Shown here piece by piece: positions 1 to 64,000 of a stretch of 64,000 bases of DNA (positions within the stretch are counted from its first letter, which is position 1; the number at the start of each line of letters is the position of its first letter). The DNA comes from Arabidopsis thaliana. Lineage: Eukaryota > Streptophyta > Magnoliopsida > Brassicales > Brassicaceae. The translations under genes and the position numbers were made by a program. Location of the stretch: assembly GCF_000001735.4 (NCBI RefSeq), contig NC_003071.7, positions 10,595,151-10,659,150 on the forward strand, written 5' to 3'. Below the pieces are notes generated by a model. That model did not search any database. It saw only the letters and a program-made list of their open reading frames with translations, and was not told where the DNA came from.

Positions 1-756
1 TCACAAGCCAGAAATCTTCCCATAGTTCGACTGTTAGAAGCGATAAGACAGATGATGACTAGATGGTTTGCTGAACGGAGAGATGATGCGAGCAAACAGC
101 ATACTCAGCTCACACGTGGTGTTGAGAAACTCTTACAGGTAACTCAGCTGTAACTAGTGCATAACTCAGTCGTCGAATAACGATAACCCCGTCATAACGA
201 GAATAACTCAGCCATAACGAGAATAACTCAGCCATAAAGAGAATAACTCAGCCATAACTTTTTTGTTTTGTTTCTTGTCTCTTCTCTTTAATAGACCCGC
301 GTCAACTCGTCAAGACTACTGGATGTACAAACGATTGATGCTTCCCGCGTTCAAGTAGCTTATGGAGCATCTTTGCATGTTGTAAATGTGGATGAAAAAC
401 AATGCACATGCCGTCTTTTCGACAAAGAGAAATTACCATGCATCCATGCAATCGCAGCTGTAGAGCATTTGGGTGTGTCTCGTATATCCCTGTGCAGTCC
501 TTATTATAAGAGCAGTCATTTGGTCAATGCGTACGCTGGTGCAATCATGCCTTCAGATACAGAAGTCCCTGTTCCTCAAATTGTAATTGACCAACCGTGT
601 TTGCCTCCGATTGTTGCGAACCAGCCAGGCAGGCCCAAGAAACTAAGGATGAAATCAGCACTAGAAGTCGCCGTTGAGACTAAACGCCCTAGGAAGGAAC
701 ACGCATGTTCTCGATGTAAAGAAACAGGGCACAATGTTAAAACTTGCCGTGCATAG
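1..756 (+). CDS. MULE transposase (MURA-like), 3' end with SWIM zinc finger and CCHC knuckle; partial
   Basis: This is the C-terminal end of a Mutator-family transposase, which cuts and rejoins element ends in the nucleus. Two exons are visible: 1-138, entering from the left edge in frame, and 295-756. They join in phase 0 across a 156-bp GT-AG intron. The first exon reads SQARNLPIVRLLEAIRQMM, a typical helical tail. Exon 2 holds a SWIM zinc finger, C-T-C followed by C-I-H in CTCRLFDKEKLPCIHAIAA, then a basic linker and a CCHC knuckle (CSRCKETGHNVKTC) just before the stop. Both zinc motifs keep their ligands. The DDE catalytic core must lie left of the window. The intron contains five copies of the element's CTCAG motif. 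Confidence 0.9.
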
Positions 757-813
757 TACTGTTTGTACTCTGTATGTGTCTTCTTTCCCTTGTTTGGCAA
801 CAGTGGTATGTAT

Positions 814-1035
814 TTTTACATGTTATGGCCGAGTTATATAATTAGGGAAATCGAAAGAATCGGTCATTTTACATGTTATGGCCGAGTTATGGAATTAGGG
901 AAGTCCAAAGGTTCGGTCATTTTACATGTTATGGCCGAGTTGAGTTCATTTTACCTGTTACGGCTGAGTTATCGATAAACTATGAAAGGCTTAAGACTGA
1001 GTTATATTCGTATTATGTTATTTAGTGTCTGAGTT
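814..1035 (-). repeat. Motif array in reverse orientation with a 53-bp tandem repeat
   Basis: Just after the transposase stop the element motif appears on the opposite strand, as GTTATGGCCGAGTTAT. The unit around TGTTATGG recurs at 821, 874 and 927, a 53-bp period. Further reverse copies (CTGAGTTA) follow at about 965-1035. Elsewhere in the element the arrays read forward, so orientation flips here. Confidence 0.75.
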
Positions 1036-1148
1036 ATTTAATTTTGAAGGCAAAGACAAAATGAAGTTCCCATAAATAGTTGTTTGAAGGATACATAGGA
1101 GGAATGAAAAGTAAACAATGGTAATAACCCGATTCCTTCCATCTTCCA

Positions 1149-2165
1149 TTACTCGAGGACCATTTTTAACTCTTGCACTTCTTCGATATTGGGGTCGACA
1201 GTCACATCTGATATCATCAGATGATTTTGGATCTTCACGTGATTGGGGCCAGGATGATACCTGAAGATCTTCCACCAGGTGAGTGCAACATATATATTGT
1301 CAATAACAATACTGTCATTGCGAAAATATCGAAATTTCCTATGCAAGTCAACCGCCAATTCGCCAGAGGCCTCACATTTCAACCTCTCTTTACTGAAACA
1401 TATAAAACAGTCTTACAATTAAGCTAACTGAAGAAAAATACATGATCAAAAGAAAGAAATTTAGAAGTAAAGAAACAAAAGAAATTATACTATTTGTCCA
1501 TAATCTGGAAGGTAAGTCTGAATCCGTCCATCTCCCAACCATCTTTTGTAATATTTCTCAGACATCCGACCTCGACGAGTGCACCAACCAAATCTGGGAG
1601 TATGAAATAAAGATTAAAAACAGGCATGTGATTTGTGAAAGTATGAAATTTGCATTAGATACGTATTACTTACCGACCAAATAATCAGTATCACTGGTGT
1701 CTTCAGTAATGTAGTCATAAGGTGTGAATCTGTTAAATAATACAGTTTCCCTTGGGTCGGAATGAGTTACCTCAGTTGCATTCATGAACTCAATCATGTA
1801 TTTGTGGGTTGTTGTTCGGACAAAACCCCAGTTTTCGATAACACCAAAAGTTCTGATTTCTTTCCACTGATTCTCTTCAAGCATGTCGTAGTAACGTTGA
1901 GAAAACCGAGTTCCGATTATAGCTTCAATTTGGATACCCTATGAAAACAAAATTGGAGGGTGAGTTATATAGGGAATAAGACAAGCAGAAGGTTAAGTAT
2001 GCCTTGTATCACGAGTGAAGATCCCATTACCCACTCATCTACAAAGACGACCCGTAGTTCGAATGAGTTATCTGTGATAAACAAGACGTACTTCCTAAGA
2101 ACCATAACACAAATCGTCCAGCAAGTTATGCAAGGATTCAAGTCGCGGAGGCCGTCGTAACCCAT
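1149..2165 (-). pseudogene. RPA1-like OB-fold (DUF223) gene relic carried by the MULE
   Basis: Related to the large subunit of replication protein A, which binds single-stranded DNA. Three exons join cleanly: 2031-2165 (MGYDGLRDLNPCITCW...), 1674-1938 and 1593 down to a stop at 1490-1492. The exon 2 passage WKEIRTFGVIENWGFVR and the exon 3 passage DLVGALVEVGCLR fit the N-terminal OB folds of Arabidopsis RPA1-like proteins. A further piece at 1149-1382 (ISDVTVDPNIEEVQEL) looks like a later segment of the same family, but I cannot splice it in with confidence. The total is far shorter than a full RPA1 (about 600 residues or more) and the frame closes soon after the second OB fold, so I call it a truncated, decayed capture. 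RPA1-like genes are commonly found inside plant transposons. Confidence 0.65.
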
Positions 2166-2329
2166 GCTGAAATTCTGAGTCGTTGAAAATTAAAGAAATA
2201 TTTTGTTAGCTTCTGTTTGTGCGAGTTTAGCCTTCTGGTGTTTATGGGAGAAGCCGTTTTTATAGGCGTATTAAACCGCTGGTAATTGGGCCGGATATAA
2301 CCGGATATAACCGTACCTCGGTTAGTCAG

Positions 2330-2910
2330 TAAATCGTATTGAACTTCATGTCATTTAATTCACAACTCAGCCGTAATGTCATTTCAATCAGCCGTAACAA
2401 GGACGATTTATCACCAAACTCAGCCGTAACACGCAACCTTTCGTATTCCTTGACTTGTATTTTTAATAATTCTTGACAACTCAGCCGTATAATAGTTACA
2501 TGTCTTGGGTATAACTCAGCCGTAACAATATATTTTGCCGCCAAACTCAGCCGTAGTACGGAAATATTTTCCCGCCAAAACACGGAACCTCTCGCATTCC
2601 TTCACCTGTCCTTTTTAATAATTCTTGACAACTCAGCCGTATAATAGTTACATGGCTTGGGTATAACTCAGCCGTAACAATATATTTTGCCGCCAAACTC
2701 AGCCGTAGTACTGAAATATTTTCCCGCCAAAACACGGAACCTCTCGCATTCCTTTACCTGTCCTTTTTTCTTGACAACTCAGCCGTATAATAGTTATATA
2801 TCTTGGGTATAACTCAGCCGTAACAATATATTTTGCCGCCAAACTCAGCCGTAGTACGGAAATTTTTCCCGCCAAACGAACAGACACGAACCTCTCGCAT
2901 TCCTTTACCT
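2330..2910 (+). repeat. Tandem repeat of about 150 bp, roughly three copies, built on the element motif
   Basis: The landmark TCAGCCGTATAATAG recurs at 2481, 2633 and 2779, giving spacings of 152 and 146 bp. Each unit contains three or four CTCAGCCGTA copies plus a CCGCCAAA block. The open frames on the minus strand here are near-identical to one another only because of this repetition. The array lies just upstream of the small gene at 2981 and may be its promoter region. Confidence 0.85.
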
Positions 2911-2980
2911 GTCTTTTCTTTTCTATAAATCAGTTACTTGAACTCATCATTTAGACGTCTCATCCTCACATCTTAACGAC

Positions 2981-3523
2981 ATGGTGCCTCATATCGACGG
3001 ACAGTTTCTAAGAGATGTTGAAGCCGTGCTCACCGCTCCTGATCGTGCAGATCTCCCAGTTCTAAACCCTGGATTGGGTACATGGGTCGACAAAACCACT
3101 GTTACGTGGTTCAAATTCAATCACGAACTAGCTGTCGCGATTGGTGATATACTCCAGCGCAACTTTCACCATGCGTGGCCGACGTACCGGATGATTCCTG
3201 TTGTTTTCAAGGCAAGGTGGTTTTTCCTCCCCACGGTAAGCATCGAGTTTTTATATAAAGCACTTCCTGTAAACCGTAGACCAAATTCTTACTATTTGCT
3301 CTCTTTGTAGCGTATGCACACCTGGGATTCAAGGCACACGCTGACGGTGTGGACGCAGTTTAATTTGGTGGCTAGAACGTTGTACCGGGACAATATGCGG
3401 GCGCTGAAACGGGGATGGGCGCGTGGTTTGGATAAGCCGAGGTGGATGACGACAACAGTTTGGAATGATTTGGTGGACATGTTTACTGAATTTGGCCCGG
3501 ATGATGTCGGTTTCATGTCTTGA
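2981..3523 (+). CDS. Unrecognised 155-aa protein, MULE accessory gene
   Basis: Two exons, 2981-3235 and 3311-3523, join in phase 0 across a 75-bp GT-AG intron ending in TTGTAG and give 155 residues. I do not recognise the family. The protein is rich in Trp, Arg and hydrophobic residues (ARGLDKPRWMTTTVWNDL), has no signal peptide or membrane segment, and ends in an acidic tail. An AT-rich leader and the ~150-bp motif repeat lie directly upstream, and another motif array follows the stop. The clean splice and absence of internal stops suggest real coding, probably as transposon cargo. It could also be an exon pair of a larger lost gene. Confidence 0.5.
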
Positions 3524-3659
3524 ATGCTTTTGTGTCTCTTACTTATCGTCCCTTTATCTCATTCCTATGAACTCAATATGTTTTATGATGGCTTTATATC
3601 TAATATTATCTACGATCGCCTTCTCAGTAAAGTCAGTGTTTATCGCTTGAGGTTACTTG

Positions 3660-3925
3660 TTAAATTTTATCATAACTCAGTCATAGCGTATGATTAACTC
3701 AGTCATAGCGTATAATTAACTCATCCAAAACATTATAATAACTCAGCCGTAACCTATATTTCAGAAGACACAACATATATTAACTCAGCCATACCGTATG
3801 ATTAACTCAGCCACAACATTATAATAACTCAGCCGTAACCTATATTTCAGAAGACACAACAGATATTAACTCAGCCATAGCGTATGATTAACTCAGCCAC
3901 AACATTACCAGTATAACTCAGTCAA
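3660..3925 (+). repeat. Motif array with an 86-bp tandem unit
   Basis: About a dozen CTCAG[T/C]C copies. The block around ACTCAGCCGTAACCTATATT recurs at 3741 and 3827, an 86-bp spacing. No coding signal. Confidence 0.8.
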
Positions 3926-4076
3926 CGATATTGGATTAGCTTGGCCGAAGACAAAGTTCCATTTCATTGCAAGCTACTACTTGAACCAAAAAAACGAATT
4001 AACCCTATACGCTGAGATAAACATCAAACACATAATGGATTCCAGTAGCAAACAATTCATACAAACATAAAACAAA

Positions 4077-4616
4077 CTAGTAGCCCAGAAAAAGCCTCTG
4101 TTCGTTGATTTTTGGGAACATTAAGATACCAAAAACAATGACAATGATAATAAAGGCAAGACAAAAGCAGCAAAGTTTGATCATCAATTTCCATTTCTGG
4201 TTTTCTCTTTCGCTCCTCATCACTTCTTCCTTCAGTTCTTTCACCATCGCCTGTAACGCTTCTAGCTCGACAGAAACCTCGGACTTGGCCGCGCTTAACT
4301 CACTGTCGAAGCCGGCCAATTTCGGCCAACTGTCTACAACCACTTCGTATGTACCATCTTCGACCCATTTAAACAGATGGTCCTGTATATTCAATTACAT
4401 CCGCAATTAACAACGAAACCAATAAAACCCTCAAATCAATTATATACTTACATCTAAACGCGTAGGACAACGGAAGTATGGTCTTCCAGGGTTCTTTGCT
4501 GACGACGACGTATAGATGACCACGTCTAATCCGCAATGACACTTCGATGGTAACCCACGTCCCCAACGGCTGACGGATTGCGTACTCGCAATCGAGTTCT
4601 CGGAATTGCTACTCAT
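4077..4616 (-). CDS. GRF-type zinc finger protein with coiled coil and C-terminal membrane segment
   Basis: Two exons (4452-4616, 4077-4382) join in phase 0 to give 156 residues. Residues 1-55 hold a GRF zinc finger: CHCG, then SSSAKNPGRPYFRCP, the NPGR...F.C signature of that fold. After the splice (DHLFKWVEDG) a heptad-like acidic/basic helix runs from about residue 75 to 120 and is followed by a hydrophobic stretch of about 20 residues (CLAFIIIVIVFGILMF) that should span a membrane. Small GRF/coiled-coil/TM proteins are a recurring Arabidopsis family; GRF fingers bind DNA or RNA ends in other proteins. Here the gene sits inside the MULE, flanked by motif arrays, and is related in design to the gene at 6710. 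Its function is not known to me. Confidence 0.75.
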
Positions 4617-4830
4617 ATCTTTAATTTTTAGCTGGGAAATTCGGAGACGAAAAGCAAGAAGGAGCTCCGGATCTGAAATCAGAAATTGGAATTTTAAAAC
4701 TTAGGATTCTGTTTAGGTGATTTATTAGTGTGTCATTTGGTTTTTGTCACAACGACGACGTATCTGGTCAATAAAAGAGACTCTGTAACAAACCGACGTC
4801 GTATCTGGCGTAGCGGAGAATATTTTTAAT

Positions 4831-6377
4831 AACATATGGTATCCCATAACTCTGCCAAAATACGAAATCTTATTGAATAATTCAGCCGTAACGTTATTTG
4901 ATTCCACGTCGAAACAGAAAATTAGATTATTGGAGGGTTTAGTTAAGGAATAATTTTGAATATTGACGTGTTTGTGCATCTATGAAACCAATCATTATTC
5001 GCGTTTCCCTATTAACTCATTTTTTTTAATCTCGAGAATAACACAATAATTGTTTCTCGATAAACACAGCAAAAGCAAAACACAGCAATATTCTGACTGA
5101 TTTGATGACATCGATCGAACCAACAGTAATGCTTGTATTCAAATCTCATAATAACATTTGGTTTTCTCTTATGTAGTTCAAAAAATGGAAATCTTCTAAC
5201 ATAACTCAGCCACAATAGAGGAATAACTCAGCCATCACTTTGTTATAACTCGGCCAAACCCTGAAATTGCTTTTCTTGAGCCAACAGTTGCGAAGATCAA
5301 GTAATTAACATATCATAACCACTTTCCAAATAGAGGAACCGTGAAACTAGGTCATATCCTACAAACTTTATTCAACATCCTACTTTGTCCAACATCATAC
5401 TATATCCAACAACATACTTCCTAGAGTTTTTGACAGACCATGATTTGTCAATCGACACGTGCTGAAAATAAAAGTTATTTTCTGTTTTCAAATTGCACAT
5501 CTTCAAGCTAATAATATAACCAACAATTTGGTGGCTGGTTTGATATATCATAATAACATATGGTATCCCATAACTCTGCCAAAACACGAAATCTTATTGA
5601 ATAACTCAGCCGTAACGTTATTTGATTCCACGTCGAAACAGAAAATTAGATTATTGGAGGGTTTAGTTAAGGAATAATTTTGAATATTGACGTGTTTGTG
5701 CATCTATGAAACCAATCATTATTCGCGTTTCCCTATTAACTCATTTTTTTTAATCTCGAGAATAACACAATAATTGTTTCTCGATAAACACAGCAAAAGC
5801 AAAACACAGCAATATTCTGACTGATTTGATGACATCGATCGAACCAACAGTAATGCTTGTATTCAAATCTCATAATAACATTTGGTTTTCTCTTATGTAG
5901 TTCAAACAATGGAAATCTTCTAACATAACTCAGCCACAATAGAGGAATAACTCAGCCATCACTTTGTTATAACTCGGCCAAACCCTGAAATTGCTTTTCT
6001 TGAGCCAACAGTTGCGAAGATCAAGTAATTAACATATCATAACCACTTTCCAAATAGAGGAACCGTGAAACTAGGTCATATCCTACAAACTTTATTCAAC
6101 ATCCTACTTTGTCCAACATCATACTATATCCAACAACATACTTCCTAGAGTTTTTGACAGACCATGATTTGTCAATCGACACGTGCTGAAAATAAAAGTT
6201 ATTTTCTGTTTTCAAATTGCACATCTTCAAGCTAATAATATAACCAACAATTTGGTGGCTGGTTTGATATATCATAATAACATATGGTATCCCATAACTC
6301 TGCCAAAACACGAAATCTTATTGAATAACTCAGCCGTAACGTTATTTGATTAATGGAGGGTTTAGTTAAGGAATAAT
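4831..6377 (+). repeat. Near-identical 724-bp tandem duplication, two full copies plus a truncated third
   Basis: The block beginning AACATATGGTATCCC occurs at 4831, 5555 and 6279, exactly 724 bp apart each time. Copies 1 and 2 differ at only a handful of sites seen by eye (for example AAAATACG versus AAAACACG). The third runs about 75-100 bp before diverging. The unit contains several CTCAGCC motifs and no convincing gene; the repeated minus-strand frames are by-products. The near-identity indicates a recent duplication. Confidence 0.92.
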
Positions 6378-6709
6378 TTCGAACTCGTTTGAATTATTTT
6401 GAATATTAACTGCGGGCGTGAGTACCTGTGCATGTGGACCAAATCATTACTGGCGGTTCCCCATAAAGTTGATGTTTGTTATCTCGATAATGATATAATA
6501 AATAATCTCGATAAACAAAACCCAAAGCAACACGCTAAGTAGTGACATACTACGGTATGACGACATAACTCAGCCGCAATGATATGACAAGTCAGCCACA
6601 ACGAAATTTATTCAGCCAATACAAATACGCCGTCGTTTGGTTAGTACATTTTGTGGCAGACAGGATTATATAGAACCAGTGCTTTAGTAACATACTAATT
6701 GCAGTGAAG

Positions 6710-7300
6710 ATGATGGCTCAGAGGTCTCTTTTCCAATGCGAATCTAGTGTTGATGAGGTATTTATCTCCACATCTGAATAGTACAAATCGTTGCCCATCT
6801 AACGTCGAGTACATCATGTTTGTGTTTATGTAGGAGCTCGACCGTATGGAAATAAGGACGCTAACGAGGTACGGCGAAAACAGGAGGCGCGATAAGGGCG
6901 TTCCGATCGAGTGTGATTGCAATGCTAAGGTTGTCGTTGTCACTTCTCTTGATCCTGTTACAACCGGAAAACTTTTTTTCAGTTGTCCGTACGAAATATC
7001 GGATGTAAGCATCTTTTCTTGAGTTAATATTCTTTATTTTATTTTTTTATTTTGTATCCCTATGAATCAACCTACTGGTTTTTTTATAAGGGTCCCGGTC
7101 AAGGATGCGGTTTCAAGAGATGGTGGACTGTTGCATTGTGTGACGAGTTTGACATGATAAAAGAGGAGACGACTGAGATGAAGAAGGATTTGGAAGCAGC
7201 CAATAAGCGCGTCGAGTCTCTTGCGGAAAAGATCTTTCTTATGGAAAAGAAGTTTGAAACGCTAGAGAAGAAGTATGAGAGCCTGAACAAGTATCTGTGA
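6710..7300 (+). CDS. GRF-type zinc finger protein with C-terminal coiled coil
   Basis: Three exons (6710-6757, 6834-7004, 7091-7300) join in phase 0 to give 142 residues starting MMAQRSLFQCESSVDE. The GRF finger spans exons 2 and 3: PIECDCNAKVVVVTS, then TGKLFFSCPY, then GPGQGCGFKRWW. The remainder (about residues 90-142) is a strongly charged coiled coil with regular Leu/Ile spacing and no membrane segment. It lies between the 724-bp tandem repeats and a motif array, in the opposite orientation to the GRF gene at 4077. The two may be old duplicates, but their finger sequences have diverged widely, so independent acquisition is possible. Confidence 0.75.
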
Positions 7301-7369
7301 TCTTAGAAAGATCTGTTTTTCTCAATTTGAACTTCTTTGTACTGTCTATTATCATTAAGTCAGCGAATT

Positions 7370-7620
7370 GTGCGATTATAACTCAGCCAAAACGTACAAT
7401 CTGATTAAATTTATAATAACTCGGCCGTAACGTTAGACTAACTCATCCACAACTCAATACTATCTCTACCAAAGTTGAAGTAAAATATAATAACTCAGCC
7501 GTAACGTTAGATTCACTCAACCATACATCAAGTTAATCTACGATAAGTCCGCCTTAACGTTAGAATAACAATGATTGAGTCACATGTTTAACTCAGCCAA
7601 ACATCAAGTTAATATACGAT
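7370..7620 (+). repeat. Array of the element motif
   Basis: Roughly eight copies of CTCAGCC/CTCGGCC with TAACGTTAGA between them. No coding potential seen. Confidence 0.75.
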
Positions 7621-7804
7621 AAATCTGAAAGACAAAGTTTTCGAATCACACACGCGAGTATAAAATAAAAAGTGAAGTTTGAAAATTGAAAAGACAGAGT
7701 TCATGATAACATAGGATAAGGAGTACTGGAATCCAACAACATACATATAATATAATTGAAAATAATAAATGAAGATACAATCACGTCGATCGCCATCTTC
7801 ATTC

Positions 7805-8200
7805 TTAATCAGACTCCGAATTTGGACGGTCGGTCGATCCATACCCCAGTTTGTCCCAGTCAATACTACTCACCGGGCGTTCACGCTGCGCTCTGTAGGC
7901 CTTGCCAACCTGCGCCAGCACTTTCTCGATCTTGTATTTCACGTTAAATCCGTCCCCCAATTTCTCCACTTTCCTTAAGACCTTAAGTTCCGCTTCCTTC
8001 TCATGCAGTTTGATATCGAGCAAGTGTGCTTCCTCCGTCTCCCTTATGTTGCTCCTGATGTAAGAGATGACGCATTTGAAACGCTTCTCCTGTTCATACA
8101 GCTTTAGGGTGGGGCTGTCATCCACAGACGGCCCCTTGTTGGGACCGTCATCCACACACCGCCGCTTGTTTGAACCTGAACCTGAACCGGATGCATCCAT
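7805..8200 (-). CDS. Unrecognised 131-aa protein with a central coiled coil, MULE accessory gene
   Basis: A single open exon. I start it at the Met of MDASGSGSGSNKRRC; the frame extends 29 codons further upstream, but that part is Ser/Phe-rich and lies closer to a likely leader. The N-terminus is a flexible Gly/Ser tract with a basic patch and two short DDGP/DDSP repeats. Residues 40-100 are highly charged and helix-forming (ETEEAHLLDIKLHEKEAEL), and the tail ends YGSTDRPNSESD. No known domain is recognised. Position between motif arrays and next to the Ulp1-like gene suggests transposon cargo. Single-exon structure makes chance openness a possibility, though 160 open codons with good helix patterning argues against it. 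Confidence 0.5.
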   Translation of the reverse strand: MDASGSGSGSNKRRCVDDGPNKGPSVDDSPTLKLYEQEKRFKCVISYIRSNIRETEEAHLLDIKLHEKEAELKVLRKVEKLGDGFNVKYKIEKVLAQVGKAYRAQRERPVSSIDWDKLGYGSTDRPNSESD

Positions 8201-8479
8201 GATCTCGGAATGGTTTTCTTTCTCAGAGAAAGGACAAGAGAAGAATGAAGAGTTGTAGTTGCTAAGAATTGACAAGTGAAAAGACAAGAGGAAACCAATG
8301 TATATATAGTCCTCTAACGACGTTGGGTCCTCTAACCTAACGACGTTTGGTTCTCTAACGTAACGACGTTTGGTCCTATAACGACGTTTGGATACTTGAC
8401 TATTCGGGTGTCGTAAACCGGTGTATCTATAGTCCTAAAGTCACGTCTGGTTTATTTGATGGGAGGGAAGTTTGGGTTT

Positions 8480-8700
8480 GACAAGTCAACCACCACGTTA
8501 TACAAACTCAGCCAACAAACGATTTGTCTGATGACAAGTCAGCCACCGCGTTATAATAACTCAGCTAAACATCGAATTAAACAACAATAACTCAGCCGTG
8601 TAGCACGATTTGAGCGATGACAAGTCAGCCTTCACGTTAGCATATATCAGCCGTGAAACGAATCGAGCGATGATAAGTCAGCCATTACATTGGTTTTTGT
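8480..8700 (+). repeat. Array of a CAGCC motif variant (GACAAGTCAGCC)
   Basis: Downstream of the Ulp1-like gene the motif alternates between AACTCAGCC and ATGACAAGTCAGCC. About eight copies are visible and no gene. The flanking part (8290-8400) has a small repeat of AACGACGTT[T/G]GG. Confidence 0.7.
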
Positions 8701-8823
8701 TATAATTAACATAATAATAGATTCATACGGACATAATTCTGGTTATCAATCCTAACGTGTCAATATTTAGTACAATCACATGCTAAAAATCCCAAAAGAC
8801 ACAGACATGTTCGAAAAAGCAAT

Positions 8824-11800
8824 TCAGGTCTCATAAAAACGAACGGGCATTCTGTTAGGTAATTCATCGTAGAGCTCTGTTGCCATTCTAACCCGTAGCC
8901 CCTGGATATTTGAATTATTAATGCCTTCAAAAGAAACACCAAGCAATAAACATTCAAGAATTTGTAACGTGTAAACGCCGCAGTCCCCGGTGATAGTATT
9001 CTGCGGGACCTTTTTAAGGTCCCTCCGCCGGAATGAAAATTGGTCGTATTGCGGGACACGGATTGCGGGAGGGATAATTTCGCTCATGATCTGTGGAATC
9101 ATCCTCGTGAACGGCCTACAGTATTCCTGGATTTTTCCATCGCTTTCCGGTGTATGACATCCGACGATGCAATCATAGCAGTCCACGTGACCCCTAGGCA
9201 AGTCAACGTGAATGGCCACCCAATGATTACCTCCGGTTTGGAGGATAGTATACAAGTGATCCACATCTGTTATCCACTTCTTGTTTGTCGGGTCGTCTCC
9301 ACCCGTACCGTTGACCCATTTTTCATACGTAGAACCTTTGAAAGAAACCCTCTTCGGGTTCATCTTCCACTGTGCGTAATCCTTCGTCCACATTGACGTG
9401 AACCACGGGTCTAGAATCATGACGCGTTCGCTGTAGTATGGGGTAGGATCTCGCAGGAGCCTCGTGGTGAGGAGTTTCACATACGCAGCAATGTGCTGGA
9501 CAAAAAATAAAACCAAGACAAAACACAACATTAACTCAGACGTAACCAAGTAAAACTCAGCCTTAACACCTAAATAAATCTGCCATTAGCTAAATTAACT
9601 CAGACAGAACGACACTATAACTCAGCCATAACCTTAGACAAACTCAGACAGAATATAACAATAAGTTACATCGTAAATCAGCCATTATCTACTGTAACTC
9701 AGACATAACGACACGATAACTCAGCCATAACATTAGCCAAACTCAGACAGAACATAACAGTAACTTACATCATCATACAGCCATCCATGTTTCTCGTCTG
9801 GCCAGTCCTTTCTTTCGGCCATGATAACAGAGTAGAACATCACATCGTCGAACCCATATGTTTCGTAATATTGTTTGCTAACACATAATAAAGAAAGTTA
9901 ATATAAACAAATAGTGTAAACATGTCGTATTTAACAACTTAGTAACGTATAAAGGGCCATACCTTTCAGGACCTGTCAAATAAGCCTTAAGCTTCTCCAG
10001 TTTGGCCGGATCAACCGGTGCCAGAGGATCATAGATTGCTCGTGAAGGCAGACAACCCTTTCTCATGCAGCTCAGCCCGTTGTCTCCAATAACTGGAAAA
10101 GTGTGAGTGGGCATATCTTCGGGGTTAATCAATGAGCTCCCATCCGGGGCCAGCTTAACAGTTTTGAGCCGAATTTCTTTTACACTCTTTAGCCTCTCGG
10201 TTTCCTCCTCATCTTCATCAACTCAGGAAGCATTTCATTATACTCGGATACAACCTTATCCGTGACATCAACTACATCCGAATCTAACTCAGCTTTTTCC
10301 TTAGCTTCCTCAGCTTTTGACTTTGTTTCCTCAGATGGTTTTGGTTTATTTATTCTAATCTTTAGCGCAGTAGGAGGCACCTTTTTAGGCTGCTCCAAAG
10401 GCTTTCTTCCTCTTCCTCTTCTCGTTGGCGGTTTCTGGATTAGCTCATTTAATGTTTTCTCCTTTTTGTGCTTTGGCACATTTGGGGATGGTGGCTTCCT
10501 AGAGCGTAAACGGCGATTGAGAGGAGAAACAGTCTCAACGAAATCCACATCAGACACAATGGAGACCTTATCAAATTCTGCTTCAAGCTTCCTACTTACC
10601 CCAACATCAGCTTGTTTCGACTGCATAAACGTAACGAAAACTCAGGCGTTAAACAACGAAAACTCATACCTATGTATAAATATAACTCAGCCATAACTAA
10701 CTAAACTCAGCCGTATCAAATTCATATACCTCAGCCATAACTAACTAAACTCAGCCGTATCATATTCATATACCTCAGCCGTAACTAACTAAACTCAGCC
10801 ATGCCTAATTAAATTTTTAACTCAGCCGTATAATATTCATATAACTCAGCCATAACTAACTAACTAAATTTATAACATGAAAACAACTCAGCCATAACTA
10901 ACCAGCGTTTATAACTCAGCCGTAAAATATTTATATAACTCAGCCGTAAAATATTCAGATAACTCAGCCGTATAATATTGATAACTCAGCCATAACTAAC
11001 TAAAATTTAAAACGCAGCCGAATAATAATCAGATATTAACTCGATCATAACTAACTAAAAGTTTACCGGAGGAGGACTAGGAGCAGCAGATTGGTTATTT
11101 GTAATTTTCTTTGGAACGTCTGGTGTCTTTTGAGTTTGGGCCTTACGATTGTCTTCCTGCGTTTGGGGCTGTGGTTTGGATAAAAACATATCTCTAATAT
11201 AGCTGCTTGATTTTGAATCAGCTATGGCCTTCAGCTGCTCTTTAATCTGTTTGACGTCGTTCTCAATCGATCCAAACCTTCCTTCAAACTTTGCTTCAAC
11301 ACTCGATTCGATTTGACATCCAATCACATCCAGACGGGAGGACATTTCTTTTATGCTAGTATCAACGGTGTCAAATCGAGAGTTTAAGGGAGAGATCAAG
11401 TTGGACACCACATCCACGAGCGACTGCTGGTCTCCCTGACCATCCTGCTCACGAGAACGAACATCCTCGTCCTCATCAGATTCGACAGCTACTTCCTTCT
11501 TCTTCTTCTTCTCCTTCTTCTTCTTTTCTGCATCTTTCTCAAGAGAATCAACATGCTCACCGTGAGAGACCTTCTGTTTCTTAGCGGGAGATTCAGACAC
11601 CTCCGCTTCTTTATCTTTTAAGAGTTTCTTCTTCTTCTCACTCGTCTTCACATCCCAATAACCTTTAACAAGCTTAACCTCGTGTAAGTCTTGGATCAAG
11701 TTATCAAGTGCTGGGTCTTCTAATTGGTCTGGCCAAAAATGAAACAGCTCGCTTAACTCAGCCTTTTCAACCATTGTACGAACACGCAGCTACAACAGGA

Positions 11801-12892
11801 GAGATAATAAAACCCATCAGTATGTTTAACTCAGCCATCACTTAATATAACTCAGTCGTCACTTAATATAACTCAGCCATTATAGAACATAATTCAGTCG
11901 TCACATAACATATTTGCCAAAAAAAAAGAATATAACTCAGCCTTCACAGAGAAAAATAAAACATTAACTCAGCCGTAACATAAATATTTGATAAAAAACA
12001 GAACATAACAGAGCCGAAACCGTACCTCACCACCATTCGCTTTGATATCTTCAGCAATGACCGATTCTATAGTTGAACGGGTACGGCTGCCACCCCATCT
12101 AAGCAACGGAATCTCATCCGCGTTAACAGCGTTCCCAAAACGCTCAGCGATGGTGATGATTGACTCATACGCCCAAGCCTGCAACACGAAAACCAGACCA
12201 CTGACAGTGTACGTCTTGCCAATAGGCCTCAGCAACTTTATAGAAACGACAAGGGCTTCATATGCTGCCCGACCCCATGGATAAGTCTTCATGGCTTCGT
12301 CGTCGAAAACTCTTTTGGCACTCTCAAATGGTATCCTAGAGTTAGTATGCAAGCCAAAAAGTCCAATGGATAGAAGAGTCAATAACCCAAACCATCTACG
12401 TTTTTCAGTAGGCCAAGCTCTGCACGTTACTAAGCCCTGCCTAAGTTCATCTAGATTAGGACCTTCACCGGTTGGCACACGCAATTCACTGAAGAACGCT
12501 TTGTAGTCAGCTTCAGGCTCAAACTTTTCTGTAGGCAGATCATCTATATTTAAACCAGTGATATGATGAAATTCGTTCAATCCAAACCGGATGGGTTTAC
12601 CAGCCACGATACACCAAAGCTCCTTCTTCAGTATTCTCAGCTGTCTGCATAGTAGATAATGTACGGTCTTACCAGACCAGAGAAAATGACTATCAACAAG
12701 CTTAGCAATTAATCCAAGCTCTGTCTCTTTCAGTTCTGCCCATATTTCTTCTCCTATTGATTCTCTAATTGCAGGGAACTCTCCCAGCTTTATATTATGA
12801 TTAATGCCTTTACCCTCCAGATTAGAATCCCCCTCTTGGTAAAGTCTTGGAGGGTACTCCCTTGCTTGGTCTTCAGACATCTGTATAACCAT
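8824..12892 (-). CDS. DUF1985 + Ulp1-like cysteine protease (C48, Kaonashi-type), MULE cargo; one apparent frame break
   Basis: A predicted SUMO/ubiquitin-like-protein peptidase fused to the plant DUF1985 domain. Minus-strand exons read: 12026-12892 (DUF1985, with KPIRFGLNEFHHITGL), 11067-11789 (Lys/Glu-rich linker and coiled coil), about 10190-10620 (basic, proline-rich linker), about 9963-10230, 9769-9877, and 8824-9495 (protease). The peptidase keeps a full triad: His in GGNHWVAIHVDL, Asp in GHVDCYD, Cys in TGDCGVYTL. Between the third and fourth exons the frame changes around 10,190-10,235 without an obvious intron, so this copy may be slightly broken. The start may instead be the Met at 12880, since ATACAG just before it could be a splice acceptor. 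Its introns and flanks are full of the element motif. Known: Ulp1-like genes were amplified by MULEs in Arabidopsis; substrates are unknown. Confidence 0.85.
9530..9780 (+). repeat. Motif array filling an intron of the Ulp1-like gene
   Basis: About a dozen copies of AACTCAG[A/C]C[A/G]... alternate in two sub-types, CTCAGACAGAAC and CTCAGCCATAAC. It occupies the intron between the exons ending at 9769 and starting at 9495. Confidence 0.8.
10630..11060 (+). repeat. Densest motif array, in an intron of the Ulp1-like gene
   Basis: Around twenty copies of CTCAGCC[A/G]TA separated by ATATTCATAT and AACTAACTAA spacers. A copy appears about every 20 bp. The flanking exons (ending 11067 and starting 10620) lack the motif. 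Confidence 0.85.
11815..11995 (+). repeat. Motif array in the first visible intron of the Ulp1-like gene
   Basis: About eight copies of CTCAG[C/T]C[A/G]TCAC or CTCAGCCGTAAC between the exons at 12026 and 11789. Confidence 0.8.
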
Positions 12893-13375
12893 AAATCAGC
12901 CGTAAGCATTCCATAACTCAGTCATAACATAAAACAAACTCATCCACAGATACCATAACTCAGGCAAAACATAAATCTAACTCAGCCATAGATAACATAA
13001 CTCAGTCATAACATAAACCTATCTCAGCCATAGATAACATAACTCAGTCATAACATAAACCTATCTCAGCCACACATAACATAACTCAGCCATAAGATAA
13101 ATCTAACTCAGCCATATTTTAACAGAAACTCAGTCAAACCATAACATAACAACAGCTCAGTTAAAACATAAACCAGACTCAGCTATATCAAAACAGAAAC
13201 TCAGCCATAACATAAACAAACTCAGCCGTCATATAACAGAAACTCAGACATCGATGTAAGGTTAAACCATAACTCAGTCACAGCATAAAAAAAACTCAGA
13301 CACGGATGAATTGATAAATCATAAATCAGTCGGCAAACAAACAGTAACTCAGCCGTCAAATCAAATAGATCTAAG
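12893..13375 (+). repeat. Motif array upstream of the Ulp1-like gene, at the right end of the element
   Basis: Between 25 and 30 copies of CTCAG[C/T]CATA[A/G] lie in the presumed promoter/leader of the minus-strand Ulp1-like gene. The array ends abruptly near 13,375, which I use as the inner edge of the element terminus. Confidence 0.85.
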
Positions 13376-14296
13376 AAATCGGCCACCATATGTCAATCAA
13401 CGTCGACGTTAAAACCCAGCTTTAAAAACCATCGTTACGCATCGGAAAACGATTTCAGTGACGGGAATCACTTGAGATTGAACTTAGATGTCAGAGTCTT
13501 ACTTCATTGAAAGATACTCACCGGAACTTAGATGTCGAATGTGACTTCGCGCTTACGTAAATGCGACTCCGGCGTCTGAATTTCGGCCGGAACAGACGAG
13601 AAAAGAGCAAAACGGCGAAAGAAATCGATTTCGTTCCGTCGAGAGAGAAAGTGGAAGAAAGCGACAGTTTTTTTTTTTTTTGGGAGATGATGAACAGTAA
13701 AGCTAAGAAATAAGAAACCCAAACGTTATGGAGTTTGGAGATAATTAATGACGTGGATTATGGTAATGACATGGAATAATGACATGTATAATCACTGTTT
13801 TTTCATTTAATTTTTAGTTAAAAACGAATTAAATAATAATAATTAATTAAAACTAATTAGGGGTGTTAATTGTAATTACACAATAACTGAAAACATCTGA
13901 GTAATAAAAAAAAGATGTGTTCTACTGTAGGAATAAACATACAAATGTGTTCTATCTTAGGAATTAGTTCAAATTAAATTGTCTTTTCCCAAAGCCGTCC
14001 TTTAAACCCGACGAAGTTGTTTAAGCAGCTTAAATTAAGCTCCTTGAAAGATTAAGCATTTCTGGAATTTTTATCGACTTTAATTAGAGAAAAATAAAAT
14101 ATTTTTTGATATTCCTTGTAAAAATCTGAAGAATAAAGTTTACTCCACTTATTACCGACACAAAAAAAGTTGTTCCACTTATTAAAAAAAAGTTATTCAG
14201 TTATAATTTTTTTAAAAAAATCCTCTGTTATATATCTCTCACTATCTTTTATTTGGTTCTTTCCAGAAACAATTGATCAGAGCTTTAAAGAAAAAG
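13376..14296. other. Spacer between the MULE and MAPR2, probably holding the element's right terminus
   Basis: No gene seen. It includes a GA-rich stretch (13,580-13,700), a T-run near 13,670, and short direct repeats of AATGACATGGAAT at about 13,765-13,790. A recognisable MULE terminal inverted repeat or 9-bp target duplication could not be picked out. The last 100 bp should contain the MAPR2 promoter and leader. Confidence 0.5.
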
Positions 14297-14599
14297 ATGG
14301 AATTCACCGCAGAGCAGCTAAGCCAATACAACGGCACCGACGAATCAAAGCCGATCTACGTCGCAATCAAAGGCCGTGTGTTCGATGTCACCACCGGAAA
14401 ATCCTTCTACGGCTCCGGAGGCGATTACTCGATGTTCGCCGGAAAAGACGCGAGCAGAGCTTTGGGTAAGATGAGTAAGAACGAAGAAGATGTGTCTCCT
14501 TCTCTTGAAGGTCTCACTGAGAAAGAGATCAATACTCTTAATGATTGGGAGACCAAATTTGAAGCTAAGTATCCTGTCGTTGGCCGTGTTGTCTCTTAG
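14297..14599 (+). CDS. MAPR2: MAPR2, cytochrome b5-like heme/steroid-binding protein
   Basis: A single-exon protein of 100 residues from MEFTAEQLSQYNG to VVGRVVS. The whole chain is one cytochrome b5-like fold of the membrane-associated progesterone receptor family, with the family landmarks YVAIKGRVFDVT, FYGSGGDYSMFAGKDASR and LNDWETKF. These proteins bind heme through a Tyr rather than the bis-His pair of true b5, and act in sterol and P450-linked functions. Unlike MAPR3 and MAPR5 it has no N-terminal membrane anchor, so it should be soluble. I chose this ATG because an upstream in-frame one adds only eight non-conserved residues (MIRALKKK). From memory this is At2g24940, whose NMR structure has been solved. 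Confidence 0.95.
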   Translation: MEFTAEQLSQYNGTDESKPIYVAIKGRVFDVTTGKSFYGSGGDYSMFAGKDASRALGKMSKNEEDVSPSLEGLTEKEINTLNDWETKFEAKYPVVGRVVS

Positions 14600-15404
14600 G
14601 TCTCTCTTCTGAGATTGCACTATGTTATGTAACTATTGTGTGTGAGGATCTTTGTGTTGTGTGTTTTCTGATTTCGTGTTTGGATCTGATCGTTTTGATA
14701 CAATTACCATAAGTACCAAATTATCTATGAAATAAATCGGGGATTTCGTGTTCTCAGTGGTCTTCATATTCTGATCTTAAGGTTACTTTGTTGTGCTTAC
14801 CAAAAAAAAAAGGTTACTTTGTTGTGATGATTAGGATTTTAGGAGTTTTAAGTCTCATATGTATTTGATGAGAGGATATAAAGATTGGTTTGTGTCTTTC
14901 ATATCTTGCAAATACTTGGAGCTAATTGTGTCTGGTGAAAGAAAAACTGATGGTTTCTGAAATCTGAGCAACACCAAACTTACTGGTAGTTTTGGATTCG
15001 GTGTAAATTATCTTACAAGTTCCAAGTTGTTGTTAATTTTAGTCTTTTGCGTTATGAGATTTGGAAGAATATAGTTATGATGAACATTCAGAATTCATAG
15101 AAGCTAATGTGTGTCTTCTTTGATTCTTTCTTACTTCTCCCGGTCTAAATTATTATCATCACTTGTATGACTTCGGCCCTGTTCGGCATGGCGTTCTTGC
15201 GACTAATATGTTGCTTTAACGCCAAGTCTTAGGTTTGAGGGAGAGCTGTTCATGGGTAGAGTTGTTCTTGGCTCGAGTTGACTTGTGTCGTGTGTAGTGG
15301 CTGTGGCCTATAGCTATGCTTGTTTATCAAGAGAGAGGCATCCTAACTTAGATATTATTTTGACATTTTAAATAAAAAAATGCACAAACCACCACCTCCA
15401 AGAA
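14600..15404. other. MAPR2 3' flank and spacer, no gene seen
   Basis: The first 150 bp are probably the MAPR2 3' UTR. The rest is AT-rich intergenic DNA with no supported gene. A short duplicated phrase, AAGGTTACTTTGTTGTG, occurs at about 14,779 and 14,810. Confidence 0.6.
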
Positions 15405-17280
15405 CTAGCTACCTTGCTGGATTTGAACCAAACCTAGAACATAAATGAGGAGACGTGGAGGGGTAGGAGATTCGGCACCATGTTGATCCTCAGGTAGGTA
15501 TTTATCCTTTCCCACAATTTGTAAAACGTTGTTGGAGAACCCGGGGTGATTACAAGACACTACAACTTTGTTCTCTATGTCGACTAAGAAACTCAACCCA
15601 AAACATAACCCTAAATGATAGCGGTCATCAAATTTCGACACTGTCAGGAACTTGCTCTATGAAATGGCTTCGTACTCTCCATCTTATTCGCTATCCATAC
15701 CTCAGAGCTCTGAGCAGCAAATATACAAAGTTGTTGCGCTTCTCTAGTCATTGACAAAGTCGCAAAACAATAAGAACGAGGCGATCTTAAATATTAACCA
15801 AAGAGAGTTCGCCCTAGGTCTTCTCTCCCGGGCACGATCTCCGAGGAAGCCGCCCCTCCATGCTCCAAGACAAGATGGACCTCCGCCGCCGCTGCTCCGC
15901 CGCTCAATTATCCTCTTCCTTCTGAAGCCGCTCTGCTCTTCCTTCTCGGGTCAGATCCTCGTCGTTCGTCGGAACCCGTTGTCGCCTGCGAGTAGTCTTT
16001 GGCTAGTAATTCAGCTCTGATGGTTGCTTCGTTCTCAACTCTCCCGTCGTCGAGCTCCTCCGTTTGGACTGTGAACACCGCTCACCTCCGGATGCTGTTC
16101 TTTCGGGTATCGCTGGATCCTCCCAAGCCTCCGGTGCCTCCAGATCCGGTACCTCCAGAGCCTCCTCCTCGTTGTTGTAGCGATTTTCCATCGTCTCCCT
16201 CATGGTATTCCTTGTTTGTTGGATCCTCCATCTCCTTTCCCTCGTCATTGAGGCTTATTATAAATTATATGCAAGTGTTTTCTATGATAAACCTTCTAGA
16301 TCCGTGTGTCTTCCGGTGACACTTCTATCGCCATAGTGCGACCTATTACTGCAGTATGCAGCCTTTTTCCTGAAGCTATTAGGTTTTCCTATGGCTCCTA
16401 TGCCTCCTTTAGTTCCTTCTTTCATGTCTATATGATTTGTAGGTTCTCTAAAGTTGAGATGGGTAAATGTTCAGCTAACTCATGGAGTTGGAATTGTGAT
16501 TCTCGCTTGTTCACAATTGCTTTTGGTCTTCACAAGGATACTAATTGTATGCTTTGTTTGTGGTTGTGCTTTGTTTGCCATTGTTACTCCTTTATGGAGA
16601 TCTATGTTCTATCAAGTTCCCCTGTTGTTGGGAAATCTTTATTTGCAGGGAATGAAAGCTTCTTTGGTGTTTGTGGATTTGCTGTTGCATCTTGTTTGGA
16701 CATGCTATCTTCTAAAACCCTTGAAGTTCCCTTGCGAGACATTTCTGTCGCTTATCGTTCTAGCACCTACACGTTGGTAGCAGAAGATATTGTAGCGAAG
16801 ACTGCCTTATCATTGAATAACGCCCTCTTGTTGGCGTGGAATGAAGACTCTTTGGTTTTGCAATTGTTCATGGACTCCCAGTTCAGTGTAAAATCTTTCA
16901 AGTTACTCGAAGTCACCGTTGAGCTAGGGAGAATTCTGCTTGTTTTAAGCTTCCTTCACCTCCGGTTTATCCCCTTGTTTTTTGCATTATTCTCTTATAA
17001 TGCGTTTGTATTTGCAGTTCTTTCTGTTTTTAGTGATGTGTTTTACTCTTGTAATGGAGACTAAATCATTTCTATATCTATGAAATCAGTTTGACTAAAA
17101 AAACAATAAGAACGAGGAACATCCTCGGGAAGAGACACACTCTGGAATCTCTCTGTTGAAAAATCAAAACATAGTAAGATAACACCTATTTGTCGACTAG
17201 AAGCAAGCCAGTAAGTATTTCCCTTCACAGATGTGCCAAGACGCTGAAACCGGGGTATGAATTTTCAAAGTGACTCACAA
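15405..17280 (-). pseudogene. F-box-associated (FBA type 1) gene relic, split by a retroposon
   Basis: On the minus strand, 17,280 to 17,118 encodes the FBA core phrases GNTYWLA and CFDFSTERFQSVSLPED, with stops. After the insertion, 15,781 to 15,405 continues with TREAQQLCIF, EVWIANKMEST, and finally LVDIENKVVVSCN and LLIYVLGLVQIQQGS. The last is the typical end of Arabidopsis F-box/FBA proteins, which act as substrate receptors of SCF ubiquitin ligases. No N-terminal F-box was found upstream. Several stops and frame changes, besides the 1.3-kb insertion, show it is dead. Confidence 0.75.
15782..17103 (+). mobile_element. Non-LTR retroposon (LINE-derived or Sadhu-like), with target duplication and A-tail
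   Basis: AACAATAAGAACGAGG stands on both sides, at 15,766-15,781 and 17,102-17,117. The 3' side is preceded by an A-run after TTTGACTAAAA. This is the signature of target-primed insertion of a plus-strand retroposon. The 5' part is GC-rich and encodes a proline-rich phrase (PPKPPVPPDPVPPEPPP) like the ORF1/leader of Arabidopsis LINEs. The 3' part (16,306-17,064) is open for 252 codons, but I find no reverse transcriptase motif. It is therefore non-autonomous. Confidence 0.75.
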
Positions 17281-17954
17281 GAAAATAAATCAAATCTTCT
17301 TGGGTTAATTAAGCTCAACCTCTTATGTTTATTGAGATAACAAGAATTGCAATAACAGAATGAATGAGAGAATTGAACATCTCTCTATCTTTTGAAGTAT
17401 TTGCAATATTTTACAAGTGTCGTGAAGAGTCAAGGCAAAGAGGAGGAAGTATTTGCAATATTTTATAGAATATTAGACAATATTTAATAAAAATTTGGTA
17501 GAATTTACACAATATTTTATACTTTTGAATGCACTATCACAATAATTTAATACATAAACTCAAATTTAAAATTGGTGATCATAGCCTAAATGGTAATGAT
17601 GTAGAAGTTAAAAGAAAACGGTGACAATGTAGCATAACACATAAATAAATGAACAACATGTAGTATTAAGCATTAATATCCTTTAAATTTTTTTACTTAA
17701 ACTTTGATGAAAAAGTCACAAATATCTACTAAACAGTAGTATCCTTTTAAAAAAAAATTGTATTTTTGGTGTGATCCTTTAAGTTTCTTTTTCTCTCATT
17801 TATTTCAATTTATTATATAGAACTAATTATATACTTTTAACTTTGAAAAAAGAAAGTCACATGTATCTAGTAAACATTAATGTTCTTTATGTTTATCTTT
17901 ATCTCATATATTTTATTATTACTATATATATATATATATCATTACTATAGTAGT
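17281..17954. other. AT-rich spacer upstream of the neprosin-domain gene
   Basis: No gene seen. A 14-bp phrase, GAAGTATTTGCAAT, recurs at about 17,395 and 17,448. A short (AT)n run lies at about 17,923-17,939. Confidence 0.6.
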
Positions 17955-20413
17955 ATGGAAAAAAAAAAATCTCTTTACTCTTACATTTTTACCCTAACTC
18001 TCTTCTTAACGAATATGAAAATGAGTTGTTGGAGGATGTTGCTATTCTTGTTGGGTTATATCTTGTATTTTTATCGTTTTGTGGATGCTGAAATATTACA
18101 AACTTTCAGTGATTTTGAAATTGAAGAGCAACTTAAAGTCGTCAACAAACCTGCTACGAAAATTATCAAGGTCCCTTTACTTTTTATCTTAAACTCTAGA
18201 GCCATATTATTTACGTCGAATTGTACATATAAATTAATACATGTTCTTATACAATGATATAAAAAGTTTACAAAATTATTTCTAATCTAATTTGTTTTTG
18301 GATGATAGACTATACATGGCGATTCATATGATTGCGTAGATTTTTACAAACAACCCGCGTTTGACCATCCATTGATGAAAAATCATTTATTTCATTACAA
18401 AGTAAAAATATATATAAATATTTAATATATATAGTATGTGAATTTGATCACTAGTACAATCAATAATACAAAATTTATGGTAAATATAGATGCGTCGGCC
18501 ATCATCCTTACGAACCTCAAGAGCAAGTAATAGAAAGTTTGGTTACTTGTGGAAAAATGGCATAGGGTGTCCAATTGGTACCGTACCTATAAAAAAAATT
18601 GCTAAAGACGAACTCTTGAAATTAAATTTGTTCTCTAATAGTTATAACCCTCGAGGTTCTTGGAACTTTACTTATAATCAATATAATGTTGATAATAATC
18701 AACATCATGTAAGTGGTCTGATCTTTGTTATATTTCAATATCACATATATACTATTCTACAAACTCATAAACTAAATATTGATTATAATATTTATTATGT
18801 ATATGGTAATGATGATTAGTTTGCAGTGTCCCGTACCAAGAAGATAATAGGGAAAATTTACAATGGAGCAACAATGATACTTTCTATAAATGATCCTAAA
18901 GTTAAACCTTTACAATATAGTTCTGCTCGTATGCACGTTCAAATTGGAGATGATTTTATTCAAGCAGGTTGGACTGTAAGTTTTGTTATCTTATCTTATA
19001 TTTGATTTGAACGTACGTGTACTCTAAATAATATATATTAAAAAAAATCATGATAAGTAGATGTTTCAAAAAAATCTAAATTTTTGATATAGTTTCTTTA
19101 ATATATTACTATAAAATTATTTCTATTTCAGGTGAATCAAAAGTTATATTCTGACAACAAGACTCGAAGTTATGTGTATACGAAAGTAAGTATATTATCA
19201 TTATATGTATGTCTAATATATAATTACTTATCCAGTTATCCTATCATATTTTCTAAAAGATTTTTGATGTACAAAATATTTCTATGCATAACAATATATT
19301 TAATCATACAGATTGGTGAAAACCAATGTTATAACAGCATGTGTCCAGCTGGGATTATAATGGTCAGTTCAGATATTGCTCTTGGTTTGGATTTAGGTCC
19401 TCCTTGTGTTCGTGGTTCAAGAACAATGGTCTCTTCTGAATTTGGTTTACTCAAGGTTTGTTGGTTATCAGTTTCTTCCTTTCTATTTTATGATATTATT
19501 ATCAAGAAATAGTTCATTTTATTGTATTTATCATCTATAGTTATAATTAAACAAGTTTATGATTCAATTTTATTGATTTTTTCTGCAAAAAAAAAAAAAA
19601 AAAACTCAAGTCCACTTTTTAAAAAAAGTTTTTAGCCTTTCCTAGGTCTGAACAAAATATTTGATTCAAAAACAAAACAGAATAGATTTCGAATCCTAAA
19701 AAATACCCTGTTAAATATAAATCTTAATTACTCTTGGTATCGACTAAGATTGTGCATGTATCACCCGATTATCGGATGGATACCCAAATTTATCTAAAAA
19801 AAGAGGTTCACACCGATTTGATTCCTATCCTATCAGATATTTTGGATCATTTCACATAATTTCGGTAGAAGAACAGGTTACAAAATAGCCAACCTGAATC
19901 ATACCCAATGATTTTTCTCCCTATCTACATTTTCTTTCTTCCAAATTTATACAGCGTATATAACACTTTGTTTTAATTAAATCATCATACAAAATATGTT
20001 CTGTCTATCATTATATTATTATGATCTGTCTTTGTTTTTTTTGTGACAATTGATTAAAGAATAAGGAAAATGGTGATTGGTGGCTCAAGTTAGGAGGACA
20101 AGAAATTGGGTATTGGCCAGCAAAAAAATTTAAAGAGACTTCGGCCAACAATATCGAATGGGGAGGAGAAGTATATAGTGCATTTTTACCGAGTCCACAG
20201 ATGAGGAATGATCATTTTCCAGAAACGCATATAGAGTATGATGCCATCATTTTTAATATAACTATAGTCGACGAAAATTTCAAGAGTGTTGAGCGGATAA
20301 AGCATAGAGAGGCATTTTCGGATAACACTCGTGGTTATAAAGTATATGATGATATCTATGTAGAATTACCGATAAGAAATGCCATATATTATGGAGGTCC
20401 AGGGAATATCTAA
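17955..20413 (+). CDS. Neprosin-domain protein (DUF239/DUF4409), secreted
   Basis: Seven exons join in phase 0: 17955-18170, 18309-18401, 18490-18708, 18820-18975, 19132-19185, 19312-19455, 20060-20413, giving about 411 residues, the usual length of the family. The start could also be the Met at 18015, just before a hydrophobic signal segment (MLLFLLGYILYFYRFVDAE). Exons 1-3 carry the neprosin activation region (DIE-like FSDFEIEEQL, then TIHGDSYDCVDFYKQPAFDHP). Exons 4-7 carry the neprosin domain (WWLKLGGQEIGYWP, WGGEVYS). Neprosin of pitcher plants is a prolyl endopeptidase; the catalytic state of this paralogue was not checked. All introns are GT-AG. From memory this corresponds to At2g24950. 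Confidence 0.88.
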
Positions 20414-22112
20414 AAAGCGAGAAAATAAATCTGTAAAAGTTATAAACAAATTCTATAAAAGCAGCTTGTAACCAAGCATCTAAAATTCATTATTCATCTT
20501 TCTTCTTTTTCATTGTAGATTATATATATGAACAAAAACAATTTACTAGAGAAATGTCCGTAAGTTTGATGAGGGCATATAGCTGTAGTCTTTTTTACTA
20601 CTAATAACATTTTAACTTTTACAAATAAACTTGTAAAGAAAAATGTCACCCAAAGAATTATGGGAGAAAAACAAAACTATATTTGTCACGCTCACTTAGT
20701 CACTATGTTTGTTAACATTCTTCTTTGAAAGTAACGTAATCATGAACTCATCTTCGATAAATTATCTAGAAGTTCTCCTAATGATGATAGCAAAAGACAT
20801 ATTTATGAATGGATAAATGGACAAGAAAAGGAGGACCAATGCATTCCAAACCATGGACATAATGCACAAGGAAGCTAGCTATCCAACATCATGATGGGTT
20901 AAGCCGTTGCAAGGAATGATTGTATGCAACTTTAATGCAATATAATCATGGAATGATATGACCTGATCACATGAGCTAGCTGGATCTTGCGAAATGAACG
21001 TGAGTGCTACATTCTCTCGTTGTCAACAAGACTGCCACAAACAAATTCGGCACTGGAAGCGAAGGAAATCTTTTCCATGCAATTCAACCGATTTGGTGTC
21101 AAGGACACTGATTGGTTGTCATGGATGAAGACTACAACTCTTACTAGGTTCTTTAAATAAATCCGATATGGTTCGACCGGAATACACCAGTTCAAAAACA
21201 GATATTTGACTCTGGAAAGTATTTCACTTGCCCCTTCTCGCCAAGTAAAAAGGACTAGTGGATCAGGCCTAGTCAACTTTCCTAACATATTATTTATACT
21301 ATTTGAACATTTTTGATCCTTTTTCTCTAAAATTTCTCTATTTCTGTTGTAGCACCTGAAATGTCACAAAACCAACTCGACGGATACTTGAAACATTTTG
21401 TAGACGCTAAACTCGACGAAAAACTCAAAATACAATGAAAACACAAAGACTTTAAAAAGTAGTAAAACGCAAGAGTATATAAAATTTGGTTATTACATTA
21501 AAGAAACATAAAAGAAATTGTGACTTCATTTGTATTTAATTATAATCATTTTTAATAAAATTATAGCTGTCAAAATATAGTTATCTATTTTATGTTTACG
21601 GTAATGTATTGTAACATTCAGTATTTAAATAATAAATTAGAAATTTAAAATATATCATATCTAAAATAATTCAACTAAATTAAAATAACAAAATCGTTAT
21701 ATTCAATTATAACAGGATTATAGATAAATAATTATATACAAAAACAATGATATTATTTATTCGTAAATATTTAATTTCATTTATAAGTTTCATTTTATTT
21801 TTTAATTAAAAAATATATGTTTATAATGGATCCGATAAGGCCCTAATAAGTTAAAAGGCTCACCCAATAATACAAAAGGCCCATAATATAAAAAAAAAAA
21901 AACAGAGAGAGAGAGAGACAAAACACTGAAACAGTGCAGCCAAACAGAAGATGTCGTGAATCGTAATTCAGGATTAGGTTTACTCTCTCTTCCAAACTCC
22001 GCCCAATCTCTCTCCCTCTCTCCGCCGCGTGCAACTGTAACAGCTAACTAACGGTACTCTGTTTCTTCCTTACTCTCATCGTCTTCTTCGTTGTGTGTTT
22101 CTCACTTAGAAG
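20414..22112. other. AT-rich intergenic region, no gene supported
   Basis: A 93-codon minus-strand frame at 21,007-21,288 has no recognisable family and no splicing context. From 21,450 to 21,800 the DNA is extremely AT-rich. A GA-repeat and pyrimidine tracts at 21,900-22,090 look like the promoter/leader of the Myb/SANT-like gene. Confidence 0.6.
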
Positions 22113-24884
22113 ATGAGTAACCAAACCACTTGCAATGATCGAACAAGAACGTATTGGACTCCAACAATGGAACGCTTCTTTATAGATCTTATGTTAGAGC
22201 ATTTACACAGAGGAAACAGAACCGGTCACACTTTCAATAAGCAAGCTTGGAACGAGATGCTTACTGTTTTCAATTCCAAATTCGGGTCACAGTATGATAA
22301 AGACGTTTTGAAAAGCCGGTATACTAATCTTTGGAAACAGTATAATGATGTCAAGTGTCTTCTTGATCATGGTGGTTTTGTTTGGGATCAGACTCATCAA
22401 ACTGTGATTGGTGATGATAGTCTTTGGAGTTTGTATCTTAAGGTATAAAAAAAGTTCAGAGTTTTCTACGTTTTCGTTATATGATTCTGACTGGTGGTTT
22501 GTGATTTTTATAGGCTCATCCTGAAGCGCGTGTTTATAAGACAAAACCGGTGTTGAATTTTAGTGATTTGTGTTTGATTTACGGGTATACTGTTGCTGAT
22601 GGGAGATATAGTATGTCAAGTCATGATTTAGAGATTGAAGATGAGATCAATGGTGTGTTTTTACCAAAACTATTGTTTAATGCTTACTTAGTTTTTGGAT
22701 TGGTTGGTTACAATGCGAGTTTTTTTTGTAGGTGAAAGTGTTGTTTTATCGGGTAAAGAAAGCTCGAAAACTGAGTGGACTTTGGAAATGGATCAATACT
22801 TTGTTGAGATTATGGTTGATCAAATCGGTAGAGGTAACAAGACTGGTAATGCTTTTAGTAAACAAGCATGGATAGATATGCTTGTTTTGTTCAATGCTAG
22901 ATTTAGTGGTCAGTATGGGAAAAGGGTGTTGAGGCACCGGTACAATAAGTTGTTGAAGTACTATAAAGATATGGAAGCTATTTTGAAAGAAGACGGGTTT
23001 TCGTGGGATGAAACTCGGCTAATGATATCTGCGGATGATGCCGTTTGGGATTCTTACATCAAGGTTAGGCTAATATATCTCTTCTTCAAGAAGTTTTGAT
23101 CTTTACTAAATTAGTTTTAATCTAGATGTGGTGATGCAGGATCACCCGCTTGCGAGAACTTATAGGATGAAATCTTTACCGAGCTACAACGATTTGGACA
23201 CAATATTTGCCTGTCAAGCTGAGCAAGGGACAGATCACAGAGATGATGGTTCGGCTGCACAAACAAGTGAGACTAAGGCCAGCCAAGAGCAGAATTCTGA
23301 CCGTACAAGGATATTTTGGACACCGCCAATGGACTACCATCTAATTGACTTATTAGTGGAGCAAGTGAACAATGGGAATAGAGTAGGGCAGACTTTCATA
23401 ACGAGTGCTTGGAATGAAATGGTTACAGCTTTCAATGCCAAATTCGGATCTCAACACAACAAAGACGTTTTGAAGAATCGGTACAAACATTTGAGGAGGT
23501 TATACAACGACATAAAGTTTCTTCTTGAGCAAAATGGGTTCTCATGGGATGCAAGGAGAGATATGGTTATTGCAGATGATGACATTTGGAATACTTATAT
23601 ACAGGCATGCCACATTCTTTTTCTTTTTAAGATATCAGTTATATGTTTATGCTTACAAATGAAGCATGTGCAGGCACATCCAGAAGCTAGATCATATCGA
23701 GTTAAAACTATTCCAAGTTATCCAAATCTTTGCTTCATATTTGGGAAGGAAACGTCGGATGGAAGATACACACGTTTGGCTCAAGCTTTTGATCCTAGTC
23801 CCGCAGAAACTGTGCGAATGAACGGTAAGCTTCTCTTTTGCATTGTCTTTGAGATATGATATTTTTGTATGTAACTCTATTTATATGAATCCTTCTCAGA
23901 AAGTGGAAGCACAGATGGATTTAAAGATACTCGCAGTTTCCAGAAGGTGGTCTATACCAGCAATGAGAAAAATGATTACCCGTGTAGTAATATCGGTCCT
24001 CCTTGTATAGAATGGACACGGGTTATGGACCACTGTCTTATTGATCTTATGCTAGAGCAGGTGAGTAGAGGGAATAAGATTGGTGAGACATTCACAGAGC
24101 AAGCTTGGGCTGACATGGCAGAATCCTTCAATGCAAAGTTCGGGTTGCAGACTGACATGTTCATGCTGGAGAATCGTTATATATTGTTGATGAAAGAGCG
24201 TGACGACATTAACAATATTCTCAACCTTGATGGCTTTACTTGGGATGTGGAGAAGCAAACCATTGTTGCAGAAGATGAATATTGGGAAGCATATATCAAG
24301 GTAAAGATGTTACACCGAACATTATAGGGATGTTTTGTTATGAAGTCATTTTAAGTGATTAGTGTCTGATGTTGCAGGAGCATCCAGATGCAACCATATA
24401 TAAAGGTAAGACCTTGGATAGTTATGGCAATTTGTGCAAGCTAAATGAACATCTCTCCCAAGAAAGTTTCAATTGTGAGAATCTTATGATCGAGTTGGAA
24501 AATTATGGCAATGAGATGGAAATAGTTGATGACTTTAGTTCACCCCACAAGCAGCAGAATAAGCGACCCAACCCAATAACTCCGCCGTTGGGGATAGTAG
24601 TATGCAAGGCTCAGAAAACCGGAGTAGAGACGAGGAAGCCTCTGTGTGAAACAGAAGGTGATGATGATGATTGCACCAAACCCATGCCTCAGATCGAAAT
24701 TTACTCGAGAATAGGAAATGCCCTTGATGCATTGCAAGCTTTGCCTGACATGGATGATGAGCTTCTGCTGGATGCTTGTGATCTTTTGGAAGATGAGAGG
24801 AAAGCAAAGACGTTCTTGGCCTTGGATGTCTCGTTACGTAGGAAATGGCTTGTAAGAAAGCTTCGTCCTTCGGCTAACGTTTGA
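22113..24884 (+). CDS. Protein with four tandem Myb/SANT-like DNA-binding repeats
   Basis: Seven exons (22113-22442, 22514-22652, 22732-23063, 23140-23604, 23674-23824, 23900-24300, 24378-24884) give 774 residues. Four repeats of about 100 residues share a trihelix-like Myb/SANT pattern: W[T/E].[P/E]M..[F/L][I/V][D/E]LM[L/V][E/D]Q, a GN[R/K].G..F..QAW phrase, R[Y/H]..L...Y.D, and a final GF.WD. Each ends in a YIK/[A/D/E]HP junction. The tail (about residues 660-774) carries an acidic stretch and a helix like those of transposase-derived host proteins. The Myb_DNA-bind_3 domain is shared with plant Harbinger-type partners, so this may be a domesticated gene. Intron 4 has a GC donor, is 69 bp long and has no stop, so retention adds 23 residues in frame. 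From memory this is At2g24960. Confidence 0.9.
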
Positions 24885-25064
24885 GCTGATGGGTCTATGT
24901 TTGAAGCCAAACAATCGAGCAAGATAAAAACAAGTTTTGAGCACAACATGAGAATAGTTTTGTGATGTAACGTATTGTAAAGTTATGCATTAATCTTAGA
25001 TACAAAAATCTGAAGTACAGTATGGTAGTGTAGGTCTTAACATAACCATGAACAATGAATATCA

Positions 25065-26100
25065 TCAATTGGTATGACAAATAGCTGAGAAAAGCATCTT
25101 ATTGATGTCTTCTTTATCTGCGTCCTCTGTTTCTCCCACTGTATCAGAAACAAAAGAAGCATAATTTAGGAATATAACACAACACTACAACAGTTTTAAA
25201 TACATATCACAGTTTCATTTACACGAGCAGTACCTGTTCTGGATCTAACTTGCATTGTCCACTCGTCAATGATCTGTTGAAAAACAAGAAACGAAAAGCA
25301 AAGAGATCATGTCCTTTGTTATATGTAGAATTTTGGATTGTTTTGCATTAGTAATGTTCTTGCCGCTATCCAATAGTATCAGTAGATATTGCACTAGCTA
25401 GAGAAAGCACTGAACAATGTGACAAACATTTCAAGCCAAAAAGAAACTCCATTGCATTACCAACGAAGAAAAGAGCACGAACCTGATTAAAATCAGCCAA
25501 TGCATCATCGGTATCGCCATTCGTTGATTCTCCTAATGATGCATTCATTTTCTGAATAAGGTTACAGTTTCCAACAAGTGTAGTCTGTGCCTTATCAATC
25601 AAATCCTGATTATAACAAAAACACACAAATCGTTTCTATAACAGTCACAGTCGAATCAGATCTTGCAAAGCCTAAGCAAAAAACTCTCAACACGAAAAAT
25701 TTAACCTTTCTTCTTTGCGATAGATTAAAAATCATCCTTTGATTCAAATTACATAGATGCATCGTTCATCGAGCTAAACCGAAGCTTATCTTCGAGATAC
25801 GAACCTGTTTAGCAGACAATAGGTCAAGGCATTGGTGTTTAAGAAGAGTCACATCTTCCTGCAACTTCTTGATTCGCTGAATCAGCTTCATCGGATTCGC
25901 CTAAAGATGGTTAATTTGAATCCATTAGATTACATAGATCTTGGATTCAAAGTATTGAATCGAATTTTGCTTACATTAGCAGGATACATCTGCTGAAACT
26001 CCTTGTCGAGCTTGGAATGAACAACAGTAAGATCATGAGAAGCTCTTGAGAAAACATTTAGCAGATTGTCAACAGCTTGATGATGATGATTATGAGTCAT
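25065..26100 (-). CDS. SKA2-like spindle/kinetochore-associated protein
   Basis: Five exons (25975-26100, 25805-25900, 25483-25605, 25234-25273, 25065-25138) give 152 residues with every junction in frame. The N-terminal two-thirds is a set of long helices: AVDNLLNVFSRASHDL, KLDKEFQQMYPAN, NPMKLIQRIKKLQEDV, DLIDKAQTTLVGNCNLIQ. Their layout matches human SKA2, which joins SKA1 and SKA3 in the complex coupling kinetochores to microtubules. The C-terminus (DEWTMQVRSRT...) is plant-type. From memory the gene is At2g24970. Assignment is from sequence pattern only; another small coiled-coil family is possible. Confidence 0.8.
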
Positions 26101-26289
26101 CTTGTTTCTAGCTCGCTCTCGCTCTCTCAATTTTACTTCTTGCTCTCACTCTTTTAGGGTTTATCTATTTTTCCCGCCTCTTTTCTACCCAAAGAAGCGA
26201 GGGGCCTAAACGGCAGGGAGTTCTTGCCTTAACTTAAATAACAACATGATGTGTGTTAATGTTATTTTGGATGGGGAGGGGGGATGTCG

Positions 26290-26768
26290 AAAAAATAGGT
26301 AACTTTCAAACTTATGACGAAAATACATGAACTTTCGAAATGTCATTTAAATCTCAAAGTTTAGTTTAATTTTATAATAAAATGGTTAAGTTTTGTTGAC
26401 TAAGTCATTTTAGGCATACTGTTAAATTTTTGTTGACTAAAAAAATAAGGGAGTTAATTTTCCGTAACGTTTGGTTTAGAACAATCCCTTATATGTATTT
26501 AGAAAAATACCTTATAAACTTTCTGTAACTCTATGTTGTGCTTGTTTCTCTCTTTAACGGTTTATTTATTTTTCAAACGTTACGAAAAGTTAACTCCGTC
26601 ATATTTTTGTTAGCATAAATTTATCGATATGCCTAAAATGACACAGTAAACAAAACTTAACTATTTTTTTCATAAAATCAAACCAAACTTTAGAAATTTA
26701 ATGATACTTCGAAAGTCTATGTTTTTCCGTCTCAAATTTAAAAGTTAACGATTTTTTTGATATTTTTC
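26290..26768. mobile_element. Inverted-repeat element (foldback or long-TIR non-autonomous DNA transposon)
   Basis: The left arm, about 26,290-26,475, pairs with the right arm, about 26,568-26,768, over nearly 190 bp. For example, GTCATTTTAGGCAT at 26,404 is mirrored by ATGCCTAAAATGAC at 26,630, and CCGTAACGTTTG by AAACGTTACG. The loop is about 95 bp. There is no coding. Arms this long are typical of MULE or foldback derivatives. I could not confirm a target duplication. Confidence 0.75.
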
Positions 26769-27214
26769 CATTTATTTTGTTCCGTCTAATGATGTTAATA
26801 AAGGCCACTAGATGAATAATGTTTATTGCCAATAATAATAAAAAAAAACAAAAGTAAAGAAGAAACAGCATAAGCAACTCTAATGTAAATAGTTGCTTCG
26901 CTTTTTTTTTCTTTTTTTTTTTTTATTTGGGATGAACGTGGTTGCCCATGAGGAAAAAACATGGTCGTGAATCAAATGTTGCTCACACGACCGATTCACA
27001 TCCAGTTGCCTTAACAAAAGAAGAACCAGCTTAAGATTAATGTACCATACAATTCTTCAACTTATAATCCTTAAAAATTGAGGGTTGCAAAAGAATCTAG
27101 TATAAATTAATTTTCTTCACGAATCACTACTTTTCCAAACATACAACTTAGCACGTTCTCTAATGTACTTAGAAGTGCCACACACGAACGCAAGTTGAGA
27201 ACACAAAGCAAGAC

Positions 27215-27223
27215 TATATAAAG
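27215..27223 (+). promoter_or_regulatory. TATA box of the extensin gene
   Basis: TATATAAAG lies about 62 bp before the first ATG (27,285) and 80 bp before the second (27,303), a normal distance for a plant TATA box with a short leader. Confidence 0.7.
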
Positions 27224-27284
27224 GGTGTTCATGTTCAAGTCTAACATAACCAAAACAAAGAAATAAAATAGCATAATAGGTGTA

Positions 27285-28982
27285 ATGAGATCCTCAAGAA
27301 CCATGGGAATAGAGAACTGCATAGTTTATGTTGTGGTTCTAAGTGCTATTGCGGCTACGGTGACATCATACCCTTACTCATCTCCTCAAACCCCAAGTTA
27401 CAATTCTCCCAGCTATGAACACAAAGGCCCTAAGTACGCGCCACATCCAAAACCATATGTTAAAAGTTCCCCACCACCACAATACTACACTCCATCGCCA
27501 AAGGTAAACTACAAATCTCCACCACCACCATATGTATACAGCTCCCCACCTCCACCGTACTACTCTCCATCTCCAAAGGTAGACTACAAGTCCCCACCAC
27601 CACCATACGTCTACAGCTCCCCACCACCACCGTATTACTCTCCATCTCCAAAGGTTGACTACAAGTCTCCACCACCACCATATGTATACAGCTCCCCACC
27701 TCCACCGTACTACTCTCCATCTCCAAAGGTAGACTACAAGTCCCCACCACCACCGTACGTCTACAACTCCCCGCCCCCACCGTACTATTCTCCATCTCCA
27801 AAGGTAGACTACAAGTCTCCACCACCACCGTACGTCTACAGTTCCCCACCCCCACCGTACTATTCTCCTTCTCCAAAGGTATACTACAAGTCTCCACCAC
27901 CACCATACGTCTACAGCTCCCCACCACCACCGTACTATTCTCCTTCTCCAAAGGTATACTACAAGTCTCCACCACCACCATACGTCTACAGCTCCCCACC
28001 ACCACCGTACTATTCTCCTTCTCCAAAGGTATACTACAAGTCTCCACCACCACCATACGTCTACAGCTCCCCACCACCACCATACTACTCTCCTTCTCCT
28101 AAGGTTTACTACAAGTCCCCACCTCCACCGTACGTCTACAGCTCCCCACCACCACCATACTATTCTCCTTCTCCTAAGGTTTACTACAAGTCCCCACCTC
28201 CACCATACGTCTACAGCTCTCCACCTCCACCATACTACTCTCCTTCTCCTAAGGTTTACTACAAGTCCCCACCTCCACCATACGTCTACAGCTCCCCACC
28301 TCCACCATACTACTCTCCTTCTCCTAAGGTTTACTACAAGTCCCCACCTCCACCATACGTCTACAGCTCCCCACCTCCACCATACTACTCTCCTTCTCCT
28401 AAGGTTTACTACAAGTCCCCACCTCCACCATACGTCTACAGCTCCCCACCTCCACCATACTACTCTCCTTCTCCAAAGGTTTACTACAAGTCTCCACCAC
28501 CACCATACGTCTACAACTCTCCACCACCACCATACTACTCTCCTTCTCCTAAGGTTTACTACAAGTCCCCACCTCCACCATACGTCTACAGCTCCCCACC
28601 TCCACCATACTACTCTCCTTCTCCTAAGGTTTACTACAAGTCTCCACCTCCACCATACGTCTACAGCTCCCCACCACCACCGTACTACTCGCCTTCTCCA
28701 AAGGTTTACTACAAGTCTCCACCACCATCATACGTCTACAGCTCCCCACCACCACCGTACTACTCGCCTTCTCCAAAGGTTTACTACAAGTCTCCACCAC
28801 CATCATACGTCTACAGCTCTCCACCACCACCATACTACTCTCCTTCTCCTAAGGTTTACTACAAGTCCCCACCTCCACCATACGTCTACAGCTCCCCACC
28901 TCCTCCATACTACTCTCCTTCTCCTAAAGTCACTTACAAGTCTCCACCACCACCATATGTCTACAAGACGCCTTACTATTGA
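27285..28982 (+). CDS. EXT6: Extensin, cell-wall hydroxyproline-rich glycoprotein
   Basis: An intronless protein of 565 residues. It is secreted, O-glycosylated on hydroxyprolines and cross-linked in the wall through tyrosines. A signal peptide lies at residues 7-28 (MGIENCIVYVVVLSAIAATVTS), so the working start may be Met7. After a short His/Lys/Pro region come nineteen repeats of 25 residues, each with two SPPPP glycosylation modules and Tyr motifs YVY and YYS/YYK. YVY can form isodityrosine. The first five units carry KVNYK or KVDYK, the next fourteen KVYYK, and the array ends KVTYK, with two SPPPS variants late in the array. From memory it is At2g24980; the symbol is recalled, the family is certain. 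Confidence 0.95.
   Translation: MRSSRTMGIENCIVYVVVLSAIAATVTSYPYSSPQTPSYNSPSYEHKGPKYAPHPKPYVKSSPPPQYYTPSPKVNYKSPPPPYVYSSPPPPYYSPSPKVDYKSPPPPYVYSSPPPPYYSPSPKVDYKSPPPPYVYSSPPPPYYSPSPKVDYKSPPPPYVYNSPPPPYYSPSPKVDYKSPPPPYVYSSPPPPYYSPSPKVYYKSPPPPYVYSSPPPPYYSPSPKVYYKSPPPPYVYSSPPPPYYSPSPKVYYKSPPPPYVYSSPPPPYYSPSPKVYYKSPPPPYVYSSPPPPYYSPSPKVYYKSPPPPYVYSSPPPPYYSPSPKVYYKSPPPPYVYSSPPPPYYSPSPKVYYKSPPPPYVYSSPPPPYYSPSPKVYYKSPPPPYVYSSPPPPYYSPSPKVYYKSPPPPYVYNSPPPPYYSPSPKVYYKSPPPPYVYSSPPPPYYSPSPKVYYKSPPPPYVYSSPPPPYYSPSPKVYYKSPPPSYVYSSPPPPYYSPSPKVYYKSPPPSYVYSSPPPPYYSPSPKVYYKSPPPPYVYSSPPPPYYSPSPKVTYKSPPPPYVYKTPYY
27501..28925 (+). repeat. 75-bp coding tandem repeat, nineteen units
   Basis: Length arithmetic gives exactly nineteen 75-bp units: 72 residues before and 18 after in a 565-residue protein. 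Codon use changes along the array: the 5' units favour CCACCACCA and CCAAAGGT, the middle units CCACCTCCA and CCTAAGGT. This suggests block-wise expansion by unequal exchange. Confidence 0.9.
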
Positions 28983-29353
28983 TTTTGAATTGTTTCCTTA
29001 ACAAGAAGCATGAGTGCTATAATTTTATTTATGATTGGTTTTGTTGATTCTTCTGATTTTGTTCTTTGTTTAACTATCTTGTTATGCTTTTTTTAACTAA
29101 TAAAATTTGGCTATCTTTTTAAATGCACTTTTTAATTCCTATTTTTTTTTTAAATTGGCTCGAAATACATATTCTGTATTTCACTATCTAATGATTAAAA
29201 ATATTTTGGTAATGATATAAAGTTTTTATTTAGAAAACCATTAAGAATTTCTATATAGTTTCTTTCGTTATTTTCTTGATTCCTCATTTTCTCACATACA
29301 TTACATAAGATACATGAAAAGTGAAGATGGTCAGGAAAGGAAGAGTTAATCAG
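28983..29353. other. Extensin 3' region, no gene
   Basis: The first part contains the probable 3' UTR with an AATAAA signal near 29,098. The remainder is AT-rich. Confidence 0.6.
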
Positions 29354-29690
29354 TTAGTCAGCAGACTGGCAGCGTAAACAATTGCAGAGGAACCCAAACC
29401 CTTGAGAAAGTATTGTTTGTCGCGCTTCATATCCCATACTTACATCTATATAACATATCTCAAGCTCTTCACCTGAAAATATGCATGTAGTGTTATCAAT
29501 CAAGTGAAATGCTAATTAGAAATCTTTGTTTTAAGTATAAAAGACCAAACCTTCTTCGACATCGCGTAGAGTGTTCAACCTTGCATCTGCTTTGTTCAAC
29601 CAAATTATGTGTGCATTGAGATCTGTTGACATTCAAACTAGTCATCATTGTTTTCATAAATAGGTGAATATTTGTGTGGCGTGTAATACA
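29354..29690 (-). pseudogene. SET-domain gene fragment (ATXR4/SDG38-like C-terminus)
   Basis: Two minus-strand pieces join through a GT-AG intron (29,473-29,550). The upstream piece reads LNAHIIWLNKADARLNT and DVEEG. The downstream piece, 29,354-29,472, reads EELEICYIDVSMGYEARQTI and GFLCNCLRC with a stop. This is the end of the SET domain (the GEEL.I.YID motif) plus the Cys-rich post-SET of SMYD-type plant SET proteins. Nothing recognisable of the N-terminal SET or MYND parts precedes it, so it is a remnant. The intact relative I recall, At5g06620, also sits beside extensin genes. Confidence 0.75.
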
Positions 29691-30134
29691 TGTCGTACCC
29701 ACATAATAGATGAACTCAAAAAACTCTCAACACGAAAAAGTTAACCTTTCTTCTTCGCAATCTTATTTACGGATTTACCCATTTAATCATACCATTATAT
29801 TCAATGTATATGAGAGAAACTCTATAAAACAGGACATCAATCGATCAAATTTAAGAAAAAAAACTTTAAAAAGCCGACTAAAATGCAACACAAAAACAAA
29901 AAAGTCCGGTCTGGTTCAATTAAAATGTCCAAATCCGAAAATGCAAGTCGAACATGTAACCAAAAAGTTAAAAAAAAACTTAAAAAAAATTAAAATCATA
30001 CATTACTCAAACGACGCCGTTTTTGGTTCTGAGTTTAAAGGGAAAAAAAAAGGGTTTTCGACTAAAGAATTCTTCTTCATCTTCTGATTCTCGCCGGCAC
30101 TTCACCGTTTCCGCCACAAAAGAAAAAAAAAACA
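29691..30134. other. Spacer before RIO1, containing a 47-bp copy of SKA2-like intron sequence
   Basis: Positions 29,714-29,762 (CTCTCAACACGAAAAAG and on) match 25,677-25,725, in intron 2 of the SKA2-like gene, with about three differences. The A-rich stretch that follows looks like the RIO1 promoter and leader. No gene is seen. Confidence 0.65.
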
Positions 30135-33100
30135 ATGGAGGAAGTAGTGTTAGTAACAGAGCCACCACCCACGATTCCTCCGGTAGTAGAATACGAAGAA
30201 GAGCATGACGATGACGACGACGACGATCTCTCTCTTTCATCGGATTCCGATATCGCTGAAGCTCTTGATTGGCTCGACGGAAAAGACGATGACGAGCTAA
30301 TAGGTGGTGGCTTTTCCCTCCATGCTCGTCGTCCTAATGCTCACGGTGGACATGGTTCACGTCCTAACTCTAGTTCTCTTCAACCTATATCAAATAAAGC
30401 CCAGAAGCTTACTAGTCATGTTCGTGCTTCTCCTTTAGAGGTAACGTTTCTTATCAAATTGATGTTTTGAATTTGAAAAAGCTTCTGGATTACTTATAAA
30501 GATATGATGTTTTGAATTTGAAAAAGCTTCTGAATTGCTCATAGTCTCTGCTCAAATGAAACATTGTCAAAGCTTCTGAATTGCTTATAGGGTTTAAGTT
30601 CAGGTAGGTTTTGTACTTGTAAAGTGGAGAACTTTGTGGTATATTGTAGCTGGAAATGTGATTTGAGATAAACTGGTGATGCAGGGATGGGAAGGAAGAG
30701 TTAAAGTTGGGATGTCGAATTCTGTGACAACTGCGATTCGTGGAAGTCTTAGAGATACAGAAATTGGGAGAAGTAGGAATACTGATAAAGCTGACCGGGC
30801 AACAGTTGAACAGGTGAGGTCTAACTGTTACACAAAGATTCGACGAAGATTCGGGTCTGATCATTTATCAAGTGTTTTCTGCAATGTGTTGATGTTGTTT
30901 TGTTCTTTGCTACAGGCTCTTGATCCAAGGACTCGTATGGTTTTGTTTAGAATGCTTAACCGGGGTGTGTTTAACGATGTTAATGGATGTATTTCGACAG
31001 GCAAAGAAGTATGTCACATTCACTACTCTCATATTTGATGGTTTAGCTATTTAGTCAAGAAGATGATCTGTTTGGATTCCTTTGTTGAAAGTACTCTCTT
31101 TTATTGTTTTTCAGGCTAATGTTTATCATGCCACAAAATCTGACGGTTCGGAACTTGCAATAAAAGTGTACAAGACATCTGTTCTGGTTTTTAAGTAAGC
31201 TATTTACATGAATAATGTTGTTTATCAGTTCTTCTAAAACTCTTAACTTAATCCCAGTTTTCAACTTTGATGATTTCAGGGATCGAGATCGATATGTACA
31301 AGGAGATTACCGTTTTAGATATGGCTACTGTCGTCACAATCCCCGGAAGATGGTGAAGACATGGGCTGAAAAAGAACAGAGAAATCTTAAGAGGTAGCCT
31401 ATAATTCTTTGTGGGTGTGTGCTGGATAATTGTATTGTACTTAAGTGAATTAGAATAAGAAATCTTGGAAGTCCCTCTCTGCTTACTAATCCATATGAAA
31501 TCTAGTTAGTGTAGTTTGATTTACCTTATTTTTCAAACAGAAGCCAGAGATGTATTCACTTTTTTCAAATATATATAACAGTAATTTTGGTGATTTCTTA
31601 GTTGGTTATATACATTTTTCACTGGCAGGCTTCATGCAGCTGGAATTAGGTGTCCAGCTGTTATACTTCTTCGCCTTCATGTGCTAGTCATGGAGTTTAT
31701 AGGTTCGCTCTAATGCATTATCTGCTGTTTTAATCACTGATTCCAGGCATCTCTTCTCCATTCACTCTAATTCATCTGTATATTTGACTGAAACAGAGAA
31801 ATGATGAATTAAAGGGTTTTCAGTTACCTAATCCAATTTACTAAGAATGTTTTATTTATATAATTGCAGGGAGGGATGGTTGGGCTGCACCGCGTCTCAA
31901 GGATGCTGCATTATCTCTAGACAAGTTGCGCGAGTGCTACCTAGAGGTATGTCTTATTTTCTCATTTAGAGGGTCCTGAGTGTATTATGGCATTACAGTC
32001 AGGATTCATCTCTTTATGGTCTCTTTACTGACATCCTTTTTTCTGCATTTCAGTTGATAATTCAAATGCGAGTATTATATCAGAAGTGCAAATTGGTGCA
32101 TGGAGATCTCAGTGAGTATAACATACTTTATTTTGAGGTGAGTTTTGATTCTTTTTCTTTAGGGATCTCTTCGGTTTTACAAGGGTCACTTGAACAAACA
32201 AGAGAAGACAGATATAATGATATTGTCTTGACTTTGTCAGGGGCACCTTTACATAATTGATGTTTCTCAATCTGTGGATCTGGACCATCCTCTTGCACTC
32301 AACTTTCTACGGGAAGATTGTGACCATGTCTCGGTAAGTGTCCTGTTTTAACAATGCTTAATTTGACTGGTATAAGGTGTCTGATGTGTGGAATATTTTG
32401 ACAATCACACGCAGGATTTTTTCAAAAAACATGGTGTGGCTGTCATGACAATACGGGAGCTATTTGACTTCATAGTTGACCCGGCAATTACAGACGAAAA
32501 TGTTGATAGCTATTTGGAAGAGGTAATGTATGACTTTTTATATGGATTGTCCATTGAATCAGTGGGCAGCTTTAAATTAATGAATTATGTAACAATGGGC
32601 AGGTCCAACGAAAAGTTATAGAGCGAGGAGAGATATCCGTAGAGGATGAAATCGCGGATTCAGTATTCATGAAGGTTAGTTAAGAGTGTATCCAGTTGTG
32701 TGAACTGATATGTGAAGTTGTCTGTAGAATAATCTTAATCTTACTGGTTTGTTATTGATGTTCAGTCATACATACCGAAATCTCTGGATGCTGTGAACAA
32801 CCCTGAGGCTGACGTGGCTAAGATAACAAGCGGGCAGGACACAGGAGACATGCTATACCAAACGATAACGGGGCTTAAGGATGCTCTTCCTAAAATAGAA
32901 GAGCAGAAAATAGAGGTGAATGATGAAGAGAAAGAAGAGGAAGGAGAGGAAGAAGAAGACGGAGAAAGTGAAGAAGGAAGTGAGGAAGAAGAGAGTGAAG
33001 AAGAATTGGGTCATGAAGACAAGAAAGCTGCAAGGAAAGAGCACAAGAAGAAAGTGAAAGAGGAGAAACGAGAGTCTAGGAAGACGAAGACACCCAAATC

Positions 33101-33149
33101 TGTCAAGAAGCGAAAGAAGAAAGTCTCTAAACCACACAAGACTCGTTAA
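30135..33149 (+). CDS. RIO1 atypical protein kinase/ATPase, 40S ribosome maturation
   Basis: Twelve exons (30135-30440, 30685-30813, 30916-31008, 31115-31194, 31280-31393, 31629-31702, 31870-31946, 32054-32137, 32241-32333, 32415-32522, 32603-32674, 32766-33149) give about 537 residues. An acidic N-terminus is followed by the RIO1 signature STGKEANVYHA (flexible ATP loop), the [10 protein letters not shown] lysine strand, the catalytic loop [12 protein letters not shown], and the metal-binding IIDVSQSV. The C-terminus is a long Glu-rich then Lys-rich tail ([15 protein letters not shown], later [14 protein letters not shown]). In yeast and human, RIO1 acts in late cytoplasmic pre-40S maturation and final 18S rRNA processing. 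All catalytic residues are present, so it should be active. From memory it is At2g24990. Confidence 0.95.
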
Positions 33150-34511
33150 TCCGAGTTAGAAGTTTTGACACCCCAACTTGTATTTTTATTTATATTTTGA
33201 AATTTTGTGTCAAATTCTGGGAAATCGAGTATGGACCCAAAGCTCTCTATATTTCCAAAAATAGCAAGTTCTTGTAATATTCATAGTATGACTTTATTAT
33301 AGAGCCCGAAATTGGTTTGCTGCTGTTTCAAGAATAGGATTCAAATTTCTGTTCCTTTCCTCACATCCCTAACCAACTTGACAATTCGAATAATGGTTGT
33401 GTCTAAATTTATCAACTCAAGTTTTGAGATTGTTGGCTTATAGTATGAAAATTCTAATCCTGCAACTAGTTTATTTACAACATTTTTTCTTTGTTTAATG
33501 AGTTCTTGATTTTATACAGTTTAGTGTTTATGAGCTTTTCTTCTTAAGCCTCTGTTTCCATAGTTTATATCTTAATACGTGTTTTCTCTTTCTTTTGGAG
33601 CTTTGATTATCTCTTTTAAACTATGTTTTCGAAGATATCTTTGTTTTCTGCCGGTTTTGTAAGATCGGAAAATATATTTTTATTTTATAATATTAATAAA
33701 AAAGATGACAAAACAAAAAATAATGATTTTCTTTCAAACTTAATGAACATAAAAAAAAGGGAAACGAAATCTTATTTTGCCTAGCTGACATAATTAACTA
33801 ATGCAACTAAATGTAGGTAGGATTAAGTAAACAAAAATATGAGACAAAATTAAACATGCCAACCTCCAGGGCATAGTCAATGGGTCAAGTCAAGCGAAAG
33901 TTGGTCTGGATCTTACAATGCAACTTAATGTAAAGTACTCATTTTTCTTCGACATGGGACATCCGCCGAAATTGTTGATTTTTGATCCATCTTTACACTT
34001 GTTTTCTCCGATTACAACAAAACATAACAATTCGACTACGATTTAACACCTAACCTTTTTAATTTTTTAGGACACGCATTTAGTATTTACGATGCAAGCC
34101 AACAAATTTAATCCAACGTATTAAACACAACTTGCTTTTTGTCAATACGTATTAAATTAAATAGTTTTCTTGCAATTTTTGTTTACACATTTCATTAGTA
34201 TTGTTTTTTTCCAATATTTTTGTTTCTATGTTCAATCACTATCATATGCATAATACACATTATAATTTTGGCACAATTAGAATTACACACAAGGATTTTA
34301 TAAATGTTTTTAAAATGATTTACAAAAGATTTTATAAAAATTTTACAAAAGTTTTTAAAAGATTTAATAAAAGTTTTAAAACGATTTTACAAAGAGTTTT
34401 AAAAACTTTTAAAGGTTTTAAAGAAAGTTTATGAGAATTTACAAGAATTGTAAAAGATTTATAATAATTTTTTTAGAATTAGAAAGGAGACCCTCATTTT
34501 CCACCCAAATC
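33150..34511. other. RIO1 3' flank and AT-rich spacer with a low-complexity block
   Basis: No gene seen. At 34,290-34,470 the sequence is an imperfect repetition of TTTTA(A/C)AA(A/G)G words that creates long open frames of Phe/Lys; I treat these as artefacts. Confidence 0.65.
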
Positions 34512-34532
34512 GTCAACCTTCTCATAATTGAC
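34512..34532. promoter_or_regulatory. Two W-box-like TTGAC cores upstream of WRKY60
   Basis: GTCAA (34,512-34,516) and TTGAC (34,528-34,532) lie about 130-150 bp before the WRKY60 ATG in opposite orientations. WRKY60 is known to be induced by WRKY18 and WRKY40 through W-boxes. Neither core here is followed by the ideal C or T, so the assignment is tentative. Confidence 0.35.
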
Positions 34533-34661
34533 AAGTTATTACACTCTCTCCACTTACTAGTTACTATAAAACCAAAGGAGACCAAATCTCTTAGCAATTA
34601 TGAATTTGGTCTTCGCTATAATCTCACGTTACATTAAATTGGCTCCTGTGAACCTAAATTT

Positions 34662-35945
34662 ATGGACTATGATCCCAACACCAATCCGTTCGACCTTCAT
34701 TTCTCCGGTAAACTTCCGGTGAGTTTTTCAATTTCTTCGAAAATTTCACTTCAATTTTCGAGGTTGTGGTGATTATTCGTGGTGTTCATATATATTTTAT
34801 TGCCTGATTTAGAAAAGAGAAGTCTCGGCTTCAGCTTCTAAAGTTGTAGAGAAGAAATGGTTAGTGAAAGATGAGGTTAGTTCTTTCATCGAACACTTTG
34901 GTGTGCAATACTTTGACCTCAAAATTTTTGACTATGAGTGAATGGATTAGGTTGATCAAGTTCTCATATCTGATTTAGACATTGAATAGTTTGTTTAGAT
35001 CGGTGATGCTCAAAAGTTGAACAAATCAAAGCTTTGTCTTACAGCTTAGTTTGGTAATGGTGATTTTCATTTTACACAGAAGAGAAATATGCTACAAGAT
35101 GAAATAAACCGGGTTAATTCGGAGAACAAGAAGCTAACCGAAATGTTAGCAAGAGTCTGTGAGAAGTACTATGCTCTTAATAATCTTATGGAGGAGTTGC
35201 AGAGTCGAAAGAGTCCTGAAAGTGTTAACTTTCAGAACAAACAGCTAACGGGGAAACGAAAACAAGAACTTGATGAGTTTGTTAGCTCCCCAATTGGACT
35301 CAGTCTCGGACCAATCGAGAACATCACCAACGATAAAGCGACGGTTTCAACCGCTTACTTTGCTGCTGAGAAGTCTGACACAAGCTTGGTAAGGAGATTT
35401 CTACTACAAGTATCGTTCTTTGAGTGTATTGATTTGTTAACGAATGTTTTGTGGATATACGTTACTTGTAGACTGTGAAAGATGGATATCAATGGAGGAA
35501 ATACGGGCAAAAGATTACGAGAGATAATCCATCTCCTAGAGCTTACTTCAGATGCTCGTTTTCACCGTCTTGTCTAGTCAAGAAGAAGGTACTTTGGTTT
35601 AAACTTTGTTAAAGAGTTCTTCGATATCATCTTGCTGTCTGATTAAATTCCCTAGTTGTGTGTGCGCTTGTTTAGGTGCAACGAAGTGCAGAAGATCCAT
35701 CTTTCTTGGTAGCCACTTACGAAGGGACACATAACCACACCGGACCACATGCAAGTGTGTCCAGGACAGTGAAACTTGATCTAGTTCAAGGTGGGCTTGA
35801 ACCAGTTGAGGAAAAGAAAGAGAGAGGGACGATTCAAGAGGTTTTGGTGCAACAAATGGCTTCTTCGTTGACCAAAGATCCTAAGTTCACTGCAGCTCTT
35901 GCGACTGCTATTTCCGGGAGATTGATAGAGCATTCAAGAACATGA
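34662..35945 (+). CDS. WRKY60: WRKY60 transcription factor (group IIa)
   Basis: Five exons (34662-34718, 34813-34875, 35080-35388, 35472-35588, 35676-35945) give exactly 271 residues, the length I recall for WRKY60. Residues 40-90 form a leucine-zipper-like coiled coil ([16 protein letters not shown]) used for dimers with WRKY18 and WRKY40. The DNA-binding domain has [12 protein letters not shown] and the zinc ligands C-x5-C (CSFSPSC) and H-N-H (THNHTG), the group IIa form. The intron inside the WRKY domain falls after VKKK, a conserved position in groups II and III. The factor works in the nucleus with WRKY18/40 in defence and ABA responses. At2g25000 from memory. Confidence 0.97.
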
Positions 35946-36540
35946 AAGTTCTCTAGAACATGTATATTTCTGTTTTGTTCTATTTTGTTGCTCATTCCTA
36001 GTAAAAAGGTAAAGATTTGTTTGATCTTGATTAGGAGGCATAGATGTCAATTTTAATGTGTGTGTATATAATTACATCAAATCTAAGTATCCAAAAAGGG
36101 TCACCCCCATTTTATCTTATGTTGAAAGAGTTTTGTTATAGCTCGGTGTAAGTATGGTAGATTGACGCTGCTTCGACAGTTTATGTATCTTCCAATGTTA
36201 TCTTGTTCAGTTGTTTGTATTAACTTCCATTAGAGAAGAATGTGATGCCATTACAGACATAAAAGAAACAGAGAAACCCGGAAACAGAGTAAAACCACGA
36301 AAAACAGAGTCGGTTTAAGAGAACCAAACCAAAATAACCGGTACAGCTATAAAAAGCCAAGAAGAAAAATTATGAACCGAGTCCAAATTAGGTTACGGTT
36401 AGCTTCCAATCCCAACTTCTTCTTCTTCTTCATCTGTGTTTAGTCCCAAATTGAAGAATCAAAAGTTTCGTGTTTTGAGAATTTGACAAAAATTTGTTTA
36501 TGTAATCTTAGTTTTCGCTGATTTTGAGTAAGTTATCGAC
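35946..36540. other. WRKY60 3' flank and MAIL1 promoter/leader
   Basis: No gene seen. An AAACCGG/ACCGGTA-rich stretch and CTTCTTCTTCTTC lie at 36,330-36,430, just before the MAIL1 start. Confidence 0.6.
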
Positions 36541-38397
36541 ATGGATATTGATGTCGGACCAGTTGATCCATCTGTCCTATACGAGCAAGACCTCCATGTT
36601 TCTTCTGCTGTTTGGGAAGGACAGGTTTTTTTCTTAATTCCCTTGCTAAATTTCAGATTTTGAATTTAGGGTTAATCTTATTTCCCCTTACTTACCTTAG
36701 GAACGAGGTCTACTTCGTTGTCAAGAACACACTTCATTGCTACATCAATGGAAACTCACTGATGAACAAATTAACCTCGTGGACAAAGCTGGTTTCGGTT
36801 ACTTTCGCAAAATCGGTCCAATGAGTTTAAACAATTCACTGATCTCTGCACTTGTTGAGCGATGGAGAAGAGAAACCAATACTTTTCATCTTCCTTTAGG
36901 AGAAATGACTATAACCTTAGACGAAGTTGCTTTAGTACTTGGACTTGAGATTGATGGAGATCCCATTGTTGGTTCTAAAGTTGGTGATGAGGTTGCTATG
37001 GATATGTGTGGTAGACTTTTAGGGAAGTTACCATCTGCTGCTAATAAAGAAGTTAATTGTTCTAGGGTTAAGCTTAATTGGCTTAAAAGAACTTTCTCTG
37101 AGTGTCCTGAAGATGCTTCTTTCGATGTTGTTAAATGTCATACTCGAGCTTATCTTTTGTATCTTATTGGTAGTACCATTTTTGCTACTACTGATGGTGA
37201 TAAAGTCTCTGTTAAGTATTTGCCTTTGTTTGAGGATTTTGATCAAGCTGGGAGATATGCTTGGGGAGCTGCTGCGTTGGCTTGTCTTTACCGAGCGCTC
37301 GGTAATGCGTCGCTTAAATCTCAGAGCAACATTTGCGGTTGTTTGACTTTGCTACAGGTTGGCTTCTATGTTAGTTTTGGTTTTCTGTCCAGTTGAGATT
37401 TCAATATCTTTAGGAAATGTAACATATGATTGTCTCATGTATATAGTGTTGGAGTTATTTTCATCTGGATATCGGTAGACCCGAGAAATCCGAAGCGTGT
37501 TTCCCGCTTGCTCTTTTGTGGAAAGGTAAAGGAAGCAGATCCAAAACCGACCTATCTGAGTACCGCAGAGAACTGGACGATCTTGATCCTAGCAAGGTAA
37601 ACCCTTCAGTTCATCCTTATGAATTTTGTATTGCTCTAAATGTTAATAATTGATGGTTGTGAAAATGCAGATCACTTGGTGTCCATATGAAAGATTTGAG
37701 AACTTGATTCCACCACACATTAAAGCCAAGCTGATTCTAGGAAGATCGAAAACGACTCTTGTATGCTTTGAGAAAATAGAGTTACATTTTCCAGATAGGT
37801 GTCTGAGGCAGTTTGGGAAACGCCAGCCGATACCTCTGAAAGTAAAACGCCGCGACAGAAAGAACCGTCGGCTTGATGACTTGGACACGTCAATGAGTCT
37901 AGCGTGTGAGGAATGGGCTGAACGTGGGGATCACATCGTGGACAGTCCTGGAGGTGGCAATGTGGTGGATGATGGAGCTTACATGGAATGGTATGCTAGG
38001 ATCAGTATCACCAAACTATACCGAGAAGCGTTTCTCGAGTCCCAAGTCATGAATATGGTAAAATAAGTTTAATCTCTATCATTTCTGTTTTTAAAACATC
38101 TTATATTTGAAACCGGCAAAATAAGTTTACTTTGGTTTGGTGTAGATTGCTTGTATGAGGGAATTTGAGGAAGCTGCTTCAGGGATTGCACTAGAGAGAT
38201 TATCTCCAGCGGAGAGAGAAGTGATGGAGAGTGTGAAAGATACATTCGCTAATAGTTTGACGTTTGGGGGATGGCAAGAGGTGGCAGTTAACAGTGGTTA
38301 CGGGAAGCGCCGGCGTCGGAATGAACACACTCCGACGCCGAATAATGGTGGTGGTAATGATATTTCGTCTCTTCTGCTTCAAAAGGAAGACTCGTGA
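36541..38397 (+). CDS. MAIL1: MAIL1 (MAIN-LIKE 1), plant mobile domain protein
   Basis: Five exons (36541-36624, 36701-37357, 37447-37596, 37671-38057, 38146-38397) give 509 residues, matching the recalled length. From about residue 45 to 400 the chain is one plant mobile domain (PMD, formerly called aminotransferase-like), with landmarks ERWRRETNTFHLPLGEMTIT, LDEVALVLGLEIDGDP, GRYAWGAAALACLYRAL and CPYERF. MAIL1 and MAIN are nuclear proteins needed for meristem maintenance, correct gene expression and silencing of transposons, acting with PP7-type phosphatases. The PMD is shared with transposon-encoded proteins, so the host copy is a domesticated relative. Decayed PMD copies lie directly downstream. 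At2g25010 from memory. Confidence 0.96.
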
Positions 38398-38559
38398 AGC
38401 CTTTTTCTGTTTGTTTCATCTTTAAAATGTTACAGTGTTTATGTATATGTATATTATTGGCCATTTGGTGACAATGGCAGAACTTTAATAAAACGATAAT
38501 GCTTAACACAAAACCGGAAATACGGCCACCGGCGCATAGAACTGTCGTGATGGTCGTTC

Positions 38560-39295
38560 TTACCAAGTCCTAAGGGAGCCAAATTATGACCATTCTCATC
38601 TCCTCTGACATTGATACTATGGTTTTTCAAGAGACTTAGCTCTGTATACAAATGAGCAAGAACATCAGGAGCAAGAGCAATCCTAGTACCACTTGAAAGA
38701 TGAATAGCAATTGGAAACATAGAGATAAAGAAAGCGTGATGGATACACAAATTTGCTAACCCACAAGACAAGGAAAGCCACATACTCAAGCTCATCTTCA
38801 GTTCATGAATCTATCCATCCATGCCACTTGTGTTACAAAACTGCTTTACCTTTAGGTTTAATCGTTCGTCATTTTGTCTCTAGCTTATCCTGATAATCTC
38901 GAATGAGCTATTCAGTGTAGCAAAAACCGATGAATCCAAAACAGATAAACGGAAAAGCAACATTACGTCTTTAAGGGTTATAGTTGTTCCACCCCAAAGG
39001 AAAACGAAGGTTTTAGTATCAGGAAACCAATTCGAGGCAATACCTAGAACGAGATCTGTGTTATTCTAATTTGTATGTAGATGTCATGACTGCTTCAAAA
39101 ATCCTAGCTTTTCTCCAAGTAGGTTCATGCAAAACTGCCGTTTATTTTAGCCCAAACTTAAATTTCGTTTTTAAAAGTCTCCACGCATCAAAGGAAACAC
39201 AGGAAAACAGAGCATTTATTTGATGGTAAGGAATATGACAAGGAAGCATAGCTTCAGGTCCTTCAATGGAGGTGTGGTGAAACAGAGTTTCAAGA
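38560..39295 (-). pseudogene. Plant-mobile-domain relic, left arm of an inverted pair
   Basis: Read on the minus strand it gives PMD phrases: VMTS, NTDLVLGIASNWFPDTKTFV, then, after frame changes, FISMFPIAIHLSSGTRIALA and DVLAHLYTELSLLK. It mirrors 39,310-39,990. Frame changes and stops throughout show it is dead. The sequence is closer to transposon-type PMD genes than to MAIL1. Confidence 0.7.
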
Positions 39296-39309
39296 GGGGG
39301 GTATTTTTG

Positions 39310-39990
39310 TTGAAGGACCACACCTCCATTGAAGGATATGGAGCTATGCTTCCGTGTCAAATATTTCTCCCCTCAAATAAATTATATCTCTTCTAGTGTT
39401 TCCTTCGATGGGTGGAGACTTGCAAACACGAAATTTAAGTTTTGGACTATAAAATGGCAGCTTTGCACTAATCCATTTAGAAAAGCTGGGATTTTCGAAG
39501 TAGTCATGACATCCACATACAAAATCCATTAAAACACATATATGTTCTGGGTATTGCTGAGAAATGGTGTCCAGATACTAAAACCTTCGTTTTACCTTGA
39601 GGTGACACAACCATAACACTTGAAGATGTTATGTTGCTTTTAGATTTATCTGTTTTGGGTTCACCTGTTTTGCTATTTTAGATAGCTCATGAGAGATTAT
39701 CAGGAGAAGCTAAAGATAGAATGGCAGACGATTAAATAGAAACGTAAAGTCCGTTTTGTAACACAAGTGGCATGGATGAATACATTCATGAACACTGAAG
39801 ATGAGCTTGAGCATGTTGCTTTCCTTGTCTTGTGGCTCAGCTACTTTGTGTTTGCATCAGGCTTCCATGATCTCTATGTAGCTATGTTTCCAATTGTTAT
39901 TCATCTTTCAAGTAGTACTAAGACTGCTCTTGTTGTTCTTGCTCATTTGTCTGCAGAGCTAAGTCTCGATGTAATGATTTTCATATAACC
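39310..39990 (+). pseudogene. Plant-mobile-domain relic, right arm of the inverted pair
   Basis: Contains AGIFEVVMTSTYKIH, WCPDTKTFVLP and, at 39,767-39,988, EDELEHVAFLVLWLSYFVF with FPIVIHLSSSTKTALVVLAH. It is the reverse complement of the left arm, with the centre near 39,300. ACCACACCTCCATTGAAGGA at 39,317 matches the reverse of 39,255-39,275. It is interrupted by stops. Confidence 0.7.
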
Positions 39991-40109
39991 GTATAACTGT
40001 TACGCAAAGGATGATAAAATGCCAATTGCTGAAAACTCATTTTTAAGAAACTCGCAATTTTATAAAGTTGAGTCTCTAACAATGAGTAACTAGCATTTTT
40101 TCTTCTCAT

Positions 40110-41075
40110 TTGCATAAAAATTATAGAAAGCCTCATCACATCGAGGTATACAACTTTCTATGCAACAACTTAGTTGTTGAAAACCGCAATGGATGCATTC
40201 TAGCTCAAGCTCGTGTATCTGAAAAGACGTATTTGATGATCAACTTCATCTATGGTTACCTTGAAAAGCACTCGAATAGCAAACATGTATTTGTGCTTCC
40301 AAAATGAATGTTTAACTATTGGAAAAATAGTTTGATGAAAAGAAAGTCATAACTTTAAATGGAAAAATGACATCATGTTGCTTGACTTTATACTCAGCAA
40401 TTAGAGGTTTTAAAGCTATGGATTACAAGGTGGGTTTTTTTTTCTTGAGGGCAAGCAATTCCCCAACATGGTATTTGATTCCAATGTTACAGAAGTATAA
40501 AATAATTGTAAGGACATTCTCTAAAATGTTCCTTCACTAGTTATCTTTAACAGAGGAACTAGTCCAAGGAGCAAGATGACGATCTTTCCTAAGATTGTTG
40601 CTTGTATCAAGATGACATAACATGTTTTACACTCGCTTGGATATTATACCAAGAAAACATAAGAGATGTTTATTAACATTTTTATGTTATTCTCCACGAG
40701 TATCTGGAGTATATCCTAGCTGGGAAAAACATTAAGAAATTCTTGAATGTTGATGAAAACACTAGTGGACCTTCAACGAATTTGAAGATGCCGTTGTTTA
40801 TTAAATTGGAAGAAGTTTCTCTTAGCCAAAATTCTAATCATGGAGACAAGATTGGTTACTTAAACAAACTAAGAATGTTAGCAAACAATGTTATTTATAA
40901 TCACAAAGAAAAGTTTCTTCTTGAAGTCGCATGATTAATGCACTTCATGGTGGTCTACAATACTCAATGAGTGCAAACAAAGTTATTTACAATATTTTAA
41001 ACCAGAGGTCAACATGTGAGATTGAAATAATCTCAAGAGGAAAGAGTTTCATAAACATAGTCTAATTTGAGACAC
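40110..41075 (+). pseudogene. Truncated, decayed copy of the DRD1/CLASSY-like SNF2 gene
   Basis: Parallels 45,620-46,500 of the fuller copy. KPHHIEVYNFLCNNLVVEN and EKTYLMINFIYGYLEKH match its helicase start, and GPSTNLKMPLFIKLEEVSLS near 40,770 matches its later part. The middle is scrambled by many frame changes. It ends about where the phrase CAACATGTGAGATTG passes into the shared spacer repeat. Confidence 0.75.
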
Positions 41076-41169
41076 AATCTAATTTTGAGCAAAATAACGC
41101 ATCACGACTTACGAGCCACTATGTATTTTTTTAGCTTTGGTAAAACCTAGTCTAATTTGAGCATAATCA

Positions 41170-41243
41170 AGCTTCAATCAAATATATTTTATGAAATATT
41201 ATAACTATCATGGAAAAAGTTTGCGTTTTTCTATATATTTTAA

Positions 41244-41278
<35 letters not shown>

Positions 41279-43514
41279 GATCAAAAATCTAAACAAATAT
41301 CCGAATTTTAGCAGATATGCGGACATCAAATATCCAGTAAATGGCATAGTGGATACAGATCTGAAAAAGTCAATATTTGTATGGAATTGATCACCAATAC
41401 CATATAAATCGTAGATATCCACTTCAAGTGCAATCTTAAAATATTTTTAAAGCTTATATACACTAATTGAAAAGTATTGGCTATTGGAAGAAAATAAGAA
41501 TAACACTTTCTTTTGATATGTAAAATTTAAGACTCCACCTTTCTGATTGAAGGAAAAAAAAAACTATTTTGTCAAACCTACAATACACTATTATAAAAGG
41601 ACAAGAAATAGAATAAAATTTTAAATTGATTGATAAGTTGCATCAATTTCCTGGCGACTATTTTGGCGCAATTGTTTTCCAAAGTATTAAATATGAAATA
41701 TTTAAAAAATTAAATTAATTGAAAATTTCTTAGCTTGATCGATTTATCTAATTAAAAAGCTTACAATTGTTCACACACCGATTTAAAATAACCCAGATAA
41801 CGATAAAAAAATCAACAATTTAAACTACGTACCTTTAGAGTATGACATCGATGTTACCCTGGGTTTCATCTGATGACATGGGCTGTGTTTCCTTTCAAAC
41901 AAAATATCGGAAACTACCTCCTTAGCGACGGTAATGCAATATTCTTTTTCAAGAGGCGTCACAAACTTATAGAGTATTTTTTTGCTCTAGACTAATACGT
42001 CATCTCAATTTTTTTTCCGAGCACTGCGACTGCCCTTTATGAAACGATGAGAACTCTTCAATATATCCTTTGACAGAGAAAAAGAAGATTTGTTTTAGTT
42101 GTTATCTATATCGTATAGAATGTATTTATATGAAGAACGATAAACAAAAAAAAATACAAAAAGGTATAAATTGTAGAAAAGGCCAATTCTTCTGAAATTG
42201 AGGAAATAAATCATTTTGTTATATCGGGTATAAATTTTATGCTTTAAATTAAATTCTTATTTTTTCTTGGTATTTGTTTAAGATTTGAGGTGAGAGTTAA
42301 ATACTTACGGTTTGGAGTTTTGGGTTTCATATTTGACTATTTAAATTTAATTTTTGAATATATAAAGTATTTTGTTAACATAGTATAAAACATGACATCT
42401 TTTCTTAAGAGTCTCTTTATATAATTAAGTTGTACATCTAATATCATAAACCTACAAATTCAAATTTAGCTATTTATTTTCTTAACCAATAAAGAAACTT
42501 TATTGCCAGTCTCTATATTTAAATTGATTACACATCCATTGCAGTCAACAAATTATAATAGGAATTAGTAATTTTTGTTCTTTATTTGTTGACCAACAAA
42601 AATGAACTATTTTTTAGAGTGAAATTTTTAAAAAAATATATATTATCAAAATTTAAATTTTGTTTTCACTTCTAACTAATAAAACCTCACTAGGAAGAAA
42701 ACTTTAATATGATGTTTTTGTTATTAGTATTTTAGTTATTCATATGTGTCATATAAGAATCCATAATCAGTTTAAAGTTTTAATTTGTATAGAAAAAGTT
42801 CTGGACAATAGCACATACATTGTTTATGCCAGTTAATGACTAATGCATTAGCCGTTTTATAGAAATTATAATTAAATTTACAGTTTTATAAGCATCCAAT
42901 TTTGTCTTCATACTCTATTTATGCCAGCAAATTACAACATGCATTGGGTTGTCTAAAAAAGAGATAAAACAGTATTAAATGTTAGATAAGCGTTAAATTT
43001 TTCTTCTTAAAAAAGACAAAATTGTAATTAATGTTCCAACTTTGTCAAGCTTTAAATTTTGGTTTCACTTCGTTTCTTCTAACTGCCAAGCCAAGTAGTC
43101 AACATAGACACCTTTTTTTCCTTGTCAAATAATAATTGTTTTTAAACAGTTTATGTATATAAATCTTAAATTCTTTAACAACAAGGAAACAAATCGTAAA
43201 TGTACTTATCTCTTAAAATTTAATTTTTACTTTTTAATTATGTTTGTGTCCAAAATGAATTGTGAGTAGACCCAAATTTAAATTTGATTTACATTAAAAA
43301 GCATCTCAAAATTCTTCATTCAACTAGACATTCAAAAATAAGTATTTATTAACGGAAATTCAAATATTCTCGCTTTAAAAAGTACCTATAACAAACAAAG
43401 ATAGCTTTGTAAAAAACAAATTTAGTCATAATATAAATATATGAATTGTTAGGGGGACTAATACAATACTAACTACATTTCTAATGTTCGCGCCACTTTT
43501 TCAGATTTACACAT

Positions 43515-43552
<38 letters not shown>

Positions 43553-43610
43553 ATAAAAATTGTCTTTTACTTTTTTGTATATATTATATATTGATTGTAA
43601 CAAGAAACAA
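41170..43610. repeat. Spacer repeat copy A (direct, diverged; partner at 50,530-53,200)
   Basis: Long collinear similarity to the partner copy with indels. Shared phrases include ATATGC[G/A]GACATCAAATAT, ATTTTATGAAATATT, TATCGGAAACTA and GAGTCTCTTTATATAATT. There is no gene in it. AT dinucleotide runs lie at about 41,249-41,275 and 43,518-43,550. The repeat lies between the truncated SNF2 copy and the fuller one. Confidence 0.75.
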
Positions 43611-43938
43611 AAAGTGGCTTAAACATAATATCTAGGTTAAAATATACCCTTAGTTACATTTTTCATGATACGTTTTACTTACTCATCATCAACAACAAAG
43701 TATTGTTATAAAAACCAAAGGAACAACTTTACATTTTATATTTTATTTGTCACTTTTGGTTTTAAAAAACTATTTTTTCATATCCTTATTTTATATTTAT
43801 ATATATATATATATGTAAGTGAATTTGGAGGATGAAATTCAGTTTACATGCATATCAGAAATTTTTGTTTTCTTTAAATCTTCTTCATAAGAAAACTGAG
43901 GAACTGTAGTTTGGGCTCTAATTTTCCATAACTTTTCA

Positions 43939-46900
43939 ATGGATGCAAAGAGGAAATTATCACAAGAGAAAGGTACATTATAAATATTTCTTGCTATGCC
44001 TATACAATTTATATTTTTTTCAAATATTGTATACTGCAAAATCACTTGCAGTTTATCAATGTCTAAATCATGTTTTTGATAATGATTGATTCATAAGAGG
44101 AGATTGTGAGGATAACCATACCTCCCTCTAGTGAAAAAAACTTTAACTAGAATTATAATTTTATGATTTTGTGATATTTCACATTTTACTTATATATAAT
44201 CACTTTATTTTATATTTTCAGACATGTATCAAAACGACGATAAAAGGAAAAAGGTCGTGGCACTAGAAAATCAAGAAGCTGGGGGAAGTTGTATCGATGG
44301 AAATGTGGCTCATTGGTTTTCGAAAACTAAGTTCAATGGGTTGGTGAACGTACCAATTGTGTATTTGGCCTTGGAAGAAAATATAGTTAAGAATGATCTT
44401 ACATTGAGAAGCTCACTTAAACATGTCATCTTTGGCGGTAGCAGCGGAGGCAGTAACAGTGGTAAAGGGCTAGCCAAGGATTTGTACTTAGATGTAAGTG
44501 TACATATCGAATAAAAAATGTGTGGTAGTAAAATATTTCTGTTTGTTGTTGTTATGATTCGATCAAACATATATTCTTGATGAGTTAAATTTTCATATTT
44601 TTAGGGAAACGAATTGGTTGAAGTTCATGTGAGAAGTGATAGAGAAATCAATATGATGAAAGACAAAGGAAAAGCAATATTCGACCTTAACGAAGCTGTT
44701 TGGCCAAGAGATGAAGCAGTATCAAACACATTTGAGGTTACCATTTGTCACTGACAAGTTTTTTAGGTAAACACATAGGGGAAGATTGTTATTAATGAGT
44801 TTTGTGACCTTTTACTAGAAAAGTGGAGCAACACTGACAAATTGTGAGCATTCTTGGATATGGAAGCAAGATCTTGGTCATACTTGTTGGATATGTGGTA
44901 TCATTAACAAGGTCAGTGATTATTTAATTATGTTGCAAATTAATATATTTTCTTACACAATAATGTAAAAACTGAACTAGAGGCAACGTGACAAAAACTT
45001 GGATCTTGGTTCAATCTACTTTTACCGGAACAAACCGGATGAAAAGAAATTTTTATATAAAATAGATATATTTATTATACATGACTGATAAAATTAAACT
45101 AAACATATCCTTCAAAAATAACTTGTAATCTAACAAATCACAAATATCAAAAATCATAATAAATTAATACTAATTGATCATCAACTAAAATAAAAATTGA
45201 GATATGATATACTTTTATTTTATTTTACATATTATTTTTTATATTTTATATCAAATAAATATTTGAAAAACATCTTAATAACTATTGTTTAATACTTTAC
45301 TATCAAAGTATTCTTAGTAGTTCATTGTTTTTAATTAAAAGTGTTATAGGTTAAAATATATTTAATTGGGTAACTAATTTAAAAAAAAAAAGAAAAAAAA
45401 ATAAATTATTTAAGCAAAGGTCACCCGGTTAACGTTCATATAGAGTAGACAACTAGCTTGGTCCACGTTTAAAACATTTTGTTCACTTTAATCTGTTATA
45501 TGTTCAGGATCATCCGTTGCCACCCGGATTCGGATCAAATATCTGCAAAGATATCAAGATGAGAGTTCCAAAAGATGGATTTTCAGGAACTGGCATTTTC
45601 CCACATCCTTTGCATAAAATGATTATGAAACCACATCACTTCGAGATATTCAATTTTCTCTGCAAGAACTTGGTTGTGGAAAACTCAAATGGATGCATCA
45701 TAGCTCAAACTCCTTTATCTGAAAAGACCTTCTTGATGATCAGTTTCATCTATGGTTACTTAGAAAAGCACCCAAATAGTAAACCTCTATTTGTGCTTCC
45801 TAAATGGGTGTTGAACTTTTGGAAAACAAAGTTTGGTGAATTGAAGGTCAATGACCTTGTGTTGCTAGACTTCTACTCGGCAAAGGCGAGTACCCGATCT
45901 CAGCAGTTAGAGGTTCTAAACCGATGGATCAAAACCCGGAGTATTATCTTCTTAGGCGCCAAACAATTCTCCAACATAATATCTGATAACAGTGGTGCAG
46001 AAGCTTCAGATTCTTGTAGGGATATACTCTTAAACATTCCTTCGGTGGTTGTTTTCGACAGAGGAACTGATCCGAGGAACGAGATGATGAGCTTTCTTAA
46101 GGTTGTTGCTCGTATCAAGACGCCACATAAGGTTCTACTCACTGGCTCACTATACCAAAACAACATTAAGGAGGTTTTCAACATTCTTGATGTTGTTTTC
46201 CCTGAGTTTCTGAAGCATAACCGAATTGGTAAAAATATCAGAAAATTCCTTAATGTTGAAGCTGATGGACCTTCAACGAATTTGAAGATGCCCTTGTTTG
46301 ATAAATTGGAAGAAGCTTTGCTTAGTCAAGATTCTGATCATGGAGACAAGATTAGTTACTTAACCGAACTAAGGATGTTGACAAACAAGTTTATTTACAA
46401 TCACAAAGAAGAGTTTCTCCTTGAGGTCCCGGGATTGATGGACTTCACGGTGGTCTTAAAACCGACATTAAGCCAAAAGTCAGCATGGGAGATTGAATGA
46501 AAGTCCAAAGGGAAAGGTTTCAAAACGTATTCTACCTTGAGCGGAATCATGCTTCACCCACAGCTATGTGCTTTCTCAGACCGGGCAAAAGGTCTTCCTG
46601 CCCCCAACGAGGATGAGATGGATGAGATCATCAAAGAAATTGACGTAACAGATGGCGTAAAAACAAAGTTCTTCATGGGTTTAGTAAAGTTATGCGGTTA
46701 CACGAATGAGAAGATTCTTGTAGTGAGCCAATGTGTCATCCCATTGATATTCCTCCAAAGACTAGTGGCTAAGATTAAAGGTTGGAAAGATGGCAAAGAA
46801 ACCTTCATGATCAAAGGTGATACAAGTCATTCTGCTCATCAATTAATCAATTTAACAACTCACATGATGCAAAAATCTTCTTTGCATCCATCAAAGCGTG

Positions 46901-47361
46901 TAATGAGCAGATAGCTCTTCCGGGTGCAACAAGGGTTTTAATGCTTGACATCATCGCAAACCCTTGTATGGCTCGACAAGCCATAGAGTTGGCTTATCAT
47001 CCAGGACAACAAAACAAAGTTTATTCCTATAGGCTTGTGGCTGCGGATACATCAGAAGAAGGCGAAGACATAATAACAGCTAAAAAGGAGATAATTTCTG
47101 GAATATGGTTTGATGGGAAGACTTATCCTATAGATGAAAATTTTTGTATTCCGACCATTGATGGAAACTACAGCAATGATTACTTCCTTGGAGCTTCATA
47201 CATGAGGGAAGACATTAAAACCATATACAAAAGGTTGGTTTTGGGTTTAAGTTATTAATTTATCATTAATTCTGGTTGATCTTTTTTTATCTAGCTATTT
47301 GGATGTTTTTAACCAATTTAACCAATTATTTATGTGTTTACTATTATTTGTTTCCAGGTAA
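43939..47361 (+). pseudogene. DRD1/CLASSY-type SNF2 chromatin-remodelling ATPase gene, nearly complete but broken
   Basis: The SNF2 group of DRD1, CHR34 and the CLASSY proteins, which support RNA polymerase IV/V in RNA-directed DNA methylation. Recognisable exons are 43939-43972, 44222-44493, 44605-44736, 44819-44911, and from 45508. The zinc-like motif CEHSW...CWICG is in exon 4. The ATPase region runs from FEIFNFLCKNLVVENSNG through PHKVLLTGSLYQNN and FLMGL-type helicase C phrases to RVLMLDIIANPCMARQAIEL, and the chain ends at a G|TAA splice. An in-frame stop lies at 46,498-46,500 and the frame shifts around 46,900, so at least two lesions are visible. The helicase motif I (GKT) region reads NGCIIAQTPLSEKTF, which is degenerate. 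The reading is otherwise long and well spliced, implying fairly recent death. Confidence 0.85.
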
Positions 47362-48637
47362 AATGAGAGCGGCCTCCTTGTTGAGTCAACATTGACTCTT
47401 TTATATTTATGTATTTTATTTTGGCTTGAAAATAGACTGTGTTGTATTTTTTGTCACCACAATGTTTTTACTTTTTATCAAATGGAGTAACAAACAAAAA
47501 TGACTACTCAATTTTTGGGTCTTATGTGAGTAAGTAGTAATGGCTTAATAATAATCATTTTGGAATGTCTATTTATATGTAGAAACATATCATATGTAAT
47601 TCAACATCATTAGCTGGAAGAAAATAAGAATAACAGTGCATTTTGATATGTAAAATATTATATAACTATTTATTTTTTGGTCAAAAATATAATATTACTT
47701 AAAAAAATACACATAAAAGTTTAATTTGAATGTAATTGGCTACAACAATTTTCTTGTAATCAACTATGTAGCAACTCTTTTATTCAAAAATATAAATATG
47801 AAGTAAACTGTATATACATAAAAAGATTGAGTTAGTTAACATTTTGCTAGCTAAACAATTTTTCTAACTGAAGAAAACATCTAAAATTTCTCATACTAGT
47901 AGCTGACAATCTCCAAAAGAACAAGGCCTTGTTAGAATTCTTACATAGATCCATTATACAAAATAAATAATAAGAAAAAGAAACTAATGACTAGTTTAAA
48001 TAATTAGCCATGGTAAGTGGGTAAAAGGCATTGTGCTTTCAGTGATACATGAGCCATTGGTCAATTCACCTCCACCACCATGACTTTTGCTTATTATAAC
48101 AAAATATAATGGTGAAACTATTATTATTTCAAATATTCATACATTCATAAACCAGATTGAAACCAACCGAAAAAAAACTAAATGAGATCCAAGTTACGGT
48201 TTTACAAAAGTGGTCATTCGGCTTCCGTTTAATTAACTCTCCTTCAAGCAACTTACACCCAAACAACCAGTAGATATTTGCACATAAACAACTAAAATTA
48301 CGAATATGAATGTGTAAAGAAAACCTACGAATATATCTTAAACACTAATATACAAGGAGACAATTTTTTCCTAGTGTATAACTTATTAAAAAAAATTTTG
48401 TAGAATGTTAAAATCAAAGAGAAATTGAGTGTGCATCCTGAAAAGAAGATTTACCATTTCAAATCAAAAATAAGTTTTGAAACAATTATATATTAATTGT
48501 TATCAAAATTTAAAAATAAGAGAAAAAAAAAAGATTAGATAATAAGTGAGAACTACTAGGATACTAGGATAATAACAATAAGTGAGAACCACTTATTCTG
48601 TTTCCAGTGGGAATCTTAAGTGAGAGTCCCTTCTTGA
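47362..48637. other. Spacer after the SNF2 relic, no gene
   Basis: AT-rich. At about 47,615-47,660 the phrase GGAAGAAAATAAGAATAACA with TTTTGATATGTAAAAT also occurs at about 41,485 and 50,865, so a scrap of the spacer repeat is present here too. Confidence 0.6.
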
Positions 48638-48719
48638 TGTCAACAATTAAAATTTACCTCAGTTAAAGACTCATTCAACATTTGAATATATAGCTTTTTG
48701 ATGCTTTCAACAATGTTTG

Positions 48720-48945
48720 TGTTCTTGTTTCATAGAACACTCCATTAAGAGTGGTCAAGTAAAACGTTAATATTTGGATGACCGAAAGAGAAAAAGATTC
48801 ACTTACGATGATCGCAATTTTAACATCACATAACGTGTAAAGTTCATTAGCTTTCTTAAAAAGACCAGATTATCTCTTTAAAAATGTAACTTAAGTGTTT
48901 GATTAATTTTTCATTTTCTTCCTCTCTATATTTTTACGGCCAAGA
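48720..48945 (-). pseudogene. Type I MADS-box relic, left arm
   Basis: The minus strand reads SGLFKKANELYTLCDVKIAI (ending near AIIV), the core of a MADS DNA-binding domain. The initiator codon position reads ATA, and several stops interrupt the first helix. Confidence 0.7.
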
Positions 48946-49536
48946 TTCTTTCTCACTATTTTTCTAGATTTTTTAACAAAAAACACGAATTGATTATATT
49001 AGAGTATAAGAGATAACAGAAATTTGTATTTATAGACTAGAATTTTACAAGTAAATATTTGAGTTTTAGGAAGTTAATATCTTTTCATATTTTAGTTTAT
49101 TAGAAATACAATTATAAATTACCATTCTATGAGTATATAATTGTTTACACATTTTATCAATAAAATGTATATAATTATATTTTAGCTGTTACATAATCAT
49201 TTATTTATTATATTATTTACAACCCGCCATAATTTCACTAAATACCTATAAGTGATTATGTAATAAATAAATGATTATGAAATAAATAAATTATTGTGTA
49301 ACAGCTAAAATATAATTATATACCTTTTATTGATAAAATGTGTAAACCATTATATACTCCCAGAAGGGTAATTTATAATTGTATTTCTAATAATTTAAAA
49401 TAGTAATCGATATTTACTTTCTAAAGCTCAAAATATATATTTACTTGGTAATTTTTGTCTATAAAAACAATGGCATGTTATCTCTAATACTCTAATACAA
49501 TCAATTCACTTTTTCTTTGTCCAAAACATCTAGAAA

Positions 49537-49770
49537 ATGGTGAGAAAAAATTTTGGTCGTAAAAAGATAGAGACATAAAAAATAAAAAAATCAATCAAAC
49601 CTTCAAATTACATTTTCAAATAGAAAATCTGGTCTTTTCAAGAAAGCTAGTGAACTTTGCACGTTCTATGATGTTGAAATTGCGATCATCGTGTTTTCAC
49701 CAGGTGGAATTTTTTTCTCTTTTGATCATCCAAATATTAAAGTTTTACTTGAGCACTCTTTATGATGTGT
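49537..49770 (+). pseudogene. Type I (M-alpha-like) MADS-box relic, right arm
   Basis: Begins MVRKNFGRKKIET, a stop follows, then [20 protein letters not shown] and [16 protein letters not shown]. This matches AGL23/28/61/62-type MADS domains, which are female-gametophyte and endosperm regulators. No K-box or C-terminal region was found. Stops and a frame change show it is dead. Confidence 0.75.
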
Positions 49771-49880
49771 TCTAAGAGACAACAACACAAACTTTGCTAA
49801 AAGCAACAAAAAGCTATATATTCAAATGTTGATTCAATTGAATCCTTAACTGAGGTAAATTTTAATTGTTGACAACATCT

Positions 49881-50436
49881 TATCTTTTTTTATAATAATT
49901 AATATATAACTATTTTAGAAAAATTTCATCCATTTTATCAAAAAATAAATTTTAAAATTCGTAGGTTCAACATTTCATAATCAAAATTTAAGACCTTTTT
50001 GTTTTGTTCCCAAGGTTGTTATGCTTCCTAAATTGGCATTCATTATGTTGAAAATCTCTCTTATAAAGTTTTGGTTAGTATCCTTGTGAATATAACTTTG
50101 TGTGATGTCTATTGATACAAACACAAAAATTAAGAATGCTCATTTATCTCATTTCCTGGATTAGTTCATTTATCAAAGATGACAAGTGAAATGACAATTA
50201 AGATAATATTTCTCCAACCATCTAAAAGTTTTTGTTAAAACATACCAAGTTGAAAAATTGCTTTGAGCCCAAGAAAAGAATTATCTTGTTTGTGAACTAT
50301 ATTGCTTAAAAACCTTTAAATGCTAAGATCATGTATTCGTTTTTCCTAAGTAGAAGTCGAGTAATATAACGCCGTTGACCTTTATTCCATTAAACACTTT
50401 TTTCCATTAGCTAAACATCTATTGTGGATTCCACAA
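49881..50436. other. AT-rich spacer, nothing recognised
   Basis: No gene or repeat identified by eye on either strand. Confidence 0.5.
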
Positions 50437-53200
50437 TAGATGTCAACATGTGAGATTAATAATCTCGAAAGGAAAGAGTTTCATAAACCTAGTGTAACTT
50501 GAAGAAAATAACGCTTCACCAACTGCTAAGTGCTTTTTCAACCTGGGTAAAACCTAGTCTAATTTGAACTTGACCAGAATCAAGCTTCAGTAAAATATAT
50601 TTTATGAAATATTGTAATAATATTGTGAAAATTTTAATTTTTCTATCTAGTCTAAATATTTTATTTTGAGTAGATCATATATCTTAATGAATATCCAAAT
50701 TTTAACGGATATGCAGACATCAAATATTCAGTAATGGCATAATGGATACATATAAAAAAAGTCAATATCCGTATGGAACGGATCAGAAATAACATATAAA
50801 TTTTGAATATCCAATCCGTGTCCACCCTTACGCTTCTATACAATAATGAAAATATTGGCAATTAGAAGAAAAGAAGACTAACAATTTCTTTTGATATGTA
50901 AAATTTAAGACTCCACCTACATGATAGAAGGAAAAAAACCATTGTGCCAAAAAGAGAAGAAGATATAAATAAATTAAGTTGATTGAGAAGTTGTATCAAT
51001 TTTCTGGTTATTATTTTGGAGCAATTGTTTTCCAAAGTAGTGAATATGAAATATCTAAAAAATTTAAATTAATTTACAATTTGCTACCTTAATCGATTTA
51101 TCTAAGTAAAAAGCCTAAAGTAAAAAGCCTATAATTGTGAATACACCGATTGAAAACAACCCAGTTAAAAATAAAATAAGAAATCAGCAATTAGGACTAA
51201 CCTTTGATTATGACATCGTTGTTACCCCGCATATACGAAGATATAAGATAGTAATCATCGCACCATTTATGTTAACCTCGGCTATGTCTCCCGTCAAACC
51301 AGATATCGGAAACTATCTCCTTACCGATGATAGTGTGATATTCCTTTTCAAGGGTAGTCATCTCAAATCAAATTTTTAGAATAGTTTTTGCTCTCGACTA
51401 ATACGCCATCTCAACTTTCTTTTTGAGCATTGCAACCCTTAATGCACCGATGAGAGAACTCTTTAATAGAAGATTTGACGGAGAAAAATAAGACTTGCTT
51501 TTAGTTGTTATCTATCTTATCATATAAAATATGGTTTTCTGAGTTACTAACTCATAGGATTGTGCCATGTGTCAATTTTATCCATCTTAGATTTTGACAC
51601 GTGTTAAATAAAACTTTATTTTTATTAATTTTAAGACTAAAAACGAAATTTAAGATAAAAAAAAAAAGAAGAAAGAAAGATAAGTTTTAGAAATTATAAA
51701 TTTAAAATTAAGTGTAAGGAAACTAAACAATTTTTAAAATGTAAATATGATAATTATAATAAAACTAAAAATGTATAAATAATAGAAAATCCTAATTCTT
51801 TTGATATTGAAGAAATAACCCATTTTGGTATATCGGGTTTAAATAAATTATGATTTTTTCTTGGGATTTGTTTAAGATTTTAGATTAGAGTTAAGTAATT
51901 ATGGATTAAGTTTTCAGGTTAGAGTTAAGTACTTACGGTCTATAGTTTTGGGTTCCATTTAGAATATTTTAATTTTGTTTGTTGAAAATATAAACTTTTT
52001 TGTCAACTTTAGTATGAAATATTACATATTTTCTTAAGAGTCTCTTTATATAATTGAGTTGTAGTTCTAAAATCATAAACTCAAAAAATCCAAATTAAGC
52101 TATTTATTTTCTTAACCAATAAAGAAATCTTTATTACCAGTTTTTGTATATTTAAATTGATTACACATCCATTACAATCAACAAATTATAATAGGAGTTA
52201 GTTAGAAGTGACCAGCAAAATGAACTATTGTTTAGAGTGAGAATGAAATATATTTTTATCAAAATGTAAAGTTTGTTTTCACTTCTAACTTATAAAAGCT
52301 ACTAGGAAAAAAACATCAATAAAGAAACTTTTAATATGACGTTTTTGTATGTTTGTTTTAGTAATTCACATGTGTCATGTGAACTCATAATCAGTTTCAA
52401 AGTTTTAACTTGTATTATAGAAAAGTGTTGGAGCTGGACAAATAAATGCATTAGCTGTTTTTATAGAAAATTTGTCTTCAGACTGTTTTTTTTATTCGAC
52501 AGCACTTCTGACTTTGTTTATGTCAGCTAATATAACATGCACTGGTCGTTTGAAAGAAAAAAAACGTTACATTTCGTCTTCTTTAAAAAGATAAAATTCA
52601 ATTAAATGTTCGTATTCTGAGAAGCGTTAAATTTTGTCTTCACTTCTTTTCTTCTAACTGCCAAAAGTCACAACATACACGCTTTATTTCCTTTTAAAAT
52701 AATAATTGGTTTTTCTTTTCAGCAAAAATAATAAATGTTTTGTAAAGAATTTTACATATATAAATCCTAATTTCTTTAACAAAAAGGAGAAAATTATAAA
52801 TATACTTTTTAATCTATAGAAATAATTTCCTAAAATTTAATATTTACTTGTATTATGTTTGTGTCCAAAATAAAATATGAGTAGACCCAAATTTGAATTT
52901 GATTTACATTGAAAGTCTTCATTTAACTAGACATTAAAATAAGTATATTAACAGTATATCAAATATTTGCGCTTAAGAAGTATTTATAACAAACAAATTT
53001 AGGCTTGTAGAAAACAAATTTAGTCATAAAACAAATATATGATTTTTTTAAGAATTAATACAATATTAACTATATTTCAAATATTTGCGTCACTTTTTCA
53101 GATTTACACATTGAATATATTTTGATAATAATTGTTATTTTATTAATGTTTACTTTTTTGTATAAATTATCTATTAGTTGTAACAAAATAAAAAGAAAAG
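50437..53200. repeat. SNF2 scrap plus spacer repeat copy B (direct partner of 41,000-43,610)
   Basis: It opens with a trace of the SNF2 gene (GTCAACATGTGAGATTAATA, then AAAGAGTTTCATAAACCTAG), exactly the junction seen in copy A at about 41,010-41,060. It then runs collinear with copy A to about 53,200. Both copies therefore descend from one SNF2-tail-plus-spacer unit. No gene is seen; two 60-80-codon frames are by-products. Confidence 0.75.
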
Positions 53201-53384
53201 GGGTTTTGTTATTGTTTATCATCTAAATTAGGTAGATTCCTTTAGTTAGTGTTTGTTTTTATGTCTTGTTGAGCGAGTCATCAAGGCTTCGAACTTGTAT
53301 TGTATCAGAGTCTTATCATTACTCTGTGGTGCACCTCACCTCGTAATCATTTCCCCTCATTTGATTCCACACGAAAGAAGCGAC

Positions 53385-55052
53385 CGCCATCGTGTTCGAT
53401 TTCCAACTTAAGTATGGAACCCTTGTATCCCTCCAAGGCCAGTTAGAAGAAGCTAGAAAGAACCTCACAAATTCTAGAAAGCATGAATATTCACTAGTCC
53501 GAGAATAAGTAACCAAGCTTAACATAGCGGATATAGTAAGCAAGTGACCTATATTCCACTGTCCAATCTTCAGCAATCAGAGAGAGAAAAGCTAGTCATG
53601 TTGGAACAAATACTCCACGAGAGAATAATTGCTCAAGACTTGGATGTAGAGTCAGTTGCCGATGCTATCCGTTGTTCAAAGGCTGGTATTTCAGATCCTA
53701 ACCGCCTTATAGCTAGTTTTATGTTCATGGGACAACCAAGTGTTGGTAAGACCGAGCTTGCCAAGGCACTAGCTGGATACCTTTTCAACAATGAAAACAC
53801 AATAGTGAGGATAGATATGAGTTAGCACATGGAAAAAACGTTAGTCTCACAGCTCGTTGGTGCATCACCTGGCTATGTTGGTTACGGAGACGGTGGGAAA
53901 TTAACTGAAGTTGTTCGAAGGAGACCTTATTCAGTGGTTCAGTTTGATGAGATCGAGAAACCGCACCTTGATGTCTTCAGTATCTTGCTTCAACTACTAG
54001 ACGATGGAAGAATAACTAATTCTCATGGTAGGACACTAAGTTTCACAAACTGTTTTGTAATAATTACATCTAATATAGGCAGGGCCGGCCCATGGCTACA
54101 GCCCATGAAGCAAGGGCTTTAGGCATCAATAAGTATAACTCTTTTTAAAAATGTTGCAGTGGTCTAGTGGTTGTTCTAACATTTTTAAAGTAAAAGTCAC
54201 GGTTTTGATTCTCGAGTTTTCTAAAACTTTGTGTGTGTGTTTTTAACAGTGTTCATTAATGGGCTAAATTTTTTTGCTTTAGGCAGCCAAATAGTTTGGG
54301 TCGGCCCTGAATATAGGATCTCTACATATACTTGAGACTATTCGCAACAATGAAGATATCAAAGAAGCATTTTATGAAATGATGAAGCAACAAGTTGTGG
54401 AGTTAGCAAGAAAAACTTTTAGGCCAAAGTTCATGAATAGAATTGATGAATACATAGTTTCTCAGCCTTTAAATTCAAGCGAAATATCCAAAATCGTGGA
54501 GTTACAGGTATCTTACTCTTGTTTTTTCCTATTTAGTTTTCACAATCTTTATTTTTAAATCTATAGATTGTTAAGTTTCATAGGCCTCCAACTCAAAAGC
54601 AATTGGTAATGAGTAGATTATCCCATGTCCATCATATACTACTCAAGTCTCTTCTCATATTTCTTCACATAGATTAGTTTGTTCAAGTATACTTCGTGCC
54701 CATTGCTATTGACAATGAGTGGATATTGTCTCATGTCCCTTTATAATTGTATTGTTACCTTATAGAGGTGGTGCAGATGAGACAAGTGAAGAAGAGGTTG
54801 GAACAGAATAAAATAAATCTTGAGTACACAAAAGAAGCTGTGGATCTCCTTGCTCAGCTTGGCTTTGACCCCAACAATGGGGCAAGACCGGTGAAGCAAA
54901 TGATTGAGAAGCTTGTGAAGAAGGAGATCACCCTCAAAGTTTTGAAAGGAGATTTTGCAGAGGATGGCACTATTCTTATCGATGCTGACCAGCCTAACAA
55001 CAAACTGGTCATCAAGAAGATGGAGAATAATGCTCATGTCAAAGAAAATTAG
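53385..55052 (+). pseudogene. ClpB/HSP100 C-terminal half (CLPB4-like), broken and split by a MITE
   Basis: ClpB is a hexameric AAA+ disaggregase. This piece begins in the middle domain (LKYGTLVSLQGQLEEARKNL) and includes the second AAA+ module: [18 protein letters not shown] (Walker A), [15 protein letters not shown] (Walker B) and [19 protein letters not shown]. After the inserted MITE it resumes at ITSNIG / SLHILETIRNNEDI and KFMNRIDEYIVSQPL. A last exon, from about 54,777, gives MRQVKKRLEQNKINLEYTKE to the end. In-frame stops lie near 53,504, 53,545 and 53,823. Walker A has changed from GPTGVGKT to GQPSVGKT. The active mitochondrial CLPB4 gene lies, from memory, a short way further along this chromosome (At2g25140). 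Confidence 0.9.
54079..54309. mobile_element. Non-autonomous hAT-type MITE (231 bp) with 8-bp target duplication
   Basis: The element begins CAGGGCCGGCCC and ends GGTCGGCCCTG, short terminal inverted repeats of hAT type. It is flanked by AATATAGG on both sides (54,071-54,078 and 54,310-54,317), a perfect 8-bp duplication. Removing the element plus one duplicate restores the ClpB reading through SNIGS, proving insertion into an exon. Inside, GTGGTCTAGTGGTTG (about 54,158) and GGTTTTGATTCTCGAG (about 54,202) resemble tRNA A and B boxes. Confidence 0.93.
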
Positions 55053-56029
55053 AAGATTTGGTTTTGTTCTATGTTTTGTAGATTCATGACTTTACCGCTC
55101 TGTCTTCTTCCTTCGAACATAAGCATTTGAAAATTAGAAGTTGGAGTGGTTGAGACTACTATTACGTATAGTGTTTTGTTACAGATATGATTTTCTTACC
55201 GAATCAAATCGGAGACAGGGATAATTGAATCGGATCCTCACTTATGTAGCTTCCAATATTGAAATGTTTATTCTTATAGTTTTTGTATTAATTCAAAAAA
55301 TATTTGCTACAATAATCCATGAAATTTTTCAAATAGCCGAACGAGATTTGGTGGACACATATTTCATCTACTGCAAAATAGAAAGGTGCTAAACCAAAAG
55401 GCTAGCTCATCAACACTGACAAATTTCCCAATCAAATATGCATGAACATACATAAGAATATTTGTTTCTTATTAATTAAGCTGAGATTACATATAAATAA
55501 TAAATTAAATTAAATCATTTAAATAATTCATATATAGGTACGAAAATTCGCAAAAGCATTCTGCAATACATGTTTTAGCATATAGAAGTGCATCTACACC
55601 GAAGATAATGCGTTACTATCATCATATAATGCGATAATATAACTAGGAATTAATATCCCATATGCGTTCAAAGTTAAAATAATAAACAAGTACAGTAAAC
55701 AACAATACACAAAAACCAAAGGAAACAAAAAAAATATTCAAATTTAACACAGAAATATTTTTATTGATCACTGAAGAAACTAATCTTTTATTAGCATCTT
55801 ACATAATTTTTTAGTATTAGAAAAAAACATTGTAAATGCATTATTCTAATTTTTGCTGTATTTTACGGTAAAATGGAAAATCTAGATTAATGAATAATTA
55901 TTTTCATTTCTGATATATAATCTTCTATTTCGTTTTAAACTTTCTATTTCTGCCATAAAAACGTTTCCTTTATAACATATGTACGAATATTTATTACAAA
56001 AACACTTTTTTGCTTCTTCACCAAACACT
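55053..56029. other. AT-rich spacer between the two ClpB fragments
   Basis: No gene recognised on either strand. Confidence 0.55.
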
Positions 56030-56742
56030 AGTTTGCTTCTTCTCCAAGCATCTTAAAACCTCAATCTTCCTCTTCTTTTAAAACACTAAACCAAGCTCCT
56101 TCTTGTTCCAATTCATCTTCTCTCCTCCTTCGTTCTCGCCCCCTATATGCCTGTGCTCACTTCAGCTCACGTTCCTCTCCCAGTTCTTTTCTTTTCCGGC
56201 CAGACTTTTTCATCGGAGTTTCCGGAAACGGTATAACTTCAGCCACTCAAGCCGCTTCTCGTTCTCGTGGACAACTCTTACCTCTTTCTCTCCAATTCCC
56301 GTCTCTGCGCCGCTTCTCGGATAAAGCAAATCAGGTTCGTGGTTGATTTTGATTCATTATGTCATTAATTAATCATCATACGTTTTTTTCTTTTGACTAG
56401 GTTAGTGATTATCTTAGTTTCTTATAAGGTGTTTTTTTCTATATGTAGACTGATGCTAAGCATGAAGCACTTGAAACATATGGAAGTGATTTAACCAAGA
56501 TGGCTAGACAAGGAAAACTCCCTCCTCTCATTGGACGTGATGATGAAGTTAACCGGTGCATCCAAATACTATGCAGGATGACAGAAAGCAATCCTGTTAT
56601 CATTGGTGAACCGGGTGTTGGAAAAACCGCTATTGTAGAAGGGTAATTAGTCTGTAATTATATCTCTCAAACTTATGATTGTACTGAAATACTATTCTTA
56701 AACATTTTCAGGTTGGCCGAGCGAATTGTAAAAGGAGATTAA
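56030..56742 (+). pseudogene. ClpB N-terminal fragment (CLPB4-like): transit region and first AAA+ start
   Basis: The 5' part (to about 56,330) resembles a CLPB4 leader/transit peptide out of frame (SARLFHRSF). After a spliced gap, 56,450-56,641 encodes [20 protein letters not shown] and [15 protein letters not shown], then the first Walker [16 protein letters not shown]. The next exon, from 56,713, gives LAERIVKGD and a stop, where intact ClpB continues GDVP. It has the same orientation as the C-terminal half at 53,385 but lies after it, so it cannot be the 5' part of that copy. Confidence 0.85.
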
Positions 56743-56794
56743 TGTCCCTAAAAGGAGATGTCCCTGATTAGTCTATTTAATCTTTCACAAACCT

Positions 56795-57475
56795 GAATCG
56801 TGGGCTTTCGGCTATTCACAAAGATATATATTTTGCATAGAAGCGTATACATTAATTGTTTACCCTCAACTTAATTTTATTTATTTTTAATCGCTGGTTT
56901 TACTAAGCATTCTTTTGTATATTGATAATCTTCAAAATTTGGACTAACTGAGCTTTAACCATTGAAATTTTTTATATCTTTTCATGGTGAGTAATTGTTC
57001 ACTTATATTACACGATACACTATTATCTAGATTAGTTTTCTTAGCAAAATTAGAATACCTTAAATTTACACTTTTGTTGGTAATAGATTTTTGATATATC
57101 ACATGTTTAGTGAGATTCAAACTTTTATCTAAAAAGTAAATAGTATATATCTTAAATAAAAGACACTAAACATGTGATATATAAAGAGTCTACCACCACC
57201 CAAGTTGTAAATTTAAGATACTCCATATTTGCAATGAGAACTAATTTAGATAATAGTGCATCATGTAATTAATAGAGAAGTACTCACCATGAAAAGATTT
57301 AACAAATTTCAATGGTTAAAGTTCCATCAAATACCAATTTTTGAAATTAGCAATACACAGAAGAACGTAGATTAAAAGCGGTGATCATAAGTAAAGAAAA
57401 TTAGGCTTAGGGTAAACAATCAATGTAAGCTTCTATGTAAAAGAAATATCTTAATGGATAGCCCAAAGCCCATAT
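56795..57475. repeat. Long inverted repeat (probable foldback or long-TIR element) next to the ClpB fragment
   Basis: The arms of about 330 bp pair around a centre near 57,130. GTGGGCTTTCGGCTATTCA at about 56,799 is mirrored by GGATAGCCCAAAGCCCAT at 57,455. TAACCATTGAAATTTTTTA is mirrored by AACAAATTTCAATGGTTAA, and GATATATCACATGTTTAGTG by CACTAAACATGTGATATATA. No gene. It starts about 50 bp after the ClpB fragment stops. Confidence 0.8.
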
Positions 57476-58957
57476 ACATAAATCCCAAAAAACTTATACT
57501 CATATTAGTTCAAAACTATATGTCCATCATAGACGCATCATCATTCTCAATGAGTTTTGAAATGATGTTTACCATCGAACAATATTTGTTCTTTCCCATC
57601 CAAATTACTTTTTTCCTTAATCAGTAACATTTTCAAGGTGATGTGCATATATATAAAGTCTATTATAAATAATTACTATGTGATATATGTAATGCTAAGA
57701 GTATAATCCCAATTAATTAATACTTTATACTATGACAAGATAAAATGACTTTACAACCAAGTTAGATTTATTTTAAAAAATGTAGAAACATCTTGATTTG
57801 ATTTATCTAACTTGGATGAGAAAAAGACTATAAATTTGATATGTGTTCACAAAAAGAAAAAATACTTTGAAATTTTGTAATCAAATTGAAAATCGCTTTA
57901 TTTATGTGACTAAAATCTCATAAGAATTTTACTACTAAACTTATAGTTTTTCCAACATAAAAAATATCATGATCTAATCTTAAAAGCTAAGAACATTTTA
58001 CAAAATCAAGGAAAGAAAAAAAAAAAGAGAGAGAAGATGTTATAATTACTATGATCACATGAGCACATAAAGTTATTAAAATATTTGAAAACAATGTGAA
58101 ATCATATGAATAGAGAAATCTTAAAACTTATTTTTGTTTCAACATACATTTTGAATACTTACTCTATTTGAATACCTTCTTCGATTTTTGCCTCATGGTG
58201 TTGAAAACATCGCGGAGTCGAGAACTATATATATCATTTTCTGACCAAACTTTAGAACATTTACATCCATGGATCAACATGAATCTCTGATACTTGGACA
58301 CATCACTAAAAGACGTGTTTTGTTTTCTTTGTCAACCAAATTGTTTATGTTTATGAATTTTATTTTGTTTCGAAAATAGAGGAAGTGTTTTGTTTTCTTT
58401 CTCAACCAAATTCAGATTGAAATATAAACAGATGCTCTGTTCGGATTTTATTCTATGGGCCACAACTTTTGTCTATGCATTGACAAAAAGAAAACAATCA
58501 ATATATCATTGGATACGAGTCACACAAACTCACTCAATATTTACACATCTCTCTCTTTATCCATCCCAAGACTTTATACACAAGAAGATACATTTCTGTT
58601 TCTGTATTAAACCAGGGAGGGACTCAAACTCTTGCATTACTGTCTATCTAATACTATCTCCATCAAAACACAAAGCTAAATCTTCTTCTGCATCTCTCCT
58701 TTCGTTACCTACTTTTTTCTTGTTACACCTACTAGAGGAACAAAGTTTCCTCCTTTTTCTTCTAATCTAAAAGACTAAATCCAAAGCAGTGTCTTGTCAG
58801 ATGATGAACTAAATCTGGGGAAATTCTCTAACTTTGGGTAAAATCCTCAAACTAGGAGCCACGATATATAGTTTCCAGCTCCTGGGATTGCCAAAGGCTA
58901 CTCAAGGAAGTCGAGCGAGAGTAGAGAACAACATCCTTTTGTGTGAGTAGTTGTGTT
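57476..58957. other. AT-rich spacer and 3' flank of FH18
   Basis: No gene supported. The last 200 bp (from about 58,750) are probably the FH18 3' UTR on the minus strand. An A-rich, GAGA-like block lies at about 58,015-58,035. Confidence 0.6.
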
Positions 58958-61900
58958 TCAATTCTCATTGTACACACCTTTCTTAAGTTTTTCATTCTCT
59001 GCTTCCTTCTGTGCTCTCTTCTTCTCAAACTCAACTTGCTTGCAGTTTTCCTCGTGTGATCGCACAAATATTCTAACAAAGTTTTGCAGAGTGGATACAA
59101 CTGCAGATTCAAATCAAACACCAAGATTTGGTATATCTTAAGGTCAGGGACAGAAAGGACACAACTCCAAAAACCAAATGAAAATAATGTATAGAAAATA
59201 AGATGTAAGAAGAGAAGAAACCATAATAGTGAGTTTGCATTAAATTGTTACCTTGCTCAAATGGGACACGAGCTGGATCTTCTCCGAAGTATAACGCCAA
59301 AGCATCGGCGCTTCCACCCTAAGAATGCCATGACAAAACACAGGTCAATGATAGCGGAAAAGAATCCTTACCACAGTACAGTGCTTTAGAAAGTAAAGCC
59401 AGGGAGAAGGTGGAGAATTAAAGATTCCTTACCACAGTCGAATAGAGAGAAGCCAAGGACCTTACTTCTCCTTCAGCAACGCTAAGAAACTCTTTCAAGT
59501 TCTGCATAATACAAGTACAAGTGTAAGCAGATGATGAAACACTAGCAACCAATAACGAAAGAAGCTTCTTGAATATCTAATTTAGCTTACCATTCGAAAG
59601 TGTTTTGATATTTGACCATCAGTTTCAGATGCAGTAAACTCTTGTACAACTTTCTCCAACCCTTTGCTAATTGCTTGCATCTCCTCTGCCAGGTATTTTA
59701 GTTGAATCTACCATAAAGGAATGTTTTCAGAGAGATTATCACCAAAGGCACAATTCGAATTGAGGTGTATTATTAAACACCGAGTTAAAGAAAAATAAAA
59801 GTACCTTTGTCGCAGCCTCCAAGCTCACCAAGTCTTTTGGAAAATTAAGTAGCTCTGGAAGTTTCTCGGCAAGCACCTGAGAGTACAAGCACGAAAATAT
59901 TATTGTGAGAAGAAACTGTTAGGATAACATACAAGGATAAAGACTAATGCATGTAAAAAATATAGTATACTAGTTAAGAGCAAAGAGATTTTAACATTAG
60001 ACAAAAACAAAAAAAGAGTTGGAGACGATTGGAAAGTCTAATACCTTACAGAGATAGTGCATCAGAGTCATCTTACTGTTACGGGATCTAGTGTCAGTGA
60101 GTTTCAGAAGACTATCCAGGCGAAATCCGATAGCTGAGCCTGTCAAAAGAGAAGAAATATATAAAAAAAAATGCAGAAGCGAATTCAAATTCTTGAATAG
60201 AACCAATGTCTCTCTTTGAGATAAATACTGTATTTGGCAGTCTAACGGTAATAGATATATGCTCACCCCTTGCAGTCCCGTGGTTCAATGCATTGCCCAA
60301 GGAAAGTATAGTTTGCATGATTCTTTTTAGTTTAGCCGAGCCTCTAACCTGGAAAGTGTAACATGCAGTAAAGTCAGAATGGAAAATCACCAAAATTAAT
60401 ATATGTGTTTCATAGACTATTTGCACAAAAAATCGACTTGCCTCATTGGCTGCACTATGTATGGTATTCAAACCTCTTCTAAGATCAGTAACCTGTAGGA
60501 TAAAAAAAAACATTTACTAATATAAGATCCAGGTTATTAGAAACTAGAAATTATGACAAAAATACAAACTCCAGTCGATTTCCTACTTGGGAGTGAAACT
60601 GAATCTTGAATGAGAAAACCCTTAGCTTAGTCTCCACTCGAGGAACTTTCAGCAGTTCTAAAAAGAACTATCACCAGAAAAGTAAAAAAATAGCTGTCAG
60701 TACATAATCAAGAGATGAAACTCGAAAGATTATTTAAATATGAAAGTGGAGCACCCGACTAACCTGCTCACACCGCCCCAAAGTTTCTTTATTTCCAGTG
60801 AAGCCCTACCGAAGCAAGAATACGAAGACATGAGATGTAGCACAAGTTTAATCACAAAAGAAGATATTGCCGGATGATAATAACTTCAAAATTTTCGTGA
60901 AGCAGAAAAATTTTAGATAAGAACCAGAAATAAATGTACCTTGAGCAATTCTGCTTCTTCTTTTGTTGGACAAAACTTTATTAGATTGTCAACTTGATCA
61001 ACATCTATCACTGACTCATCCAAAGCAAGAACAGAACTCTGTAACCAAAGATTATTAAGTTAAGAAAATTTTAAGCAGCTCTTGCATAACAAGATGAGAG
61101 CAGAGTGAACTTTGCACTAACCAAGTAGTAGAGCTTAAGAGAACAAGTCAAGAACTAGCAAAGCAATATCTTGCAAAAGGAATGTGTGCGTACCATCAAA
61201 TCAGGCAAAGGTATTTTAACTTTAGAGAGCATGATCTCACAGTTGTATGCTCGTCTGAGCTCAATCTGCAAAACTAATAGACAAAGTTAGAGGACGAAAA
61301 TAGAGTAACTGTCAATGGATCTTAATTTCATGCTGTGAAACTTCGCAAATTAAAAGACTTAAGAAATTAGGGAACAGTAGAATGTTCATTGCAATCAATT
61401 ACCAGCTGCACTTTCTCAACTTTAGGTCGGGCACGTCGACCTGATTTCCCACCATTGTTTTCACTGTCAGAGCTAAGATTCACTGCTGAGAAGAGTTTCT
61501 CAAGCTCAGAGATGTCAAAATCTGGAGCACTGGAATTCAAAAGACACAATGCTGCAATTAGCATAATAAAGAAAATCACAAAACTGTATAAAATTAGTAT
61601 TGGAGATATTAATCATACGTTGCAGCTTCATCAGATTTCTGCGCTTCAGCCCATAAACTTCCTTGCACTGCCCTAGTAAGCTTTAACCAATGATACGGTT
61701 TCAAGTTGGCCTTTCTCGTTTGACCCTGACCTTTAAGATTCTGTAAAATCCCACGCCCCTTTAAACCCAATGGTGGTCCAGGGACTGGAGGAATATTTCC
61801 ATTATGAGAACGAGACAATGGTGCAGGGGCAGGTGGAGGAGGAACAGGAGGAGATTTCAACACCAAAGAACTTGTGGGGGCTCCCATTCGAGAATTAGAA

Positions 61901-64000
61901 TGCAAAGGTGGTGGTGGTGGAGGTGGAGGATTAGTTGTAGCTAACAATTTCTTTGGAGGTAAAGGTGGTGGCAGAGGAGAAGATGAAAGTGCAGAACGGT
62001 GAGATTGTAGAGGAGGCGGAGGTGGAGGTGGAGGAGGCCCTTGTGTTGCTATGGAATTGCTGGTGGAACTTGGTGAAGGAGTGGAGCGCAGAGAGGATAT
62101 GGGAGGTGGGGGTGGGGGTGGAGGCGGACGAGACAAAATCCTCAGTGGCTTCAGTGGTGGCAATGGTGATGACGTCACTGCTGCTTCTGCTGAAGGAGGG
62201 CCATTTGAATGAACAGGTGTGGGAGACTGTGGACATTGTGGAGAAGCTTTTTTGGGTTGCGATGATGTCAGCGGATGCAATGTTGGTAGAAACGAAATTG
62301 ACGGTGAAGCTGGTGATGATGAAGTAGACTCTTCATCTTTACATGAACCATGATCATGTAATATTGAAGTGATCCCAAGGCTAGAGGGTGAGCTGTGAAA
62401 TCTGGATATTGAAGCAGGTGATCCTTGTGTGGGGCTACGGTTTGGAAGTGGTGATGTTACTGGACTTTGGACCATTCGAGGTGAAAATATCTTTGAGTGA
62501 ACATTTCTTTGGACTGAAACTCGAAGTCCACGCGATTCGTCAACCTTCTTAAGGATTGAATTCGGATCTGCATAAGATTTATGAGAGGACATTGTATCTT
62601 TCTCTTTTTCAGGAGAGGATGTATCAGGACTTGAAACAATATTTTCCGATATCATCAACTTGGTTTTCTCCTTAACTTTCTCAAGTGCCGATTCCAATAG
62701 GCTACGTGAGTCAGGGCTTCGAGGAGAACCTGAATCCAAGCTTTCTTGAAGGATATTTGCTGCTGTTATTTGGTTGAAAACAGTCACAGCAACATCAGAA
62801 TTTGGATCCAACCATTCAGCTTCACTAAATATCTCTTGAACCTTAGCAAATGCTTCCATAGGTAAAACATCTTTTTCCTCCATATGTGGCAGATCAACAG
62901 AGGCAAGCTTTTTACCAGCACCCATCTCCGAAAATATAACCTGAACAAACACAGAATGTTACTCCTCTCTTGACTTGGAAAGACAATTAGCTATGTATAA
63001 CATAAAATGCTTTTAACAGATATGCCAGACTCAAAACTGAACTCACTAATATTAATCATTAAATGCACAAAATTCTTGACTCAGAGAGATGTATTACACG
63101 AAGTACTTCTATACAAATGACTAGTATAATTCTGAGCTCATCGGGACTGACCATTTAAAGCTTAGACAACAGGCAACTCTTTTAACTAGGAAACCAAAAT
63201 TGGTCTACTTATTAAAGAGAAAGAAGATAATTAGTCACCTCTGCACTGAAATCCTTGGGAAACCGATCCGTTGTATTCCACAGTACATCAATCTCACCAC
63301 GGTTAAGTGTTAGAATGTTTGATCTAAGAAATGCAGTATTGAACACGACCCGAAACATCATCTCTTCCCTCTCAAGATCACTACCTAGGGTAATGCACTC
63401 TAGCACGACATCACCGAGAATATGGCAATTGATGTCAATCTTTACCAGTTCACAATCTGCCTGCAACAGTAGATGAAAAGTTAGGACTATCATAACTCTC
63501 TGATACTGGGAAGAGTCTGTATAAATGAACACATCAATGATAAAGATCTTGATATCACCTGCTTATATTGCCTAACAGCTTTGCTTCTTTTAGGCATCGA
63601 GAAAAGAACTTTTGAAGTCCGATCAGAAGCCATAAAAGGATCTTGACCATATATTCTGAATATGGGTCGGCAACCACCCTCACCATCAAAATCAGGAATC
63701 AGTCTAAGATTAACACAGTCTAATGTAAGGGCCTGGTCTAGCGGTGGCCATTGTGAGCCAACATTCCTCCTCGAGATATACTGAAGAAACCTCAACTGTG
63801 AAGGCAGCGGATTTAGTGGAGACATTAGCTGTAACAACTCACGAGGAGCCTGCTTATATATCATTTCTAGTGTTCTGTGTTCTCCACTAAACTGTTTGCG
63901 GTATAACAAGAGCGAAGCAAGCATAAAAGCTAAAGTCGGCCATCCGCCAAGCTCACAGTGCGACAATAAGATATTCTGTTGACTTAACAATAACCAACTT
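58958..64000 (-). CDS. FH18: FH18, class II formin (PTEN-like/C2, FH1, FH2); 5' end outside the window
   Basis: Sixteen visible exons read from the right edge: 63559-64000, 63239-63460, 61619-62940, 61403-61529, 61194-61265, 60940-61038, 60764-60805, 60587-60667, 60442-60513, 60267-60348, 60045-60139, 59805-59876, 59591-59707, 59433-59501, 59252-59318, 58958-59100. The first two hold the end of a PTEN-like domain and a C2 domain. The phosphatase loop is HCELGGWP instead of HCxxGxxR, so it is inactive and probably only binds phosphoinositides. The 1.3-kb third exon carries a disordered linker and FH1 poly-Pro runs (profilin-actin binding). The rest is FH2, with LKRIMQTILSLGNALNHGTA and the coiled tail KQVEFEKKRAQKEAENEKLK. 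FH2 nucleates and elongates actin filaments in the cytoplasm. The exon ending at 60,442 uses a GC donor. At2g25050 from memory. Confidence 0.95.

What the first reader, a model, noticed from the sequence alone, without database searches (positions are those of the whole stretch)
139..13375. One short motif marks all non-coding DNA of the MULE: candidate recognition code for a self-protection (anti-silencing) system
Seen: a motif close to AACTCAG[C/T]C[G/A]TAAC occurs on the order of a hundred times, in introns and spacers from 139 to 13,375, and is absent from the recognisable exons and from the host genes beyond. Known: VANDAL MULEs encode VANC proteins that bind element-specific short motifs (YAGTATTAY for VANDAL21) clustered in their non-coding DNA and remove DNA methylation from them (Fu et al. 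2013; Hosaka et al. 2017). Inference: this Ulp1/DUF1985-bearing element uses a different word of the same kind, read by one of its own proteins. The DUF1985 protein and the GRF-finger proteins are candidates.
Basis: partly seen in the sequence, partly recalled or inferred. Interest (0 to 1): 0.8.

Follow-up and report, generated by a model that had tools for sequence, protein, structure and literature searches.

The report
Transposon address code for anti-silencing
A plant jumping gene in an Arabidopsis-like chromosome carries about a hundred copies of one short DNA word in its non-coding parts, and very probably one of its own proteins reads that word to keep the element from being switched off; systems of this kind are already known in Arabidopsis, so this is one more example, with its own word, and not a new kind.

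Summary
AACTCAGYCRTAAC has 88 sites with ≤2 mismatches in the window, 87 in the first 13.4 kb (shuffles: mean 1.49). By hand-set exons none of the 87 is coding; 82 share one orientation. Spacings follow the DNA helix. The 9-bp core is shared between arrays while linkers are at chance level.

The element is a MULE in Arabidopsis-like DNA. Its DUF1985 ORF is by sequence a relative of VANC21 (E 2.2e-6), the VANDAL21 anti-silencing protein, and lies in one gene model with a Ulp1 protease domain. That fits a 'KIU'-type VANC gene with the word as its binding site. Binding and demethylation could not be tested.

The kind is known: VANC21 and VANC6 read other words (PMC5735166), and a 2026 review (PMC13317346, passages) says Ulp1-carrying VANDALs recognise their own motifs, citing a 2022 paper I could not read, which may already list this word. 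Overclaims: not 'all' non-coding DNA, and one cluster is inverted.

Added here: phasing, exon exclusion and array-wise homogenisation. The motif–protein link stays an inference.

The parts
1..756 (+). 3' part of the MULE transposase gene (exons about 1-138 and 294-756; SWIM zinc finger, weak zinc knuckle); the rest would lie left of the window
   Evidence: SWIM E 5.6e-11; zinc knuckle below its cutoff; exons set by hand from splice sites
139..293 (+). transposase intron with 6 motif sites; the first directly follows the GT of the splice donor
822..1003 (-). the one clear inverted motif cluster (5 sites), part of it in a 53-bp tandem repeat
1107..2166 (-). gene with DUF223 domain; no motif sites inside it; boundaries approximate
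   Evidence: DUF223 E 4.1e-20 and 9.7e-14 on two ORFs
2364..2855 (+). motif array, 12 sites, with about three 152-bp tandem units
2981..3522 (+). two-exon gene model of unknown family
   Evidence: no family above its cutoff
3673..3907 (+). motif array, 9 sites at 22 and 42 bp spacing
4077..4616 (-). GRF zinc finger protein gene with coiled coil and a hydrophobic C-terminal stretch (last two by eye)
   Evidence: Zn_ribbon_GRF E 4e-6 on the spliced model
4617..6709 (.). spacer with 18 scattered motif sites (≤3 mismatches, 16 on +), holding a 724-bp tandem duplication at about 4823-6355
   Evidence: 98.9% identity at offset 724 over 4823-5631
6710..7301 (+). DUF730 / GRF-like gene
   Evidence: DUF730 E 9.7e-76; GRF finger below its cutoff
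7380..7603 (+). motif array, 6 sites
7805..8434 (-). ORF of unknown family (no Pfam match at E 0.1)
8505..8688 (+). diverged motif array, 4 sites
8824..12880 (-). VANC-like (KIU-type) gene model: exons about 12880-12026 (DUF1985), 11789-11067, 10620-9963, 9877-9769, 9495-8824 (Ulp1 protease; His-Asp-Cys triad seen by eye); the 10620-9963 stretch changes reading frame near 10222-10189 (small intron or frameshift, unresolved)
   Evidence: DUF1985 E 2.5e-23 and Peptidase_C48 E 8.6e-65 on single ORFs; VANC21 E 2.2e-6; exons; no transcript data
9533..9753 (+). motif array in a VANC intron, 9 sites
10639..11051 (+). motif array in a VANC intron, 15 sites
11828..12020 (+). motif array in a VANC intron, 7 sites
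12893..13359 (+). motif array 5' of the VANC coding region, 16 sites

Best explanation
The window holds at least 13 kb of an Ulp1-carrying, VANDAL-like MULE (its left end lies outside, its right end is not fixed). The word TAACTCAGYCRTAAC is the family's address code, bound by its own VANC-like protein (DUF1985, charged and coiled middle, Ulp1 domain). Several copies, set on one face of the helix by spacings near whole turns, would load the protein densely over introns and spacers, remove DNA methylation there and let hypomethylation spread over the genes. Shown here: the motif, its density, orientation, exon exclusion, helical phasing and array-wise homogenisation, and sequence kinship of the DUF1985 ORF to VANC21. 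Inferred: binding of this word by this protein, demethylation, spreading.
For: 88 sites ≤2 mismatches, 87 of them in the element, shuffles mean 1.49. 0 of 87 coding. DUF1985 and C48 in one gene model. The DUF1985 ORF matches VANC21 (9lnj, 9lnk), E 2.2e-6 over residues 85-253. Spacing phase at 10.5 bp: R 0.66 for 73 spacings; best period 10.5 with R 0.58 for 44 distinct spacings; 0 of 4000 random placements reach either value. Core identity between arrays 0.88, linker 0.33 with chance 0.31; within arrays linker 0.47, difference reached in 0 of 500 label shuffles. Orientation is kept across genes on both strands, so it looks like a DNA feature and not a transcript signal. Dense non-coding tandem arrays are described for VANC21 and VANC6 targets, same-oriented for VANC21 (PMC5735166).
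Against: No binding or methylation data. No second element could be examined, so covariation of word and protein is untested. The known words are nearly absent from the element (YAGTATTAY 0, AGTTGTCC 1, AGTTGTAC 0), and the new word's resemblance to them is near chance level. Three arrays are poorly phased (R 0.34, 0.37, 0.40). The core-identity figure is helped by picking sites for similarity. The reading-frame change in the third coding stretch may mean that this copy is broken. The Ulp1 exon found no PDB relative at E ≤0.01, so its enzymatic activity has only the Pfam match and the triad seen by eye.
Confidence: 0.8

Rival explanations
1. Neutral tandem repeats: the word is the seed of expanding minisatellites that survive only where coding constraint is absent.
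For: Arrays are locally homogenised (within-array linker identity 0.47 against 0.33 between arrays); 53-, 86-, 152- and 724-bp tandem units exist.
Against: Between arrays the linker is at chance (0.33 against 0.31) but the 9-bp core stays at 0.88, a figure helped by site picking; twelve separate blocks hold the same word in mostly one orientation, with helical phasing overall. Plain decay of repeats would not spare the core only.
Confidence: 0.08
2. The word is bound by another protein: the element's transposase, a GRF/DUF730 protein or a host factor (for instance an activator or a chromatin factor).
For: The element encodes two GRF-type proteins and a transposase with a SWIM finger.
Against: Sites are spread over 13 kb in introns and spacers, which does not suit transposase sites at ends; the layout is that of VANC targets and a VANC relative is encoded in the same element.
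Confidence: 0.09
3. The arrays are mainly sources and targets of the host's small-RNA-directed methylation and have no binding protein.
For: RdDM targets overlap VANC targets in VANDAL families (PMC10398659, passages seen).
Against: It does not explain helical phasing, conserved core with free linkers, or orientation. It can be true in addition.
Confidence: 0.03

Closest known systems
VANDAL21 / VANC21 system of Arabidopsis
   Same: DUF1985 protein related by sequence; dense, same-oriented short motif in non-coding tandem repeats (PMC5735166)
   Different: Word is TAACTCAGYCRTAAC and not YAGTATTAY (0 hits in this window); this gene model adds an Ulp1 domain
VANDAL6 / VANC6 system
   Same: short motif in tandem repeats of non-coding regions (PMC5735166)
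   Different: words AGTTGTCC and AGTTGTAC, 1 and 0 hits in the element
KIU (Kaonashi, Ulp1-carrying) VANDALs
   Same: Ulp1 domain in the VANC gene; a 2026 review says KIU-carrying VANDALs recognise specific motifs in KIU-carrying VANDALs (PMC13317346, passages)
   Different: whether this element and word are among those already listed could not be checked: the 2022 EMBO J paper is not held

Membership tests
VANC-type anti-silencing system | element encodes a DUF1985 VANC homologue | tested here: met
   DUF1985 E 2.5e-23; VANC21 E 2.2e-6
VANC-type anti-silencing system | dense short motif, one orientation, in non-coding DNA of the element | tested here: met
   0 of 87 coding; 82 of 87 on the + strand; one inverted cluster
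VANC-type anti-silencing system | motif arrays grow as tandem repeats that evolve together | tested here: met
   one element only
VANC-type anti-silencing system | motif rare outside the family | tested here: inconclusive
   1 of 88 sites outside the element in this window; genome not held
VANC-type anti-silencing system | VANC protein binds the motif | not testable with these tools
   needs EMSA, ChIP-seq or DAP-seq
VANC-type anti-silencing system | VANC expression removes methylation from copies with the motif | not testable with these tools
   needs bisulfite sequencing of transgenic plants
KIU-type VANC gene | Ulp1 (C48) protease domain in the VANC gene | tested here: inconclusive
   Peptidase_C48 E 8.6e-65 on the same strand and downstream of the DUF1985 exon; joined by a hand splice model with one unresolved frame change and no transcript data, so one gene is likely but not shown
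VANDAL (non-TIR MULE) | MULE transposase of the VANDAL clade | tested here: inconclusive
   only the SWIM end lies in the window
VANDAL (non-TIR MULE) | termini without long inverted repeats, short target-site duplication (features recalled) | not testable with these tools
   left end lies outside the window

The most novel reading that the evidence does not exclude
The word couples recognition to methylation. Of 99 sites, 86 hold CAG, a symmetric CHG methylation site, inside the core, and 36 of the 99 hold a CG at the YCG step (overlap of the two sets not counted). The motifs raise CHG sites in the element's non-coding blocks to 78.2 per kb, against 48.9 with motifs masked and 43.4 in the rest of the window. 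If the Ulp1-type VANC reads this cytosine's state, the arrays would work as a methylation-gated switch, loaded cooperatively on one helical face.
Probability: 0.1. Interest if true: 0.65.

Novelty: new member of a known kind. Interest (0 to 1): 0.36.

Why it matters
If binding is shown, it gives a further word-protein pair, in an Ulp1-type VANC whose word differs from those of VANC21 and VANC6. Together with the VANC21 entries in the PDB (9lnj, 9lnk), this would help read how DUF1985 proteins choose their DNA word and what the Ulp1 domain adds. It is also a candidate target array for sequence-specific demethylation.

Tried and rejected
Common ancestry of this word with the VANC21 and VANC6 words: the two published words share AGT..TAC; the new word matches 4 of those 6 positions (C variants) or 5 (T variants), and random permutations of it reach 4 in 0.51 and 5 in 0.09 of 20,000 trials. 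Dropped as unproven.

Splicing or RNA signal: rejected, because orientation stays the same in introns of genes on opposite strands.

Structure route: AlphaFold2 without relatives gave poor models (mean pLDDT 36.8 for the DUF1985 exon; 39.2 for the PMD ORF), so no fold search was run. PDB sequence searches found nothing for the Ulp1 exon at E ≤0.01 or for 9963-10222 at E ≤1; besides VANC21 the DUF1985 search at E ≤1 listed two NACHT-LRR-PYD chains (E 0.038 and 0.46), taken as chance.

Relatives: viral contigs gave no match to one exact DNA pattern, which allowed only 20-bp spacing, and 6 pattern stretches but no confirmed relative for the DUF1985 exon; genome contigs gave 11 stretches and no relative for the Ulp1 exon. 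By their descriptions these hold viral and prokaryote DNA, so this says nothing about plants.

Print: ACTCAGCC with VANDAL gave 1 paper, unrelated by its title and abstract start. All paper searches. Passage look-ups that added little: PMC12859917 (a 2025 lecture on then unpublished VANC-DNA structures), PMC12312487, PMC12844753, PMC12844716, PMC5821449, PMC3829657, PMC7156037 (none of the three terms found). I do not claim that the word is unpublished.

Full report
What the window is. The protein encoded at 14,216-14,599, just right of the element, is identical over 100 residues to PDB chain 1j03_A, named putative steroid binding protein; that this is Arabidopsis At2g24940 is recalled. The window also holds a long 75-bp repeat (27,468-28,965) that by eye encodes an extensin, and a plant mobile domain ORF (36,701-37,396, E 5.8e-67). 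MAIL1 is AT2G25010 (PMC5418596, passage); that this ORF is MAIL1 is inference from recalled gene order. So the host is probably A. thaliana or very close. No whole genome is held.

The observation. In 64 kb, both strands, AACTCAGYCRTAAC has 23 exact, 52 (≤1), 88 (≤2) and 121 (≤3 mismatches) sites, of which 23, 52, 87 and 109 lie at ≤13,400. Shuffles give mean 1.49 for ≤2 mismatches. An unbiased count of 8-mers in the element finds the same word: ACTCAGCC 54 times against 0.15 expected, 0 times in the rest of the window (second copy of the 724-bp duplication removed). A weight-matrix scan at 9 bits gives 107 sites in the element, 100 on the + strand, and 6 outside (same removal in the element).

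Where it lies. I set exons by hand from splice sites and frames; the DUF223 gene's borders are approximate. Coding 6,099 bp, non-coding 7,276 bp. Of 87 sites (≤2 mismatches) 0 are mostly coding; of 109 (≤3) two are. Densities are about 30-39 sites (≤3 mismatches) per kb in the transposase intron, three VANC introns and the 5' region of the VANC gene. Orientation: 101 of 109 (≤3 mismatches) on the + strand, although the genes lie on both strands; the cluster at 822-1003 is the one clear inversion.

Form of the arrays. All figures in this paragraph leave out the second 724-bp copy and the short introns. Neighbouring spacings ≤70 bp (73, after also dropping two of three 152-bp units and one site of the 53-bp repeat) have phase coherence R 0.66 at 10.5 bp; taking each distinct spacing once per array (44; the 53-bp site kept) gives R 0.58, with the best period at 10.5 among 6-20; spacings of 23 bp or more alone (29) give R 0.43. 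With random placement at a minimum spacing of 20 bp, none of 4000 trials reach the first two values, and 0.0005 of them the third. Nine of twelve arrays have R 0.56 or more; the others are 10,621-11,066 (0.34), 757-1,106 (0.37, two spacings) and 7,302-7,808 (0.40). Core identity between arrays is 0.88, linker 0.33 with 0.31 by chance; within arrays the linker rises to 0.47 (99 sites). Sites were chosen for similarity, which raises the core figure; the within-between linker comparison is free of that. So arrays grow by local tandem copying, while one word is kept in all twelve blocks.

The proteins. On the minus strand from 12,880 to 8,824 lies a gene model with a DUF1985 exon (E 2.5e-23), a charged middle and a Ulp1 protease domain (Peptidase_C48, E 8.6e-65). 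The DUF1985 ORF matches VANC21 in the PDB (9lnj, 9lnk; E 2.2e-6). The Ulp1 exon has no PDB match at E ≤0.01. The stretch 10,620-9,963 changes frame near 10,222-10,189, by a small intron or a frameshift; I left it as it is. Other proteins: transposase end with SWIM finger, DUF223, a GRF protein, a DUF730/GRF-like protein and two unknowns.

Mechanism. [quoted passage not shown] for VANC6 the words are AGTTGTCC and AGTTGTAC, also in non-coding tandem repeats (PMC5735166; parts 1-3 of 6 of the text read). RdDM overlaps these targets (PMC10398659, passages). The same layout next to a VANC relative makes it most likely that this element's DUF1985-Ulp1 protein reads TAACTCAGYCRTAAC. Binding and demethylation here are inference.

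Novelty. A 2026 review states that VANC genes with Ulp1 are known as KIUs and that KIU-carrying VANDALs recognise specific motifs in other KIU-carrying VANDALs (PMC13317346, passages); I take its reference 61 to be the 2022 EMBO J paper, without having seen that entry of its list. The EMBO J paper is not held. From memory, its abstract speaks of at least ten such systems in Arabidopsis, of domain gain and loss (DUF1985, DUF287, Ulp1) and of motif density and helical periodicity. So the kind is known and this word may be listed there already; my helical-phase result would then agree with theirs.

The KIU membership row went from met to inconclusive, because the one-gene model rests on a hand splice with an open frame change; the poorly phased arrays and the Ulp1 PDB miss were added.

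Noticed in passing
11,969-12,895 (-) and 36,701-37,396 (+): The DUF1985 ORF weakly hits the plant mobile domain (E 0.0013) and the host PMD ORF weakly hits DUF1985 (E 0.0009), both below Pfam cutoffs. If real, a TE anti-silencing protein and TE-silencing host factors (MAIN, MAIL1) would share an ancestor. The PMD ORF did not hit VANC21 in the PDB at E ≤10.
   Followed up: partly
4,823-6,355: A 724-bp tandem duplication, 98.9% identical, inside the element points to recent rearrangement.
   Followed up: partly
6,710-7,301 (+): Gene with full-length DUF730 match (E 9.7e-76) inside the MULE, suggesting that DUF730 proteins can be transposon cargo.
   Followed up: no
8,314-8,391: Short tandem repeat of about 23 bp around TAACGACGTTTGG, a second unrelated repeat word in the element.
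   Followed up: no
10,189-10,222 (-): Reading frame changes inside the third coding stretch of the VANC-like gene; small intron or frameshift.
   Followed up: partly
2,981-3,522 (+): Two-exon gene model on the + strand without any Pfam family above cutoff.
   Followed up: partly
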